Assembly: GCF_026427355.1 (NCBI RefSeq)
Contig: NZ_CP102665.1
Coordinates: forward strand, 496,001 to 560,000
Direction: 5' to 3'
DNA length: 64,000 nt
DNA from: Sphingobium sp. JS3065
GTDB taxonomy: Bacteria; Pseudomonadota; Alphaproteobacteria; Sphingomonadales; Sphingomonadaceae
Of the stretch, positions 1-64,000 are shown piece after piece (position 1 is the stretch's first letter; every line of letters starts with the position of its first letter). Below the pieces are notes generated by a model. That model saw only the letters and a list, made by a program, of their open reading frames with translations. It did no database searches and had not been told where the DNA came from. A program made the position numbers and the translations under genes.

Positions 1-2607
1 GCCGAGCAACGCGCAGAAGGCATCAAGCGGCAATTCTTCTCGGAAACCAGCGTGATCCGCGCCCTGCTGGGCTATTATCAGGCGTCGCAGGATGTCTCCC
101 CGGAAGAGTTCAAGGCGTTTGCAAAAGTGTATCTGACCGGGCTGTCCAGCCTCGATTCCGTGCAATGGGCGCCCTATGTCCCCGGCGGAGAGCGCCGGGA
201 CTGGGAGGAAAAGGGCGCGGCTTTCCGGTTCACCCAGGTCGATGCCCATGGCGCGGCCGTCGGGGCGGATCGGCGCGGCAGCTATTTCCCGATCGTCTAT
301 GCGGAATCGGCCACGGGCGGCGCGCCGGAGACACTGGGTTTCGACTGGGGATCGGACCCGTTCGCGCGTGGGGCGATGCTGGCCGCCCGCGACAGCGGAG
401 AGATCAACGCCGCCGCCCATATCCGCCTGCCGCGGATGGATGACGGCACGCCCCGCATCGCCCTGTTCGCCCCCGTCTATGACGGCGGGGAGCAGATCGC
501 CGTGGATCAGCGCCGCAAGCATCTCAAAGGGTTCGTCGTCGCCGTGCTACGGATCGGCGACGTGATCCAGGGCGCGATCGACCTGATGCCCAGGAAGGGC
601 GTCGACCTTTACCTGCTGGATTCCTCGGCCCCGGCGGCGCAGCGGGTGCTGCTGTCGATCATGGCGCCCGGCAGCAAGGCGAAGCGGCGGCCCGGCGCCG
701 GTCCGGCCATGGATTCGGACCTGTTCCATTCCAGTTCGCTGGTTATCGGCAACAGCGTCTTCACCATCTACACCGCCGCGACCGACGCCTATGGCGACAA
801 GCGGGGCGCGACCACGCCCACCATCGCGCTGGCGGGCGGCCTGGCCGTCACCCTGATCCTCTTCATCTACCTCGTCTCGCTCGCCAACCAGCGGGCGCGC
901 ACCGAACAGGTGGTGGCGCAGCGCACGGCGGAACTGCGCGGCGTCAACATGCGGCTGGAAGAACGGACGATCCAGTTGGAGGAATCCGAGACCGAATTGC
1001 GCGCCGCCAAGAACCGGGCGGAGGAAGCCACCCGCGCCAAGAGCCAGTTCCTGGCCAATATGAGTCATGAGATCCGCACCCCCATGAACGGCGTGATCGG
1101 CGCGGCGGAACTGTTGAACGACACAAGGCTGAATGCGTCCCAGCGCGAATATCTGACCATGATCACGCAATCGGCGGACGCGCTGCTGCATCTGATCAAC
1201 GACATCCTCGACTTTTCGAAGATCGAGGCGGGGCGGCTGGAACTGGAGCATGTGGCCTTCAGCCTGCGCGACGAACTGGCCGACACGTTGCAGGCCTTTG
1301 CCGGGCGCGCGACCGAAAAGGGGATCGAACTGGCCTGTCATGTCGCGCTGGACGTGCCGGACGCGCTGGAGGGCGACCCCCACCGGCTGCGGCAGGTGAT
1401 CATCAACCTGGTCGGCAATGCGTTGCGCTTCACCGAACGGGGTGAAGTGGTCATGGATGTCGCGATCCAGTGGATGGAGCAGCCGCAGATCCGGCTGCGC
1501 TTCGCGGTCAGCGACACCGGCCCCGGCATAGCGGCGGACAAGCGGCAACTGATCTTCGAGGCTTTTTCCCAGGCGGACACTTCCTTCACCCGCCGTTTCG
1601 GCGGCACCGGCCTTGGCCTCACCATCGCATCGCAACTGGTTCAGCTCATGGGCGGGCGGCTGGAACTGGACAGCGCGGTCGGCCGGGGCAGCGTCTTTCA
1701 TTTCACCATTCCCTTCGCCCTGGCGCAGGGCGAACCGGCCCGCCTGCCCGCCGAACAGCCGTCGCTGCATGGCCTGCCCGTGCTGATCGTCGACGACAAC
1801 GCCACCAACCGCCGCATATTGGAAGAGATGATCCGCGGCTGGGGCATGAAGCCGCTGGCGGTCGAGAGCGGCCCCAAGGCGCTGGCCGCGCTGCGCAACG
1901 CGGCAGGGATCGGCCGTCCGCTGCGGCTGGTGCTGCTGGACATGATGATGCCGGACATGGACGGATTTGCCGTCGCGAAGGAAATGGCGCGGAGCGGCGA
2001 AGCCCAGCGTCCGGCGGTGATCATGCTCTCCTCCGCGCGGAAGGACGAGGTGGCCCGGCGCAACTGGGCGACCGGCATCGCCGCCTTCCTGCTGAAGCCG
2101 GTGCGCCAGTCCGAATTGCTGGAGGCCATTTTTGCCGTGCTGAAGGTGACGGTGCGGGAAGAAACCGCCCTGCCCGAACCCGTGCCGGACGACCGGCCGT
2201 CGCTCCATGTGCTGGTGGCGGAGGACAATGCCGTCAACCAGCGTCTGGCGCTGCGCCTGCTGGAAAAGCGCGGGCATCGCGTGAAGATCGTCGGCGACGG
2301 CGCGCAGGCGGTGGAGGCGCTGGCCCAGGACCGTTTCGACGTGGTGCTGATGGATGTGCAGATGCCGGAAATGGACGGTTTCCAGGCAACCGCCGCCATT
2401 CGCGAACGGGAACGCGGCCAGGGGAAACATATGCCCATCATCGCCATGACGGCGCATGCGATGCGCGGCGACCGCGAACGATGCCTGGCGGCGGGGATGG
2501 ACGACTATATCTCCAAACCACTGCGGGCGGAGGATTTCTACGAGGTTGTGGAGGGGCGGTTCGCCAGCGCGGCGAAGCCCCATAGCGAGGAAGGGTCCAG
2601 GCCATGA
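1..2607 (+). CDS. CHASE-domain hybrid sensor histidine kinase (5' partial)
   Basis: The frame is already open at base 1, so the true start lies upstream; the GTG at 52 is internal. The visible 868 residues begin inside a CHASE-type periplasmic sensor region (about residues 1-225). A membrane segment follows ([19 protein letters not shown], near 278-296), then a coiled coil, a HisKA dimerisation domain with phospho-acceptor His in [10 protein letters not shown] (codon at 1066), an HATPase domain with DTGPGI and GGTGLGL boxes, and two receiver domains. Both receivers carry a phosphorylatable Asp, in [11 protein letters not shown] (codon 1939) and [11 protein letters not shown] (codon 2353). The stop overlaps the start of the downstream Hpt gene by four bases, so the two are probably translationally coupled. 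This is an inner-membrane sensor feeding a multistep phosphorelay; the ligand cannot be read from sequence. Confidence 0.93.
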
Positions 2608-2981
2608 GCACGCTTCTTGATTGGACCAGGGCGCTTCAGAATGCCGATGGGGACGAGGGCCTGCTGATCGAACTGGCGGGCGTCTTCATCGACGAATGTC
2701 CGGAGATGATGCGGCAGGTCCGCGCCGCCATCGACCGCAGGGACGCGCGGGAGCTTCGGCGCACCGCGCACAGCCTGAAGGGATCGGCGCATATCTTCGC
2801 CGCGTCGGAGGCGGGGGCAGCCGCCTTCCGCCTGGAGGAGATGGGCGCGGACGGCAATTTCCGCGATGTCGAGGACGGCTGGACCCTGCTGCGCTTCGAA
2901 GTCGAGGGCCTGCTGACCGAATTGATGGCGCGGGTGGGCGACCGCAATCCGGATGAGACCAAAAACACGCAAAAATCGTGA
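2604..2981 (+). CDS. Hpt domain phosphotransfer protein
   Basis: A 125-residue cytoplasmic protein that is essentially one histidine phosphotransfer domain. The signature [11 protein letters not shown] gives the phospho-acceptor as His56. Its length fits a stand-alone Hpt module. It starts inside the stop of the hybrid kinase (ATGA overlap) and ends 16 bases before the receiver-dehydrogenase gene. It would naturally carry phosphate from the second receiver of the kinase to another receiver, and the next gene supplies one. The role is clear from the family; the specific partner is inferred from gene order. Confidence 0.9.
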
Positions 2982-2997
2982 AATGGGGTGAAACGCC

Positions 2998-4647
2998 ATG
3001 ACGCAAAAACGCATCGCCGTCCTGCTGGTGGAGGATAATCCGGTCTATTCGCGGCTGATCCAGAAGCTGCTGAGCCGGTCCGACAATCCGGTGTTCGAAA
3101 CCGTGCTGGCGGGCACGCTGGAACAGGCGCTGGAACGGCTGGCGGTGGGCGGGATCGACGTCGTCCTGCTGGACCTGATGCTGCCTGACAGCACGGCGCT
3201 CGACACCTTCTACCGCGTCCGGGCGCATGACCTGCGCATCCCCGTCATCGTCCAGAGCGCGATGGACGATGTGGGCCTGGCCAGCAAGGCGGTGGAAGGC
3301 GGGGCGGAGGATTACCTGCTGAAGGACGGCATCAACAGCGCGACGCTGATCCGGTCGATCCATTATGCCATGGAACGCACCCATGCGCGGGGGGCGGAAT
3401 GGTCTTCGGCCATGCTCCACCTGGCGCAGCAGCAATTTCTGAAGGCCGCCCATATCGCCGGGCTGGACCCCAATATCCGGCAACGCCTGCTCTTCCCCGA
3501 ACGGACGCAGATCGCCGCCCTGCCCTTCAAGCGCGACGGCATCGATCAGGTCGAGACCGTCTTCGCCTATCGGGTGCAGCATCTGCTGACCATGGGTCCG
3601 ACCAAGGGCGGGCTGCGCTATCATCCCGACGTCAGCCTGGGGGAGGTCGCCGCTCTCTCCATGTGGATGACCTGGAAATGTGCCCTGGCGAAACTGCCCT
3701 TCGGCGGGGCCAAGGGCGGGGTAAGGGTCGATCCCGCCGCGCTCAGCAAGGACGAGCTGGAACGGCTTACCCGCCGCTATACGTCGGAATTCATCGGCAT
3801 GATCGGCCCCGACAAGGATATTCCCGCGCCCGACATGGGAACCGACGCGCAGGTCATGGCCTGGATCATGGACACCTATAGCGAGCATGTCGGCTATTCC
3901 GTGCCGTCAGTGGTGACGGGTAAGCCGGTCGTGCTGGGCGGATCGCTGGGCCGGCATGAGGCGACCGGGCGGGGCCTTGCCTATCTGGTGAGCGAAACCT
4001 GCCGCCAGATCGGTCTTGACCTCAACGGCGCGACCGCCGTGGTGCAGGGGTTCGGCAATGTCGGCATGCACACCGCCACCTTCCTGGCCGAAGCCGGAGC
4101 GAAGATCATCGGCATCAGCGATGTCAGCGTGGCGCTGCACAATCCCAAGGGCCTGCCGATCGACCGGCTGAAGGACCATGTGCGCCAGCACAAGCAACTG
4201 TTCGGTTGCCCCTATGGCGAGATCATTCCCAGCCGCGACCTGCTGGAACTGCGCTGCGACATATTGGCGCCATGCGCCTTGCAGAACCAGATCACCGCGG
4301 AAAATAGCGCGCGGATCGATTGCCGGATCGTGGCGGAGGGCGCCAATGGGCCGACGACGCTGGAGGCCGACGACATGCTGCAGGCGCGCGGCATCATCGT
4401 GCTGCCCGACATCCTCGCCAATGCGGGCGGCGTCATCGTGTCCTATTTCGAATGGGTTCAGGGGCTTCAGAACCTGACCTGGCCGCTGGAGGAGATCAAC
4501 ATGCGCATGCGCGACATATTGACCGACGCGCTCGCCCGCACGCAGCGCCGCGCCCAGGCGGAGAAGGTCGACCTGCGCACCGCCGCCATGATCGAGGCGT
4601 TAAGCCGCGTCGGCGCGGCCAATCATCTGCGCGGGCTGTTTCCATGA
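2998..4647 (+). CDS. Response-regulator receiver fused to Glu/Leu/Phe/Val dehydrogenase
   Basis: A 549-residue two-part protein. Residues 1-125 form a receiver domain with acidic pocket VEDN, phospho-acceptor Asp59 (VVLLDLMLP) and conserved Lys109 (YLLKDG). After a short linker, residues 140-549 are a complete NAD(P)-dependent amino-acid dehydrogenase of the glutamate dehydrogenase family. It has the substrate-site motif TKGGLRYHP, catalytic Lys239 in LPFGGAKGGV, Asp279 in IPAPDMGTD, and a Rossmann GxGxxG (GFGNVG, 351-356). The family reversibly deaminates glutamate or branched/aromatic amino acids to 2-oxo acids. The frame is continuous across the junction, so this is one polypeptide. It sits directly after a hybrid kinase and an Hpt gene, which suggests phosphorylation controls the enzyme; that is inference. 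The 3' end overlaps the convergent GAF kinase by 25 bases. Confidence 0.9.
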   Translation: MTQKRIAVLLVEDNPVYSRLIQKLLSRSDNPVFETVLAGTLEQALERLAVGGIDVVLLDLMLPDSTALDTFYRVRAHDLRIPVIVQSAMDDVGLASKAVEGGAEDYLLKDGINSATLIRSIHYAMERTHARGAEWSSAMLHLAQQQFLKAAHIAGLDPNIRQRLLFPERTQIAALPFKRDGIDQVETVFAYRVQHLLTMGPTKGGLRYHPDVSLGEVAALSMWMTWKCALAKLPFGGAKGGVRVDPAALSKDELERLTRRYTSEFIGMIGPDKDIPAPDMGTDAQVMAWIMDTYSEHVGYSVPSVVTGKPVVLGGSLGRHEATGRGLAYLVSETCRQIGLDLNGATAVVQGFGNVGMHTATFLAEAGAKIIGISDVSVALHNPKGLPIDRLKDHVRQHKQLFGCPYGEIIPSRDLLELRCDILAPCALQNQITAENSARIDCRIVAEGANGPTTLEADDMLQARGIIVLPDILANAGGVIVSYFEWVQGLQNLTWPLEEINMRMRDILTDALARTQRRAQAEKVDLRTAAMIEALSRVGAANHLRGLFP

Positions 4648-6389
4648 GGGGGCGGAATGCTCCCGGAAACAGGGCCTGCTTCAACCACCTGAGCGCGCGC
4701 GGCAGCGATGCACGCCTGAAGATGATTGTGCCGGAATGGCTTCGACAGGCGCGTGATGTCCGGCGCGATCAGGTCGACCCCTTCATAGCCCGATATGATC
4801 AGCAGGGCGATGTCCGGATGGTCGGCGCGCAGCCGCAGCGCCAGTTCCACCCCGGTCATGCCCGGCATGATGTGGTCGGTGATCAGGATATCGGGCCGGC
4901 CGCCGGACTCGATCATCTCCAGGGCGCTTTCGGCGCGGTCGGTGTCGACCACCTCATAGCCCATGTCCATCAGCATTTCGCGGGTGCTGTTGCGGACCAG
5001 GTCGTTGTCGTCCACCAGCAGCACCTTGCCCGAACGCGCCGCGCCGCCCATTTCCACGGGCGGCGGATCGACCTTCGCGCTGGGAGCGCTTTCGACCGGG
5101 AGCCAGAGCCGGATGCTGGTGCCCCTGCCCACGGCGCTGTCGATTTCCACCATGCCGCCCAACTGACCGGCAAGGCCATGGACCATGGACAGGCCCAGCC
5201 CCGTGCCGTGACCGGACGGCTTGGTCGTGAAGAATGGCTCCATCGCCGCCGCCCTGACTGCCGGAGCCATGCCGGTGCCGCTGTCGGTGACGGTGAGGCA
5301 GACATATTGGCCGGGCGGCAGCGTGGCGGGCAGACGGCTTTGCCGGGCTTCCGCCGCTATGCCGAGCGCGCCGCCGCCGGACATGGCGTCGCGGCTGTTG
5401 ACGGCAAGGTTGAGGAGCGCGACCTCCAGTTGATGGGCGTCTGCGCGCACCGGGGGCAGCATCGGCTGGAGATCGACGGACAGCGCGATCCGCGGTCCTA
5501 AAGTGCTGGCCAGCAGCGCCTGCATCCCGCCGAGCAGATCGGACAGATCCACCGCCTTGACCGCCAGCGGCTGGCGGCGGGCGAACGTCAGCAGCCGTTG
5601 GACCAGCGTCTGGGCGCTTTCCGCCGCCTGCATGGCGATGGTCGCGTGCCGTTCGATGGATTCGGGCGTCCGCTTTCCCGACAGGATCAGGTCCAGCCCC
5701 CCGACGATAGGCATCAGCAGATTGTTGAAATCATGGGCGACATGGCCGGTCAACTGGCCCAGCATGTCCAGCTTCTGGACCTGGCGCAGGCTGTCCTGCG
5801 ACCGCTCCAGTTCCGTGGTGCGTTCCCGGACGCGATGTTCGAGCTGGCCGTTCAGCGCCTCCAGCGAGGCGAAGAGCCGGCCATTTTCCAGCGCGGTGGA
5901 GGCGGCGCGGGCCAGCGCCTCCAGCAGGCCGATCTCATTGTCGGTGGGCTGGCCGAATTCGGACCAATAGGCGCCGACGGCGGCGATGGGATTGATCCGG
6001 CCGATGGGCACCATCAGCATGGAGCGGACGAAGGTGGTGCGATACGCCTCTACCGGCACGCGCGGATCGTCGAAGACATCCGGGATGACGGCCGTCTGAT
6101 GGTTTTCCATGGCCCAGCCCGACACGCAACTGGCGGCCGGAAAGCGCTGGCCCGCCCAGAGCGGCTCCATCGAATCCTCGGCGATATAATGGCAATGGTC
6201 CTCGTCTCGCAGGACGACCGTTATGCCGTCCGCCCCCACGGCGCGGCGGGCGAAGGCGCGCAGCACATGGGTCACCGCCTCCAGCGACCGCGCGCCCGCC
6301 AGCGCCTCCATAGCTTCGGCGGCGATGCTCCACCTTGCCACCAGCGCCTTTTGTTCAGCGCTTCGTTCGCTCACCAGTTTCTTGTCCAT
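4623..6389 (-). CDS. GAF-domain hybrid sensor histidine kinase
   Basis: A 588-residue soluble kinase without membrane segments. The order is a GAF domain (about 20-175), a coiled coil (176-205), a HisKA region with phospho-acceptor His219 in GHVAHDFNNLL, HATPase (about 320-435, DSGTGM and GHGTGLGLSM) and a C-terminal receiver (about 455-570, phospho-acceptor Asp in ILITDHIMPGM). The HDFNNLL-type box is common in cytoplasmic kinases that sense redox state, light or small molecules through GAF. The start is the ATG at 6389. It is convergent with the receiver-dehydrogenase gene and their ends overlap, so it probably belongs to the same signalling locus. Its ligand is unknown. Confidence 0.9.
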   Translation of the reverse strand: MDKKLVSERSAEQKALVARWSIAAEAMEALAGARSLEAVTHVLRAFARRAVGADGITVVLRDEDHCHYIAEDSMEPLWAGQRFPAASCVSGWAMENHQTAVIPDVFDDPRVPVEAYRTTFVRSMLMVPIGRINPIAAVGAYWSEFGQPTDNEIGLLEALARAASTALENGRLFASLEALNGQLEHRVRERTTELERSQDSLRQVQKLDMLGQLTGHVAHDFNNLLMPIVGGLDLILSGKRTPESIERHATIAMQAAESAQTLVQRLLTFARRQPLAVKAVDLSDLLGGMQALLASTLGPRIALSVDLQPMLPPVRADAHQLEVALLNLAVNSRDAMSGGGALGIAAEARQSRLPATLPPGQYVCLTVTDSGTGMAPAVRAAAMEPFFTTKPSGHGTGLGLSMVHGLAGQLGGMVEIDSAVGRGTSIRLWLPVESAPSAKVDPPPVEMGGAARSGKVLLVDDNDLVRNSTREMLMDMGYEVVDTDRAESALEMIESGGRPDILITDHIMPGMTGVELALRLRADHPDIALLIISGYEGVDLIAPDITRLSKPFRHNHLQACIAAARAQVVEAGPVSGSIPPPHGNSPRR

Positions 6390-6726
6390 CGACAGCCTTT
6401 TGCATCGAAAACAGCGTTTGTTTCTATCATTGGACAGGATCGTTCACAAAGCGATTATGATCAAGGACTTAGAAGACGCCTTATACAGGCGGCCGTCAAC
6501 ACATGCTTAACCCTGTTTTAGTGAGAGATGGAGGGTGCGATCATGGGTTGAAAATGCGCATGTCCTGGGCGCGGGCGGCGAATTCGGAATGTCCCGGAAT
6601 GAGCATTTGCCGCGATTCATTCATACCGGCGCGTAGCGTGGGGAGGGGACCGAGCGAAACTGGGTGGTGGGAAATGGCACGACCTGCGTGTTTCCCCTCC
6701 AGCCTTTGGCTGGTCCCCCTCTCCAT
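6390..6726. other. Intergenic region with a hairpin repeat
   Basis: These 337 bases separate the GAF kinase start from the broken TetR gene. The kinase promoter must lie in the AT-richer part near 6390-6520. The 6669-6742 part is a dispersed hairpin repeat, listed separately. I see no convincing gene. A minus-strand open frame at 6541-6726 has no recognisable family or ribosome-binding site. Confidence 0.6.
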
Positions 6727-6742
6727 CTATCGATGGGGAGGA
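6669..6742. repeat. Dispersed three-hairpin repeat, copy 1
   Basis: The unit consists of an outer stem (GGGAAATG with a matching TTTCCC), an inner hairpin CCAGCC-TTT-GGCTGG (6699-6713) and a third hairpin ending GATGGGGAGG (to 6741). A second copy with the same order and the shared phrases TTTCCCCTCC, GGTCCCCCT and GATGGGGAGGA lies at 15719-15801. The inner stem differs between copies but stays paired, as expected for a folded REP-like element. This copy overlaps the last codons of the frameshifted TetR gene. Confidence 0.7.
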
Positions 6743-8008
6743 ATAGGATAGCGCCTGTTCTCATCAAATATGCCCTTTGTCAGAAGCCCGGCAAAGCGCG
6801 ACACCGCCAGTTCGAGCGGCTGGTCGGCGGCCCAGCCGCGCACGTCATAGGCCGAATTGATGGTCGACATGATGATATGCCCGGCAATCGCAGGGTCGAT
6901 CAGGCGCACGGACCCCTCCCGCATGCCGTCCAGGAGAGCGCCCCCAGCCAGAGAGCCTCCCGGTTGCTGAGTTCGAGCGCCTCGGCCCGTAGCGCAGCCG
7001 GCATGGCCTGCAACGCGGTCGACCGCAGGAGCGGATGGTCGCTCGCGAACTGGAGGACGAGGACGGACGCAATCGCATTTTCCAGCCGTTGCCATCGCGT
7101 CCCCCCTCTCGCGTCCACGGCCCTCTGAAGGCGGGTCAGGCGGCGGTAGCTTTCCCGGAAACATTCCAGGATGAGATCGTCCTTCGCCTCATTATGATGG
7201 TAGAAGCTGCCCTTCGTCAGGTTCATCTCGCGCATGATGCGGTCGACAGACGCGCCCTTATAGCCATGTTCGTTGATGAGCCTGGTCGCGATCCGCATGA
7301 AGGGCGATTGAAGCGGCGCCGCGTCGAGCGCCTCCTCCAGCGTGAGGGGGATGGCCGCCGCTTCCAGGTCTTTTGCGCCGATGCCCTCCCGCAAAATGTC
7401 GAACATGCGGTGGCGGACGCTGTCGAAATCCCCGAAAGCATAATGGGGCAGCCAGAAGGTCGCCCAGAACAGGGATTCGTTGAGAAGCTGCGCCCGCGCC
7501 GTCAGCACGCATTCCGCTCCGGATCGTCGCTCGCCCCGAAGAATCCGCGGACATCCCGGAACAATGCCTGATATTGGGCGATCAGGGGCAGGCGATATTC
7601 CTCGTCCAGCGCCCGGATTTCCGAAAAGTTCGCCAGCGGGCGTATTTCCTTCCGCAGGGATCGGGCCGCATGGTCGAAGAAGAGGGCCAGATATTTCTCG
7701 ACGCGCGCTTGCGGGGTCGGTTCGGCGTCCGCTTCCCGCACCATGGCGTGGAGCCGCGCTATGCTGTCCTCCAGCACCGCGGCGGCCAGCAGTTCCTTGT
7801 ATCGGAAATAGTAGATGACGCTCGTCGTCTTGAGCGAAATGGCCTGGGCGACCTCCTGAAAGGTCATGCCCGTCACGCCCCGCTCATTGAGCAGGACCGT
7901 CGCGACATCCAATATCCTTTGCTTCTTGTCCTCGAAGCGGGTGCGCCGCGTCCCTCCCGCCGCTTCGGTCACCAACGGGGCATCGGAGGGGGCGGGTCCA
8001 TTGGCCAT
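6727..8008 (-). pseudogene. Tandem TetR/AcrR regulator broken by two frameshifts
   Basis: Three consecutive minus-strand frames together make one TetR protein of about 427 residues with two DNA-binding domains. Piece 1 (8008-7502) has a TetR helix-turn-helix (TFQEVAQAISLKTTSVIYYF). Piece 2 (7508-6900) continues with the first ligand region and a second helix-turn-helix (SVDRIMREMNLTKGSFYHH). Piece 3 (about 6935-6727) supplies the C-terminus (GSVRLIDPAIAGH). Each switch, near 7505 and near 6940, is explained by loss of one base; the second lies in a run of five G where six would restore WLGGALLDG. It would have been an acyl-CoA or xenobiotic-responsive repressor. Either the gene is inactivated or both sites are sequencing errors. 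Confidence 0.75.
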
Positions 8009-8166
8009 GCCTCCTTATGTCGCGGCGTCACCCGCCATGCCACCATTTTCTCGACAAGGGTAGAAAGTTCAAACTGTTGGTCAGGAAATCGATGGACAGA
8101 AAGGCAGGATTATCTTCGCTTGTTTCGAATGATTGGTATGTTTATCCGCTCGACTAAATCCATGCC

Positions 8167-10062
8167 CTATAGTCCCGCCATATCCGCCGCTTTCGGCATG
8201 GCGGCGAGCTGAGGGCGGATGTCGCGGGCCATCAGGTCCGCGATGAAGATCGACCCCTGTTGCGTCAAGTGGCCATAATCGAACTGGACGGGGACGCCGG
8301 ATTTCACCCACAGGCGGCAATCGGACGCGCAAAGGCTGCGATAGGTCGAGAAATAGGGGATATTAGCCTGCTTCATCGCCGTGGCGAGTTGCTGGTCGAC
8401 CACCGCCACCTGGCCGTTCCGGTGGATGGACAGCGGTTCGGCCTGGTCGATATGCTTGGCCAGCAACCGGGGCAGCGCCTGGTCATATTCCACTATCGGC
8501 CCGGACACGATGACGTGCGGCGCCGCCTGCCGGATCAGCCGGACGGTCTGTTCGACATCGGGAACGTCCTTGTCCAGCCAGCGGGCCGACAGCACGACCA
8601 TGTCCGGCCGCAACCGGGGCAGATATTCGGAAAACACCCGTTGCATGAGGGCCAGGCAGCGCGCATCCCCGCGACTGTGGATCAGGGGTTTGCACCCCGC
8701 CGCCGTCGCCTGGAGCACATGCATGTTCGGCAAGGCATGGTTCAGGCCATAATAGAGATGGGCGGCATGGCTGTCCCCGATGATGAGAAGGCGGGGCTTG
8801 TCATGCGGGGCCGTCAGGCATTTTTCGACCGAATAGTCCGACAGGCGGTTCTGGGTCGTCAGGAAGCAGGAGCCGGTCCGCATCATTTCCGTCCGCCCCG
8901 TCCGCTCGCCATAGGCGAGGACGTCGCGCGCCTGCGCGGATATGGGGTAGAGGCTATTGCTGAGCAGGGCGAGCGACAACACGCCCGCGCCGCAGGCCGC
9001 CATGGCGGCCGTGCCCCGCGCCACCACGGCTCGGGAGGTCAGGCGGCTCGACCGGCGGAACGGCTTTTCCACGAAGGCCCAGGAAAGCGTGGCCGCCACT
9101 ATGGCCGCGGCCAGCAGCGCCAGCCGCTCCACATTGTCCAGGCGGCTGTCGATCTGGCGATAGAAGACGATGATCGGCCAGTGCCAGAGGTAGAGCGAAT
9201 AGGATATGAGGCCGATGAAGCGCATCGGCGGCAGCGAAAGCAGGCGTCCGCCCCAGGTCGTTCCCCGCTGCCCGCAGAGCAGGACGAGGCCCGCGCCAAG
9301 ACAGGGGACAAGCGCCGACGCGCCGGGGAAAGTGGTCGCCTTGTTGTAGAAGAAGACCGACCAGGCGATGAGCGCAAGTCCCGCCGCGACCCCGATTTCC
9401 GCCTGCCACTGGCGGCGCGGAGCCGGGATCGCGCCCATCGCCAGCAGCGACCCCAGGGACAGTTCCCAGGTGCGGAAGGGAATGAGGTAGAAAGCGGCGC
9501 TGGCATTGCGCGACACCATCCATTGCGCCGCGACGAAGCTGGCCAGCGTCAGCGCCCAGATCAGTTGCCGCCGGTGCGTAGCCGACCAACTGCGGGTGAA
9601 GAAGATCAATAGCGGGAAGAAGATGTAGAATTGCTCCTCCACCGATAGCGACCAGGTGTGCAGCAGCGGGTTGCTGTCCAGTTCGCCGTCGAAATAGCCG
9701 CTCTGGCCGTAGAACAGCATGTTCGAGACGAAGAAGATGGAAGCGATGATCGACCGGGACACCTCCGTCGCCTGATCCGACATCAACAGCCCGCAGGCGG
9801 CGAGCATCACGACCAGATAGAGGGCGAACAGCGCGGGGAAGATGCGCTTGATGCGCCGCTTGTAGAAATCGAACAGCGCGTCGCGCCACGCGCCCTGTTC
9901 GCCCAGAAGCGTTTGCGTGATGAGAAAGCCGGAGATTACGAAGAACACGTCGACGCCGACGAACCCGCCGGAAAAAAGACTGGTGCCCAGATGAAAGATG
10001 ACGACCGGAATGACCGCAACGGTCCGCAGTCCGTCAATATCCGTGCGATATTGCTTAATCAT
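8167..10062 (-). CDS. Acyltransferase family 3 with C-terminal SGNH domain (OafA/YrhL-like)
   Basis: A 631-residue inner-membrane protein. The N-terminal 340 residues are an acyltransferase-3 domain with the usual start (YRTDIDGLRTVAVIPVVIFH), the motif GGFVGVDVFFVISGFLI and about ten hydrophobic segments. The C-terminal 230 residues are an SGNH hydrolase-like domain with GDSHAAHL and a closing DYGHLT. Such fusions O-acetylate surface polysaccharides, O-antigen or peptidoglycan: the membrane part moves the acyl group and the SGNH part transfers it. The start overlaps the stop of a possible 74-residue frame (ATGA). A divergent polysaccharide deacetylase follows, which fits a role in surface glycans. 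The substrate is unknown. Confidence 0.92.
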   Translation of the reverse strand: MIKQYRTDIDGLRTVAVIPVVIFHLGTSLFSGGFVGVDVFFVISGFLITQTLLGEQGAWRDALFDFYKRRIKRIFPALFALYLVVMLAACGLLMSDQATEVSRSIIASIFFVSNMLFYGQSGYFDGELDSNPLLHTWSLSVEEQFYIFFPLLIFFTRSWSATHRRQLIWALTLASFVAAQWMVSRNASAAFYLIPFRTWELSLGSLLAMGAIPAPRRQWQAEIGVAAGLALIAWSVFFYNKATTFPGASALVPCLGAGLVLLCGQRGTTWGGRLLSLPPMRFIGLISYSLYLWHWPIIVFYRQIDSRLDNVERLALLAAAIVAATLSWAFVEKPFRRSSRLTSRAVVARGTAAMAACGAGVLSLALLSNSLYPISAQARDVLAYGERTGRTEMMRTGSCFLTTQNRLSDYSVEKCLTAPHDKPRLLIIGDSHAAHLYYGLNHALPNMHVLQATAAGCKPLIHSRGDARCLALMQRVFSEYLPRLRPDMVVLSARWLDKDVPDVEQTVRLIRQAAPHVIVSGPIVEYDQALPRLLAKHIDQAEPLSIHRNGQVAVVDQQLATAMKQANIPYFSTYRSLCASDCRLWVKSGVPVQFDYGHLTQQGSIFIADLMARDIRPQLAAMPKAADMAGL

Positions 10063-10283
10063 GCCCGGACCGTCCGCAAATCATGCCGCCGCGATCCAAG
10101 TGGTTCCATTATTTCTTCCCTGTCATCGCGAAGGAGATGAGCCGTCTTCATCATGTAAAGCAGCACGCGACCACGCATTTTTGTCCCCAATGTATGAAGA
10201 TCGACGGAATCTTTGATTCCTTTGTCCGATGGGATTTTCGTACCAGAAAATTTTTCGGTTTCTTCAGTGTCCGCAATCGTCAC
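10059..10283 (-). CDS. Possible small protein upstream of the acyltransferase
   Basis: A 74-residue frame beginning with GTG and ending in an ATGA overlap with the acyltransferase start. It has no recognisable family and is rich in charged residues. Base composition is clearly lower in GC than its neighbours. The four-base overlap is the main argument that it is translated; the weak start (GTG without a clear ribosome-binding site) argues against it. It could equally be leader sequence that happens to be open. Confidence 0.3.
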   Translation of the reverse strand: MTIADTEETEKFSGTKIPSDKGIKDSVDLHTLGTKMRGRVLLYMMKTAHLLRDDREEIMEPLGSRRHDLRTVRA

Positions 10284-10420
10284 ATCGCATAATATGCAAT
10301 GTTCATCGTTTTTTATGATGAAATAACAATGATTTGGGATTAATTACTATAAATAATGCAAATCGGGAAATATATGGATAATAGCCCGAAGAATAGTTTT
10401 TACTTTTCCTGGAACTATCG
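10284..10420. other. AT-rich divergent promoter region
   Basis: Between the acyltransferase group and the divergent polysaccharide deacetylase lies a markedly AT-rich stretch with several A/T runs, quite unlike the surrounding DNA. It most likely holds promoters for both directions. I cannot assign specific -35/-10 boxes with confidence. Confidence 0.45.
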
Positions 10421-11425
10421 ATGATTTTGACCATCAAGGACCGTTGGTTGCGTCTCTCTCGTAAAAGTCGAAATATGCGGTTGTTGGGGATTGGCGGGGC
10501 TTTCATGGGGACGATGGCTGGCATGATGCTGCTCGCGGCACCACGCGATCCCGCTGATTATTCGCATGACCGGCAACCCTTCGACATCGCGATCACTGTG
10601 GACGACCTGTCGGGCAACGGGGATTTGCCCCCTGGCATGACCCGCCTGGCCATCGCCGATCTTTATCTCCGCACGCTGAAGCGGCATCGGGTGCCGGACG
10701 CCCATGGCCTCGTCAATGTCGGCAAATTGCGGCGGGACAGGGACGGCGCGGCGGTGCTGGATCGCTGGCGGCGCGCGGGCTATTCGCTCGGCAATCATTC
10801 CTACAGCCATATGAACCTCAACCGCGCGCCCTCCCTTCAGGCATGGGAGGCCGATGTCGTGACCGGCGAGGAAGAGATTGCCCGCCGGATGGAAGGCGCG
10901 GACTGGCGTTACTTCCGCTTCCCCAACATGGCGGCGGGGCGGGACAAGGCGCAGCATGACAGCGCCATCGCCTTCCTGAAGGAGCGGGGATACCGGATCG
11001 CCGAAGCCAGCGTCAGCTTCGACGACTGGGCCTATAGTGACGCCTATGCGCGCTGCCTCCGCACCGGCGACAGGGCGGCGGTCGCGGCCATGAAGGCGCA
11101 ATATCTGAAGGGGGTCGATGACGGCATAGTCAGGATGAAGGCGCTTTCGCATGCCGTCTATGGCCGCATGATCCCTCAGGTGCTGCTGACTCATTTGAGC
11201 GCCTGGGGCGCGGATACGCTGCCCGATGTGCTCGCCCGGCTCGACGCGGCGGGGGCGCGCTATGTGAGCCTGCCGCAGGCGCAGCGCGATCCGGCTTATG
11301 CGGGTGCCGATCCCTGGGCGGGAAACCAGTTGCTGATGGACCGCGCCGCCCGCCAGCGCAGGATCGACGTCGAAGCGATCCCCAAACCGCATTCGCCGGT
11401 CGATCCCAGGACGCTTTGCCGCTGA
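10421..11425 (+). CDS. Polysaccharide deacetylase (NodB homology domain)
   Basis: A 334-residue protein with an N-terminal hydrophobic segment (about 21-42, GIGGAFMGTMAGMMLLAA), so it is exported or membrane-anchored. The NodB-type catalytic motifs are present in order: AITVDDL (TxDD), GNHSYSHMNL (HSxxH metal ligands) and RYFRFPN. Family members remove N- or O-acetyl groups from glycans such as peptidoglycan, chitin-like polymers or exopolysaccharide. It is divergent from an acyltransferase-3/SGNH gene, so acetyl addition and removal on a cell-surface glycan may be encoded side by side. The start at 10421 keeps the signal segment intact. Confidence 0.88.
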   Translation: MILTIKDRWLRLSRKSRNMRLLGIGGAFMGTMAGMMLLAAPRDPADYSHDRQPFDIAITVDDLSGNGDLPPGMTRLAIADLYLRTLKRHRVPDAHGLVNVGKLRRDRDGAAVLDRWRRAGYSLGNHSYSHMNLNRAPSLQAWEADVVTGEEEIARRMEGADWRYFRFPNMAAGRDKAQHDSAIAFLKERGYRIAEASVSFDDWAYSDAYARCLRTGDRAAVAAMKAQYLKGVDDGIVRMKALSHAVYGRMIPQVLLTHLSAWGADTLPDVLARLDAAGARYVSLPQAQRDPAYAGADPWAGNQLLMDRAARQRRIDVEAIPKPHSPVDPRTLCR

Positions 11426-11450
11426 CCCTTTCAGCCGACCGGCGCGTCGT

Positions 11451-11838
11451 TCAGCGGCAGGCCTCCATGCTTTCGACCGCCAGGGCGATCAGGCGCGGCA
11501 TGCTCGCCACGCTGTCCTCCGCATGGGCGGAGGCCGCCGTGCCCCGGATCACCCGCCCCTTGATGCCGTGGAAGATCGCCGCCAGCCGGAAGAAGTTGAA
11601 GGCGATGCAGAAGGCGTAATCCGCTTCCGAAATCGGTGGATGCCCCGCATTGCGGCAATAGGCGGCGCGATATTCCTCCTCGCTGGGGATGCCCAGCGCG
11701 GCAAGATCCGCCCCGCCCAGCCCCGCCACGATGTCCGGCGGCATGCGCCTCCATCCAGCGGGCCAGGGCGGCTTCGTCGAAACGATAGGCTTAGCGGACG
11801 GCGGTCGTCCCGGCGTTGACGGATGCATCCACGCTCAT
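11451..11838 (-). pseudogene. APH-type phosphotransferase, internal-deletion remnant
   Basis: The minus strand begins with ATG at 11838 and reads MSVDASVNAGTTAVR, then a TAA, then AYRFDEAALARWMEAH: the normal first 30 or so residues of an acyl-CoA-dehydrogenase-linked phosphotransferase (APH family) with one nonsense codon. Without a gap the sequence passes in another frame into the C-terminus of the same family (GIPSEEEYRAAYC, AFNFFRLAAIFHGIKGR), ending at 11451. The middle of the protein, including the kinase active site, is missing, by my estimate roughly two thirds of the usual 340-350 residues. It follows an acyl-CoA dehydrogenase remnant with the same kind of damage. It cannot be functional. 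Confidence 0.8.
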
Positions 11839-11842
11839 GTCG

Positions 11843-12039
11843 CTACTCCCCCTGGCTCTTGCGCCGGTCGCGCTTGATCTTCTTGGCCAGGCTCCATTTA
11901 TGGACCTCGGTCGGGCAGTCGTGATGGTCGCGGCGGGGATCGCGTTCATAGGCACGACCACCTCGCGGACGAAGGCTTCCACCTTCGCCGCGATTTCCGC
12001 CGTCCGATCCGGCCCGGCGCCGATGTGGGCCACGCTCAT
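11843..12039 (-). pseudogene. Acyl-CoA dehydrogenase, internal-deletion remnant
   Basis: ATG at 12039 overlaps the stop of the SDR gene (ATGA), as in an operon. The first 30 residues (MSVAHIGAGPDRTAEIAAKV and on to FVREVVVP) are a normal dehydrogenase N-terminus. One base is then missing, so YERDPRRDHHDCPT continues in the next frame, and directly after it comes the family C-terminus (EVHKWSLAKKIKRDRRKS) and TAG at 11843. More than 300 internal codons, with the FAD site and catalytic base, are gone. The gene order SDR, acyl-CoA dehydrogenase, APH phosphotransferase was evidently an intact operon in the ancestor. Confidence 0.78.
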
Positions 12040-12800
12040 TTCGGCGCCATGCGGATCGCGCCGTCCAGGCGGATGACTTCGCCATTCAGCATCGGATTGG
12101 CGACGATCTGCTCGACCATCAGCGCATATTCGTCGGGGTGGCCGAGGCGGCTGGGGAAAGGCACCTGCCTGCCCAGCGAATCCTGCGCCTCCTGCGGCAG
12201 GGACGCCAGCAGCGGCGTCAGGAACAGGCCCGGCGCGATGGTCATCACGCGGATGCCGTAGCGGGCGAATTCGCGGGCGATGGGCAAGGTCATGCCGACC
12301 ACCCCGCCCTTCGATGCGGCATAGGCGGCCTGGCCGATCTGTCCGTCGAAGGCGGCGACGCTGGCCGTGTTGACGATGACGCCGCGCTCTTCACCGCCGA
12401 CCGGTTCGGCATCGTGCAGGCGGGCCGCGAATTTCGACAGGACGTTGAAGCTGCCGATCAGGTTGATGGTCACGATCTTCGAGAAATCGCCCAGCGGGAT
12501 CGCCTTGCCATCGCGGCCGATCACCTTGGCGGGCGGGCCGATGCCCGCGCAGTTGACCAGGATGCGGGCCTTGCCGTTCAGCGCCTCCGCCTCATCCAGC
12601 GCGGCGTCGACGGCGGCTTCGTTGGTCACGTCGACCTTGATGAAATGACCGCCGATCGCCTTCGCATGCGCCTCGCCCAGATCGGCGTTGAGGTCGAAGA
12701 TCGTTACCTTCGCCCCGCCCCTGGCCAGCCGCTCCGCCGTGGCTCCGCCAAGGCCGGATGCGCCGCCCGTGACGATGGCGGCAAGTCCCCTGAAGTCCAT
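12036..12800 (-). CDS. SDR oxidoreductase, 3-hydroxyacyl-CoA dehydrogenase type II (HSD10-like)
   Basis: A 254-residue short-chain dehydrogenase. It has the NAD-binding TGGASGLGGA near the N-terminus, NCAG, catalytic Ser/Tyr/Lys (NTASVAAFDGQIGQAAYAASK) and the proline-glycine motif IAPGLF. Closest in character to HSD17B10-like 3-hydroxyacyl-CoA dehydrogenases of beta-oxidation. I chose ATG at 12800 (MDFRGLAAIV) because it places the Rossmann motif at the usual distance and has a GGGAG-like site upstream. It is divergent from a TetR gene, with inverted repeats between them. Downstream genes of the same operon are remnants, so this enzyme is the only survivor on its transcript. Confidence 0.88.
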   Translation of the reverse strand: MDFRGLAAIVTGGASGLGGATAERLARGGAKVTIFDLNADLGEAHAKAIGGHFIKVDVTNEAAVDAALDEAEALNGKARILVNCAGIGPPAKVIGRDGKAIPLGDFSKIVTINLIGSFNVLSKFAARLHDAEPVGGEERGVIVNTASVAAFDGQIGQAAYAASKGGVVGMTLPIAREFARYGIRVMTIAPGLFLTPLLASLPQEAQDSLGRQVPFPSRLGHPDEYALMVEQIVANPMLNGEVIRLDGAIRMAPK

Positions 12801-12834
12801 TCCATACTCTCCCGACAGAATTGTGAAACTCTCT

Positions 12835-12859
12835 AGTGCATCATGCACTCATGAGTGTA
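12835..12859. promoter_or_regulatory. Inverted repeats, probable TetR operator
   Basis: AGTGCAT-C-ATGCACT (12835-12849) is a perfect palindrome and overlaps TGCACT-CATG-AGTGTA (12844-12859). The second arrangement, 6-4-6, recurs upstream of the thiolase at 13556. It lies in the divergent region between the SDR operon and the TetR gene, where an autoregulating TetR repressor would bind. Operator function is inferred from position and repetition. Confidence 0.6.
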
Positions 12860-12915
12860 TTTCGTCTTCCACGGTTTCCTGTCAACGGACTATCGCCAAG
12901 GGAAAAGGGTCATAG

Positions 12916-13533
12916 ATGCAGTCTGTTTCACCGTTTCGGACCCCCGCCCAGAAGGAGGCGGAACGCGCCGCCAAGCGGGACGCCGTGCTGCGGGCGGCGG
13001 TGCGGATGTTCAACGAACGCGGCTTTCACGCGACGTCGCTGGACGATGTCGCCGCCACCCTCGGCATATCGAAGCGGACCATCTACCACTATCTCGCCAA
13101 CAAGGATCAGGTGCTGCTGGAATGCATCACCATCGGCCTGCATCAATTGCTGGAAGCGGCGGAGGAAGCGCGGCGGGAACCCGGCGACGGCCGCCATCGG
13201 CTGACCCGGTTCCTGCGCCGCTACGCCGAAGTCAACATGGAGGATTTCGGCCGTTGCGTGATCCGCACCGGGGTGGAGGCGCTGTCGCCCGAAAGCCTGC
13301 CGCGCTATCGCCAGCTCAAGCGGGAAATCGACGCCGCGCTGCGGACCATGATCCAGGAAGCCATCGACGAGGGCTCCATCGCCCCGGTGGACGTGAAGCT
13401 GGCCGCCTTCACCCTGGCGGGGGCGCTCAACTGGCCCGCCCGGTGGCATGACCCCGAAGGCCCGCTGCCGGTCGACAGCATCGCGGTGATGCTGGTCGAC
13501 ATCCTGACCAAGGGGCTTGATCCCCGGCCTTGA
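12916..13533 (+). CDS. TetR/AcrR family transcriptional regulator
   Basis: A 205-residue regulator. Residues 20-75 hold a typical TetR DNA-binding domain (AAVRMFNERGFHATSLDDVAATLGISKRTIYHYLANK); the rest is helical ligand-binding sequence. It is divergent from the HSD10-like SDR operon and followed by a thiolase gene in the same direction. Both flanking promoter regions contain TGCACT-N4-AGTGYA inverted repeats. It probably represses this acyl-CoA degradation group and responds to an acyl-CoA or related metabolite; the ligand is not deducible. Confidence 0.9.
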   Translation: MQSVSPFRTPAQKEAERAAKRDAVLRAAVRMFNERGFHATSLDDVAATLGISKRTIYHYLANKDQVLLECITIGLHQLLEAAEEARREPGDGRHRLTRFLRRYAEVNMEDFGRCVIRTGVEALSPESLPRYRQLKREIDAALRTMIQEAIDEGSIAPVDVKLAAFTLAGALNWPARWHDPEGPLPVDSIAVMLVDILTKGLDPRP

Positions 13534-13555
13534 AAAAAGCGGCATCGACCCCAAC

Positions 13556-13571
13556 TGCACTCGCAAGTGCA
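13556..13571. promoter_or_regulatory. Inverted repeat upstream of thiolase, probable TetR operator
   Basis: TGCACT-CGCA-AGTGCA is a perfect 6-4-6 inverted repeat 60 bases before the thiolase start. Its half-sites and spacing match the repeat at 12844-12859 in front of the SDR operon, so the TetR encoded between them probably controls both. Confidence 0.6.
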
Positions 13572-13631
13572 TAATGTACGAAGAAGTTTTGCGCCGGCCG
13601 TTATTCGGCGAGAAGGATTTGGAGAAGAAAC

Positions 13632-14816
13632 ATGCAGGACGATCCGATCATCATCGCCAGCTATGCCCGCACGCCGATGGGCGGTTTTCAGGGCGCGCTA
13701 TCGCCGCTGAAGGCGACGGAACTCGGCGCGGCGGCGGTCAAGGCGGCGGTCGAGCGCGCCGGTGTGGCGGCGGATGCGATCGACCGCGTCTATATGGGCT
13801 GCGTCCTGCCCGCCGGGCTGGGGCAGGCGCCCGCGCGGCAGGCGGCGCTGGGCGCGGGACTTGGCCTCAACACCGAAGCGACCACCGTCAACAAGATGTG
13901 CGGATCGGGCATGCAGGCCGCGATCATGGCCTATGAAGCGTTGAGCGCTGGCACGGCCGACATCGTGCTGGCGGGCGGCATGGAAAGCATGACCAACGCG
14001 CCCTATGCCCTGCCCAAGCACCGTTCCGGCGCGCGCATCGGCCATGACCGCATCGTCGACACGATGATGATGGACGGGCTGGAGGACGCCTATGAACCCG
14101 GCAAGGCGATGGGCGTCTTCGCCGAAGAGGCGGTGCGCGACTATCAGTTCACCCGCGCCGACCAGGACGAATATGCCATCCGCTCGCTGGACCGCGCCAA
14201 CGCCGCCATCGCCAGCGGGGCGTTCAAGCGGGAGATCGCGCCCGTCACCGTCTCCGGACGCGGCGGCGACATGGTGATCGACACCGACGAACAGCCCGGC
14301 AAGGCCAAGCCTGAGAAGATTCCTTCGCTCAAACCCGCCTTCGCGAAGGACGGCACCATCACCGCCGCCAATTCCTCCTCCATCTCCGACGGCGCGGCCG
14401 CGCTGGTCATGACCCGGCGCAGCGTCGCGGAAAAGCTGGGATTGAAGATGGTGGCGAAGGTCGTCGCGACCGCCGCCCATGCCCATGAACCGGCCAAGTT
14501 CACCACCGCGCCCGTGCCCGCCATGCGCAAGCTGCTGGCGAAGGCAGGCTGGTCGGTGGAGGATGTCGACCTGTTCGAGATCAACGAAGCCTTCGCCGTC
14601 GTCGCCATGATCGCCGCGAAGGAACTGGGCATCCCGGCGGAAAAGCTGAACGTCAATGGCGGCGCGACGGCGCTGGGCCATCCCATCGGCGCTTCGGGCG
14701 CGCGCATCGTGGCGACCCTGGTCGCGGCGCTGGAAAATCGCGGGCTGAAACGCGGTGTCGCCAGCCTCTGCATCGGCGGCGGCGAAGCGACGGCGATGGC
14801 GGTCGAACTGCTTTAG
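13632..14816 (+). CDS. Acetyl-CoA C-acyltransferase (thiolase)
   Basis: A 394-residue thiolase. The nucleophilic Cys lies in NKMCGSGMQA, the NEAFAVV box follows, and the C-terminal active-site Cys and glycine loop are in LCIGGGEATA. Family members cleave 3-ketoacyl-CoA to acyl-CoA and acetyl-CoA (or run in reverse) in the cytoplasm. A good GGAG site precedes ATG 13632. It follows the TetR gene and has its own inverted-repeat operator. Together with the SDR it covers the last two steps of a beta-oxidation-like pathway. Whether it is biosynthetic or degradative cannot be decided from the sequence. Confidence 0.92.
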   Translation: MQDDPIIIASYARTPMGGFQGALSPLKATELGAAAVKAAVERAGVAADAIDRVYMGCVLPAGLGQAPARQAALGAGLGLNTEATTVNKMCGSGMQAAIMAYEALSAGTADIVLAGGMESMTNAPYALPKHRSGARIGHDRIVDTMMMDGLEDAYEPGKAMGVFAEEAVRDYQFTRADQDEYAIRSLDRANAAIASGAFKREIAPVTVSGRGGDMVIDTDEQPGKAKPEKIPSLKPAFAKDGTITAANSSSISDGAAALVMTRRSVAEKLGLKMVAKVVATAAHAHEPAKFTTAPVPAMRKLLAKAGWSVEDVDLFEINEAFAVVAMIAAKELGIPAEKLNVNGGATALGHPIGASGARIVATLVAALENRGLKRGVASLCIGGGEATAMAVELL

Positions 14817-15247
14817 GGCGCGGATTCGGAATGCGGGGAATGGCCAGTCCAAGACATTCCTTCTCCCTTGAGGGAGAAGGATACCAAGCCTTGGTGACGA
14901 AGGAGCCTAGGCGGAGTTGGATGAGGGGGAGCGGGCCTGCGGCCCGCGCGATCCTGTGGATCGCAACCCCCTCACCCAGCTACGACTAAGGCAGCAAGCT
15001 GCCAAGTCTGCGCAACCCTCTCCCTCAAGGGAGAGGGATTTGGAACGTCCGCTCCCCGCCCAAACCGGTCAGGGCGACCGGCACTTCCTCTGTCCGCGGC
15101 ATCCAGGACGAATGGCCACCCGCATCGGCGATTGGTTGTCGGGACGGAATCTGCTATTCCTTGTCCATTGGATGGCGTTGGCCAGACCATCGCGCATGAC
15201 GCCCGGCTGACCGCGCCGCCCCGGCATTTGGGCCGATGGAGGATGTC
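14817..15247. other. Gene-free interval occupied by repeat DNA
   Basis: About 430 bases between the thiolase and the YbaK-type gene. The first half (14859-15037) is an inverted-repeat element described separately. The second half has no recognisable gene and presumably contains the promoter of the deacylase gene. Confidence 0.6.
14859..15037. repeat. MITE/BIME-like inverted repeat element
   Basis: The element is bounded by two near-identical hairpins: CCTTCTCCCT-TG-AGGGAGAAGG (14859-14880) and CCCTCTCCCT-CA-AGGGAGAGGG (15016-15037). Between them, GTTGGATGAGGGGG pairs imperfectly with CCCCCTCACCCAGCT, and GCGGGCC-TGC-GGCCCGC forms a hairpin in the middle. The whole 179 bases could fold into one long structure. 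It has no coding capacity. Similar hairpin families recur at 47394, 51047 and 59489. Confidence 0.65.
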
Positions 15248-15712
15248 ATGGCGATTTCCCAAAGATTGCGCGGTTATATGGACCGTTGCGGCACGCGATT
15301 CGACGAATGGCCGCACGAACATTCCAGCGAAATGGCGCGGGCGGCGCAGGCGGCCCATGTGCCCGGAAGCCAGGTTGCAAAGGCGGTGCTGGTGCAGGCG
15401 GGCGACGAATATATGCTGGCCGTCCTGCCCTCCTCCAAACATGTGAGCTTCAACTTCCTCCAGCAATGGCTGGCGCGGGAGGTGACGCTGGCGGAGGAAC
15501 ATACGACGGCGGCGCTCTTCCCCGATTGCGAACTGGGCGCGATCCCGCCTGTCGGTGCCGCCTATGGGCTGAAGACGATCATCGACGACGACATGCTGAT
15601 GGACCGGGATGTTTGGTTCGAGGGCGGCGACCATCACACGCTCATCCATATGAATGCGGAGAATTGGCGGCGGCTGCAAAAAGGCGCCGGGCATTTCGCG
15701 TTCAGTATTTAG
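15248..15712 (+). CDS. YbaK/aminoacyl-tRNA deacylase domain protein
   Basis: A 154-residue protein of the YbaK/ProX-like family, which hydrolyses mischarged aminoacyl-tRNA (for example Ala- or Cys-tRNA-Pro) in trans. Typical regions are VAKAVLVQAGDEYMLAVLP, the central AEEHTTAALFPDCELGAIPPVG and the closing Asp/Glu-rich strand. An in-frame ATG exists at 15236, but GGAGG five bases before ATG 15248 makes the latter the better start. It is flanked by repeats and stands alone between the thiolase and katG. The tRNA substrate is unknown. Confidence 0.8.
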   Translation: MAISQRLRGYMDRCGTRFDEWPHEHSSEMARAAQAAHVPGSQVAKAVLVQAGDEYMLAVLPSSKHVSFNFLQQWLAREVTLAEEHTTAALFPDCELGAIPPVGAAYGLKTIIDDDMLMDRDVWFEGGDHHTLIHMNAENWRRLQKGAGHFAFSI

Positions 15713-15718
15713 CTGGCG

Positions 15719-15801
15719 GAGGGAAATGGGCGGGCGTTGCGCATTTCCCCTCCACCAATCGCTGCGCGATCGGTCCCCCTCCCCATCTGCGATGGGGAGG
15801 A
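15719..15801. repeat. Dispersed three-hairpin repeat, copy 2
   Basis: Second copy of the unit at 6669-6742. It has the outer GGAAATG/CATTTCC stem, a central hairpin around CGCTGCGCGATCGG, and the perfect hairpin CCTCCCCATC-TGC-GATGGGGAGG (15778-15800). It begins just after the stop of the deacylase gene, a usual position for REP-like elements. Confidence 0.7.
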
Positions 15802-15892
15802 TTTGGCGCTCTCCTCTCATGCAATTTATTCCACACTGTCATCGGAAAAATCCTCCGTCACAGATGTTCCCCCATCGCCGGGCATCGCCTAA

Positions 15893-18151
<2,259 letters not shown>

Positions 18152-18167
18152 AGAAGGCGGCCCTCCC

Positions 18168-18197
18168 CATGGCCGGGGACTCAGCGCCCCGGCCATG
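18168..18197. terminator. Hairpin after katG
   Basis: CATGGCCGGGG and CCCCGGCCATG form an 11-bp perfect stem with an 8-base loop, 16 bases after the katG stop. No T-run follows, so termination is likely but not certain. Confidence 0.5.
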
Positions 18198-18213
18198 CAT
18201 GCGGTTTATCGTT

Positions 18214-18502
18214 AGCGGCTTAGGAAGCGTGGCGCGCGCCGTTCGCGGAAAGCGGCGATGCCCTCCACGCAATCGGACGAGCGCGACAGTTCGCCCTGAA
18301 TTCGGCGCCGAAGGTCGAGATCCTGGCCCAGCGTGCCTTCGACGGCCCCGTTCGCCCCAGAGCGCGGGTCAGCAGGAATGATACGCCGCTGTCGGGCGCC
18401 AGGCACAGCTTCGCGAAGGGCGCGAGGAAATAAGCGTCGGTGGCAGCCACGATGACATCGCCCATCAGGGCCAGCGCCACGCCCAGCCCGACGACCGGCC
18501 GC
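18214..18502 (-). pseudogene. Enoyl-CoA hydratase remnant (5' truncated, internal deletion)
   Basis: Read on the minus strand, the first part is the middle of a crotonase (PVVGLGVALALMGDVIVAAT to SGVSFLLTRALG). It then jumps in another frame to the C-terminus (GTLGQDLDLRRRIQGELSRS, then SSDCVEGIAAFRERRAP, stop near 18214). About the first 95 residues and a stretch between the two parts are missing. The 5' edge meets, without spacer, a CoA-transferase fragment on the plus strand. It cannot make a crotonase. Confidence 0.75.
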
Positions 18503-18800
18503 GCGCGGTGTCGGCAACCTGACCATCATCAACAACAATGCGGGCAATGGCGAAACGGGTCTGGCCGCGCTGATCAAGGCGGGGCGGGTGAAGAAGATCA
18601 TCTGCTCCTTCCCGCGCCAGACCGATTCCCATCATTTCGACGCCCGCTACCGCGCCGGGGAGATAGAGCTGGAACTCGTGCCACAGGGCAATCTGGCGGC
18701 GCGGATTCAGGCGGCGGGGGCCGGGCTTACCAAGCAGGACTTCGACGACACCGTCGCCCTGCATCCCAGCATGGCCGAGGAACTGGTGCTGCTGAAATAG
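18503..18800 (+). pseudogene. CoA-transferase alpha / glutathione reductase deletion chimera
   Basis: One continuous open frame without a proper start. Its first 75 codons match the middle of a 3-oxoacid/3-oxoadipate CoA-transferase alpha subunit (VGNLTIINNNAGNGETGLAA, then KKIICSFPRQTDSHHFDARY, then ELELVPQGNLAARIQAAG). The last 24 residues (LTKQDFDDTVALHPSMAEEL and on to VLLK) are the C-terminus of glutathione-disulfide reductase. The switch falls at AGAGL, a phrase both families can share, which suggests a deletion at short homology. The 5' edge abuts the enoyl-CoA hydratase remnant. An internal ATG at 18588 could start a 70-residue product, but no function is expected. Confidence 0.72.
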
Positions 18801-18804
18801 AGGG

Positions 18805-19701
18805 TCAGGCTTGCGCGTTTCGCGTGGTCATGGCCGCCTCCAACTCACGCCGCAGATGCTCGACCACGAAGTGGATCTTGGGAACGAGGTGCCGCCTTTG
18901 GGGATAGACCGCCCAGATCGGCTCGTCATCCGGGCGGCAATCCTCCAATATCAGTTCCACCATGCCATGTTGCAGATGGGGCAGGACATAAAATTCCGGA
19001 AGCTGGCATATCCCAAGGCCCGCCACGCAGGCCTCCACGACCGCATGGCCGCTATTGCAGCGAAAACGGCCGGACGGGCGATGCGAGACGTCCACCCCGT
19101 CAACCTTGAAATGCCAGCTTCCGCTCGTTCCGCCGATACATTCATGCGCCCCGATCTCCTCGACCGTGGCCGGGCGGCCTGCACGGGCAAGATAATCGGG
19201 CGCGGCGCAGGTATATAGGCGGCGCGACGCTATGCGCGTCTTGATCAGACGGGGATCGGAAATCGTCCCGGTGCGGATGGCCAGGTCGAAATCCTCCGTC
19301 ATCAGGTCGACGACGCGGTTGGTCAGTTCGATGGACACGGACAGGCGAGGATGGTGCATGGCGAACCGCCGGATCAGGGGCGCGACATAGCGTTCGCCCA
19401 TCGCCGTCGAGCATGTTACCCGCAACTCTCCCGCCGGTTCGCCTTGCTCCGCGATATGGGCGATGGCTTCGTCCGTTTCCGCGGCGATGCGTCGGCATTG
19501 TTCCAGGAACACCCGTCCGGTGTCGGTCAGGCGAACCGTCCGCGTGGTCCGATAGAAAAGCTGGGCGTCGATCCGCTGTTCCAGCGCCATCACGGCCCGG
19601 CTGACGTGCGTGGTCGACACGGAAAGGGATCGCGCCGCGCCCGTGAAGGAACTGGCGGCGGCGACCGCCATGAATTCGTCCAGCCCCTCCCATTTCGACA
19701 T
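18805..19701 (-). CDS. LysR family transcriptional regulator
   Basis: A 298-residue LysR protein. The N-terminal winged helix-turn-helix is complete (FMAVAAASSFTGAARSLSVS, then TTHVSRAVMALEQRI); the C-terminal 200 residues are the substrate-binding fold of the CrgA-like subgroup. I prefer ATG 19701 (MSKWEGLDEF) to the upstream 19719 because AGGAG lies 8 bases before it. It is divergent from the glutathione-dependent formaldehyde dehydrogenase gene with about 90 bases between. The intergenic region holds an AGCGT-ATTA-ACGCT repeat, so it may control that operon; its inducer is unknown. Confidence 0.9.
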   Translation of the reverse strand: MSKWEGLDEFMAVAAASSFTGAARSLSVSTTHVSRAVMALEQRIDAQLFYRTTRTVRLTDTGRVFLEQCRRIAAETDEAIAHIAEQGEPAGELRVTCSTAMGERYVAPLIRRFAMHHPRLSVSIELTNRVVDLMTEDFDLAIRTGTISDPRLIKTRIASRRLYTCAAPDYLARAGRPATVEEIGAHECIGGTSGSWHFKVDGVDVSHRPSGRFRCNSGHAVVEACVAGLGICQLPEFYVLPHLQHGMVELILEDCRPDDEPIWAVYPQRRHLVPKIHFVVEHLRRELEAAMTTRNAQA

Positions 19702-19736
19702 ATTATCGCTCCTGAGCAACAGTATATTGCGAAATG

Positions 19737-19750
19737 AGCGTATTAACGCT
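19737..19750. promoter_or_regulatory. Inverted repeat in the LysR/frmA divergent region
   Basis: AGCGT-ATTA-ACGCT is a perfect 5-4-5 inverted repeat with an AT-rich core, between the divergent LysR and adhC/frmA genes. It is a plausible LysR binding site. Function is inferred from position only. Confidence 0.4.
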
Positions 19751-19794
19751 GAAAGGAGACAATGCTAGGCCTTCCTCGTCGAAGGAGAAATAGG

Positions 19795-20907
<1,113 letters not shown>

Positions 20908-20920
20908 GGAAGAATTGAGC

Positions 20921-21760
20921 ATGGAACAGGTCAGCGTCCATCGCGCCTTCGGCGGGGAGCAGGGCGTGTACAGGCATGCGTCCACGGCGACCGGAACGGA
21001 CATGGTCTTTTCGGTCTTCGTGCCCCCACATGAGCCGAGCGCGAAGCTGCCAGTGCTTTGGTATCTTTCCGGGCTGACCTGCACCCATGCCAATGTGACG
21101 GAAAAGGGCGAGTTTCGGCGGCTATGCGCCGAACTCGGCCTGATCTTCGTCGCGCCGGACACCTCGCCCCGCGGCCCCGGCGTGCCCGACGATGCGGAAG
21201 GCGCTTATGATTTCGGGCTGGGCGCCGGTTTCTATGTCGATGCGAACCAATCGCCGTTCGACAAAAATTACCGCATGTGGAGCTATGTGACGGAGGAACT
21301 GCCGGCCCTGGTCGCCAGCCATTTCCCCATCGATCCCATGCGACAATCGATCATGGGGCACAGCATGGGCGGCCATGGCGCGCTTACCATCGCCCTGCGC
21401 CATCCGGAACGGTTCAAGGCCGTGTCCGCCTTCGCGCCGATCGTCGCGCCTTCCCAGGTGCCCTGGGGTGAAAAGGCGCTCGCCGGCTATCTCGGTTCCG
21501 ATCGCGCGGCCTGGCGCAAGCACGATTCCGTCGCCCTGATCCAGGATGGCGCGCGCGTTCCCGCAATACTGGTGGATCAGGGGGCAGCCGATCCCTTCCT
21601 GGAAAAGGAGCTTCGTCCCGAACTTTTGCGCGAAGCCTGCGATGCGGCGGGCATCGACCTGACGCTGAACCTGCGCGAGGGCTATGACCACAGCTATTAT
21701 TTCATCTCGACCTTCATGGACGATCATCTGCGCTGGCACGCCGCGCGGCTGAAGGCATGA
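20921..21760 (+). CDS. fghA: S-formylglutathione hydrolase
   Basis: A 279-residue esterase D-type hydrolase. The nucleophile elbow is GHSMGGHGAL, with the catalytic Asp in DQGAADPF and the His in YDHSYYFI. It splits S-formylglutathione to formate and glutathione, completing formaldehyde detoxification started by the upstream dehydrogenase. ATG 20921 lies 13 bases after that gene's stop and is preceded by GAGGAAG, so the two form an operon. It ends just before a convergent Lrp-type regulator. Confidence 0.95.
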   Translation: MEQVSVHRAFGGEQGVYRHASTATGTDMVFSVFVPPHEPSAKLPVLWYLSGLTCTHANVTEKGEFRRLCAELGLIFVAPDTSPRGPGVPDDAEGAYDFGLGAGFYVDANQSPFDKNYRMWSYVTEELPALVASHFPIDPMRQSIMGHSMGGHGALTIALRHPERFKAVSAFAPIVAPSQVPWGEKALAGYLGSDRAAWRKHDSVALIQDGARVPAILVDQGAADPFLEKELRPELLREACDAAGIDLTLNLREGYDHSYYFISTFMDDHLRWHAARLKA

Positions 21761-21770
21761 CAATCAGCGG

Positions 21771-22235
21771 TCAATGGTCCTTGACCGTGTCCATCGCGAC
21801 GAAGGTCGACGTGCTGGCGACATGGGGAAGGCTCGAAATCTTCTCGCCCAGCACGATCCTGTAGCGCCGGATGTCCGGCGTCCGCACCTTGAGCAGATAG
21901 TCGAAGCTGCTCGCGATCATATGGCATTCCTCCACTTCCGGGATGCGCCGGACGCCCGCGTTGAACTCCTCCAGGGCATGTTCGCGGGTGTCCGACAGCT
22001 TCACCTCGGCAAAGGCGATATGGTCCAGCCCCAGCTTGGCCTTGTCCAGCACCGCCCGGAAACCGGTGATGATGCCGGTATCCATCAGGCGCTTCAGCCG
22101 AAGCTGGCAGGGCGTCTTTGAAAGCCCCACCTGGCGGGCCAGTTCTGTGACGCTGATCCTCCCGTCGTCCGTCAGGATGGCCAGAATCTTCCGGTCGAAA
22201 TGATCCAGATCGACCTGAGATATGCCGATTTCCAT
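21771..22235 (-). CDS. Lrp/AsnC family regulator, probable regulator of putA
   Basis: A 154-residue feast/famine regulator. Residues 1-60 are the winged helix-turn-helix (DLDHFDRKILAILTDDGRIS, then VTELARQVGLSKTPCQLRLK); residues 70-150 are the RAM/AsnC ligand domain. ATG 22235 (MEIGISQVDL) is preferred over an upstream in-frame TTG. It is divergent from putA with about 100 bases between, the arrangement of PutR in alphaproteobacteria, where proline and the Lrp-type protein activate putA. The control target is inferred from this context. Confidence 0.88.
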   Translation of the reverse strand: MEIGISQVDLDHFDRKILAILTDDGRISVTELARQVGLSKTPCQLRLKRLMDTGIITGFRAVLDKAKLGLDHIAFAEVKLSDTREHALEEFNAGVRRIPEVEECHMIASSFDYLLKVRTPDIRRYRIVLGEKISSLPHVASTSTFVAMDTVKDH

Positions 22236-22270
22236 TCTTTTGACCTTCAAATGAGCCGAATTTAAGTTCG

Positions 22271-22282
22271 ATTCGTTCGAAT
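22271..22282. promoter_or_regulatory. Inverted repeat between the Lrp gene and putA
   Basis: ATTCG-TT-CGAAT lies in the short AT-richer gap between the divergent Lrp-type gene and putA. It could be part of an Lrp/PutR binding site. Supported by position and symmetry only. Confidence 0.4.
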
Positions 22283-22334
22283 ATGCTCATAAATAAGCCG
22301 GAATGACAGGGGAGGATTTGATAATCTTTCCTGC

Positions 22335-25300
22335 ATGACCGACCAGCCCCCCTTCAGCGCCTTTGCGCCGCCCATCCGCCCTCAATCCCCGCTTCGGTGC
22401 GCGATCACCGCCGCTTATCGCCGCGACGAGGCCCTGTGCATGGCGCCGTTGCTGGATGCCGCATCCCTGCCGACGCCTGACCGCGCCGCGATAAGGGAGA
22501 CGGCCCGCAAGCTGGTGACTGGGCTTCGCGCCAACCGCAAGGGCGGCGGTGTCGAGGGACTTGTCCAGGAATATTCGCTCTCCAGCGAAGAGGGCGTCGC
22601 GCTGATGTGCCTGGCCGAAGCGCTGCTGCGCATTCCCGATGATGCGACCCGCGATGCGCTGATCCGCGACAAGGTTTCCGGCGGCGACTGGGGCGCTCAT
22701 CTGGGCGAAGGCAAGTCGCTTTTCGTCAATGCCGCTACATGGGGGCTGGTCGTCACGGGCAAGCTGATCGGCAGCGTCGACGACCGGGGCCTTGGCGCGG
22801 CGCTGACCCGCCTTGTGGCGCGCGCAGGCGAACCGGTGATCCGGCGGGGCGTCGACCTGGCGATGCGCATGATGGGCGAACAGTTCGTCACCGGGGAGAC
22901 GATCCAGGAAGCGCTCAAGCGCGCCCGGACCCTGGAGGCCAAGGGTTTCCGCTACAGCTACGACATGCTGGGCGAGGCGGCGACGACCGCTGCGGACGCC
23001 GACCGCTATTATGCCGATTATGAGCGCGCCATCCACGCAATCGGCAGGGCGTCGGACGGGCGCGGCGTCTATGAGGGGCCGGGCATCTCGATCAAGCTGT
23101 CCGCGCTGCACCCCCGCTATGTGCGCGCCCAGGCGGAACGGGTGATGGGCGAACTGCTGCCCCGCGTCCGGCAATTGGCCATCCTTGCCAAGGGTTACGA
23201 TATCGGCATCAACATCGATGCCGAAGAGATGGACCGGCTTGAACTGTCGCTCGACCTGCTGGAAAGCCTGGCGACGGACGTGGAACTGGCCGGGTGGGAC
23301 GGGCTGGGTTTCGTCGTCCAGGGATATGGAAAGCGTTGTCCCTTCGTCATCGACTGGATCATCGATCTTGCCCGGCGCGCCAAGCGCCGCATCATGGTCC
23401 GGCTGGTGAAGGGTGCCTATTGGGACGCGGAAATCAAGCGCGCCCAGGTGGACGGGCTGGCCGACTTCCCCGTCTATACGCGCAAGGTGCATACCGACGT
23501 CGCCTATATCGCCTGCGCCAGGAAGCTGCTCGCCGCGCCCGATGCGGTCTTCCCGCAATTCGCGACGCACAACGCCCAGACGCTGGCGACCATCCACCAC
23601 CTCGCCGGGCCGGACTTCGCCGTCCGCCAATATGAATTCCAGTGCCTGCACGGCATGGGAGAACCCCTTTATGAACAGGTCGTCGGCAAGGAGAAGCTGG
23701 ACCGCCCCTGCCGCATCTACGCGCCGGTCGGGACGCATGAGACGCTGCTCGCCTATCTCGTCCGGCGTCTGCTCGAAAACGGCGCCAATTCCTCTTTCGT
23801 CCATCGGATCGCCGATCCGGCGACATCGGTCGAAGAACTGATCGCCGATCCGGTCGACGTCGTCCGCGCCATGCCCGATCCCGGGGCGCGGCATGACCGG
23901 ATCGCCCTGCCCGGCGATCTTTATCCCGATCGCCGCAATTCGACGGGATTCGACCTGAGCGACGAAACCACTCTTGCCGCTTTGTCCAAAGCCCTGCGCG
24001 AAAGCGCCGCGATTCGCTGGTCGGCGGCCCCCACTTTCGGCACGGGGGAGGAACGGCCCATAGTAAACCCGGCGGATCATCGCGACACAGTAGGCACGGT
24101 GGCGGAACTGGCGGTGGAGGATGCAGCCGGTCTCGTGTCGCGCGCCGCCGCTTCCGATTGGGGCGGCCGATCCGTGCAGGAACGCGCCGCCATCCTTGAT
24201 CGCGCCGCCGACGCGATGCAGGCGCGCATGCCGATCCTGCTCGGCCTGCTGATGCGCGAGGCGGGAAAGTCGCTTCCCAACGCCATTGCGGAAGTGCGCG
24301 AGGCTATCGATTTCCTTCGCTATTATGCCGCGCAGGCCCGCGCCAATTTCGGAGCCGGACAAACCCCTCTCGGCCCGATTATGTGCATCAGCCCGTGGAA
24401 TTTCCCGTTGGCGATCTTCACCGGCCAGGTCGCAGCCGCGCTGGTCGCGGGCAATCCGGTACTCGCAAAGCCTGCGAGCATGACGCCATTGATCGCGGCA
24501 GAAGGGGTGCGCCTGCTTCATGAGGCTGGCGTGCCTCAAGACGCGCTCCAACTGACACCCGGCGGCGGCGCCCTCGGCAGCGCCCTGGTGGCGGCGCCGG
24601 AAACAGCGGGCGTCATGTTCACAGGGTCGACCGCGGTGGCCCGGCTGATTCAGGGTCAACTCGCGAAGCGGCTGTCGCCGGCGGGCCGGCCCATCCCCTT
24701 GATCGCTGAGACGGGCGGACAGAATGCGATGATCGTGGACTCTTCGGCGCTGGCCGAGCAGGTCGTCGCGGATGTGCTGGTCTCAGCCTTCGACAGCGCG
24801 GGCCAGCGCTGCTCTGCGCTCCGCGTCCTCTGCCTTCAGGAAGATGTCGCGGACCGCATTCTCACGATGCTCAAGGGAGCCTTGCGCGAACAGCGCATCG
24901 GCCGCACCGATGCTATAAAGGTCGACATCGGCCCGGTCATCAGCCAGGACGCCAAGGCCGGGATCGACCGGCACATCGCCGCCATGCGCCAGCGCGGCGC
25001 GCGGGTGGATCAGCATGCCCTGCCCGGCGAAGCGGTGCACGGCACCTTCGTCGCGCCGACGATCATAGAGATTGAGGATATATCCGAACTGGAGCAGGAG
25101 GTTTTCGGACCGGTCCTCCATATCGTCCGCTTCCGCCGCGAACGGTTGGGCGCGCTGATCGATTCGATCAACGCGACCGGCTATGGCCTGACATTCGGCC
25201 TGCACACCCGGCTGGATGAGACGATCGCCCATGTCACCTCGCGGGTGAAGGCGGGCAATCTCTATGTGAACCGGAACATGATCGGCGCCATCGTCGGCGT

Positions 25301-25940
25301 CCAGCCCTTCGGCGGGCGCGGACTGTCCGGGACGGGACCGAAGGCGGGCGGGCCGCTCTACCTCAACCGGCTGGTCGCGCTGCCCCCCATATTCGGTTCG
25401 CGGTTGCGGCATCTCGAATCGCCCATCCATGATTTCGCCGACTGGCTGGAGGAGAAGAGGGAATTTGGCAGCGCCGCGAAGGCGCGCGGTTACGCCGCCG
25501 CCTCCGCCCTGGGCGCGGAGATCATTCTTCCCGGGCCGGTAGGCGAAAGCAATCTCTACAGCCTCCATCCCCGTGGCCTGGTGCTGATGAAGCCCCGGAC
25601 CCGCCATGGCCTGTTCGAGCAGATGGCCGCGGTGCTTGCCACCGGGAACAGGGGCGTGGTGGGCGAAGCGCTGCCCGCAGATTTGCCGCCCAATGTCGCC
25701 GCCGCGTTCGCCGAACTGCCCGATGGCCCCTATTCCGTCGCGCTGGTGGAGGGAGGCGGGACGGCCGTCGCCGAAATCGTCGCGCAGGTTGCGACGATAG
25801 CCGGCCCGATCGTTTCGGTCCATGCGGCCGAACAGGATCAACCGCTCGCCTATCATTGCGATTGGCTGCTGGAAGAGGTTTCGACCTCCATCAACACGAC
25901 AGCGGCCGGAGGCAATGCCAGCCTGATGATGATCGGCTGA
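22335..25940 (+). CDS. putA: Bifunctional proline dehydrogenase / P5C dehydrogenase PutA
   Basis: A 1201-residue enzyme that oxidises proline to glutamate with FAD and NAD. There is no N-terminal ribbon-helix-helix, so it is not its own repressor. The proline dehydrogenase barrel runs from about residue 130 to 490 (GPGISIKLSALHPRY, IMVRLVKGAYWD, RIYAPVGTHE). The aldehyde dehydrogenase domain runs from about 560 to 1010, with ETGGQNAMIVDSSAL and the catalytic Cys in DSAGQRCSALR. The final 190 residues (from about 1015) are the extra C-terminal domain of the longer PutA class. Divergent from an Lrp-type regulator. The substrate channelled between sites is P5C/glutamate semialdehyde. Confidence 0.96.
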   Translation: MTDQPPFSAFAPPIRPQSPLRCAITAAYRRDEALCMAPLLDAASLPTPDRAAIRETARKLVTGLRANRKGGGVEGLVQEYSLSSEEGVALMCLAEALLRIPDDATRDALIRDKVSGGDWGAHLGEGKSLFVNAATWGLVVTGKLIGSVDDRGLGAALTRLVARAGEPVIRRGVDLAMRMMGEQFVTGETIQEALKRARTLEAKGFRYSYDMLGEAATTAADADRYYADYERAIHAIGRASDGRGVYEGPGISIKLSALHPRYVRAQAERVMGELLPRVRQLAILAKGYDIGINIDAEEMDRLELSLDLLESLATDVELAGWDGLGFVVQGYGKRCPFVIDWIIDLARRAKRRIMVRLVKGAYWDAEIKRAQVDGLADFPVYTRKVHTDVAYIACARKLLAAPDAVFPQFATHNAQTLATIHHLAGPDFAVRQYEFQCLHGMGEPLYEQVVGKEKLDRPCRIYAPVGTHETLLAYLVRRLLENGANSSFVHRIADPATSVEELIADPVDVVRAMPDPGARHDRIALPGDLYPDRRNSTGFDLSDETTLAALSKALRESAAIRWSAAPTFGTGEERPIVNPADHRDTVGTVAELAVEDAAGLVSRAAASDWGGRSVQERAAILDRAADAMQARMPILLGLLMREAGKSLPNAIAEVREAIDFLRYYAAQARANFGAGQTPLGPIMCISPWNFPLAIFTGQVAAALVAGNPVLAKPASMTPLIAAEGVRLLHEAGVPQDALQLTPGGGALGSALVAAPETAGVMFTGSTAVARLIQGQLAKRLSPAGRPIPLIAETGGQNAMIVDSSALAEQVVADVLVSAFDSAGQRCSALRVLCLQEDVADRILTMLKGALREQRIGRTDAIKVDIGPVISQDAKAGIDRHIAAMRQRGARVDQHALPGEAVHGTFVAPTIIEIEDISELEQEVFGPVLHIVRFRRERLGALIDSINATGYGLTFGLHTRLDETIAHVTSRVKAGNLYVNRNMIGAIVGVQPFGGRGLSGTGPKAGGPLYLNRLVALPPIFGSRLRHLESPIHDFADWLEEKREFGSAAKARGYAAASALGAEIILPGPVGESNLYSLHPRGLVLMKPRTRHGLFEQMAAVLATGNRGVVGEALPADLPPNVAAAFAELPDGPYSVALVEGGGTAVAEIVAQVATIAGPIVSVHAAEQDQPLAYHCDWLLEEVSTSINTTAAGGNASLMMIG

Positions 25941-26050
25941 ATATTTCGCTGAAAGGGCGGGACATTGCTGCTGCTGGGGCCAGTGCAGCTTATCGGCCCG
26001 ATGGGCGCGAAAAGCCTGGCGATCTGATCCAGGCGATCCGGCACGTCGCA

Positions 26051-27115
26051 TCACATGGGATGCGGCGCGCCCTCCTCCTTCAATGCGCGCCACCAGCGGA
26101 TGCCGGCGGAATCGACTTCATCCGCCACAAGCTTGCGGGTCCGCAGGCAGGCCAGATGGGCCAGGCTTTCCCCCGTGGCCAGCCCCAACAGCTTGCGGTC
26201 GATCTGGCGTTTGAACAGCGCCGGAAAGACATCGACGGCCCTCCCAGGCGTCCCAAGCAACTCCAGCAGCCGGACGAGCGCGGCCTCATGCCCCTCGATC
26301 AAGGCTTCGATGCGCTCATGCAGTCCATGGAACGGCCTGCCATGGGACGGCAGGATCAGCACGTCGTTCGGAACCCTCTGCCGAACCCTGTCGAGCGTCT
26401 CCAGCCAATCCGTCAGCGGATCGGCTTCGGGTTGCAACGGCTGCACCGACACGTTGGACGAGATTTGCGGCAGCACCTGATCGCCCGATATCAGCAGCTT
26501 GGCCTCCGGGCAGTGGAGCAGGGCATGTTCGGGCGAATGCCCCTTGCCGATGACGACGACCCATTCACGGTCCCCGATCATGATCCGCTGGCCATCGTCA
26601 AGCGCATGGAAGCTGGCGGGCAAGGGATAGAGCATCTTGCCGAAGTCGCCGAACCGCGCCCGGTAATGATCCAGGGCATCCTCATCCCAGCCAGCCGACC
26701 TGTAGAAGCGGATCGCCTCGTCCGGCGCCTCCTGCCCGGTGTAGGACGCCAGCACGCGGAGCGTGAGATATTCCAGCCGCGTCATCCAGAGCCGCGCCGG
26801 TTGCTTCTGCGCCAGCCAGCCCGCCATGCCGCTATGGTCCGGATGGAGATGGGTGACGATGATCCGCCGTACCGGCCGCCCGCCCAGGGTGGTTTCGAAG
26901 GCCTTGCGCCATGCGGCGGAGGTTTCCGTCGTGCGCAGGCCGGTGTCGACGATGGTCCAGCCGTCGCCATCCGCCAGCGCCCAGAGATTGATCGCTTCCA
27001 GGCTGCCGCCCATCGGCATCCTCAGCCAGAAGATGCCCTCTGCGATCTGCGTCGCAGTCCCGTCACCGATTTCCGGTTGGTCCAGGGGTGGATAGCTCAA
27101 TGCGTTCTTCATCAT
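26051..27115 (-). CDS. MBL-fold metallo-hydrolase
   Basis: A 354-residue metallo-beta-lactamase fold protein with the metal motif THLHPDHSG, further ligands in GHSPEHALL and SGDQVLP, and a C-terminal helical extension typical of SdsA/LACTB2-like hydrolases found with acyl-CoA genes. The start MMKNALSYPP (27115) is chosen because the longer frame overlaps the SDR gene. It begins 8 bases after the stop of the truncated SDR on the same strand, so they formed an operon. It may be a thioesterase or glyoxalase II-like enzyme; the substrate is unknown. Confidence 0.85.
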   Translation of the reverse strand: MMKNALSYPPLDQPEIGDGTATQIAEGIFWLRMPMGGSLEAINLWALADGDGWTIVDTGLRTTETSAAWRKAFETTLGGRPVRRIIVTHLHPDHSGMAGWLAQKQPARLWMTRLEYLTLRVLASYTGQEAPDEAIRFYRSAGWDEDALDHYRARFGDFGKMLYPLPASFHALDDGQRIMIGDREWVVVIGKGHSPEHALLHCPEAKLLISGDQVLPQISSNVSVQPLQPEADPLTDWLETLDRVRQRVPNDVLILPSHGRPFHGLHERIEALIEGHEAALVRLLELLGTPGRAVDVFPALFKRQIDRKLLGLATGESLAHLACLRTRKLVADEVDSAGIRWWRALKEEGAPHPM

Positions 27116-27123
27116 GACCGGCC

Positions 27124-27664
27124 TTAAAAGGATTCGGCCCAGGAACGCAAATCGACTTCCTGCGTCCATGCCGAGCGATGCTGACGATGGACGTTGAACG
27201 CCGTCTCCGCAATCGCGTCGGGATCGAGCAGGCCGTCCTCCCCCCTCTCCTCCCGCAGCTTCGGCATGGCCGCCAGCAGGCGGGCGCCGTCGATGCCGCC
27301 GTCGATGACGAGATGCGCGACATGGACGCCCTTCGGCCCCACTTCCCGCGCCAGGCTTTGGGAAAGGGCGCGGACGCCCGCCTTCGCGCTGGCGAAGGCC
27401 GCGAACAGCGCCTTGCCGCGCAGCGATCCGGTCGCGCCGGTGAAGATGATGGTTCCGCGTCCCCGTGGAACCATCCGCCGCACGGCCTCCCGCCCGGTCA
27501 GGAAGGCGCCCAGAATATGCTCGCGCCAGAGCTGCTCCAGATTGGCGACTTCCACTAGATCCAGAAAGGAATCGCGCCGGTTGGTCCCGGCATTATGGAC
27601 GGCCACGTCGATCGGTCCCCATTTTTCCGCCTCGGTCGCGAAGCGGACGGCGTCCCACTTCGGG
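27124..27664 (-). pseudogene. SDR oxidoreductase, 5'-truncated
   Basis: The frame from a GTG at 27606 gives 160 residues starting at NAG of an SDR, continuing through FTGATGSLRG, a region equivalent to the Ser/Tyr/Lys active site (FAAFASAKAGVRAL, where the usual Tyr is Phe) and the C-terminus. In-frame sequence upstream reads KWDAVRFATEAEKWGPIDVA, so homology extends to about 27664 and then stops. The NAD-binding Gly motif is absent. Immediately beyond the break an OB-fold gene, read in the opposite direction, also lacks its N-terminus. Without the cofactor motif it is probably non-functional, although the downstream MBL gene may still be expressed. Confidence 0.65.
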
Positions 27665-27884
27665 CGAGGGTGAGATCTACAGCTTCGCCATTACCCGCGT
27701 GCTGAACCCCGTGATCGTGCACGCCTATGTCACGCTGAAGGAAGGGCCGACGATCATGACGAAGATCGTCGGCGCCGATCCGGAACGCATCGCCATCGGC
27801 CAGCCGGTCCGCCTCAGCTTCGAACCCAGCAAAATGGGCTTTCCGATGCCGGTATTCACGCCGGTCGAAACGGTAGAAGCATAG
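27665..27884 (+). pseudogene. Zn-ribbon/OB-fold (DUF35-type) protein, 5'-truncated
   Basis: An open frame reads GEGEIYSFAITRVLNPVIVH, then AYVTLKEGPTIMTKIVGADP, then a typical ending (RLSFEPSKMGFPMPVFTPV). This is the OB-fold half of the DUF35 family that accompanies thiolases in steroid, CoA-ester and aromatic catabolism. The N-terminal Zn-ribbon half and start codon are missing; the homology begins exactly where the head-to-head SDR loses its own N-terminus. A thiolase gene lies next to it, convergent. Confidence 0.65.
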
Positions 27885-27892
27885 ATGTCCGG

Positions 27893-27921
27893 GGGGCATG
27901 GCGGCCGAACCGCCATGCCCC
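27893..27921. terminator. Bidirectional hairpin between OB-fold remnant and thiolase
   Basis: GGGGCATGGCGG-CCGAA-CCGCCATGCCCC is a perfect 12-bp stem between two convergent gene ends. It probably serves as a terminator for both directions although T-runs are weak. Confidence 0.6.
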
Positions 27922-27936
27922 ACGCTCAACGAACGA

Positions 27937-29115
27937 TCACACCCGTTCCCAGATCGCGGCGATGCCCTGGCCGCCGCCGATGCACATCGTCGTCAGGCCC
28001 AGGCGGCCGCCGGTGCGGTGCAGTTCATGGACCAGCTTGGTCGTGATGATCGCGCCCGTCCCGCCGACCGGATGGCCCAGCGAGATGCCGCTGCCGTTGG
28101 GGTTGACCTTCGCCGGGTCCAGCTCCAGTTGCCGCGTCACGGCGCAGGCCTGCGCCGCGAAGGCTTCGTTGGCTTCGATGATGTCCAGGTCGCTCACGCT
28201 CAGCCCCGCCCGCTCCAGCGCCTGGCGTGTCGCCGGAACCGGACCGATGCCCATATAGGCGGGATCGACGCCCGCATGGCCATAGGAAACCAGCCGCGCC
28301 AAGGGCTTCAGGCCCTGCGCCTTCACCGCCGCCTCGCTGGCCAGCACCACCGCGCCCGCGCCGTCGTTGATGCCCGACGCATTGCCTGCCGTCACGGTGC
28401 CGTCCTTCTGGAAGACGGGCTTCAGCCTGGCGAAATCCTCCGCCTTGGCGTCCGTGCGCACATCCTCATCGGTGTCGAAGGGCACCGGCTTGCGCCGCAC
28501 CAGCACCTCGACCGGCACGATCTGGTCCTTGAAATAGCCCTGCGCGATGGCATAGGCCGCCCGCTTCTGGCTTTCGAAGGCGAGCGTGTCCTGATCCTCC
28601 CGCGAAATGCCGTAGCGCGCCGCGACATTCTCCCCGGTGACGCCCATATGATAATTATGGAACGGATCGGTCAGCGTGCCGACCAGCCCGTCCAGCACGG
28701 CCCCGTCGCCCATCTTCTGGCCCCAACGGTTGTTGGGCAGGACATAGGGAGCGCGGCTCATAATCTCCACGCCCGCGCCCAGCGCGACCTCGCAATCGCC
28801 CAGCATGATCGACTGCGCGGCGGCGATGATCGCCTGCAGGCCCGACCCGCAGAGCCGGTTCACGGTATGCGCCGGGCTTTCCTGCGGCACGCCCGCGCCG
28901 ATGGCGGCGATGCGTGCGGCATAGGCGTCGCGCGGCTCGCAAGGGATCACATTGCCCAGCACGACATTGCCGATCCGGCTCGCCTCTATGCCCGCCCGTT
29001 CGATCGCCGCCTTCGCGACATGGGCGGCGAGTTCGCCAGGCTTTTGATCCTTTAGCGACCCGCCGAAACTGCCGATGGCGGTCCGCGCCGCCGATACCAG
29101 AAATACGTCTGTCAT
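27937..29115 (-). CDS. Acetyl-CoA C-acetyltransferase (thiolase)
   Basis: A 392-residue thiolase with nucleophile Cys in NRLCGSGLQA, NEAFAAQ, a GHPVGGTG His motif and the C-terminal MCIGGGQGIA. All catalytic residues are present. It releases acetyl-CoA from 3-ketoacyl-CoA, or condenses two acetyl-CoA. Start ATG 29115, with AGGAGCAGTGC just upstream. It lies directly downstream of the acyl-CoA dehydrogenase gene on the same strand (42 bases), so both are probably co-transcribed. This is the second thiolase of the window; sequence alone does not separate their substrates. Confidence 0.93.
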   Translation of the reverse strand: MTDVFLVSAARTAIGSFGGSLKDQKPGELAAHVAKAAIERAGIEASRIGNVVLGNVIPCEPRDAYAARIAAIGAGVPQESPAHTVNRLCGSGLQAIIAAAQSIMLGDCEVALGAGVEIMSRAPYVLPNNRWGQKMGDGAVLDGLVGTLTDPFHNYHMGVTGENVAARYGISREDQDTLAFESQKRAAYAIAQGYFKDQIVPVEVLVRRKPVPFDTDEDVRTDAKAEDFARLKPVFQKDGTVTAGNASGINDGAGAVVLASEAAVKAQGLKPLARLVSYGHAGVDPAYMGIGPVPATRQALERAGLSVSDLDIIEANEAFAAQACAVTRQLELDPAKVNPNGSGISLGHPVGGTGAIITTKLVHELHRTGGRLGLTTMCIGGGQGIAAIWERV

Positions 29116-29157
29116 GCACTGCTCCTGTTCTTGGATATTCAGATATTCGGGCCTTGA

Positions 29158-30888
29158 TCAGAAGGCGTCGACGGCCAGCGCCATGATCGTCGCTTCGCCC
29201 GCCGCGACGCTGCCTGCCAGTCCCCGGACCTGCGGCAACATCCGCTGGGCGAAAAAGCCGGCGACGGCGCGCTTGGCGTCATGCAGCGGCGTATCCCCCT
29301 CTGCGGCGGCCATGCGCGTCCACATCCAGCCCATCGAAACCAGCGCGAACAGGCGCAGATAATCGGCCGCCGCCGCGCCCGCCGCCTCCACGCCCGCGCC
29401 GCGCAGCGAAGCCGTCACATCGCGCAACAGGGCCAGCGCCTCCCGCGTGCTCGCCGCGATCCCGATGGTCCCGGCCGCTTCCAGATCGTCCGCGACCAGC
29501 GCGAAAAAGCCCTCGACCACCGCGCCGCCCGCCATGGGCAGCTTGCGCCCGACCAGATCCATGGCCTGCACGCCGTTGGTGCCCTCATAGATCTGGGCGA
29601 TGCGCGCATCGCGGACATATTGTTCCATGCCCCATTCGCGGATGTAGCCATGGCCGCCGAACACCTGCTGCGCCTGCACCGCGCTTTCGAAGCCGTAATC
29701 GGTGAAGGCCGCCTTCACCACCGGCGTCAGCAGCGCGACCAGGCCATCGGCCTTGGCCCGCTCCGCAGCGTCGGGATGGTGATGCGCCCGGTCGAGCTGC
29801 AACGCCGTCCAGCCGGAGAGCGCCCGCCCGCCCTCCACAAAGGCGCGGATATTGAGGAGCATGCGCCGCACGTCGGCATGTTCGATGATCGCCACGGGCC
29901 CCCTCGCCCCGTCCGCGCTGCGGCCCTGGAGCCGTTCCTTGGCATAACCGGCGGCCTGCTGATAGGACGCACCGGCGATGCCCAGGCCCTGGATGCCGAC
30001 CATCAGCCGTTCGGCGTTCATCATGGTGAACATGGCGGCCAGCCCGCGATGCGGTTCGCCCACCAGCCAGCCGGTCGCGCCGTCATAATTCATCACGCAG
30101 GTCGGCTGGGCGTGGATGCCCATCTTCTTTTCCAGCGCGCCGACCGACATGGCGTTGCGGATCGTGAAGCCGCCGTCCGCGTCGGGCAGATATTTGGGCA
30201 CCAGGAACAGGCTGATCCCCTTCACGCCCGCAGGCGCGTCGGGCAGGCGGGCCAGCACCAGATGGACGATGTTGCCGCCGAAATCATGGTCGCCTGAGGA
30301 AATGAATATCTTCTGTCCCGTCACGGCATAACCGCCGTCGGCGTTCGGCTCCGCCTTGGTCTTGAGCAGGGCAAGGTCCGTGCCCGCGCCGCTTTCGGTC
30401 AACGCCATGGCGCCGGTCCATTCGCCGCTTACCATGCGCGGCAGGTAGATGGTCTTCAGGGCATCGTCGGCATGGGCGGCAATCGCCTCGCACGCGCCGC
30501 GCGTCAGGCCGGGGAACAGGCCGAAGGACATGTTGGCCGCGGCCAGCATCTCGTCCAGCCAGAGCTGGAGGATGAAGGGCAGGCCCTGCCCGCCATATTC
30601 CGGGTCCGCCGACAGCGACGGCCAGCCAGCCGCCACGAAATCGCGCCAGGCGTCCGCGAAACCCTCCGGAGTCCGCACGTCGCCGTCGATCAGGCGGCTC
30701 CCCTCCTCATCGCCATGGCGGTTGATCGGGTGCAGCCGTTCCGCGCACATCCGCCCCGCTTCCTCCAGCACCGCCGTCGCCAGGTCCGCGTCGACATCCT
30801 TGCCCGTCTCCACCATCGCCCGGTCGAAGCCAAGCACCTGGGTCAGCAGGAAGCGGTAATCATCGATCGGCGGAACATAGCTGAACAT
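29158..30888 (-). CDS. Acyl-CoA dehydrogenase, long DmdC/FadE-like form
   Basis: A 576-residue flavoprotein, longer than the usual 380 residues because of N- and C-terminal extensions found in DmdC-like (3-methylmercaptopropionyl-CoA) dehydrogenases. It has the FAD/substrate segments MALTESGAGTDLALLKTKA, KIFISSGDHDFGGNI, and VFGGHGYIREWGMEQYVRDA with IYEGTNGVQA near the active site. I chose ATG 30888 (MFSYVPPIDD) because AGGAG lies 6 bases upstream; the frame is open further back. It introduces the 2,3-double bond in an acyl-CoA. Operon with the downstream thiolase. The chain specificity is unknown. Confidence 0.9.
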   Translation of the reverse strand: MFSYVPPIDDYRFLLTQVLGFDRAMVETGKDVDADLATAVLEEAGRMCAERLHPINRHGDEEGSRLIDGDVRTPEGFADAWRDFVAAGWPSLSADPEYGGQGLPFILQLWLDEMLAAANMSFGLFPGLTRGACEAIAAHADDALKTIYLPRMVSGEWTGAMALTESGAGTDLALLKTKAEPNADGGYAVTGQKIFISSGDHDFGGNIVHLVLARLPDAPAGVKGISLFLVPKYLPDADGGFTIRNAMSVGALEKKMGIHAQPTCVMNYDGATGWLVGEPHRGLAAMFTMMNAERLMVGIQGLGIAGASYQQAAGYAKERLQGRSADGARGPVAIIEHADVRRMLLNIRAFVEGGRALSGWTALQLDRAHHHPDAAERAKADGLVALLTPVVKAAFTDYGFESAVQAQQVFGGHGYIREWGMEQYVRDARIAQIYEGTNGVQAMDLVGRKLPMAGGAVVEGFFALVADDLEAAGTIGIAASTREALALLRDVTASLRGAGVEAAGAAAADYLRLFALVSMGWMWTRMAAAEGDTPLHDAKRAVAGFFAQRMLPQVRGLAGSVAAGEATIMALAVDAF

Positions 30889-31115
30889 CAGGTACTCCTG
30901 AAAACATGGCAAATCGCCTATACCAAACATCTGTTACAGTCAATAGTACCTTCGGCAAGCGGATGGATTTACGGCAAAGCCTGGCGGCCTCATACTGCTG
31001 CCTTTCCCCATCGAAATCGACTTGCGCAGCGGCGAGATGCGCCGGAACGCTTGCATTCCCGGATGATTGAGAATAGCCATAATATTATAATAATAATTTA
31101 ATAAGGGCTGGAATC

Positions 31116-32441
31116 ATGGGATTTGAAGATCATCCGACCGTCCGCGCACTACGGGAACGAGGAGAATCCCAGTCGACGGAGATGGTCTCGGCCGCCCTGC
31201 TGAAGGAGATCGCGCTCGAATGCGGGGCCGCCGATGTCGGGCTGATCGAAATCACCCGCCCCGCTATCGCCCCGCAAATTCCCTATATCCAGAAAGTCTA
31301 CGCCAAGACGAAGACCCTGATGGCCATCGTCTGCCGGATGAACGAATTGCCGGTGCGATCCCAGACGCGGTCGGTGGCGAACGAGGAATTTCACGCCACC
31401 TACGACCATGTGAATGAGGCGTGCCGGGAAATCGTGCGCGCCCTCACCAAACGCGGCATTCCGGCATGCAACGCCATCGCGGCCTTCCCCATGGAGCTGG
31501 ACCAGCCCAAGATCATGATGGTGCAGCACAAGCCCGTCGCGGTCGAGGCCGGGCTGGGCCATATGGGCGTCCACCGCAGCGTCATCCATCCGAAATTCGG
31601 CAGCTTCATATTGCTGGGCACGGTGCTGCTGGGCGTCGAGGTCGACGAATATGACCACCCGGTCGACTATAATCCGTGCCTGGGCTGCAAGCTGTGCGTC
31701 GCCGCCTGCCCCGTGGGCGCGATCAAGGCGGACGGCGCGTTCGACTTCATGACCTGCTACACGCACAATTACCATGATTTCACCGGCAACTTCCTGAACT
31801 GGGTCGAAAATGTCGTGGAGGCCAAGGACAAGAAGGATTATCGCGAACGCATCCAGCCCAGCGAGACCCAACTCATCTGGCAGTCCCTCTCGTTCAAGCC
31901 GCAATATAAGGCCGCCTATTGCATATCGGTCTGCCCGGCGGGCGAGGAGGTGATTTCCCCCTTCCTTCGGGATCGCAAGACCTATGTCGAGGATGTGGTG
32001 AAGCCGCTGCTCGACAAGGAGGAGGTGCTGTACGTCATCAAGGGCACCGACGCCGACGAGAGCGCGCCGCGCAAATTCCCGCACAAGCGGATCAAGCATG
32101 TGCGGGCGGGCCGGATCACGACCAGCCTGGGCGGCCATCTTTTCTCCCTGCGGCTCAGCTTCCAGCGGGGCGCGGCCCGCTCGCTCGACCTGACGAGCCA
32201 CTGGACCTTCGAGGACAAGAAGGATCATCATGCGACGATCCACGTCGCCGGCAAATTGCTGGAGATCGATGACCGGCGCCATGTCGGGGACGCCGACTTC
32301 AAGGTCTGGGTGAAGTCGGACCGCTGGTTCGACTATCTCAATCTGCTGTGCGAACTGGACGATCTGTTCGCGGAAGGCTCCATCCGCCTGGATGGCGACC
32401 GGGAAAAGCTGGACGCCTATCTCGCCTGCTTCCCCTTCTGA
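31116..32441 (+). CDS. 4Fe-4S protein with reductive-dehalogenase/QueG-like N-terminus
   Basis: A 441-residue protein of uncertain function. Residues 20-180 resemble the corrinoid-binding fold of epoxyqueuosine reductases and reductive dehalogenases. A ferredoxin motif CLGCKLCVAACP follows (about 188-200), and a partial second Cys set occurs in YCISVCPAG. The last 125 residues (from about 315, AGRITTSLGGHLFSLRLSFQ) look like an SCP2-type sterol/lipid-binding domain. No signal peptide, so probably cytoplasmic. The gene stands alone, downstream of an AT-rich leader. I cannot name the reaction: a cobalamin- or Fe-S-dependent reduction of a hydrophobic substrate is a guess. Confidence 0.75.
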   Translation: MGFEDHPTVRALRERGESQSTEMVSAALLKEIALECGAADVGLIEITRPAIAPQIPYIQKVYAKTKTLMAIVCRMNELPVRSQTRSVANEEFHATYDHVNEACREIVRALTKRGIPACNAIAAFPMELDQPKIMMVQHKPVAVEAGLGHMGVHRSVIHPKFGSFILLGTVLLGVEVDEYDHPVDYNPCLGCKLCVAACPVGAIKADGAFDFMTCYTHNYHDFTGNFLNWVENVVEAKDKKDYRERIQPSETQLIWQSLSFKPQYKAAYCISVCPAGEEVISPFLRDRKTYVEDVVKPLLDKEEVLYVIKGTDADESAPRKFPHKRIKHVRAGRITTSLGGHLFSLRLSFQRGAARSLDLTSHWTFEDKKDHHATIHVAGKLLEIDDRRHVGDADFKVWVKSDRWFDYLNLLCELDDLFAEGSIRLDGDREKLDAYLACFPF

Positions 32442-32459
32442 CCTCCCCACGAAAGGCGC

Positions 32460-32639
32460 ATGGCATCCGCAAGGGCCGCGCTGATGCGCGGCGGCAAATC
32501 GCTCGACCGGATCGCAGACGAGATCGGCTATGAATCCGCCAGCGCGTTCAGCACCGCCTTTCGCAAGCGATCGGGCATGGCGCCCGGACGATTTGCGCGG
32601 TTTCGGATCGATGAGGGCGCGCCGATGAGCGCGCCCTAA
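32460..32639 (+). pseudogene. AraC-type DNA-binding domain remnant
   Basis: Directly after the iron-sulfur gene a short frame reads MASARAALMRGGKSLDRIAD, then EIGYESASAFSTAFRKRSGM, then APGRFARFR. This is the second helix-turn-helix and C-terminus of an AraC-family activator. The first helix-turn-helix and the sensor domain are missing. Homology (HERRM) seems to begin within 20 bases of the preceding stop, so the 5' part was lost at that point. Confidence 0.65.
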
Positions 32640-32679
32640 GATGTAGGAAAGGGGCGCACTTTGGACGCCAGCGTCATGC

Positions 32680-34797
32680 TCACCCGATGGCGCTCAAGGG
32701 CGCTTCCTGCCAATCCGGCGATCCTGTCGGCCGCATGGACCGGTCGGTCGGCGCTATGACGCGCGTCTGCGCGCTCAGCTTTTCCTGGCCGGGGGCAGCC
32801 ATGCCGGGCAGGCGCGGAACGCCTTGAGCGATGCTCAAATCCGCCGCCCACAGCCGCCGCACGACCGCGAGGGCGGCGGCGAAAGCAGTCGGGCGATGGG
32901 CGTTGACCTCTATCGCGCCAGTGAACAGCGATATGATCAGCCGGTCGCGCACATCCTCCGAATGGAAGTCGAATTCAACGCCGATCCGCCTGCCCGCGCG
33001 GCGCACGAAGCCGCGCACCAGGCCGACATCGGGCACCACCATCTCGACACGGTCGCCGACCCGCAGGTCGGTGGGTTCGTCGGCTTCCAGCCCAAGGCCA
33101 GAGATGGAGATGTCGCCTTTGCTGGACCGGATCATCTGCCCGTCGCTGCCCAGCAGCGTCACGCCCTTCCGCAAGGCAAAGCGTTCCTCGCCCCGGACGC
33201 GCGGCTTTTCCAGGCACATCATCGCCACCAGCAGCAGCATGAACATATTCAACATGGTCCAAATCGCGACCATCGGCATCAGGCCCATCTGCGACACGAT
33301 ATGGCGGTCGGCGCTCGCATTGATCATCAGCCCCGCGAAACTGAGGGCGATCAGCGCGAGCGCACTGCATAATATGTTGCTTTCCCAGGGGTTTCCGCCA
33401 GCATCCGCGCCCTTGGGCGTCACCTTGAAGACCAGGCCCTTCGGCTTGAAGAGCGTCTGCAACGCGACCGGCAGGATGCGGAAGGTCTGGAACATCGACA
33501 ATATCTGCGCGGCCAGCGGATAATAGCGGCCCGGCGCGAGCAGGGTGATGCCGCTCATCATCGCGACGATCAGAGGCAGGACATAGTGGATCACGGCCTG
33601 GAGGTCGATGCCTGTCATCGGCGCCAGGTTGAACAACATGAAAAGGATGGGCGTCAGCACCATGAAGACGGATTGCAGACCCTGGGTGATCCATGCGCTG
33701 GGCAGGAACAGCAGGCGATGGCGCAGCTTCAGCCCCGGCCCCAGCGGACCCTGCTTCAGATAGAGGATCTGGATCGCGCCCTGCGCCCAGCGCTGGCGCT
33801 GGACGAAAAAGGCGGCGGTGCTTTCCGGCGCCAGCCCGAACGCCAGCGGCTCGTTCAGATAGCGCGTCACATAGCCCTGCCGCAGGCTGGCCATGGTCAG
33901 CAGCATATCCTCCGTGATCGACCCTTCCGGCAATCCGCCGCCGATCGATTCGAACAAAGTCCTGCGCGTGACGGAATTCGACCCGCAGCAGAAGGCCGCG
34001 TCCCAACCGTCGCGGCCGGGCATGATCGCTTCGAAGAAGAAGCGCTGGTCGTCCGGCATCGCCTGTTGCAGGCCCAGATTGGTCTGCATCGGATCATGAT
34101 TGTAGAAACTGTGCGGAACCTGGACGATGCCGATCCGCGCCTCATCGAAAAAGCCCATCGTCCGCAGCAGGAAATCGCGCCGCGGCACGAAATCCGCGTC
34201 GAACACCGCCACGAACGGCGCCTGCGTGACGGTCAGCCCGTGATTGATGTTGCCCGCCTTCGCGCCCTTGTTGTCGGGGCGGTTGATATAGCCCGCGCCC
34301 TTCGCGACGCAGAGGTCGCGCACCCATGGCCGCCGCCCGTCGTCCAGCACCCACACCCGCGCATCCGGCCAGTCGAGCGAGAGGCAGCCCAATATGGTCT
34401 TTTCCAGCACTTCGCGGGGTTCGTTATAGGTCGCGATGAAGACGTCCACCGGGGGCAGGATGGCGGCATCGGCCTTCCATGCCCTGCGCAGCCGCGCTTC
34501 CCCCCTGTCGGCCTCCGCCGACCGGTCGCGCGGGCGCGACAGGATGGCGAGCAGGATGGCGCCGTCGAACAGCGCCGCCATTTCCACGAACAGGCAGATG
34601 AGCGGCCAGCACAATGCTCTGCCGCCGGAACCCCAGGGGATCGTCTGGGTGACCCGCCATTGGAGATAATAGAGGATCGTGCAGCCGATAGTCGCGATCA
34701 GGCCGGGACGCGACGGCCATATCTTCCCGAACAGCAACAGCAGTCCCGCCAGCAGCGCCAGCGATGCGAAGGGCGTCGTCAAGGCAATGCCCGACAT
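32680..34797 (-). CDS. Family 2 glycosyltransferase with PilZ domain (cellulose-synthase-like)
   Basis: A 705-residue inner-membrane processive glycosyltransferase like BcsA/Alg8. N-terminal membrane segments (1-75) precede a GT2 domain with DAD (VAVFDADFVP, near 197), TED (SITEDMLLT, near 293) and QRQRW (near 332). More membrane segments follow, then a PilZ domain from about residue 540. The PilZ signature is complete: RFALR (RxxxR) and DISISG (DxSxxG), so c-di-GMP binding and activation are likely. It is co-transcribed with the upstream HlyD-type gene (6-base gap). No bcsB, bcsC or cellulase gene is present, so the polymer may be an exopolysaccharide other than cellulose. Confidence 0.9.
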   Translation of the reverse strand: MSGIALTTPFASLALLAGLLLLFGKIWPSRPGLIATIGCTILYYLQWRVTQTIPWGSGGRALCWPLICLFVEMAALFDGAILLAILSRPRDRSAEADRGEARLRRAWKADAAILPPVDVFIATYNEPREVLEKTILGCLSLDWPDARVWVLDDGRRPWVRDLCVAKGAGYINRPDNKGAKAGNINHGLTVTQAPFVAVFDADFVPRRDFLLRTMGFFDEARIGIVQVPHSFYNHDPMQTNLGLQQAMPDDQRFFFEAIMPGRDGWDAAFCCGSNSVTRRTLFESIGGGLPEGSITEDMLLTMASLRQGYVTRYLNEPLAFGLAPESTAAFFVQRQRWAQGAIQILYLKQGPLGPGLKLRHRLLFLPSAWITQGLQSVFMVLTPILFMLFNLAPMTGIDLQAVIHYVLPLIVAMMSGITLLAPGRYYPLAAQILSMFQTFRILPVALQTLFKPKGLVFKVTPKGADAGGNPWESNILCSALALIALSFAGLMINASADRHIVSQMGLMPMVAIWTMLNMFMLLLVAMMCLEKPRVRGEERFALRKGVTLLGSDGQMIRSSKGDISISGLGLEADEPTDLRVGDRVEMVVPDVGLVRGFVRRAGRRIGVEFDFHSEDVRDRLIISLFTGAIEVNAHRPTAFAAALAVVRRLWAADLSIAQGVPRLPGMAAPGQEKLSAQTRVIAPTDRSMRPTGSPDWQEAPLSAIG

Positions 34798-34803
34798 CTT
34801 CCG

Positions 34804-35994
34804 TCAGAGCCTGCGGCTGAACCGCACCTCGGCCAGACGCCCCACGTCGCATTTGCGCGCACCGTCCATCCGCCGCGGTTCTGGCGCGGGCAGGGCGACA
34901 TCGACCATGATCTCCCGGTCTTCCGGCAGGGAATAGTTGGAGGCGGCCAATAATTCTTCCTTGCGGCGGCTGGCGGCGCCGGTGATGTTCACCACCCTCC
35001 CCTTCAGCCACTGATCCGACCCGATCATGCGGACATCGGCAGGCGTGCCGGGACCGATGACCTCCGCCTTGCGTTCCGGCAGGGCGACCTGGACGAAACG
35101 GCGGCGGCAATCCAGCAGGTCCAGCACCGGTTCGCCCGCGCGGATCGCGGCGCCGGGACTGGCCGTCGCCGCCCACACCAATGTTCCGGCCGGGGCGCGA
35201 TACCCTGCCCTGGCCAGCGCATCCTTCAGGCGCAGGCTGGCCTGCCGGTAACGGGCCGTCGCATCGCTCAGCGTCTTTTCGACCATCTGCCTTTGCAGCA
35301 GCAGCCGGTCGGCCTGCTGCACCGCATAGGGCGCGTCATTATAGCTGTCGCCCACGAAAACGTCCGATTGCGCGGCTGTCCGCGTGACCTGAATGGCCTG
35401 CAACCGCGCGGCGGCGCTGACGCAATTGCTGTTCTTCAGCGATGCTGCGGCTTCCGCCTTCTGCACCCCGGCGGGGGAAATAAAGCCCTGCGCTGCCAGG
35501 GTCCGGGTGCGCGCCAGATTGGCGGCCTGCTCCGCCCGCTCCGCCCGGCAACCGGCCAGATCGGCCTGCGCGGCATCCCGGTCGGCGGTCAGGCGGGCGC
35601 CCATCGCGCCGGAAAAGAGCGCCGCCCGCTGCGTCAGCCTTTGCGTCTGGCCGTTCAGTTCCGCCAATTGCCGCTGGCTGAGCGCCATTTCCGTCTGCGC
35701 CAGTTCCGCTTCGGCCTTGAGGTCCGCGACCTGGCCGGTGTCCTGCGACAGGTTCAGCAGGGTGATCGCGGTGGTCCGGTCGAAATAGCGGCCGTCGGCG
35801 GGAAGGTTGGCCACGGTGCCGTCGGAGGCGGCTGTCAGCCTGATGAGCGGCGCGTTGATCGCCGCCTGGGTGGAAACATCGTTCAATATATAGGGCGCAA
35901 AGCCCATAGTGCCTATGCCGATCAGCCCGGTCGCCAGCAGGATGCGCGCATATCTTGCCCGTAAAAGTCGTTGAACAGCGATCATCTTCACCAT
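34804..35994 (-). CDS. HlyD-family membrane-fusion protein
   Basis: A 396-residue periplasmic adaptor with one N-terminal membrane anchor (residues about 16-36). It has a biotinyl-lipoyl-like first half, a long coiled coil (about 95-270, many Ala, Gln and Leu heptads) and a beta-barrel second half. Such proteins link an inner-membrane transporter or synthase to the envelope. It precedes the PilZ glycosyltransferase gene in the same operon, much as Alg44-like proteins pair with Alg8, so it probably assists polymer export. Start ATG 35994; an alternative Met lies three codons later. Confidence 0.85.
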   Translation of the reverse strand: MVKMIAVQRLLRARYARILLATGLIGIGTMGFAPYILNDVSTQAAINAPLIRLTAASDGTVANLPADGRYFDRTTAITLLNLSQDTGQVADLKAEAELAQTEMALSQRQLAELNGQTQRLTQRAALFSGAMGARLTADRDAAQADLAGCRAERAEQAANLARTRTLAAQGFISPAGVQKAEAAASLKNSNCVSAAARLQAIQVTRTAAQSDVFVGDSYNDAPYAVQQADRLLLQRQMVEKTLSDATARYRQASLRLKDALARAGYRAPAGTLVWAATASPGAAIRAGEPVLDLLDCRRRFVQVALPERKAEVIGPGTPADVRMIGSDQWLKGRVVNITGAASRRKEELLAASNYSLPEDREIMVDVALPAPEPRRMDGARKCDVGRLAEVRFSRRL

Positions 35995-36125
35995 ATCCCA
36001 GCGGCCAGCCCACGATGCCGCGATGCTCCTTCGGCATAGCGGAACAAGGTTAGGGACATGTTAATGACGAAGGCATGTCTCCCGCCTCCGGTGACATGCG
36101 GGCAGACGGGCGCTGCGATTTCAAC

Positions 36126-37127
36126 TCAGCGCGTGACGGGCCGGTTCGCGCTTGTTGACGCGGGCGGCGGCATCAACTCCCTGATCACGCCCCAATAGCC
36201 CGGCGTGATGTGGGCGTCCGCCGCATAGGCGGGGTCGGTCATCAAATGCGCGTGCAGGCGGCGCAGGTTGGGCCAGGGCACGGACGGGAACAGATGATGT
36301 TCCAGATGATAGCTGACATTGAAGGGCGCGATCAGGAACCGGTCGAGCCATGTCGGGATGACCGTGCGCGTGCCGTTGAGTTCCTGCTCGTCGGCGACGC
36401 CATTATGTTCCGCTATCGCCCTGATCCGGTTGAAGACATTCGCCCAGATGAATTGCGGGATCAGCAGAAGGCCCAATATCTGCCAGCGCCACGGCGACCA
36501 CAGGATCAGGCCGTAGAAGAGCACGGCCCAGACCACATATCGGATGCGCAACCCCAGGCTATAATCGAAACCGAAGCGTCCGGGATTATGGAAATTGGCG
36601 AAGGGCGCCCAGATCCGGCTGTCCCGCGCCATCCGGTAAAAATTAAGGCCGGTCGCGCTGCGGACCAGCAGCCAGGCCATGGCGGCCGGGCTTTTCGGGA
36701 AATGCTGGTCGGGATCCCTGCGCTGGACGCGATAGTCGCGGTCGCGCAGCGTGTTGGTGTAGCGGTGGTGGTACAGATGATTGGCGCGGTAGAGGTGAAT
36801 GCTGAAGCCGAGCGGATAGGCGACGAAAATATCGCCGATCCAATCGTTGATGCGGCGATTGCTGAACAGCATCCCGTGACAGGCATCGTGCATCATCACC
36901 GCCAGGCATTGGATGCGCGACCCGATAACGAAGCCTGCCAGCAGGTAGACCGGAACCCGGTCGACGTGGATCGCGATCGCGCCCGCCGCGATGGCGATCG
37001 CCCATTGCAGAAGGAGCAGCCATGCGTTGCGGCGGTCGTCGATGACCGACAGTTCCCGGATGAGGGCCAATGTGCCGCGCCGCGAATATCGGTATCCGGG
37101 CGGACGATCCTTGGCGATTTCCTCCAT
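36126..37127 (-). CDS. Fatty acid desaturase family protein
   Basis: A 333-residue integral membrane di-iron protein. All three histidine boxes are present: HDACHG, HLYHHRYTN and HLEHHLFP, with paired hydrophobic segments between them. Family members desaturate or hydroxylate acyl lipids, sphingolipids or carotenoids at the inner membrane, using oxygen. It is a single gene transcribed toward the polysaccharide operon; 131 bases separate it from the HlyD-type gene. The substrate cannot be deduced. Confidence 0.9.
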   Translation of the reverse strand: MEEIAKDRPPGYRYSRRGTLALIRELSVIDDRRNAWLLLLQWAIAIAAGAIAIHVDRVPVYLLAGFVIGSRIQCLAVMMHDACHGMLFSNRRINDWIGDIFVAYPLGFSIHLYRANHLYHHRYTNTLRDRDYRVQRRDPDQHFPKSPAAMAWLLVRSATGLNFYRMARDSRIWAPFANFHNPGRFGFDYSLGLRIRYVVWAVLFYGLILWSPWRWQILGLLLIPQFIWANVFNRIRAIAEHNGVADEQELNGTRTVIPTWLDRFLIAPFNVSYHLEHHLFPSVPWPNLRRLHAHLMTDPAYAADAHITPGYWGVIRELMPPPASTSANRPVTR

Positions 37128-37228
37128 GGGAACATGTCTCCGAAAATGCGGTGCGAACCTGTGCCGGACTATGGTTGAGGGAAACCCGCGTCAAGCCCGC
37201 TCCGCAACGCCGCAATCGCCTCGCCCCA

Positions 37229-38734
37229 TCAGAGCCGCATCAACCGCCGCCACCCGATCACCATGGCGCTGACCGAGATCGCCAGCCCCGCGCTGGACAG
37301 GAGCCAGACGAGAATATGCCGCAGCGGCGGCCAGATCAGCAACCATGGGAAGTCCAGGCTGTGCAGGGCGTTGAACAGCCAGCGATGGCCGCGCCCAGCC
37401 GAACCGATCTGGCCCAGCAGAGCGCCTGTCGCCGGATCGATATGGAGCCAGGTCTGCGACGGATCGTCAAATTTCAGCCGCAACACCGGCAAGGGGCGAC
37501 TGTCGTCACGCGGATCGCCGGTGGAATACCAGTAGCGGTCCGGTCGATCCAGCCGCTGCACCGCCACCAGGGCAGCGCCCGGCATCGCGGTTCGGGCCAT
37601 GGCGATGATATGGTGACGATCAAGCGTCAGCGGACGGGCGGTCGCGCCGCTCAGCGATCTCGGCTTTCCCCGCCCCCACAAGGTCATGACGGGCTGGCCG
37701 CCCAGCCAGGCGAAGCGAACCTCCCTTGCGCCCCCGCCTTCCCGCACCAGTGCGGCCAGGTCGGTGGCCGGGAATGAAGGCTTTGCCCCGGCATAGAGGC
37801 TGGCGGCATCGCCATGGTCCCTGTCGCGCAACCCGCCCCACGGACTCATCGACAGCCAGCCGCTGAACACCCAGCCGATCAGGAACAGGCCCCCGATCAT
37901 GCCGGTGACATGATGCCATTTCATCCAGCCGCGATAGGGGCTGACCGATCCGGACTTGTAGCGGCGCTTCAACCGGATGCGCAGGATGCCGATCCAGAAC
38001 CCGGCCATCGCGCCCAGCATGCCGATACCCGACGTCCACAGCACGGTCTGGCGCCACGGTTCCTGAAACAGGCGCAGCGCTTCGAAATAGATCCAGTGCG
38101 GCACCGCGCCTAGCCAGTTCCAGAAGCGTTCCCGCGCCGTGCTATTCTGCACCACCTCGCCCGTGCGCTGGCTGACATAGAGGTCGGTGGCGGCGGCATC
38201 GGCCATGCGTATGCGCCAGAACGGCGCCATCGCCTTGTAGGCGCGGGTGACGACCCACTGGTCATGATCGACCGGATCGACCGACACGACCGGCGCGTCG
38301 ATCAGGGCCGAAGCGATCGATCCGGCACGCCGCCTGTCGACCGACAGTATCTCCGCGCCCGTCCGGGCCGACACGGCGCGCCTGCCCTGGGACGTCGCGA
38401 AGATGTAGAGCGGCTCCCCGCCCGTCATGCCCAGCCGCATTTCCGTGGGAAAATCGGGCTGGCCAAGGCTCGCCAGCGCCCGGTCGGGGCCGACCCGCAC
38501 CTGCCCCCAGTCGAGCGGCGCGGCGGTCGCCACCCGTTCGGGCGCGCGGAAGGACGGGAAGGAGATATAGAGCATCACCAATCCCGACAGGAACCAGATG
38601 GCGAAGAACAGGCTCAGGATGATGCCGGTCCAGCGGTGGAAGACATAAAGCCAGCGCTTCGCCGCCTTCCACAGGGCAGGTGCGGCGAAGGGGGATACCC
38701 CTCGCCGTGCCACCGCCAGGTCAGAAGGCGACAT
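37229..38734 (-). CDS. PepSY-associated membrane protein
   Basis: A 501-residue inner-membrane protein with four to five hydrophobic segments: the first at LYVFHRWTGIILSLFFAIWF, then IGMLGAMAGFWIGILRI, GLFLIGWVFSGWLSM, and the last near the C-terminus. PepSY-like domains lie between them. Proteins of this type accompany TonB receptors and are thought to reduce or process the imported iron or cobalt complex. ATG 38734 overlaps the end of the TonB receptor gene by 14 bases, so translation is coupled. Both are expected to be under the cobalamin riboswitch upstream of the receptor. Confidence 0.88.
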   Translation of the reverse strand: MSPSDLAVARRGVSPFAAPALWKAAKRWLYVFHRWTGIILSLFFAIWFLSGLVMLYISFPSFRAPERVATAAPLDWGQVRVGPDRALASLGQPDFPTEMRLGMTGGEPLYIFATSQGRRAVSARTGAEILSVDRRRAGSIASALIDAPVVSVDPVDHDQWVVTRAYKAMAPFWRIRMADAAATDLYVSQRTGEVVQNSTARERFWNWLGAVPHWIYFEALRLFQEPWRQTVLWTSGIGMLGAMAGFWIGILRIRLKRRYKSGSVSPYRGWMKWHHVTGMIGGLFLIGWVFSGWLSMSPWGGLRDRDHGDAASLYAGAKPSFPATDLAALVREGGGAREVRFAWLGGQPVMTLWGRGKPRSLSGATARPLTLDRHHIIAMARTAMPGAALVAVQRLDRPDRYWYSTGDPRDDSRPLPVLRLKFDDPSQTWLHIDPATGALLGQIGSAGRGHRWLFNALHSLDFPWLLIWPPLRHILVWLLSSAGLAISVSAMVIGWRRLMRL

Positions 38735-40862
38735 GGATCGTCGCCTCCACCGTCCGGGGATCGCCCAGCACCCATTGCGTCTGACCATAGGTGGCGCGGG
38801 CATATGTTTCGTTGAAGATGTTGCGCACGCGCAGCGCCGCGCTTGCCCCTTCGACGAACTGCCAGCGCACGCCCGCGTCCGTCAGCGTATAGGCGGGCAC
38901 GACCCGGCTGTTCGCCGCGTCCTGATAGCGCTTGCCCACATAGCTGAAACCGCCGTCCACGACCCAGTTCTTGGCGAATTCCCAACTGACGAAGGCGTTG
39001 GCCGTCCTGGTCGCGACATTGTTGGGCCGGTTGCCCGCCCGCTGGAACAGGACGCCGCCCACAGATTCGGAGAAATCGTCATAACGTGCCCGCAGCAGGG
39101 CGCCATTCAGCGTGATATTGACCCGATCGACCGGCTCCAGGAACAGGGATGTTTCCACCCCGCGAGACCTTTGCTGGCCCACCTGCACCTGAATGGACGG
39201 AATCAGCGGATCGGATGTCAGCAGCTTGCGCTTGACGATGTCATAGACGGCCAGCGTCCACTGCCCGCGCGCGCCCCAGAAGACATGCTTGATCCCGGCC
39301 TCATATTGCCGTCCGGTCGACAGGTCGAAATCGCTCTGTGCGAAGCTGGTGGAGACCAGCGCGCCCACCGGATCGGCGGCGGTGGCATATTGGCCATAGA
39401 GCGACAGGCTGGAAACCGGATTATAGACGGCGCCCACGCGCCAGGTCACGGCGTCCGGCGTGGAGGTGAAGTTGTTGGCCGCGTTCACATAGTCGGTCTT
39501 GGTGATTTCCGGCCGGTCATAACGCACCCCGCCGACCAGCGAGAAGCGATCGCTGAACTTCAGCCGGTCTTCGGCGAAGATCGAATATTGGCGGATGCGG
39601 TTGGTGTAGCGCGGTTTCGTCGGCGCGGCCGATTGATGAAGGAACAGGCCGGGGACGGGGTTTGCGGCGTCGACCAACCGGGTGGCGTTGTTGCCGCTGT
39701 TGCTGACATTCCTGTAACTGATGCGATTGACGTCGAAACCGACCACCAGCCTGTTTTCCAGCCCGCCCAGATCATGGTTCAGGTTGGCGGTCGTGCGGTT
39801 CCCCGTCTGCTTCTGGATATGGTAGAGTTCCAGGAAGCTTCCCTGACGCACCTGCGCCGGATCGGTCGCGGTGGCGGGGATGTAGGTCAGGTTTTCCGCA
39901 TTCTTCCAATATTTGTTGGCCCACAGATGATAGAAGGTGCTGCTGATGGTCAACGCGTCGGACGGCGTCCATTCCACTTTCGCCTGACTCCAATTGTCGC
40001 GGAACCGCAGGCTGGCGTCGGCGACATTATAATTATTCTTTCGCAGCGACCGGTCGAGCTTGCCATTGGCCAGCGGCACCCCGAACCAGGTGCGCGGGTT
40101 CTGCTCGCTGAAGTCATGGGACAGGGTGATGCTCAGGTTGCCGGCAGGCTTCAGCCGGATCGCCCCGGCCAGCGCCAGCGCGTCGGAATCGCCCCGCGCC
40201 ATCCAGCCTTCCGACCGGCGGAAACTGGCGTCGGCGCGATAGGATATGCCCGTGCCGATCGGACCGCCAGCCCCAGCCGCAACGTTGAAGCTGTCGAAGG
40301 AGGACAGGCCGAACCGGCCGCTCACCTGCATTTCGTCGCTGGGCTGCTTGCGCACCACATTGACCGCGCCGCCAATCGCCCCTTCGCCGTATAGGACGGA
40401 GGCCGGGCCGCGCAATATCTCCACGCTCTGCGCCATCCACGGGTCCGCCGGGAAGGTCAGCGTGTTGTTGTACATGCGCATACCGTCATACAGCGTCATC
40501 ACCGAATTCTGGCCGGTGAAGCCGCGTGCCGACAGGCCGAAGCCGAACACGCCCGACGTGTTGACGATGCCGGTCGCCCGCGCCGCCGCGTCCTGGATGG
40601 TAAGGTCGCCGCGCAGGCGGATGGCGTCGCCGTCCAGCGTCTCGACACTGGCGGGCATCTCCATCGCCGTCAGGCCCAGCCGGCTGGCCCCCTCGGCCTT
40701 CATGTTCAGGCGCAGCGGATCGACCATGCCGGTCACGATGATGGCCATATCGGCGCCGTCCGCCGCTTCGGCGGCGGGCTGGGCGATAGCGGCAGGCATG
40801 GCCAGAACAGCGGAAACAGGTAGTGAAACGGCCGCAATCGCAGCCGATGTGACGTTCAACAT
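38721..40862 (-). CDS. TonB-dependent receptor of the siderophore-receptor type
   Basis: An outer-membrane barrel of 713 residues. A signal peptide (about 1-33, ending near AIAQPA) is followed by the plug (about 55-165, with SVETLDGDAIRLRGDLTIQD and EILRGPASVLYGEGAIGGAV) and the barrel, closing with the terminal Phe of outer-membrane proteins (TIHVAF). It carries substrates across the outer membrane using TonB. By sequence it looks like a ferric-siderophore receptor, but a cobalamin riboswitch precedes it, so cobalamin or a relative is a serious candidate ligand. Start: ATG 40862 has GGGGGATGAT upstream; the ATG two codons earlier (40868) is the alternative. Confidence 0.9.
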   Translation of the reverse strand: MLNVTSAAIAAVSLPVSAVLAMPAAIAQPAAEAADGADMAIIVTGMVDPLRLNMKAEGASRLGLTAMEMPASVETLDGDAIRLRGDLTIQDAAARATGIVNTSGVFGFGLSARGFTGQNSVMTLYDGMRMYNNTLTFPADPWMAQSVEILRGPASVLYGEGAIGGAVNVVRKQPSDEMQVSGRFGLSSFDSFNVAAGAGGPIGTGISYRADASFRRSEGWMARGDSDALALAGAIRLKPAGNLSITLSHDFSEQNPRTWFGVPLANGKLDRSLRKNNYNVADASLRFRDNWSQAKVEWTPSDALTISSTFYHLWANKYWKNAENLTYIPATATDPAQVRQGSFLELYHIQKQTGNRTTANLNHDLGGLENRLVVGFDVNRISYRNVSNSGNNATRLVDAANPVPGLFLHQSAAPTKPRYTNRIRQYSIFAEDRLKFSDRFSLVGGVRYDRPEITKTDYVNAANNFTSTPDAVTWRVGAVYNPVSSLSLYGQYATAADPVGALVSTSFAQSDFDLSTGRQYEAGIKHVFWGARGQWTLAVYDIVKRKLLTSDPLIPSIQVQVGQQRSRGVETSLFLEPVDRVNITLNGALLRARYDDFSESVGGVLFQRAGNRPNNVATRTANAFVSWEFAKNWVVDGGFSYVGKRYQDAANSRVVPAYTLTDAGVRWQFVEGASAALRVRNIFNETYARATYGQTQWVLGDPRTVEATIHVAF

Positions 40863-41049
40863 TATCATCCCCCGTCGGCGTCGCGCGACATATGGGCGGG
40901 GGCGTGCCGTTCACGAACGGTCGGCAGCCGGCATCGGCCGGACGCCAGGGGCGACCGACACGCGGCATCCGATGCGGCCCCAGCCGCTCGTTCGTCGCTC
41001 AGACGGAATTCACCGTGCCGCGGTCATCCCCTGGACCAGGGCAAGAGCG

Positions 41050-41255
41050 ACCAGACGCCGGCAGGTCTCCTGGCTCATGGGTCATCGCTTGATATACGGC
41101 CTTCCCAGGCCCCGCATGATTTAGCGTCCGGCCCAGTGGCTGTCGGATCGGCATTCATTCCGTCCGCACCTGTATATCGCGCTCGCCACTTACAGTTGCA
41201 GGGACAGCCGCGGAATTGAGCCCTGGAAAAGGCCCGCACCGCATTCCCTTTTCAT
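41050..41255 (-). promoter_or_regulatory. Cobalamin (B12) riboswitch
   Basis: On the minus strand the hallmark elements appear in order: GGGAATGCGGTG, the core CTGTCCCTGCAACTGTAAG, GACAGCCACTGGG, CTGGGAAGGC and the 3' B12 box GAGCCAGGAGACCTGCC. They lie upstream of the TonB receptor, with about 190 bases of expression platform containing GC-rich hairpins before its start. In this class, adenosylcobalamin binding turns expression off. So the receptor and PepSY genes should be expressed when B12 is short. Confidence 0.93.
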
Positions 41256-41357
41256 CCCCGTCTCCGGGGAACCGACGCGATCTTCGCCCTCATCCCGCCG
41301 GGGCGGAAACAAGGACGAGGTTCCTTACGAGGCTGCATGGCGTTTCGCAAGTCACTG

Positions 41358-41546
41358 TCGATGATCGACTGGTGGGGTCCGGTCATATCCGAATATTACG
41401 GATCGACGGAAATGGGTCCGCTGACCTTCCGCGCCGCGCAAGAGTGGCTGGAAAATCCCGGCAGCGTCGGCACGCCCGGCGACGACAGCGGCAAAATCTT
41501 CAAGCGAAAGATCAAGGAACAGGTGAATTCGAGAAGCTTTATGTGA
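41358..41546 (+). pseudogene. Acyl-CoA synthetase (AMP-binding) remnant
   Basis: The short frame reads MIDWWGPVISEYYGSTEMGP, the adenylate-forming active-site region of an acyl-CoA ligase. It continues to EWLENPGSVGTPGD and jumps to DSGKIFKRKIKEQ, the catalytic-Lys end of the same family. The N-terminal 300 or so residues and the stretch between the two motifs are missing. It lies between the 5' end of the cobalamin riboswitch and the convergent HWE kinase, whose stop overlaps its last codons. Confidence 0.7.
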
Positions 41547-42558
41547 CGAGGCGGCTTCTCTTGAACCGGATGTCGATCTTCAGGCCGGCGTCTCTCCATT
41601 CCCGATCGAGCGTGCCCCCCGTCCCCCGAAGCGAAGCCTGCTCCAGCGCGGTCCCGAACCCTTCCCGTCCCGGCGCCACGCCCAATTTCGGGCCGCCATA
41701 TTCCACCCATTGGATCAGGACATCGTCGTCATCGACGACGGCATGGATGTCGAGCCTTCCGTCCGGCGTCGACAGGGCGCCATATTTCGCCGCATTGGTC
41801 GCCAATTCATGCAGCAGGAGCGCCAGCGATGTGAAGGCGGCGCTTCCGACCGGCAGATCCTGACCGCCCACCGTTATGCGCTTCCGATCCGCCAGTTCAT
41901 GCGGGGCCAGGATGACCCCCAGCAAAGAGAACAGGGTCGCGGAAGCCGCCGCCGATCCTTCCTTGAGCGGGTCCGGCAACGTCAGTTGGTGCGCGGCGGC
42001 GAGAGCCATCAGCCGCTCCGTCAGATCGTGGGTCAAATCCTCGACGCTGCGGGCGGAGCGCGCGCTGAGGGCGACAAGCCCGGTCGCGAGGGCAAACAGA
42101 TTTTTCACCCGATGTTGCATCTCCCGCAGCAGCAGGCTCTGCTTCGCCGCGGCCCGCTTCTGCGCGGTGATGTCGCGCGCGATCTTGGACGCGCCCAAAA
42201 TCTGCCCGTCGGCATTGCGAACCGGGGAAACCGTCAGGGATATTTCGACAAGCTCGCCATTTTTGCGGCGGCGGACCGTTTCGAAATGGTCGATCCGCTC
42301 TCCCGCCCTCAATCTTTCAAGGATCGCATCCTCTTCATGCAGCCGGTCCTCCGGAATGACGATCGTGACCGGCTTGCCGATGGCTTCATCGGCGGAATAG
42401 CCGAAAAGGCGGGACGCGCCGCGATTCCAGGTGGTGATGATCCCGTCCAGGGTTTTGCTTAAAATGGCGTCGTCGGAATTTTCGACGATGGCGGCCAGCA
42501 ATGCGCCAGCCTCGATTTGCGATTTCGCGCCCGCTTCAGACCCCGATAAATCCGACAA
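41539..42558 (-). CDS. PAS domain HWE-type sensor histidine kinase
   Basis: A 339-residue soluble kinase. A PAS domain with PAC segment (about 22-145, NSDDAILSKTLDGIITTWNR, then FETVRRRKNGELVEISLTVS) is followed by an HWE-family dimerisation region with phospho-acceptor His in MQHRVKNLFAL and a divergent ATPase domain (LLHELATNAAKYGAL). HWE kinases are frequent in alphaproteobacteria, for example in the general stress response. The start appears to be TTG 42558, with AGGTGA upstream. No response regulator is adjacent. PAS could sense light, redox state or a ligand; no LOV motif is visible. Confidence 0.88.
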   Translation of the reverse strand: MSDLSGSEAGAKSQIEAGALLAAIVENSDDAILSKTLDGIITTWNRGASRLFGYSADEAIGKPVTIVIPEDRLHEEDAILERLRAGERIDHFETVRRRKNGELVEISLTVSPVRNADGQILGASKIARDITAQKRAAAKQSLLLREMQHRVKNLFALATGLVALSARSARSVEDLTHDLTERLMALAAAHQLTLPDPLKEGSAAASATLFSLLGVILAPHELADRKRITVGGQDLPVGSAAFTSLALLLHELATNAAKYGALSTPDGRLDIHAVVDDDDVLIQWVEYGGPKLGVAPGREGFGTALEQASLRGTGGTLDREWRDAGLKIDIRFKRSRLVT

Positions 42559-42797
42559 ATCTGTTCACCTCAAAAGCCCTTTCAGCATGCTTCAATCGCC
42601 CGCTCGAAAGGCAGGCGAAAGGAAACCACTAGTGGGTCCGGAACGCCGACGCATTTAACAAGGTTAAGATTCGCCTTGCGAACAATGGGGCTTTTGTGCG
42701 CCATGGTTCCAACGCGCGGGCGCGCCATCGGGCAGCATCGACCGGCATGGAAGCACGGCGCTTGACCTGAGCGGCCATCGGCAGCACCAGCGGCGGC

Positions 42798-43682
42798 ATG
42801 CATGGCGCGACCTCCGAAACCCCCTCCCGACTGATGATCGGGCGTCCGGAACTGGCGCTGATCGGCATAACCCTGCTGTGGGGCGGCACATTCCTGATCG
42901 TCCACCATGCGATGCGGCACAGCGGGCCGCTGTTCTTCGTCGGGCTGCGCTTCGGCACCGCGGCGCTGATGGCGCTGCCGTTCGCTCTGCCCCTGTTGCG
43001 CGGCGTCACCCGGCGCGAATGGCTGGCCGGGACGATGATCGGGTGCGGCATCTTCACCGGCTATTCGTTGCAGACATGGGGTTTGCAGACCATCGCCAGC
43101 AGCACTTCGGCCTTCATCACCGCCGCCTATGTGCCGCTGGTCCCCATATTGCAATGGATCATCCTGCGCAGGCGGCCCCGGCTGGCGAGCTGGGCGGGCG
43201 TGGCGCTGGCCTTCGCCGGCCTGTTGCTGATCGCCGCGCCGAAGGACGGGCTGTCGCTGGGCCAGGGAGAGGCGCTGACGCTGATCAGCACGCTCGCCAT
43301 CGCGCTGGAGATCATCTTCATCAGCCTGTGGGCGGGCCGCGTCGACGTGGCGCGGGTGACGTTCATCCAACTGGCCGTGGCCTCCCTCCTCGCCTTCGCC
43401 TGCATGGTTCCGGCGGGGGAGGCGATTCCGCCCTTTTCCTGGACGGTGCTGCTGTCGGCCTGCGGCCTGGGGCTGATGACGGCGCTGATCCAATTCGTCA
43501 TGAACTGGGCGCAGCAGAGCGTGTCGGCGACCCGGGCGACGCTGATCTATGCGGGCGAGCCGGTCTGGGCGGGCCTGATCGGCTGGGTCGCGGGCGACCG
43601 CCTGCCCGCCATCGCCCTGCTGGGCGGCGCGCTGGTGGTCGCCGCCGTCATCGTCAGCGAAATCCGGTTCGGGAAGCGTTAA
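42798..43682 (+). CDS. EamA/DMT family transporter
   Basis: A 294-residue inner-membrane protein with ten predicted hydrophobic segments in two EamA repeats of five (about 17-145 and 155-290). It belongs to the drug/metabolite transporter superfamily, which exports amino acids, nucleotide precursors or other small metabolites. ATG 42798 precedes the first segment by 15 residues. It stands alone; its stop overlaps the end of the convergent enoyl-CoA hydratase gene by four bases. The substrate is unknown. Confidence 0.9.
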   Translation: MHGATSETPSRLMIGRPELALIGITLLWGGTFLIVHHAMRHSGPLFFVGLRFGTAALMALPFALPLLRGVTRREWLAGTMIGCGIFTGYSLQTWGLQTIASSTSAFITAAYVPLVPILQWIILRRRPRLASWAGVALAFAGLLLIAAPKDGLSLGQGEALTLISTLAIALEIIFISLWAGRVDVARVTFIQLAVASLLAFACMVPAGEAIPPFSWTVLLSACGLGLMTALIQFVMNWAQQSVSATRATLIYAGEPVWAGLIGWVAGDRLPAIALLGGALVVAAVIVSEIRFGKR

Positions 43683-44434
43683 CGCCGGAAGACCGGCTGG
43701 CGCTTCTCGAAAAAGGCGGCGAAGGCCTCCTGCGCCTCTTCCGACTGAAGCGTTTCCCTGAACAGCCGCGCTTCCTCCTCGATCCTCTCGGACAGCACGG
43801 CCGGATCGCCCTTCATCAGCCTGCGCGTGGCGGCCAGCGCCTGGGGCGGCTTGGTCATCAGCAGGGCCGCCTTGCGCCGGGCATGCTCCAGCAGGCTGTC
43901 GGCCGGAACGATCGCCGTGACGAAGCCCGCATGGTCCGCGGTCTGCGCATCCACCGGATCGCCCAGAAGCAGCATCGACGCCGCCTTGGCATAGCCGAAT
44001 ATGGCTGGTCCCAACAGGCTGGAACCCGCTTCCGGCACGATCCCCAGATTGACGAAGGGGGCTATGAAGCGCGCGTCGGGCGCCGCATAGACCAGGTCGC
44101 AGTGGAACAGCATGGTCGTGCCCACGCCCACGGCCAGCCCCTGGACGGCGGCGACCGCCGGCTTGTCGAAGGCGGCGATGGCGCGGATGAAGTCGAAGGC
44201 GGCTTCCCCGCCCTGCGGCCCCGCCATGAAATCCTTCAGGTCGTTGCCCGCGCAGAAGGCGTCGCCCTTCCCGGCGAACAGCACGACGCCGATCTCGTCG
44301 CGCGCCGATGCGTCCGCCAGGGCTGCGGTCATCGCCCGGTACATCGCTGAAGTCAGCGCATTCTTCTTGTCGGGCCGGTCGATATGGATTTCGATGACGC
44401 CCTGATTTTCGACGATGTCGATCCCTTCACTCAC
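43679..44434 (-). CDS. Enoyl-CoA hydratase/isomerase family protein
   Basis: A 251-residue crotonase-fold protein with the oxyanion-hole motifs FCAGNDLKDF and AVQGLAVGVGTTMLFHCDL. The second catalytic region has LGIVPEAGSSLLGPA, with the Glu expected of hydratases/isomerases of the ECI-like group. It acts on unsaturated acyl-CoA in the cytoplasm. The start is GTG 44434. It is intact, in contrast to the crotonase remnant at 18.2 kb. It is a single gene between convergent EamA and divergent BASS genes. Confidence 0.9.
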   Translation of the reverse strand: MSEGIDIVENQGVIEIHIDRPDKKNALTSAMYRAMTAALADASARDEIGVVLFAGKGDAFCAGNDLKDFMAGPQGGEAAFDFIRAIAAFDKPAVAAVQGLAVGVGTTMLFHCDLVYAAPDARFIAPFVNLGIVPEAGSSLLGPAIFGYAKAASMLLLGDPVDAQTADHAGFVTAIVPADSLLEHARRKAALLMTKPPQALAATRRLMKGDPAVLSERIEEEARLFRETLQSEEAQEAFAAFFEKRQPVFRR

Positions 44435-44531
44435 GACCCGACTCTCCCTGCTTGCTGCGATTGCGGCGACTGTTGGCCGATCCGTGCAGCTACGTCTATC
44501 CTTTCCCGACCTTCCTGCCTAAAGCCGGACC

Positions 44532-45503
44532 ATGCGACGGCTGCGCGACATATTGGACCCTTTCCTGCTGCTGCTGGTCTGCACGGTGGCGCTCGCTTCC
44601 TTCCTGCCGGCGCGGGGGGATGCCGCCCGCATCGCCGGGGCCGCCGCCGATGCGGGGATCGTCCTGCTCTTCTTCCTGCATGGGGCCAAGCTGTCGCGAG
44701 AGGCGATCTGGAGCGGGGCCAGGGCGTGGAAACTGCATCTGGCGACATTGGGGACGACCTTCGCCGTCTTTCCGCTGATCGGCCTAGCGACGCAGCAGGT
44801 GGGGGCCATTCCACCCTCCATGCGGGCGGGATTGCTGTTCCTGACCCTGCTGCCCTCCACCGTGCAGTCCTCCATCGCATTCACCGCGATTGCGCGGGGC
44901 AATGTCGCCGCCGCGGTGGTCAGCGCGTCCTTTTCCAATCTGCTGGGCATCGTGCTGACGCCCCTGCTGGTCGCTGGCCTGATGGAAAGGATCGGGACGG
45001 GAAATCTGATCTCGCTATCCTCGGTCGAAGACATATTGCTGCAACTGCTGCTGCCCTTCATCGTCGGGCATCTGGCGCGGCCGTGGATCAGCGGCTTCGT
45101 CAACCGGCACAGGGCGATGCTGGGCCGGGTGGATCGCGGGTCGATCCTGCTGGTGGTCTATTCCGCCTTCAGCGCGGCGGTGGTCGAGGGATTGTGGCAC
45201 CAGGTTTCGCGGGACGAACTGTTGCTGCTGGCGGGGTTGTGCATCGCGATCCTGGTCGCCGTGCTGCTCTTCACCCTGGCCCTGGGGCGGCTGCTGGGCC
45301 TGGCGCGGGAGGATGCGATCGTGCTGCAATTCTGCGGATCGAAGAAAAGCCTGGCGACGGGCGTGCCGATAGCCGGGGTGCTGTTCCCGGCCAGCGCGGT
45401 CGGGCCGATCCTGCTGCCGCTGATGCTGTTCCATCAGATCCAGTTGATGGCCTGCGCCGTGCTGGCCCGGCGCTACGGCGCTGCGGCGGAAAGGACCCGA
45501 TAA
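44532..45503 (+). CDS. Bile acid:sodium symporter (BASS) family transporter
   Basis: A 323-residue inner-membrane protein with nine to ten hydrophobic segments of the BASS/YfeH-like type (ILLFFLHGAKLSREAIWSGA in the N-terminal half, LQFCGSKKSLATGVPIAGV near the end). The CGSKKSLATG phrase is typical of the YfeH subgroup. Members cotransport organic acids with sodium; bacterial substrates are mostly unknown. ATG 44532 is about 100 bases from the divergent enoyl-CoA hydratase start. Confidence 0.88.
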   Translation: MRRLRDILDPFLLLLVCTVALASFLPARGDAARIAGAAADAGIVLLFFLHGAKLSREAIWSGARAWKLHLATLGTTFAVFPLIGLATQQVGAIPPSMRAGLLFLTLLPSTVQSSIAFTAIARGNVAAAVVSASFSNLLGIVLTPLLVAGLMERIGTGNLISLSSVEDILLQLLLPFIVGHLARPWISGFVNRHRAMLGRVDRGSILLVVYSAFSAAVVEGLWHQVSRDELLLLAGLCIAILVAVLLFTLALGRLLGLAREDAIVLQFCGSKKSLATGVPIAGVLFPASAVGPILLPLMLFHQIQLMACAVLARRYGAAAERTR

Positions 45504-45581
45504 CCTTCCCAGGACTTCATTCGCCCCCTGTTGTCGGTGGGCCGCCTCTGTTATACATATGTATAAATTTAACGGCGGGGG

Positions 45582-45791
45582 CGATGATGGAGAGTGATGG
45601 AAAGCCTTCGACCTGTCTTTCGGGGCAGGCCTGTCGGCATTTCCTGCCGCGCATACCGCATCTGGGGGATGAGCGGCAACGGCTTTGGACCTATTCCAGG
45701 CTGTGGCCCAATATCGCTTCCGACATATATCTCGACCGGATCGGCTTCATGCGACGACCGGATGGAGCCGGGCCGCATGACGAAACGCTAT
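45582..45791 (+). pseudogene. Short frame resembling a Rieske oxygenase alpha-subunit fragment
   Basis: A 69-residue frame (MMESDGKPST to PHDETL) contains DERQRLWTYSRLWPNIASDI and YLDRIGFM. This resembles the catalytic domain of aromatic-ring-hydroxylating Rieske oxygenase alpha subunits, where a similar WPN phrase is followed by a GPDxT segment. The Rieske Cys/His cluster and mononuclear iron ligands are absent, so it would be a remnant. It ends inside the first codons of the following oxidoreductase in another frame. The assignment is weak. Confidence 0.35.
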
Positions 45792-47387
45792 GACGCGGTC
45801 ATCATCGGGGGCGGGCATAACGGCCTGGTCTGCGCCTTCTACCTGGCGCGAGCGGGATATAAGGTGCGCATCCTCGAACGCCGCGCCATCGTCGGCGGGG
45901 CCGCCGTCACGGAGGAATTCCACCCCGGTTTCCGCAATTCGACGGCCAGCTACACCGTCAGCCTGCTCCACCCCAGGGTTATCCGCGACATGGCGCTGGC
46001 CGAACATGGCTATCGCGTGCTGGAACGACCGGTCAGCAATTTCCTGCCGCAACCCGACGGCCGCTATCTGAAACTGGGCGGCGGCCTCGAACGCACCCAG
46101 ACCGAATTCGCCAAATTCAGCGCGAAGGACGCCGCCACCCTCCCCGCTTATTATGACGCGCTGGAGGTCGTCGCCGACCTGCTGCGCGACATGACGCTAC
46201 GGCCACCGCCCAATGCGGGCGACGGGCTGGCGATGGTCATGGCCGCTCTGCGGCAGGGGCGGCGGATCGGCGGACTGTCGCTGGAGCAGCAGCGCGACGT
46301 GCTGGACCTGTTCACCAAATCGGCGCGGGGTTTCCTGGACGGCTGGTTCGAGAGCGATGCGGTGAAGGCGGCCTTCGGCTTCGACGCGGTGGTGGGCAAT
46401 TATGCCTCTCCCGATGCGCCGGGCAGCGCCTATGTGCTGCTGCACCACGTCTTCGGAGAGGTGAACGGGAAGAAGGGCGTCTGGGGCCATAGCGTCGGCG
46501 GCATGGGGTCGATCACCCGGATCATGGCGCAGGTGGTGCGCGCCCTGGGCGTGGAGATCAGCCTGGAGGCGCCCGTCGCGTCCGTGCTGGTCGACGGGTC
46601 GCGGGCCGTCGGCGTCCGGCTGGAAGGCGGGGAGGAGGTGATGGGCAGGACCGTCATCGCCAATGTCGGGCCGAAGCTGCTTTACGAACGGCTGATGGAC
46701 CCCGGCGACCTGCCGCCGGATTTCCTGAAGCGCATCCGAGGGTTCAAGACGGCCTCCGGCACATTCCGCATGAACGTGGCGCTGTCGGCGCTGCCGGACT
46801 TCACCTGCCTGCCCGGCGTGGGCGAGCATCACCAGTCGGGGATCGTCATCGCCCCGACGCTGGACTATATGGACCGCGCCTATATGGACGCGAAGCGGGA
46901 CGGCTGGTCGAAGGAACCCATCGTCGAGATGCTGATCCCCTCGACCGTGGACGATAGCCTGGCGCCCGCGGGTTCCCATGTGGCGAGCCTCTTCTGCCAG
47001 CAATTCGCGCCGCAATTGCCCGATGGACGCAGTTGGGACGAGGAGCGGGAGGCGGCGGCGGACCATATCGTCGCGACGGTGGATGCTTACGCGCCGGGCT
47101 TCGCGCAGTCGGTGATCGCGCGCGACATCCTCTCGCCCCTCGATCTAGAGCGAAAATTCGGCCTGGTCGGCGGCGACATCATGCATGGCAACATGACGCT
47201 GGATCAGCTCTGGGCGGCGCGGCCGGTGCTGGGCCATGGGGCCTATCGCGGGCCGTTGAAGGGGCTGTACATGTGCGGCGCGGGCACGCATCCGGGCGGC
47301 GGCGTGACCGGCGCGCCGGGGCACAATGCGGCGCGGGCGGTGATGAAGGACGGCGCGCTGCTGGGACGGTGGTTCGGACGGGGTTAA
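45777..47387 (+). CDS. Phytoene-desaturase-like NAD(P)/FAD oxidoreductase (PYROXD2-like)
   Basis: A 536-residue flavoprotein. The FAD-binding Rossmann motif is at the very N-terminus ([20 protein letters not shown]) and the C-terminal FAD motif is [20 protein letters not shown]. The length and pattern fit the PYROXD2/crtI-like family rather than true carotenoid desaturases, and no carotenoid genes are near. I chose ATG 45777 ([10 protein letters not shown]) because the motif must begin there; the frame is open further upstream. It probably oxidises or desaturates a hydrophobic substrate. Confidence 0.9.
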
Positions 47388-47393
47388 GACCTC

Positions 47394-47513
47394 CCTCCCT
47401 TCCAGGGAGGGGTTGGGGGTGGGTGCCGCCGAGGCACTCGGCGGCCCAGCGCCAACTTGATGGCGAGCCAGGGGAGCATACTTGCCCTCTCCCCCACCCT
47501 CGCCTAAAGGGTC
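47394..47513. repeat. Hairpin-rich intergenic inverted repeat
   Basis: Three structures sit between the oxidoreductase and pyrB: CCTCCCTT-CC-AGGGAGG, the perfect hairpin CCGCCGAG-GCA-CTCGGCGG (47426-47444), and GTTGGGGGTGGG on the left matching CTCCCCCACCC on the right. The whole element can pair end to end and has no coding capacity. The style matches the element at 14859-15037. Confidence 0.55.
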
Positions 47514-47518
47514 AGTTC

Positions 47519-48514
47519 ATGCCCGACATCATCGTTCCATCCGCCTCGCCTGACCTGAGTGGCCGGGCGTTGTTTCCGCATCGGCACCTGCTGTCCATCG
47601 CGGACCTCAAGCCCTGGGAAATCCGCTTCCTGCTCGACGAGGCGGAACATTGGGCGAAAAGCAACCGCAATGGCGCGCGCAAGCATGATGACCGGCTGGC
47701 GGGCATGACCCAGATCAACGCCTTCTTCGAGAATAGCACGCGCACTCTGCTGTCCTTCGAGATTGCGGGCAAGCGGCTGGGCGCGGACGTGGTCAACATG
47801 GCGGCGGCCACATCCAGCGTGAAGAAGGGCGAGACGCTGATCGACACCGCCATGACGCTGAACGCCATGGCCGCCGACGTCATCGTCATCCGTCACGCCA
47901 GTTCCGGCGCGGTGGCGCTGATCGCGGACAAGGTCGACTGCCCGGTGCTGAACGCGGGCGACGGCTGGCACCAGCACCCGACGCAGGCCCTGCTCGACGC
48001 GCTGACCATCCGGCGGCGCAAGGGCGGGTTCGAAGGGCTGGTCGTCGCGATCTGCGGCGACGTGCTGCACAGCCGGGTGGCGCGGTCGAACATGCTCTGC
48101 CTGGCCGCCCTGGGCGCGCAGGTGCGGGCGGTGGCGCCGCCGACGCTGATGCCGCCAGAGGTGGAGATGCTGGGCGCGACGCCCTACACCCGCATGGACG
48201 AGGGGCTGGAGGGCGCCGACGTGGTGATGATGCTGCGCCTCCAGAATGAGCGGATGGACGGGGCATTCATCCCCTCCCCCCGCGAATATCACATGCTCTA
48301 CGGCCTGACCCCGGAACGGCTGGCCATCGCCAGGCCCGATGCGCTGGTGATGCACCCTGGTCCCATGAACCGGGGCGTCGAGATTTCGAGCGTGGTGGCG
48401 GACCATCCGGACCGCTCGGCCATCACCGAACAGGTGGAAATGGGGGTCGCGATCCGCATGGCCTGCCTCGACGTGCTGACCAGAGGCGCACGCGGCGTGG
48501 AGGGCTGGGCATGA
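47519..48514 (+). CDS. pyrB: Aspartate carbamoyltransferase catalytic subunit
   Basis: A 331-residue enzyme that joins carbamoyl phosphate and aspartate in pyrimidine synthesis. The carbamoyl-phosphate motif [13 protein letters not shown], the central HASSGAV and [10 protein letters not shown], and the aspartate-side [12 protein letters not shown] are all present. ATG 47519 gives the usual start with [13 protein letters not shown] sequence following. A degenerate dihydroorotase-like gene follows 115 bases later, as in organisms where ATCase is a complex of PyrB with an inactive PyrC-like partner. Confidence 0.96.
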
Positions 48515-48566
48515 TGACCCATACCATCCCCACACACCCCGTCATCGTCCCCGCCTTCCCCGTCAT

Positions 48567-48582
48567 CCCCGCGAAGGCGGGG
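48567..48582. repeat. Short palindromic repeat in the pyrB-pyrC gap
   Basis: CCCCGC-GAAG-GCGGGG, inside the phrase CGTCATCCC...GGATCCATC. Read on the minus strand it encodes MDPRLRGDD, a well-known product of a widespread intergenic repeat. It is not a gene. Confidence 0.65.
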
Positions 48583-48629
48583 ATCCATCTCCCGCCCCAT
48601 CCCGAAACGCAAGGCAGGGGGAACTCGCA

Positions 48630-49850
48630 ATGAAGCTCGCCATCACCAACGGCAAACTGGCCGACCCGACAGGCAAAGACCTGACCCCCGGCATCATCCT
48701 GATAGAGGATGACCGCATCCTCGCCTCAGGCGATATCGCCGTGCCCCAGGACGCCGAAACCATCGACGCCGCCGGGCTGGTCGTCGCGCCCGGCCTGATC
48801 GACCTGGGCGTGTTCGCCACCGACAAGCCCGCCTTCCACTTCGGCGGCATCACCCGCGCCGCGCTGATGCCGGACCAGTCCTCCCCGCTGGACGACGCAG
48901 GCCTCATCCGTCAGGCCACTCGCGCCGGAAAACCCGATTTCTGGGTCCACCCCATCGCCGCCGCCACCCGGGGCCTCAAGGGCGCGGAACTGGCCGAAAT
49001 CGGCATGATGCAGGCGGCGGGCGCCAAGGCCGTGGGCACCGGCCGCCAATGGATCGCGGATTCGGGCGTCATGATGCGCGTGTTGTCCTATGCCTCCGGC
49101 CTTGGCCTCACCGTCATCACCCACGCGGAGGATAGCGGCCTCGCGGGCAAGGCCGTCGCGACCAGCGGCGAGACGGCGACCCGCCTCGGCCTGCCCCACG
49201 CCCCGGCCTGCGCCGAAGCCATGGCCATCGCCCGCGACATCATGCTGGCCCGCGCCACCGGGGCGGCGATCCATTTCCGTCTGGTGACCACTAAAGCAGG
49301 CTTCGACCTGATCCGCGCCGCCAAGGCGGAGGGATTGCAGGTGACGTGCGGCATCAGCCCGGCCTATCTCTTCCTGTCCGACAATGCGGTGACGGATTTC
49401 CGCACCTTCGCCCGCCTCTCGCCCCCGCTGCGGTCGGAGGATGACCGGAAGGCCTCCATCGCGGCGGTGGCGGACGGCACGGTCGACGTCATCACCTCCA
49501 GCCACGACCCGCGCGGGCCAGAGGACAAGCGCCTGCCCTTCGCCGATGCCGCGCCGGGCATGGCGGGGGCGGAAACTTTGCTGGCCCTGTCGCTCAACCT
49601 GGTGCGGGATGGGCATGTGTCGCTCTGCCGCCTGATGACGCTGCTCAGCGCCAATCCGGCACGGATATTGGGCGTCGACGCGGGCGGCTTCGCGCCGGGC
49701 AGCGCGGCGGACCTGATCTTCGTCGACCCCGACGCGCCCTGGATCGTCGATTCGGAGAAAATGGCGGCCCAGGCCGGAAACACCCCCTTCCACCGCATGC
49801 CCGTGCAGGGCCGCGTGCGACGGATCATGAAGGGCGGAAATTTCCTCTAG
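48630..49850 (+). CDS. Dihydroorotase-like protein, probably non-catalytic (PyrC')
   Basis: A 406-residue amidohydrolase-fold protein after pyrB. The family N-terminus is intact (VVAPGLIDLGVF), but where active dihydroorotases have HxH zinc ligands right after GLID there is LGVF. The late motif normally DHAP reads SHDPRGPEDK. HAED is kept. With the metal site missing it is almost certainly inactive, like the PyrC' partner that supports ATCase assembly in Pseudomonas-type enzymes. A true dihydroorotase should be elsewhere in the genome. ATG 48630 is preceded by GGGGGAAC. Confidence 0.88.
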   Translation: MKLAITNGKLADPTGKDLTPGIILIEDDRILASGDIAVPQDAETIDAAGLVVAPGLIDLGVFATDKPAFHFGGITRAALMPDQSSPLDDAGLIRQATRAGKPDFWVHPIAAATRGLKGAELAEIGMMQAAGAKAVGTGRQWIADSGVMMRVLSYASGLGLTVITHAEDSGLAGKAVATSGETATRLGLPHAPACAEAMAIARDIMLARATGAAIHFRLVTTKAGFDLIRAAKAEGLQVTCGISPAYLFLSDNAVTDFRTFARLSPPLRSEDDRKASIAAVADGTVDVITSSHDPRGPEDKRLPFADAAPGMAGAETLLALSLNLVRDGHVSLCRLMTLLSANPARILGVDAGGFAPGSAADLIFVDPDAPWIVDSEKMAAQAGNTPFHRMPVQGRVRRIMKGGNFL

Positions 49851-49861
49851 AGTGATTTCAA

Positions 49862-49954
49862 GTGAAATGTTCCATTTCACGGCTCGGAAATCACGGCAAG
49901 CAAAGAAAACTGAAAGCATATTCCGATTCAATCCAATCGGAACATGCTCTCAGT
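49862..49954. terminator. Two consecutive hairpins after pyrC'
   Basis: GTGAAATG-TTC-CATTTCAC (49862-49880) begins 11 bases after the stop. A second, longer hairpin (49909-49954) has 20-base arms, 18 matching, with the right arm AATCGGAACATGCTCTCAGT. They probably end the pyr transcript. The second looks like a dispersed sphingomonad repeat rather than a classical T-tailed terminator. Confidence 0.5.
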
Positions 49955-50018
49955 TTCCCGCTTGCCCAACCCGGTCCGCCACGCTAAAGCGCCCTCCTTC
50001 GCTGGCCCCGGCCAGTGC

Positions 50019-50094
50019 AGGAGTGTAGCTCAGTTGGTAGAGCGTCGGTCTCCAAAACCGAATGCCGGGGGTTCGAGTCCCTCCACTCCTGCCA
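50019..50094 (+). tRNA. trnW: tRNA-Trp (CCA anticodon)
   Basis: 76 bases including an encoded 3' CCA. Acceptor stem AGGAGTG pairs with CACTCCT, the D-arm is GCTC-AGTTGGTA-GAGC, the anticodon loop CTCCAAA carries CCA at 50052-50054, and the T-arm contains GGTTCGAGTCC. It stands just upstream of secE, the classic order in many bacteria. Confidence 0.98.
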
Positions 50095-50264
50095 AGCGAA
50101 CTGGCCGCGAAGCCTTGTATATACAGGGTTTCGCGGCTAAGTGCGCTGAACGAAGAATGGGTCGCGGAGCGCGGCCGCACCCCCGGACGCCAAACAGGGC
50201 GGGATCGGGAGGGCGGACTGTTGCTTCGCGCTTTGGTGTTGTTTTGAAGGGTTTGGTGCGGGCG

Positions 50265-50471
50265 ATGGCGAAGGTTTCTCCGGGCGAATTCGTCAATCAG
50301 GTGCAGACCGAGGGGAAGAAGATCGTGTGGCCCACCGGCCGCGAAACGATCATGACCGGCGTGATGGTCGTCATCATGACCTCTCTGCTGGGCCTGTTCT
50401 TCTTCGGCATCGACACCTTCTTCGGTGCGATCGTGCAATGGCTGCTGGCCTTTGCGGCCGGTCAGGCCTGA
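50265..50471 (+). CDS. secE: Preprotein translocase subunit SecE
   Basis: A 68-residue single-span inner-membrane protein of the Sec translocon. The conserved cytoplasmic helix (VNQVQTEGKKIVWPTGRET) is followed by one membrane segment (MTGVMVVIMTSLLGLFFFGI). ATG 50265 is in frame and gives the short alphaproteobacterial form. Order tRNA-Trp, secE, nusG, rplK, rplA. Confidence 0.95.
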   Translation: MAKVSPGEFVNQVQTEGKKIVWPTGRETIMTGVMVVIMTSLLGLFFFGIDTFFGAIVQWLLAFAAGQA

Positions 50472-50504
50472 TGATTTTGATTGGCGGGAGTTTGAGACGG
50501 TAAC

Positions 50505-51041
50505 ATGGCGCGCTGGTACATCATCCACGCCTATTCGGGCTTCGAGAACAAGGTCAAGGAATCGATCCTGTCCGAAGCCGAGCGCATGGGCCTCTCCCAA
50601 CTGGTCGAGCAGGTGGAAGTCCCCACCGAGACCGTGACAGAGGTGAAGCGCGGCAAGAAGGTGCAGGTCGAGCGCAAGTTCATGCCCGGCTATGTCCTGG
50701 CCAAGCTGGCGATGAACGACGACATCTATCACCTGGTCAAGAACACGCCCAAGGTGACGGGTTTCCTGGGTTCCTCCGGCAAGCCGCAGGCGATCAGCGA
50801 GGCGGACGCCGCCCGCTATTTCGGCGCCCAGAAGGAAGCGGAGGCCGCGCCCAAGCACAAGGTCAGCGTCGATTACGAGATCGGCGACAGCGTCAAGGTG
50901 CTGGACGGCCCCTTCGCCAGCTTCAACGGCACGGTCGAGGAACTGGATTTCGAAAAGAACCGGGTCAAGGTGTCCGTGTCGATCTTCGGCCGCGCCACCC
51001 CGGTCGAACTGGACTTCGAACAGGTCGAACTGTCGAAGTAA
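50505..51041 (+). CDS. nusG: Transcription termination/antitermination factor NusG
   Basis: A 178-residue NusG with NGN domain ([31 protein letters not shown]) and C-terminal KOW domain ([20 protein letters not shown]). It binds RNA polymerase and couples it to Rho or the ribosome. It follows secE by 33 bases, with GGGAG upstream of ATG 50505. Confidence 0.97.
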
Positions 51042-51046
51042 GAATT

Positions 51047-51120
51047 CCCTCTCCCGCAAGCGGGAGAGGGCAGCGAGACTTACCGAGCCGCAAGGCGAGG
51101 TTAGTCGCAGCGGGAGAGGG
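51047..51120. repeat. Hairpin repeat downstream of nusG
   Basis: A perfect 24-base palindrome (CCCTCTCCCGCA with its complement, 51047-51070) begins 5 bases after nusG. The right half is repeated at 51111-51120 (CGGGAGAGGG), and CGAGCCGCAAGGCGAGG lies between. It is related to the hairpins at 15016 and 14859. It may also reduce transcription into rplK. Confidence 0.6.
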
Positions 51121-51141
51121 CAAACCCCGTCTCCAAATCAT

Positions 51142-51175
51142 GCGGGAGGCGTCCTTCGGGTCGCCGTCTGACCGC
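51142..51175 (+). promoter_or_regulatory. Possible ribosomal protein L1 binding leader
   Basis: Upstream of rplK, outer stem GCGG/CCGC encloses GGAGGCGTCC-TTCG-GGTCGCC and TCTGA on the 3' side. This resembles the L1-binding hairpin in the 5' leader of rplK-rplA operons, which mimics the 23S rRNA L1 site (GGGAGG with an asymmetric internal loop). Autoregulation by L1 would fit. The match is by eye only. Confidence 0.4.
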
Positions 51176-51228
51176 TAAACTTGAACCGGGCGCGTCTTCG
51201 GACACGTCCAGCAACAGAGTGAGTGACA

Positions 51229-51660
51229 ATGGCCAAGAAGATTACGGGCTATATCAAGCTCCAGGTGCCCGCTGGAGCCGCCAACCCCTCGCCGCCGATC
51301 GGTCCGGCGCTGGGTCAGCGCGGTGTGAACATCATGGAATTCTGCAAGGCGTTCAACGCCTCGACGGAAAAGATGGAAAAGGGCACCCCGCTGCCGACCA
51401 TCATCACCGTCTATGCGGACCGTTCTTTCAGCTTCGTCACGAAGCAGCCGCCCGCCACCTATCTGATCAAGAAGGCCGTCAACCTGAAGTCGGGTTCCAA
51501 GGAACCGGGCAAGGTCGTCGCCGGCAAGATCACCCGCGCCCAGCTCGCCGAAATCGCGCAGGCCAAGATGGTTGACCTGAACGCGAACGACATCGACGCG
51601 GCGACGAAGATCATCGAAGGCTCCGCCCGCGCGATGGGCCTCGAAGTGGTGGAGGGCTAA
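51229..51660 (+). CDS. rplK: 50S ribosomal protein L11
   Basis: A 143-residue L11: N-terminal domain ([23 protein letters not shown]) and C-terminal rRNA-binding domain ending in GTARSMG-like [13 protein letters not shown] 51229 ([10 protein letters not shown]) is the true start; the GTG two codons earlier is not needed. rplA follows four bases after the stop. Confidence 0.98.
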
Positions 51661-51664
51661 GAGC

Positions 51665-52363
51665 ATGGCAAAGCTGACGAAGAAGGCGAAGGCCCTGGCC
51701 GCTGCCGTTGACAAGGAAAAGCTGCACGGCGTCGATGAGGCGCTGGGCCTGATCAAGACCCACGCGACCGCCAAGTTCGACGAAAGCGTCGAAATCGCGA
51801 TCAACCTGGGCGTCGATCCGCGTCACGCCGACCAGATGGTCCGTGGCGTCGTCACCCTGCCCGCGGGCACCGGCAAGGACGTCCGCGTCGCCGTGTTCGC
51901 CCGTGGCGACAAGGCTGACGCCGCGACCGCCGCCGGCGCCGACATTGTGGGCGCCGAAGACCTGCTGGAATCGATCCAGGCTGGCAATATCGACTTCCAG
52001 CGCGTGATCGCGACCCCCGACATGATGGGTCTGGTCGGCCGTCTGGGCAAGGTTCTGGGTCCGAAGGGCCTGATGCCGAACCCGAAGCTGGGCACCGTGA
52101 CGCCGAACGTCGCCGAAGCGGTCAAGGCCGCCAAGGGCGGTCAGATCGAATTCCGCGTCGAAAAGGCGGGCATCATCCACGCTGGCCTGGGCAAGGCAAG
52201 CTTCAGCCAGGCCGATCTGCGCAAGAATTTCGACGCTTTCGTCGACGCGATCGTCAAGGCGAAGCCGTCGGGTTCGAAGGGCAAATATGTCCGCAAGATC
52301 GCCCTGTCCTCCTCGATGGGTCCGGGCGTGAAGGTCGACGTGGCGGAAGTCGCCTCGGTCTGA
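51665..52363 (+). CDS. rplA: 50S ribosomal protein L1
   Basis: A 232-residue L1 with the family phrases [50 protein letters not shown] and the C-terminal [11 protein letters not shown]. Immediately downstream of rplK. A strong terminator follows instead of rplJ-rplL-rpoBC. Confidence 0.98.
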
Positions 52364-52388
52364 TCCCTTAGCGGATAAGCAATAAAGG

Positions 52389-52429
52389 GGCCGCCTTCCC
52401 TCTTTGCGGGGGAAGGCGGCCTTCTTGTT
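52389..52429 (+). terminator. Rho-independent terminator after rplA
   Basis: GGCCGCCTTCCC and GGGAAGGCGGCC form a perfect 12-bp stem with a short loop, followed by TTCTTGTTT. It begins 26 bases after the rplA stop and should end the secE-nusG-rplKA transcript. Confidence 0.85.
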
Positions 52430-52575
52430 TGGATAGTTTCCCACCCTCCCCCCCGGAACGGTGTGAACTTCGGGGTGCGTGACCTTGCACCCCGGCTCCG
52501 GCAACGGCCGTAGCGCATCAGGTCTCTCAGTATCCGTCGGGAATGGCGGGTCGCCTTTTACCGATGGAAAACATA

Positions 52576-54321
52576 ATGTCTTTCGAACACCTCCCTCCCC
52601 TCCTCTCCGACGCGCTGACGCGAAAGGGCTATGAAAAGCTGACCCCGGTGCAGGCCGAAGTCACCCAGCCCGAAGCCGAAGGCCGCGACCTCATCGTGTC
52701 CGCGCAGACCGGCTCCGGCAAGACGGTCGCCTTCGGTCTCGCCATGGCGGGCGAACTGCTGGGCGAACAAAGCCGCCTGCCGCAAGCAGGCAAGCCTCTT
52801 GCGCTCGCCATCGCGCCGACCCGCGAACTGGCGTTGCAGGTCAGCCGCGAACTGGAATGGCTCTATGGCGAGGCCCGCGCCCGCATCGCAACTTGCGTGG
52901 GCGGCATGGACGCCTCCAAGGAACGCCGGGCGCTCAGCCATGGCGCGCACATCGTCGTCGGCACGCCGGGCCGCCTGCGCGACCATCTGGAACGCGGGGC
53001 GCTGGACCTCTCCGGCCTCAAGACCGTCGTGCTGGATGAAGCCGACGAAATGCTCGACATGGGCTTCCGCGAGGATCTGGAGGAGATACTCGACGGCGCG
53101 CCGCAGGAACGGCGCACCCTGCTCTTCTCCGCCACCATGCCCAAGCCGATCGTGGCGCTCGCCAAGCGTTACCAGAAGGATGCGCTGCGCATCTCCACCG
53201 TCAGCGACGAGCGTGGCCATGGCGACATCAGCTACCAGGCCCTGACCGTCGCCCCCGCCGACATCGAAAATGCCGTGGTCAACCTGCTACGCTATCATGA
53301 GGCGGAGACGGCGATCCTGTTCTGCGCGACCCGCGACAATGTGCGCCACCTGCACGCCAGCCTGACCGAGCGCGGCTTCGCTGCGGTGGCGCTGTCGGGC
53401 GAGCATAGCCAGAATGAGCGCAACCACGCGCTTCAGGCGCTGCGCGACCGCCGGGCGCGGGTGTGCGTGGCGACCGACGTGGCGGCCCGCGGCATCGACC
53501 TGCCCAACCTCAGCCTCGTCGTCCATGTCGAACTGCCCCGCGATGCGGAAACGATGCAGCACCGCTCCGGCCGCACCGGCCGCGCTGGCAAGAAGGGGAC
53601 GGCCGTGCTGATCGTCCCCTACCCCCGCCGCCGCCGGGTCGAATCCATGCTGCGCGGTGCGAAGATCCCGGTCGAATGGGGCACCCCGCCCAGCAGGGAA
53701 GCGATCCAGGAACAGGATAATGCCCGCCTGCGCGAAAAGCTGATGGATCGGGCCGAACTGGACGAGCAGGACTGGGCGCTGGGCGCCGAACTGCTGGAAG
53801 CGAAGTCCGCCAAGGAAATCGCCGCGATGCTGGTGAAGAGCGCCCGCGCCGCCCTGCCCGCGCCGGAGGAACTGCTGGACGCCAGCGAGGCGCCGCAGCG
53901 CCGCGACGGGCCGCGTCCGGGTTTCGAGGACACGGTCTGGTTCCGCATGGACATCGGCCGCCGCCAGAACGCCGATCCGCGCTGGATATTGCCGTTGATC
54001 TGCCGCCGCGGCCATGTGTCGCGGCAGGATATCGGCGCGATCCGCATCGCCGCCAATGAGACGATGTTCGAAATTCCCAGCGCCATCGCCTCGCGCTTCG
54101 TCAGCGCATTGAAGCGGACCGGAGAAGCCAGCGACGAGGGCGCGGATGTCGGCTTCGAGCAGGTCGAGGGCGCGCCACGCGAAGCCGCTCGCGAGAACCG
54201 CCGCGAAGGACCGCGGGGCAAGGGCCGTCCCAATGGCGATCGCGGTCCCCGCCCGCCCGCGCACAGCCCGCGCCCGTTCAAGGGCGGCCCCAACCGGGCC
54301 GGCCCCCGCAAGCCTCGCTGA
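52576..54321 (+). CDS. DEAD-box RNA helicase with DbpA-type RNA-binding domain
   Basis: A 581-residue ATP-dependent RNA helicase. The Q motif region and Walker A are in SAQTGSGKT, DEAD in VVLDEADEMLDMG, SAT in LLFSATMP, and the motif VI region is HRSGRTGRAGKKG. After about residue 450 comes a DbpA-like RNA-binding domain (FRMDIGRRQNADPRWILPLI), then a basic Arg/Gly/Pro tail. It probably works in large-subunit rRNA assembly or cold adaptation. Start: ATG 52576 (MSFEHLPPLL) has GGAAA close upstream; ATG 52564 is the alternative. It replaces rplJL as the neighbour of rplA. Confidence 0.92.
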   Translation: MSFEHLPPLLSDALTRKGYEKLTPVQAEVTQPEAEGRDLIVSAQTGSGKTVAFGLAMAGELLGEQSRLPQAGKPLALAIAPTRELALQVSRELEWLYGEARARIATCVGGMDASKERRALSHGAHIVVGTPGRLRDHLERGALDLSGLKTVVLDEADEMLDMGFREDLEEILDGAPQERRTLLFSATMPKPIVALAKRYQKDALRISTVSDERGHGDISYQALTVAPADIENAVVNLLRYHEAETAILFCATRDNVRHLHASLTERGFAAVALSGEHSQNERNHALQALRDRRARVCVATDVAARGIDLPNLSLVVHVELPRDAETMQHRSGRTGRAGKKGTAVLIVPYPRRRRVESMLRGAKIPVEWGTPPSREAIQEQDNARLREKLMDRAELDEQDWALGAELLEAKSAKEIAAMLVKSARAALPAPEELLDASEAPQRRDGPRPGFEDTVWFRMDIGRRQNADPRWILPLICRRGHVSRQDIGAIRIAANETMFEIPSAIASRFVSALKRTGEASDEGADVGFEQVEGAPREAARENRREGPRGKGRPNGDRGPRPPAHSPRPFKGGPNRAGPRKPR

Positions 54322-54327
54322 CATGGG

Positions 54328-54358
54328 AGGGCCGCTCCTGGACGGAGCGGCCCTTCTT
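54328..54358. terminator. Bidirectional terminator between helicase and antiporter genes
   Basis: AGGGCCGCTCC-TGGAC-GGAGCGGCCCT, an 11-bp perfect stem followed by TCTTTA on the plus strand, between two convergent stops. Confidence 0.8.
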
Positions 54359-54365
54359 TACGCGC

Positions 54366-55994
54366 CTATCCCGCCCCGCATAAGGCCAGCATCTTCGCCG
54401 CCAGTTCGCGTTCGCCCATCACGACATGGGGCACGCCCAATCCCTCCAGATGCGCGACCTCCGCGTCCGAATGCGCCCGGGCGATGACCTGGAGATCGGG
54501 GTTCAAATGGCGCGCATGTTCATGAATGGCCCCGCCTTCGAACCCCTCCGGCACCGCGATCAGCATGCGGCGCGCCTCGCAGATGCCGGCGGCGAGCAGG
54601 TGGCGGTCCTCCAACGCGCTGCCGCGCACGACCGACAGGCCCGCCTCCTCGGCTTCATCTGCGCGATCGGGATCGGTCTCCATCACCACGAAATGCGCCT
54701 TGCGTTCGGCAAGACGCTGCCCGATCAGCTTGCCCACCCGGCCATAGCCGACCAGGATGACATGGCCCATGCGCGGCTGTTCCGGCAGCTTTTCCGCTTC
54801 CTCCCGCTTGTTGCTCCGCACGATCAGGGAGAAGATCAGCGGATTGAGGAAGATCGACACGATCGCCCCCGCCAGAATCAGGTCGCGCGCTTCGGCGGGC
54901 AGGACGCCCAGTCCCGTGCCCAATGAGGCGAGGATGAAGGAAAATTCGCCGATCTGCGCCAGGCTGGCCGCGATGGTCAGCGCCGTGTCGCCGGGATGGC
55001 CGAAGGCGCGAACGATGGCGAAGGCGGCGATGGACTTGCCGACGATGATGATCGCCACCGTGGCCAGCAGGGGAAGCGGCTGATCGACCAGCACCGACGG
55101 GTTGAACAGCATGCCGACGGAAACGAAGAAAAGCACCGCGAAGGCATCCCGCAGGGGCAGCGTTTCCTCCGTGGCGCGGCGGCTCAAGGGCGTTTCGCCC
55201 AGGATCATGCCCGCGAAGAAGGCGCCCAGCGCGAAGGATACGTCGAACGCCACCGCCGCGCCGAAGGCCACGCCCAGCGCGATGGCCAGGACGGCAAGGC
55301 GGAACAGCTCCCGCGATCCGCTATGGACGACCCAATGCAGCGCCCAGGGAATGACCCGCCGCCCGACGATGAGCATCAGCGCGACGAAGCCCGCGACCTT
55401 GAGCGAGGTGCCCAGCAGCGGTGCGAGCAAGGCACCGGCATTGGCCCCGCCCGCCGCGTCGGCATTGTTCATCACACCGGCCAGCGCGGGCAGCAGCACC
55501 AGCGCCAGCACCATCACCAGATCCTCCACGATCAGCCAGCCGACCGCGATCCGGCCCCGGCGGGTATCCACCAGATTCGCCCCCTGCAAGGCGCGCAGCA
55601 GGACGACCGTGCTGGCGACCGACAGCGCAAGGCCGAAGGCCAACCCGCCCAACAGCGGCCAGCCCATATAATGCGCCAGCCCCATGCCCATCAGGGTCGC
55701 CACAGCGATCTGGCCAATCGCGCCGGGCACCGCGATATTCTTCACCGACAACAGGTCGCGCAGCGAAAAATGCAGGCCGACACCGAACATCAGCAATATG
55801 ACGCCGATTTCCGCCAGTTCATTGGCCAACCCGGCATCGGCCACGAAGCCGGGCGTGAAGGGACCGACGATGATCCCGGCGACCAGATAGCCGACCAGCG
55901 GCGACAATTTCAGGCGATGGGCGATGGCGCCCATGATGAAGGCGACGACAAGGCCCGCTACGATCGTTCCGATCAGGGGCGTGTGATGGGGCAT
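54366..55994 (-). CDS. CPA2 monovalent cation:proton antiporter with TrkA-N domain (YbaL/KefB-like)
   Basis: A 542-residue inner-membrane antiporter. Residues 1-385 form 12 or so hydrophobic segments of the Na/H exchanger fold (LVGYLVAGIIVGPFTPGF, FFVSVGMLFNPSV). Residues about 405-520 form a TrkA-N NAD-binding domain (HVILVGYGRVGKLIGQRLAE, then MAETDPDRADEAE-like VMETDPDRADEAE). No TrkA-C is evident. It likely exports K+ or Na+ in exchange for protons and is gated by NAD(H). ATG 55994 (MPHHTPLIGT) precedes the first segment. Confidence 0.92.
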   Translation of the reverse strand: MPHHTPLIGTIVAGLVVAFIMGAIAHRLKLSPLVGYLVAGIIVGPFTPGFVADAGLANELAEIGVILLMFGVGLHFSLRDLLSVKNIAVPGAIGQIAVATLMGMGLAHYMGWPLLGGLAFGLALSVASTVVLLRALQGANLVDTRRGRIAVGWLIVEDLVMVLALVLLPALAGVMNNADAAGGANAGALLAPLLGTSLKVAGFVALMLIVGRRVIPWALHWVVHSGSRELFRLAVLAIALGVAFGAAVAFDVSFALGAFFAGMILGETPLSRRATEETLPLRDAFAVLFFVSVGMLFNPSVLVDQPLPLLATVAIIIVGKSIAAFAIVRAFGHPGDTALTIAASLAQIGEFSFILASLGTGLGVLPAEARDLILAGAIVSIFLNPLIFSLIVRSNKREEAEKLPEQPRMGHVILVGYGRVGKLIGQRLAERKAHFVVMETDPDRADEAEEAGLSVVRGSALEDRHLLAAGICEARRMLIAVPEGFEGGAIHEHARHLNPDLQVIARAHSDAEVAHLEGLGVPHVVMGERELAAKMLALCGAG

Positions 55995-56054
55995 GCAGTA
56001 TCTTTCCCTGGCCGCCGGTGGGAACGCACCCTCCACCGGCGGCTTATCATATTT

Positions 56055-56195
56055 TCATTCAGCCACAGCCAGCATGGCCGCCGACAGCAGCGCGCCAGCC
56101 GCGCCCAGTCCCGCCAGCACGGCGGGCATGAACCACCGGGGCGGGCGCCGCCGGGACGAACCGGGGTCGCGCCGACGCGATCTTCCGCGAGTCAT
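56055..56195 (-). CDS. Small single-span membrane protein, unknown
   Basis: A 46-residue frame (MTRGRSRRRDPGSS to LAVAE) with a very basic N-terminal 20 residues and one membrane segment (FMPAVLAGLGAAGALLSAAM). AAGGAGCC lies 5-11 bases before ATG 56195, a convincing ribosome-binding site. It sits 60 bases upstream of the antiporter on the same strand, so it may be co-transcribed. No family recognised. Confidence 0.5.
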   Translation of the reverse strand: MTRGRSRRRDPGSSRRRPPRWFMPAVLAGLGAAGALLSAAMLAVAE

Positions 56196-56251
56196 GAGGA
56201 GGCTCCTTCTTTCCTGACGGCGGCCGCAAGGGGCCGCCAGAGAGCGATGCG

Positions 56252-56650
56252 TCAGGAAAAGGCGGGCGGCGCGCGAGCGCGCGGACGGGAAAGCAGGTGG
56301 AATGCAATCGGGGAAGGGAAGGAAGGAGCGAATCGGATCGGCTGGACCCGCAGGACAGCCGCCAGCGGCATCAGCGCCGCGGGCAACAGCCAGATCGCGG
56401 GGGCCATCAGCCGCGTCCGCCCATCGCCATCCGGCTCCGTCACTCGCAAGAGGACCGGATCCGCGTGGGCGCGGGCCTTCAGCACGACGCTGGTGGTCGC
56501 GGGGTTGAAGGCGGAGCCGGTGAGCCTGCTGGATGGCGGCCCCAGGGGCGCGAGCGCGCTGAGAAGCGCGACGCCGAGCGACAGCCACAAAGACAGGATG
56601 AAGAGCAGGCCGCCCGGCCCGGCTTCATTCCTGTATGGCGTCGGCGTCAT
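56252..56650 (-). CDS. Hypothetical protein with two hydrophobic segments
   Basis: A 132-residue frame starting MTPTPYRNEAGPGGLLF. Hydrophobic segments are at about 13-36 and 82-105; between them is a soluble stretch with a strand-rich character (VVLKARAHADPVLLRVTEPD). The C-terminus ends RARAPPAFS. GGAAGGG lies about 11 bases before ATG 56650. It may belong with the 46-residue gene and the antiporter. No family recognised; it could also be a chance frame, since GC-rich DNA is often open. Confidence 0.45.
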   Translation of the reverse strand: MTPTPYRNEAGPGGLLFILSLWLSLGVALLSALAPLGPPSSRLTGSAFNPATTSVVLKARAHADPVLLRVTEPDGDGRTRLMAPAIWLLPAALMPLAAVLRVQPIRFAPSFPSPIAFHLLSRPRARAPPAFS

Positions 56651-56728
56651 GTGCGGTGATATCCCTTCCGCAACGCAAGATAGGAACGGACAGGCCGAAA
56701 AACCAGCCCCGAAAGCGGCCCTTGCCGG

Positions 56729-56757
56729 TTGACATCGCCGAGTCATTCCAGTAGCGG
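56729..56757 (+). promoter_or_regulatory. Probable promoter of rplU-rpmA
   Basis: TTGACA (56729-56734), 17 bases, then a weaker TAGCGG at -10, 80 bases upstream of rplU. A small hairpin ATCTGC-GTAAA-GCAGAT (56801-56817) lies in the leader. Confidence 0.45.
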
Positions 56758-56838
56758 GCCACATTCCCGCGCGGGTCCAACAGGGCATTGTCCCTCGACG
56801 ATCTGCGTAAAGCAGATTTGAACAAGAAGAGAAGAGCC

Positions 56839-57135
56839 ATGTTCGCAGTCGTGCGCACGGGCGGCAAGCAATATCGCGTCGCCGCCGGAGACAAGATCGT
56901 CGTCGAGAAGCTGGCCGGAGAGGCTGGCGACAAGGTGACCCTGGATGACGTCCTGTTCGCTGGCGAAGGCAGCGACGTGAAGGACGCGGCCAAGCTGACC
57001 GTCGCCGCCGAAATCATCGCGCAGGCGAAGGGCGAGAAGGTCATCGTTTTCAAGAAGCGCCGCCGGCACAACTACCGTCGCCGCAACGGCCACCGCCAGA
57101 ATCACACGATCCTCAAGATCGTGTCGATCGCCTGA
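56839..57135 (+). CDS. rplU: 50S ribosomal protein L21
   Basis: A 98-residue L21 ([20 protein letters not shown], then [19 protein letters not shown] near the end). ATG 56839 follows GAAGAGAAGAG. rpmA follows 30 bases later, then obgE a little further on: the conserved rplU-rpmA-obg order. Confidence 0.98.
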
Positions 57136-57165
57136 GCCGCAGCAAAGTCACGAGGAGTTTGAGTC

Positions 57166-57435
57166 ATGGCACATAAGAAAGCTGGCGGTTCGTCGCGCAA
57201 CGGTCGCGATTCGGAATCGAAGCGCCTTGGCGTGAAGAAGTTCGGCGGTCAGGAAGTGATCGGCGGCAACATCATCATTCGCCAGCGCGGCACCCGCGTC
57301 TATCCGGGCCGCAATGTCGGCATGGGCAAGGACCATACGCTGTTCGCCCTGGGCGAAGGCCGCGTGGTATTCCACACCGGCAAGCTCGGCCGCAAATATG
57401 TGTCGGTCGACGCGATGGCCGAAGCAGCCGAATAA
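57166..57435 (+). CDS. rpmA: 50S ribosomal protein L27
   Basis: An 89-residue L27 ([20 protein letters not shown], then [40 protein letters not shown]). AGGAG 7 bases before ATG. The N-terminus begins directly with the mature AHKKAGG, so no Prp-type cleavage extension is present. Confidence 0.98.
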
Positions 57436-57526
57436 CGGACGATCGATGACGGATCGTCCCACGCAATCGGGGCGATCCTCCTGGCGGAACGGCTTACAGG
57501 CCACCGCCAGAGTTCGAGGGAAACAA

Positions 57527-57556
57527 GGGGCGCCCCATCCGGGAGCGCCCCTTTTT
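57527..57556 (+). terminator. Rho-independent terminator after rpmA
   Basis: GGGGCGC (57527-57533) pairs with GCGCCCC (57545-57551), followed by TTTTT. It separates rplU-rpmA from the GNAT gene. Confidence 0.85.
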
Positions 57557-57706
57557 CATTTCAAAGTGCGTCTCCCCCGACATTTCCCTCAAGCTGCTGG
57601 AACCGCTCGCTTTCTCATGCGTCACGCAGGCGGAGTCCAGCAGAGAAGACCGTCGTCAAGCCGTAACTTTCCGCGGCCATTGACGAGGGAAAACAGGAGA
57701 CTTTCG

Positions 57707-58282
57707 ATGTTCGCCCGTACCCCCCGCCTGCTGCTGCGGCCCGGCTGGATGGAAGATGCGCCGGCCCTTGCCGAAGCGATCGGCGATCCTTCGGTCCTGC
57801 GTAACCTGACCCGCGCGCCGGCCCCCTATGGTCAGGCCGATGCCCGGACCTTTCTGGCCCTACCGCAGGATTCGCGCCTGCCGCGCCTGCTGGCCTTCAG
57901 CCGCACCAAGGGCGCGCCGCGCCTGGTGGGCGGCTGCGACATCCACCTGGCCGAAGATGGCGCGGCGGAACTGGGCTATTGGATTGCCCGCCCCTATTGG
58001 GGCCTGGGCTTCGCGACGGAGGCCGCACAGGCCGTCATGGACATGGCGCGGGCGTCCGGGGTCCGCAATGTCCGCGCCGCCCATTTCGCCGACAATCCGG
58101 CATCGGGCAACGTGCTGCGCAAGATCGGCTTCCGCCCCACCGGACGGATCGAGAAGCGCTTCAGCCTGGGCCGGGGCGCGGCGGCGGACTGCCTGGTCTT
58201 CGAGGAAGGCGAGGCCGCCCGCATGATGGCGGATTCGTCCATCCACCTTTACGCGGATTCGCAGCCCGCGCTGGCGGCCTGA
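57707..58282 (+). CDS. GNAT family N-acetyltransferase (RimJ/RimL-like)
   Basis: A 191-residue acetyltransferase. The acetyl-CoA-binding loop is seen in YWIARPYWGLGFATEAAQAV, followed by NVRAAHFADNPASGNVLRKI and the closing GFRPTGRIEKRFSL, all typical of RimJ/RimL-type enzymes that acetylate ribosomal or other protein N-termini, or small amines. AGGAG precedes ATG 57707 by 7 bases. Placed between rpmA and obgE, which is common in sphingomonads by my recollection. The substrate is unknown. Confidence 0.9.
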   Translation: MFARTPRLLLRPGWMEDAPALAEAIGDPSVLRNLTRAPAPYGQADARTFLALPQDSRLPRLLAFSRTKGAPRLVGGCDIHLAEDGAAELGYWIARPYWGLGFATEAAQAVMDMARASGVRNVRAAHFADNPASGNVLRKIGFRPTGRIEKRFSLGRGAAADCLVFEEGEAARMMADSSIHLYADSQPALAA

Positions 58283-58289
58283 CCATCAC

Positions 58290-58321
58290 GGGCGGGAAGC
58301 GGATCGCTCCGTTTCCCGCCC
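58290..58321 (+). terminator. Hairpin after the GNAT gene
   Basis: GGGCGGGAAGCGGA-TCGC-TCCGTTTCCCGCCC, a 14-bp stem with one G-T pair, 8 bases after the stop. No long T-run follows. Confidence 0.6.
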
Positions 58322-58394
58322 ATTCCTGAAAGTCCCGCCAATCACCGTCCAACTGCGGGTTTAATTCCGCCGCATAAACCGCTATGGGCGCGCG

Positions 58395-59483
58395 ATGCAT
58401 TTTCTGGATCAAGCGAAGATTTTCATCAAGTCCGGCTGGGGCGGTCCCGGCGCGGTCAGCTTCCGGCGCGAAAAATATGTCGAATATGGCGGCCCGGACG
58501 GCGGCAATGGCGGCAAGGGCGGCGACATCATCTTCGAAGCGGTGGCGGGGCTGAACACGCTGATCGATTTTCGCTACACCCAGCATTTCAAGGCCCAGCG
58601 CGGCATGCCCGGCGCGGGCAAGAACCGCTATGGCGCGGGCGGCGATGACCTGGTCATCAAGGTGCCTGTGGGCACGCAGATCCTGTCCGATCCCACGCCC
58701 ATAGAGGGTTCGGAGGATGAGGACGGCACCATGGAATATGAGCAGGAGCTGCTGGCCGACTTCACGGAGGTAGGGCAGCGCATCATGCTGCTGCGCGGCG
58801 GCGACGGCGGACGCGGCAACCTATCCTACAAGACCAGCACCAACCGCGCCCCGCGCCAGCATGGCACGGGCTGGCCGGGGCAGGAAATGTGGGTGTGGCT
58901 GCGGCTGAAGCTGCTGGCCGATGTCGGCCTTGTCGGCATGCCCAATGCGGGCAAGTCCACCTTCATCAATCAGGTCACCAATACCAAGGCGAAGGTCGGG
59001 GCCTATGCCTTCACCACCACCAAGCCGCAGCTTGGCGTGGTGCTGCACCGCGACCGGGAATTCGTGCTGGCCGACATTCCCGGCCTGATCGAGGGCGCGG
59101 CGGAGGGCGCGGGGATCGGCGACCGCTTCCTGGGCCATATCGAGCGGTGCCGGGTGCTGCTGCACCTGATCGACGCGACCGGCGACGATCCGGTCGAACA
59201 GTTCCGCATCGTGCAGGACGAACTGGCGGCCTATGGCGGCGGGCTGGATGAAAAGCCGCAGATCGTGGCCCTGAACAAGGGCGACCTGCTGGGGCAGGAA
59301 TTGATGGAAGATATCGCCGCGCAGCTTCGGGACGAGGCGAACGTGGATGTGTTCATCATCTCGGGCGCGACGGGCGAAGGCGTACAGGCGCTGATGGACG
59401 CGGTGCTACCGCTGCTGGACCAGCCCGGCGAGGATGTTGAGGATGATGGAGAGGACGGCGAAGCCACATGGTCCCCCCTCTAA
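58395..59483 (+). CDS. obgE: GTPase Obg/CgtA
   Basis: A 362-residue essential GTPase of ribosome maturation and stress response. The glycine-rich Obg fold (GGPDGGNGGKGGDIIFEAVA, GGDGGRGNLSYKTSTNRAPR) occupies residues 1-158. The G domain follows: G1 GMPNAGKSTF, switch TTTKPQLGV, G3 DIPGLIEGAAEGAGIGDRFL, and NKGD. An acidic C-terminal tail closes it. proB follows 37 bases later. Confidence 0.97.
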   Translation: MHFLDQAKIFIKSGWGGPGAVSFRREKYVEYGGPDGGNGGKGGDIIFEAVAGLNTLIDFRYTQHFKAQRGMPGAGKNRYGAGGDDLVIKVPVGTQILSDPTPIEGSEDEDGTMEYEQELLADFTEVGQRIMLLRGGDGGRGNLSYKTSTNRAPRQHGTGWPGQEMWVWLRLKLLADVGLVGMPNAGKSTFINQVTNTKAKVGAYAFTTTKPQLGVVLHRDREFVLADIPGLIEGAAEGAGIGDRFLGHIERCRVLLHLIDATGDDPVEQFRIVQDELAAYGGGLDEKPQIVALNKGDLLGQELMEDIAAQLRDEANVDVFIISGATGEGVQALMDAVLPLLDQPGEDVEDDGEDGEATWSPL

Positions 59484-59488
59484 AGTCC

Positions 59489-59509
59489 CCCTCCCCGGAA
59501 GGGAGGGGA
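59489..59509. repeat. Hairpin between obgE and proB
   Basis: CCCCTCCCC-GGAA-GGGAGGGG, a near-perfect stem of the same C/G-rich type as the repeats at 47394 and 51047. It overlaps the ribosome-binding region of proB, so it may affect its translation. Confidence 0.5.
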
Positions 59510-59520
59510 GGCACAAGTAG

Positions 59521-60651
59521 ATGACCGCTTCCCTCTCCGGCTTTCCCCCTTCCCAAATCCGCCGTCTGGTCATCAAGATCGGCTCCGCGCTGCTGGTCGA
59601 TCCGCAGGGACAGGTGCGCGAAGCCTGGCTGCGCACGCTGGTCGCGGACGTCGCGGCGCGCAAAAAGGCGGGACAGCAGATCATCATCGTATCCTCCGGC
59701 GCCATCGCATTGGGAGCGCGGCGGTTGAAGCTGCCCAAGGGCGGTCGCGGCTCGCTGGAGGACGCACAGGCGGCGGCGGCCACGGGGCAGATCGCGCTCT
59801 CCCAATGCTGGGCGAGCCTGCTGCATGAAGAGGGCATCACCGCCGCGCAGATGCTGGTGACGCTGGACGATCTGGAAAATCGCCGCCGCTATCTCAACGC
59901 CTCCGCCACGCTGGAGCGGCTGATGGCGCTCGGCGTCGTGCCGGTGGTCAATGAGAATGACAGCGTCGCCACGGCGGAAATCCGCTTCGGCGATAATGAC
60001 CGGCTGGCGGCGCGCATCGGACAGGCGGCACGGGCTGACGCAGTTGTGCTGCTGTCGGACGTCGACGGGCTTTACACCGCCAACCCGCATGTCGATGCGA
60101 ACGCCATGCTGATAGAGACAATCGAGCGCATCGATGCGCGAATCGCCGGGATGGCGGACGGCGGCTCCGCTTCGGGCATGGGATCGGGGGGCATGACCTC
60201 CAAGATCGAGGCGGCGCGCATCGCCACGGGGGCGGGCGCGCATCTGGCGATCATCTCCGGCAAGGTGGATTCGCCGCTGTCGCATTGGAGCGATGGCGGG
60301 AAGGGATCGATCTTCCTCGCCGCGCAGGCCAAGGGGGCGCGCAAGGGCTGGCTGGCCGGCCGCCTGACGGTGCGCGGGCGCATCGTGGTGGATGCGGGTG
60401 CGGAGGCTGCCCTGGGGCGCGGCAATAGCCTGCTGCCCGCGGGCGTGGCGGGGATCGAGGGCATCTTCGCCCGCGGCGATGTGGTCGACATCCTGGCGGA
60501 AGACGGACGGGTGATCGCCCGCGGCCTCATCGAATATGACAGCGAGGAAGCGGCGCGCATCGCGGGCAAGCGGAGCGAGGATATCGCAACGCTGCTGGGG
60601 CACCTGCCCCGCTCTGTGCTGGTCCACCGCGACCATATGGCGATGGTCTGA
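59521..60651 (+). CDS. proB: Glutamate 5-kinase
   Basis: A 376-residue enzyme for the first step of proline synthesis. Amino-acid kinase domain (VIKIGSALLVDPQGQ, IIVSSGAIALGARRL, VPVVNENDSVATAEIRFGDN) followed by a PUA domain from about residue 280. Proline feedback inhibition is expected. Three bases separate its stop from the epimerase gene, so they are co-transcribed. Gene order obg-proB is common in alphaproteobacteria. Confidence 0.97.
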   Translation: MTASLSGFPPSQIRRLVIKIGSALLVDPQGQVREAWLRTLVADVAARKKAGQQIIIVSSGAIALGARRLKLPKGGRGSLEDAQAAAATGQIALSQCWASLLHEEGITAAQMLVTLDDLENRRRYLNASATLERLMALGVVPVVNENDSVATAEIRFGDNDRLAARIGQAARADAVVLLSDVDGLYTANPHVDANAMLIETIERIDARIAGMADGGSASGMGSGGMTSKIEAARIATGAGAHLAIISGKVDSPLSHWSDGGKGSIFLAAQAKGARKGWLAGRLTVRGRIVVDAGAEAALGRGNSLLPAGVAGIEGIFARGDVVDILAEDGRVIARGLIEYDSEEAARIAGKRSEDIATLLGHLPRSVLVHRDHMAMV

Positions 60652-60654
60652 TCC

Positions 60655-61572
60655 ATGTCCCTGCGCATCGCCATGACGGGCGCGACGGGTTTCGTCGGCG
60701 CCGAGACATTGAATCAGGCCCTGGCGGCGGGACATCATGTGTCCGCCATCACTCGCCGGGCGCAACCGCCCCGCGCACATCTGAAATGGGTGCCCGGCGC
60801 GCTGGAGGACAGGGCGGCGCTCAATACGCTGGTGCGCGACGCCGATGTGGTGATCCATATCGCGGGCGTGGTGAACGCGCCGGACCGCGATGGTTTCGAG
60901 ACCGGCAACGCGCGGGGCACCATGGCGGTGGTCGACGCCATGCGGCAACGCGGCGTCAGGCGGCTGATCCATGTCTCCTCCCTCTCGGCGCGGGAGCCGG
61001 GGCTGTCCGACTATGGCTGGTCCAAGGAACTGGCGGAACGGCATGTGAAGGCGAGCGGCCTTGACTGGACCATCATACGCCCGCCCGCCATCTACGGGCC
61101 GGGCGACCGGGAGATGCTGGAACTGTTCCGCATGGCCAGGCGCGGGATCATGCTGATGCCGCCGGGCGGACGGCTGTCGGTGATAGAGGTGAGCGATCTG
61201 GCACGGCTGTTCCTGACGCTGGCGGTCGAGAAGGATATGAAGAGCCTGACCCATGTCTATGAGGTGGATGACGGCACGCCGGGCGGCTGGGACCATATGG
61301 ACTTCGCGCAGGCGATCGGCCGGGCAGTGGGTCGCCCGGTGCGGACCTTCGCGACACCGGCCTGGGCGCTGGGTCTGGGCGCGCGGCTAGACCGGTTGGT
61401 GCGCGGCAGGAACGCCAAGCTGACGCCCGACCGGGTAAGCTATTTCTGCCATCCCGACTGGGTGGCCAAGAAACGCAAGCAGCCGCCGAAACGGCTATGG
61501 GCGCCAAGCGTGACGACCGAGCAAGGGTTGAAGGCGACGGTAGAGGCTTATCGCGCAAAAGGATGGCTGTAG
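60655..61572 (+). CDS. NAD-dependent epimerase/dehydratase (NDUFA9-like)
   Basis: A 305-residue extended SDR. The N-terminal NAD motif TGATGFVGAE, DYGWSKELAER as the active-site YxxxK equivalent (shifted), and WTIIRPPAIYGPGDREMLEL are visible. The family includes complex I-associated NDUFA9-like proteins and quinone- or sugar-acting reductases. Directly behind proB. The substrate is unknown. Confidence 0.88.
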   Translation: MSLRIAMTGATGFVGAETLNQALAAGHHVSAITRRAQPPRAHLKWVPGALEDRAALNTLVRDADVVIHIAGVVNAPDRDGFETGNARGTMAVVDAMRQRGVRRLIHVSSLSAREPGLSDYGWSKELAERHVKASGLDWTIIRPPAIYGPGDREMLELFRMARRGIMLMPPGGRLSVIEVSDLARLFLTLAVEKDMKSLTHVYEVDDGTPGGWDHMDFAQAIGRAVGRPVRTFATPAWALGLGARLDRLVRGRNAKLTPDRVSYFCHPDWVAKKRKQPPKRLWAPSVTTEQGLKATVEAYRAKGWL

Positions 61573-61581
61573 CGCACCCCC

Positions 61582-62166
61582 TTATATGAGGGTAACGCTG
61601 CTCCGGGTATCGGCGGCCATCGCTTCGGCCATGATGTTCAGCGCCCGATCCCGGCGCTCGATATCGATGCTGGCGGTCGTGTCGCGCGGCACCCATAGTC
61701 CGTAATTGCGCATGTGCGCGTCGGCGGCGGTAAACAGCAGGCAGATGTCCGTGACGATACCTGTAAGGATCAGGCGGCTGACTCCTATGCGAGGGAGCAC
61801 CGCCTGAAGGCCGGTCGCGTAAAAGCCCGAAAAATGCGGCTTGGCGATGAAATAATCCCCATCTCGCGGCCAGAGCCGGTCTATCAGTTCCGGCACGGGG
61901 GATCGGCTGCGGATTTCCGCGATCAATTGCGCGCGGTCGGATCGCCAATCCCCATAATTGTCGTTGACGTAAAGGACAGGAAGGCCGCGCCTGTCCGCCG
62001 CATCGCGAAGGGTCAGGATGGCATCGCACACGGCCGGAAGGGCAGGCCTCAGCCTTTCCGCCTCCGCGAACCTCAAGTCGTTGAGCATGTCGACGATCAG
62101 CAGGGCCGTCCCGCCGCCTTCGGCGGGATCGCCGGCATCGTCGCCCTTGTCCTTGCCATTTTCCAT
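61582..62166 (-). CDS. Isochorismatase-family cysteine hydrolase
   Basis: A 194-residue hydrolase. Catalytic Asp in LLIVDMLNDL, Lys in FIAKPHFSGF and Cys in GIVTDICLLF make the usual triad. The family includes nicotinamidase and isochorismatase as well as many hydrolases of unknown substrate. ATG 62166 (MENGKDKGDD) is the shortest start that keeps the first strand. Divergent from the hemerythrin gene. Confidence 0.88.
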   Translation of the reverse strand: MENGKDKGDDAGDPAEGGGTALLIVDMLNDLRFAEAERLRPALPAVCDAILTLRDAADRRGLPVLYVNDNYGDWRSDRAQLIAEIRSRSPVPELIDRLWPRDGDYFIAKPHFSGFYATGLQAVLPRIGVSRLILTGIVTDICLLFTAADAHMRNYGLWVPRDTTASIDIERRDRALNIMAEAMAADTRSSVTLI

Positions 62167-62255
62167 GTGCCGTAAAACGCAGGTCGCGCCCGCCGGTTGC
62201 GACGGAAAAGCGGCTGGCGGAACCCTATCACGCGCCACGAGTATAAGGGGAGGTA

Positions 62256-62783
62256 ATGAGGAGAAGGGCCGTGGCGGAAGAGAAATATACCGACGCAATA
62301 GCGCTGTTGAAGGCGGACCACCGCAAGGTAGAGGCGCTTTTCGAGAAGTTCGAGAAGGCTCGCGGCGACAGCCAGAGACAATTGCTGGCCACCCAGATCG
62401 TCAACGAACTCAAGATTCACACGATCATAGAAGAAGAAATCTTCTATCCGGCCCTGCGCGGCAGGATCGAGGAAGACACGCTGGATGAAGCCTATGTCGA
62501 GCATGACGGCGCCAAGGTGCTGGTCAACGACATCGCCGCCGCCACGCCGTCGGCCGATTTCTACGATGCGAAGGTCACCGTGCTGTCGGAAGAGATCAAG
62601 CATCATGTCGGGGAGGAGGAGCGTCCCTCCGAAGGCATGTTCGCCCAGGCACGCAGAGCCGGAGTGGATCTGGTGGCGTTACGCGACCAGATGCTGGCAA
62701 GGAAGCAGGAACTGATGAAACAGGCGGAAGCAGGCGGGCTTCCTCCGGCAAAGCCATCCGCCGTCAAGCTGGTGACCGCCTAG
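62256..62783 (+). CDS. Hemerythrin HHE-domain protein
   Basis: A 175-residue four-helix protein. Iron ligands are in LLKADHRKVEALFEKFE, LKIHTIIEEEIFYPAL, YVEHDGAK and IKHHVGEEE. Such proteins bind a di-iron centre and sense or store oxygen or nitric oxide, or protect iron. ATG 62256; a GTG five codons later (AEEKYTDAI) is a possible alternative start. Not in an operon with its neighbours. Confidence 0.9.
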   Translation: MRRRAVAEEKYTDAIALLKADHRKVEALFEKFEKARGDSQRQLLATQIVNELKIHTIIEEEIFYPALRGRIEEDTLDEAYVEHDGAKVLVNDIAAATPSADFYDAKVTVLSEEIKHHVGEEERPSEGMFAQARRAGVDLVALRDQMLARKQELMKQAEAGGLPPAKPSAVKLVTA

Positions 62784-62841
62784 GGTGTGTAGGTAGATAG
62801 GCAATCGACCCTGAACCCGAACGGCGGTCGTCCGCATTTCC

Positions 62842-63348
62842 ATGGCCATCGACAGGATGGAACTGTTATATTCAATCGTTGGCCCGAATGATGGAACACC
62901 CTCGGCGCTGCAACTATGCGCCAGGGCGTTCCTTCTCTTCTTCTATGGCATATTGTGCATCCGGATCGCGGGCCGCCGCGCTTTCGCGCATCTTTCCCCT
63001 CTCGATATCATAGTGGCCATCGTGGTCGGTTCGAACATCAGCCGGGCCATGATGGGAAACGCGCCCTTCGTCGGCGCGCTGGCGGCGACTTTGCTGCTGG
63101 TGATCCTCTACCGCCTGTTCGCCTGGATGACGGTTCGCCACCATGGCCTGGGCCATATGCTCAAGGGCGACGCGACCGTGCTGATCAGGGATGGCAGGGT
63201 GGATGAGGAGGCGCTCAAGCGCAATCATCTGAGCCAAGCCGACTTGATGGAGGGCCTGCGCATGGAACAGCATGCGTCCGTCGACGATGTGGCGTGCGCC
63301 ACACTGGAACGGGGCGGCAAGATCAGTGTGGTGCCCAAATCGAAATGA
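62842..63348 (+). CDS. DUF421 (YetF-like) membrane protein
   Basis: A 168-residue protein with three hydrophobic segments (about 25-45, 55-75, 78-95) and a C-terminal soluble YetF domain (VLIRDGRVDEEALKRNHLSQ, then DLMEGLRMEQHASVDDVACA). YetF proteins are found in spore formers and many other bacteria; the precise function is unknown. A few bases after the hemerythrin gene. Confidence 0.9.
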   Translation: MAIDRMELLYSIVGPNDGTPSALQLCARAFLLFFYGILCIRIAGRRAFAHLSPLDIIVAIVVGSNISRAMMGNAPFVGALAATLLLVILYRLFAWMTVRHHGLGHMLKGDATVLIRDGRVDEEALKRNHLSQADLMEGLRMEQHASVDDVACATLERGGKISVVPKSK

Positions 63349-63381
63349 TCGGCGTGAAGGTCCGGACAACCCCTGTTGATC

Positions 63382-64000
63382 CTATAGTTCAGGCAGCCCC
63401 TGGGCCGCGAAACCCCATCCCTTGAGTTCCCTGGAGCGTTGCCAGAGTTTTTCGGCGGCGCCGATGCCGAAGGGGTGCGCGTCCTTCATCTCCCCCAGTT
63501 CATCCCAGTCGATGGGCACCGCGACCGGCGCGCCTGGCCGGGCGCGGGCCGAATAGGGAAGGACGGCGGTGCTCCCCCGCTGGTTGCGCAGCCAGTCGAT
63601 GAAGATGCGCCCCTTGCGCTTGGCCTTGCTCATCGTCGCGACGAAGCGGTCCGGTTCGGCCGCGCTCAACGCCTGGGCGAAGCGGGACGCGAAATCCTTG
63701 TGCGCATCCCAATCATGTCCCGGCGTCAACGGCACCACCACATGCACCCCCTTGCCGCCGGAGAGCATGGCGAAGGAGACAAGGCCGATATCGCCAAGAC
63801 GATCGCGAATGTCCTGCGCGCCCTTCCGCACATGGGCAAAGTCCATGCCCTCGTCCGGGTCGAGGTCGAAGATCATGCGGTCGGGCTTCTCCACCGCGTC
63901 GGCGCGGCTCGCCCAGCCGTGAAATTCGATGGTGCCCATCTGCACGCAGGCGAGCAGGCCGTCGGTATCCTCGACATAGAGATAATCCTCCCACCCCGCA
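63382..64000 (-). CDS. ligD: DNA ligase D, polymerase domain (partial)
   Basis: The minus-strand frame remains open to the right edge, so the N-terminus lies outside. The visible 205 residues are the C-terminal LigD polymerase/primase domain: CVQMGTIEFHGW, the metal-binding FDLDPDEGM, MLSGGKGVHVVVPL and the closing VPIDWDEL. LigD works with Ku in non-homologous end joining. Ligase and phosphoesterase domains, if present, are upstream and not visible. Confidence 0.92.
   Translation of the reverse strand, partial: AGWEDYLYVEDTDGLLACVQMGTIEFHGWASRADAVEKPDRMIFDLDPDEGMDFAHVRKGAQDIRDRLGDIGLVSFAMLSGGKGVHVVVPLTPGHDWDAHKDFASRFAQALSAAEPDRFVATMSKAKRKGRIFIDWLRNQRGSTAVLPYSARARPGAPVAVPIDWDELGEMKDAHPFGIGAAEKLWQRSRELKGWGFAAQGLPEL

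Follow-up and report, generated by a model that had tools for sequence, protein, structure and literature searches.

The usual targets of two-component systems are transcription and second messengers. On the signaling side, we take the tripartite hybrid-kinase phosphorelays of the ArcB/BarA type to be the nearest counterpart of the locus described here; on the enzyme side, GdhA is presumably the regulatory subunit of the Thermus thermophilus glutamate dehydrogenase (GDH), and, to our knowledge, Thermus GDH has neither a receiver nor a phosphorelay. Table 1 of the 2009 P2CS paper (PMC2716373) lists GDH (EC 1.4.1.3) as "Probable" among two-component enzymes, with no protein named there. Section 14 of PMC5847659 treats response regulators joined to "standard metabolic enzymes" as a recognized class known in bacteria, and the same section describes the archaeal fusions of a receiver (REC) to metabolic enzymes as narrow in distribution. 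Passages of PMC2864759 and a word search of PMC3018481 gave nothing on a receiver fused to a GDH (REC-GDH), and no functional study of a REC-GDH was found among the matches listed in the open-licence literature. The statement in the first-pass annotation that no characterized example is known agrees with this search but needs to be qualified by the P2CS entry and by the enzyme-output class recognized in the section cited.

The locus lies in a 64,000-nt stretch of the Sphingobium sp. JS3065 genome (the window), which holds the following features:

1 to 2607, (+) strand: hybrid histidine kinase, CHASE-HisKA-HATPase-REC-REC; N-terminus cut by the window edge, 987-aa frame in the host genome.
2604 to 2981, (+) strand: stand-alone Hpt protein, 125 aa; H-box AHSLKGSA, phospho-His H56 at codon 2769–2771.
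2998 to 4647, (+) strand: REC-GDH gene; ATG start, 549 aa, no internal stop, stop codon included.
3019 to 3330, (+) strand: receiver domain, aa 8–111; D59 at codon 3172–3174, K109 at codon 3322–3324.
3331 to 3495, (+) strand: receiver helix alpha5, linker, and first GDH helices, aa 112–166.
3496 to 3882, (+) strand: ELFV_dehydrog_N, i.e., GDH domain I, aa 167–295; K203, K227, K239, and D279.
3937 to 4635, (+) strand: ELFV_dehydrog, i.e., NAD(P)-binding domain and C-terminus, aa 314–546; GFGNVG and S482.
4623 to 6389, (−) strand: convergent GAF-HisKA-HATPase-REC kinase; its 3′ end overlaps REC-GDH by 25 bp.

Analysis of the REC-GDH protein confirmed the earlier description of one continuous 549-codon frame that runs from an ATG without an internal stop and joins a receiver complete with Asp59 and Lys109 to a dehydrogenase complete with Lys239, Asp279, and GxGxxG. 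Specifically, all three Pfam matches exceeded their cut-offs: Response_reg at aa 8–111 (E-value of 2.3e-16; 60.4 bits, cut-off 30.2), ELFV_dehydrog_N at aa 167–295 (1.2e-50; 171 bits, cut-off 25.3), and ELFV_dehydrog at aa 314–546 (1.9e-74; 250.8 bits, cut-off 23.4). The receiver has the whole set of expected residues, i.e., the acidic pair E12/D13, D59, S87, and K109. Residues 139–549 align along the Thermotoga maritima GDH 1b26 (residues 6–416 of 416; E-value of 1.5e-124), and K203, K227, K239, D279, and S482 are all present, with identical letters in that alignment, together with the Rossmann motif GFGNVG at aa 351–356. We take the five single residues to be the equivalents of K89, K113, K125, D165, and S380 of clostridial GDH, with substrate or catalytic roles.

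Among the best 60 of 172 structure chains matched, GDHs occupied the top (best, 419.5 bits) and phenylalanine and leucine dehydrogenases came last (74 bits), which ruled out a generic Leu/Phe/Val dehydrogenase; judged by sequence, the enzyme half is nearer to glutamate than to Leu/Phe/Val dehydrogenases. None of the best 25 of 72 NCBIfam families reached its curated cut-off, the best GDH equivalog (GluDhGdhB_Halo) scoring 464.8 bits against a cut-off of 620, and the protein is therefore GDH-like and outside the curated GDH subtypes among those 25. Two further frames of this kind are present in the host genome, one GDH-like and 464 aa long, the other 1580 aa long with a match to the large-GDH family PF05088; REC-GDH is not the sole GDH in the window genus.

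The earlier reading of the locus recognized the fusion but overlooked its phosphorelay wiring. Directly upstream, the Hpt gene shares 4 bp with the kinase gene and stops 16 bp short of REC-GDH, and the two encode HisKA, HATPase_c, receivers, and Hpt with canonical H-boxes, i.e., a full hybrid-kinase phosphorelay set that likely includes the cognate kinase for the REC-GDH receiver. The convergent GAF kinase on the other side is present beside REC-GDH in only two of five congeners (the window's own included); we therefore rejected it as a member of the unit, and it probably lies outside the relay. In all five congeners, the gene immediately preceding the kinase (L114:10983–11810, shortly before the window starts) encodes a protein that looks Sel1-repeat-like, with no similarity match at REC-GDH loci beyond these five; this protein might act outside the cytoplasm together with the CHASE sensor. 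Also upstream of the window, L114:4036–4827 and L114:3368–3916 resemble by eye an autoinducer synthase and a LuxR-type regulator. Within the window, two overlapping minus-strand ORFs at 6900–8008, each with a TetR_N match, may be a tandem TetR regulator or a split gene, and a 441-aa frame at 31116–32438 has matches for 4Fe-4S binding together with, oddly, a weak Alkyl_sulf_C match slightly below its cut-off. PutA, which converts proline to glutamate, is encoded at 22335–25937 on the same contig, ~18 kb from REC-GDH, with no evidence for a functional link.

We compared 36 REC-GDH loci (the window and 35 further loci) and found a HisKA-HATPase kinase frame with one or more receivers no more than 900 bp from REC-GDH in 28 of them. 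All 28 kinase loci also have an Hpt, either fused to the kinase or in a separate frame beside the kinase or between it and REC-GDH, and all 28 kinases carry the H-box SHE/SHD-IRTP. Two receiver hits were found in 27 of the kinase frames, and one in L166, where the Hpt is on the opposite strand; at L034, the kinase is convergent to REC-GDH. A kinase is absent for at least 7 kb on each side at L035, L037, L041, and L168, all of which fall within or next to the planctomycete portion of the tree. At another four loci (L039, L163, L164, and L170), a contig end prevents a call, which leaves 32 informative loci; at L039, the start of a CHASE protein is visible before the contig ends. As a control, we used 71 receiver-less GDH loci from the contig scan (L042 to L113 without L044; phyla unmatched to the fused loci, 26 loci with less than 5 kb on one side) and found any kinase within 5 kb at 3 of the 71, and at 3 of the 45 with a full 5 kb available on each side. 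No receiver or Hpt hits were detected in these three kinase frames.

Eight kinases scanned with Pfam combine a constant core with varied sensor parts, i.e., CHASE-PAS, PAS_7 x2, GAF-PAS, PAS, dCache-HAMP-PAS, and, in one case, no named sensor domain, an arrangement that we read as different inputs feeding one putative output. Among 14 representatives (near-copies collapsed, L156 and L165 left out), GDH distances correlate with those of the kinase core (r = 0.57) and of Hpt (r = 0.63; Mantel p = 0.0002), a correlation to which shared species history can contribute. A wider conserved metabolic neighborhood was rejected, as no non-relay neighbor family is common to more than 6 of the 36 loci (tally of families common to at least four loci).

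Within the genus, the fusion occurs in 5 of 37 genomes, host included. Nine fused loci were present among the best 80 contig matches and belong to a gammaproteobacterial MAG, an unassigned bacterial MAG, Halomonas, Gemmatimonadota, Planctomycetota, Latescibacterota, Myxococcales, and Lujinxingia. Sinorhizobium/Ensifer plasmids gave at least 9 records with 100% query coverage and at least 10 with 80% or more; four of the nine full-coverage records were taken into the analysis. Matches were found in at least 1 of 396 genomes of the order sample, at least 1 of 385 of the class sample, at least 5 of 151 of the Halomonas-family sample, at least 6 of 294 of the Planctomycetota sample, and at least 19 of 235 of the phylum sample around Lujinxingia (in 8 of the 19, the match starts at or beyond query residue 122, so that the receiver is missing); these counts are lower bounds, since E-values were strict and few candidates were scored per genome. 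Among phage records, none of 22 matches covers 80% of the query, and the receiver is missing in the best 5 of the 22. REC-GDH is a sparse accessory trait. It was the only GDH found in genomes G810, G811, and G812 by searches with REC-GDH and with PF05088 (the latter found none) and may be the only one they have; the lack of another GDH among these finds favors a catalytic role there.

The GDH-domain tree holds 70 rows, namely, 34 fused (the cut genes L163 and L164 were left out) and 36 receiver-less, the latter being our choice from 82 (118 rows minus 36 fused). Fused rows form one group (SH-aLRT of 99) that also includes the receiver-less L042, L043, and L045. The full tree needs three fusion-state changes, only one of which is forced by strongly supported branches; one fusion gain with two losses (L042; L043 with L045) would be the simplest reading, though not a proven one. 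The window clade is sister to a gammaproteobacterial MAG and then to a planctomycete, and the Sinorhizobium copies group with those of Halomonas, a pattern most naturally read as horizontal transfer.

The spacing between K109 and Q146 is 38 residues in all 36 fused rows, as well as in 27 of 27 rows of a second alignment (A2, without the cut genes L163, L164, and L170, the near-copies L118 and L162, and four plasmid rows), which points to a strict length constraint on the receiver-GDH joint. In the receiver, D59 and K109 are invariant (36/36), E12 and D13 are present in all 35 rows covering them, and position 87 is T or S throughout (36/36). Conservation in the GDH part of the fused rows is 36/36 for K239, 35/36 for K227, 34/36 for K203 and D279, and 34/35 for S482. 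An AlphaFold2 model from 36 aligned sequences (pLDDT of 88.1, pTM of 0.81) shows a receiver-like fold and a GDH fold, with 1b26 as the best Foldseek match (TM of 0.93 over the target, 49% identity). All 50 Foldseek matches listed are GDHs or their close kin under other names and, at only 392–427 residues each, have no room for a receiver. The junction (aa 121–140) has a pLDDT of 69–71, and alpha5 (aa 114–130) is split from the GDH helix (aa 138–154) by a break at aa 131–137; the relative placement of the two halves is therefore unreadable from the model.

Two fused rows depart from the catalytic pattern: L156 (L156:7869–9506, Halomonas family) has K203L, K227Q, D279G, and S482A, and L165 (L165:7437–9104, phylum sample around Lujinxingia) has K203L and D279G. 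Work on clostridial GDH has shown that the equivalents of D279 and K203 are essential and substrate-binding. Both rows retain the receiver, the 38-residue spacing, the kinase, and Hpt, so that catalysis is possibly not the sole job of the output domain. L172, a 95% identical copy of L156 in a second Halomonas-family genome, likewise keeps the receiver and lacks the catalytic residues. For the L156/L172 pair, dN/dS is higher in the GDH part (0.13) than in the receiver (0.08), whereas three pairs in the window genus show the opposite order (0.05–0.08 for the GDH part and 0.10–0.19 for the receiver). This purifying selection on the GDH part, measured on one pair with 25 non-synonymous changes, indicates that a function is probably maintained. 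We do not trust the joint branch of L156 and L165 in the full tree, since long branches attract. Placed singly (with a midpoint root for drawing only), L165 groups with L159, also from that phylum sample (SH-aLRT of 95), and L156 takes no supported position, its nearest rows by path being those of Sinorhizobium/Halomonas; catalysis was thus likely lost twice, although this is not proven. Among the genomes that carry these pseudo-GDHs, the large PF05088 GDH was found in G848 and G824 and not in G973.

With moderate confidence, we propose that REC-GDH is the output protein of a co-encoded multistep phosphorelay that controls GDH activity; the hybrid kinase and Hpt context makes a phosphorylation-controlled GDH the likeliest reading. 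An extracytoplasmic signal sensed by the CHASE domain would lead to kinase autophosphorylation, as the domain content implies, and the kinase receiver(s) would pass the phosphate to H56 of Hpt, a step suggested by the conserved H-box and the gene order. Hpt would then presumably phosphorylate D59 of the dehydrogenase-fused receiver, and the fixed-length alpha5/linker would act through the first GDH helices to alter GDH activity or assembly. The outcome would be a fast switch of glutamate/2-oxoglutarate/ammonium interconversion with no transcription needed. The relay genes next to most of the relatives compared, which come from several phyla, suggest that bacteria carrying the cassette may act on an amino-acid enzyme itself instead of on its expression. 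In support of the phosphorelay reading are the receiver residues, the catalytic residues retained in all but two fused rows, the fixed joint, the 28 of 36 loci with a relay (against 3 of 71 receiver-less loci with any kinase), the H-box common to the 28 kinases, the varied sensors on a constant core, the distances that track one another, and the lone REC-GDH found in G810, G811, and G812. Weighing against it are L156 (with its near-copy L172) and L165, two fused rows that lack catalytic residues and retain the relay, the four planctomycete-side loci without a kinase within 7 kb, the control loci whose phyla differ from those of the fused loci, and the less confident junction of the model with its break at aa 131–137, which hides the signal path between the halves.

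Several other explanations were weighed. That two genes were joined by a frameshift or an assembly artefact has a negligible probability: the receiver-GDH joint lies in a single open frame at 36 of 36 loci from unrelated assemblies (four of the genes, L163, L164, L166, and L170, are cut elsewhere by a contig end), and the uninterrupted fusion in four congeners (89–97% identity) and in other phyla, with a whole-frame dN/dS of 0.06–0.10 in three congener pairs, excludes an artefact. The first-pass annotation had named a frameshift at the junction as one result that would overturn its reading, and the open joint at all 36 loci contradicts such a frameshift. An orphan fusion with a housekeeping GDH, whose kinase neighborhood is incidental, is very improbable; the 4 of 32 informative loci with no neighboring kinase speak for it, but the other 28, which span several phyla, do have one, and kinase distances follow GDH distances. 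It is also improbable, though less so, that the receiver merely places or assembles a constitutively active GDH, e.g., at a membrane-bound kinase or through receiver dimerization across hexamers. Receivers commonly dimerize, and the window kinase has a CHASE domain, consistent with such a role; however, strict conservation of the phosphorylation residues would then be needless, and four of the eight scanned kinases have PAS/GAF sensors without CHASE or Cache.

A further alternative, rather unlikely in our judgment, is that the GDH domain serves chiefly for sensing or interaction, responding to glutamate, 2-oxoglutarate, or NAD(P)H and adjusting the receiver or a partner protein, with catalysis secondary or absent; if so, the protein would integrate the phosphorelay with nitrogen or redox state. 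GDHs are known to moonlight as regulators (RocG/GltC and GdhZ/FtsZ), and one of the Thermus GDH subunits is regulatory. The purifying selection on the GDH part of the single L156/L172 pair fits a sensor role, as do L156 and L165 themselves, which fall apart when placed alone and lost catalytic residues yet kept the receiver, the joint length, the kinase, and Hpt. On the other hand, K203, K227, K239, and D279 (plus S482 where covered) are kept in 34 of the 36 fused rows, the GDH part of the window genus is more constrained than its receiver, and no other GDH was found in G810, G811, and G812. We also put forward, as an unlikely idea, a two-way integrator in which the GDH domain would sense glutamate/2-oxoglutarate/NAD(P)H and the receiver would read an outside signal, with some lineages having a catalysis-free pseudo-GDH response regulator that may bind a hydrophobic amino acid. 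Such a different ligand is hinted at by the K203L change, the K203 position having, we assume, a substrate role. The pseudo-GDH rows provide a natural control for telling catalysis apart from signaling.

The best reading of the sequence data is that the REC-GDH cassette is real and widely transferred, with GDH as its probable terminal output. If the phosphorelay reading is true, it would represent direct histidine-to-aspartate phosphorelay control of metabolic flux in multiple phyla, with a core nitrogen-metabolism enzyme as the last phospho-acceptor. The idea is easily testable because the genes for the kinase, Hpt, and receiver-enzyme are neighbors and GDH activity can be followed with a simple NAD(P)H assay.

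Compared with the homohexameric GDHs of the Thermotoga/Bacillus/plant type (1b26, 3k92, and 6yeh), REC-GDH has the same 410-residue fold and aligned active-site residues but adds an N-terminal receiver of ~130 residues and a conserved relay neighborhood. As in the hetero-hexameric GDH of T. thermophilus (3aoe), a GDH-fold subunit may perhaps be regulatory, as the pseudo-GDH rows suggest. By its genes, the cassette resembles the ArcB/BarA type, in which HisKA-HATPase-REC-(REC)-Hpt leads to a separate response regulator, whereas the final receiver here bears an amino-acid dehydrogenase instead of a DNA-binding domain. The arrangement of an N-terminal receiver and a C-terminal enzyme is shared with the response regulators with metabolic-enzyme output described in the section cited above. 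Unlike the archaeal fusions, which that section of PMC5847659 presents as narrow in distribution, REC-GDH extends over Pseudomonadota, Myxococcota, Planctomycetota, Gemmatimonadota, and Latescibacterota and is accompanied by a kinase-Hpt cassette.
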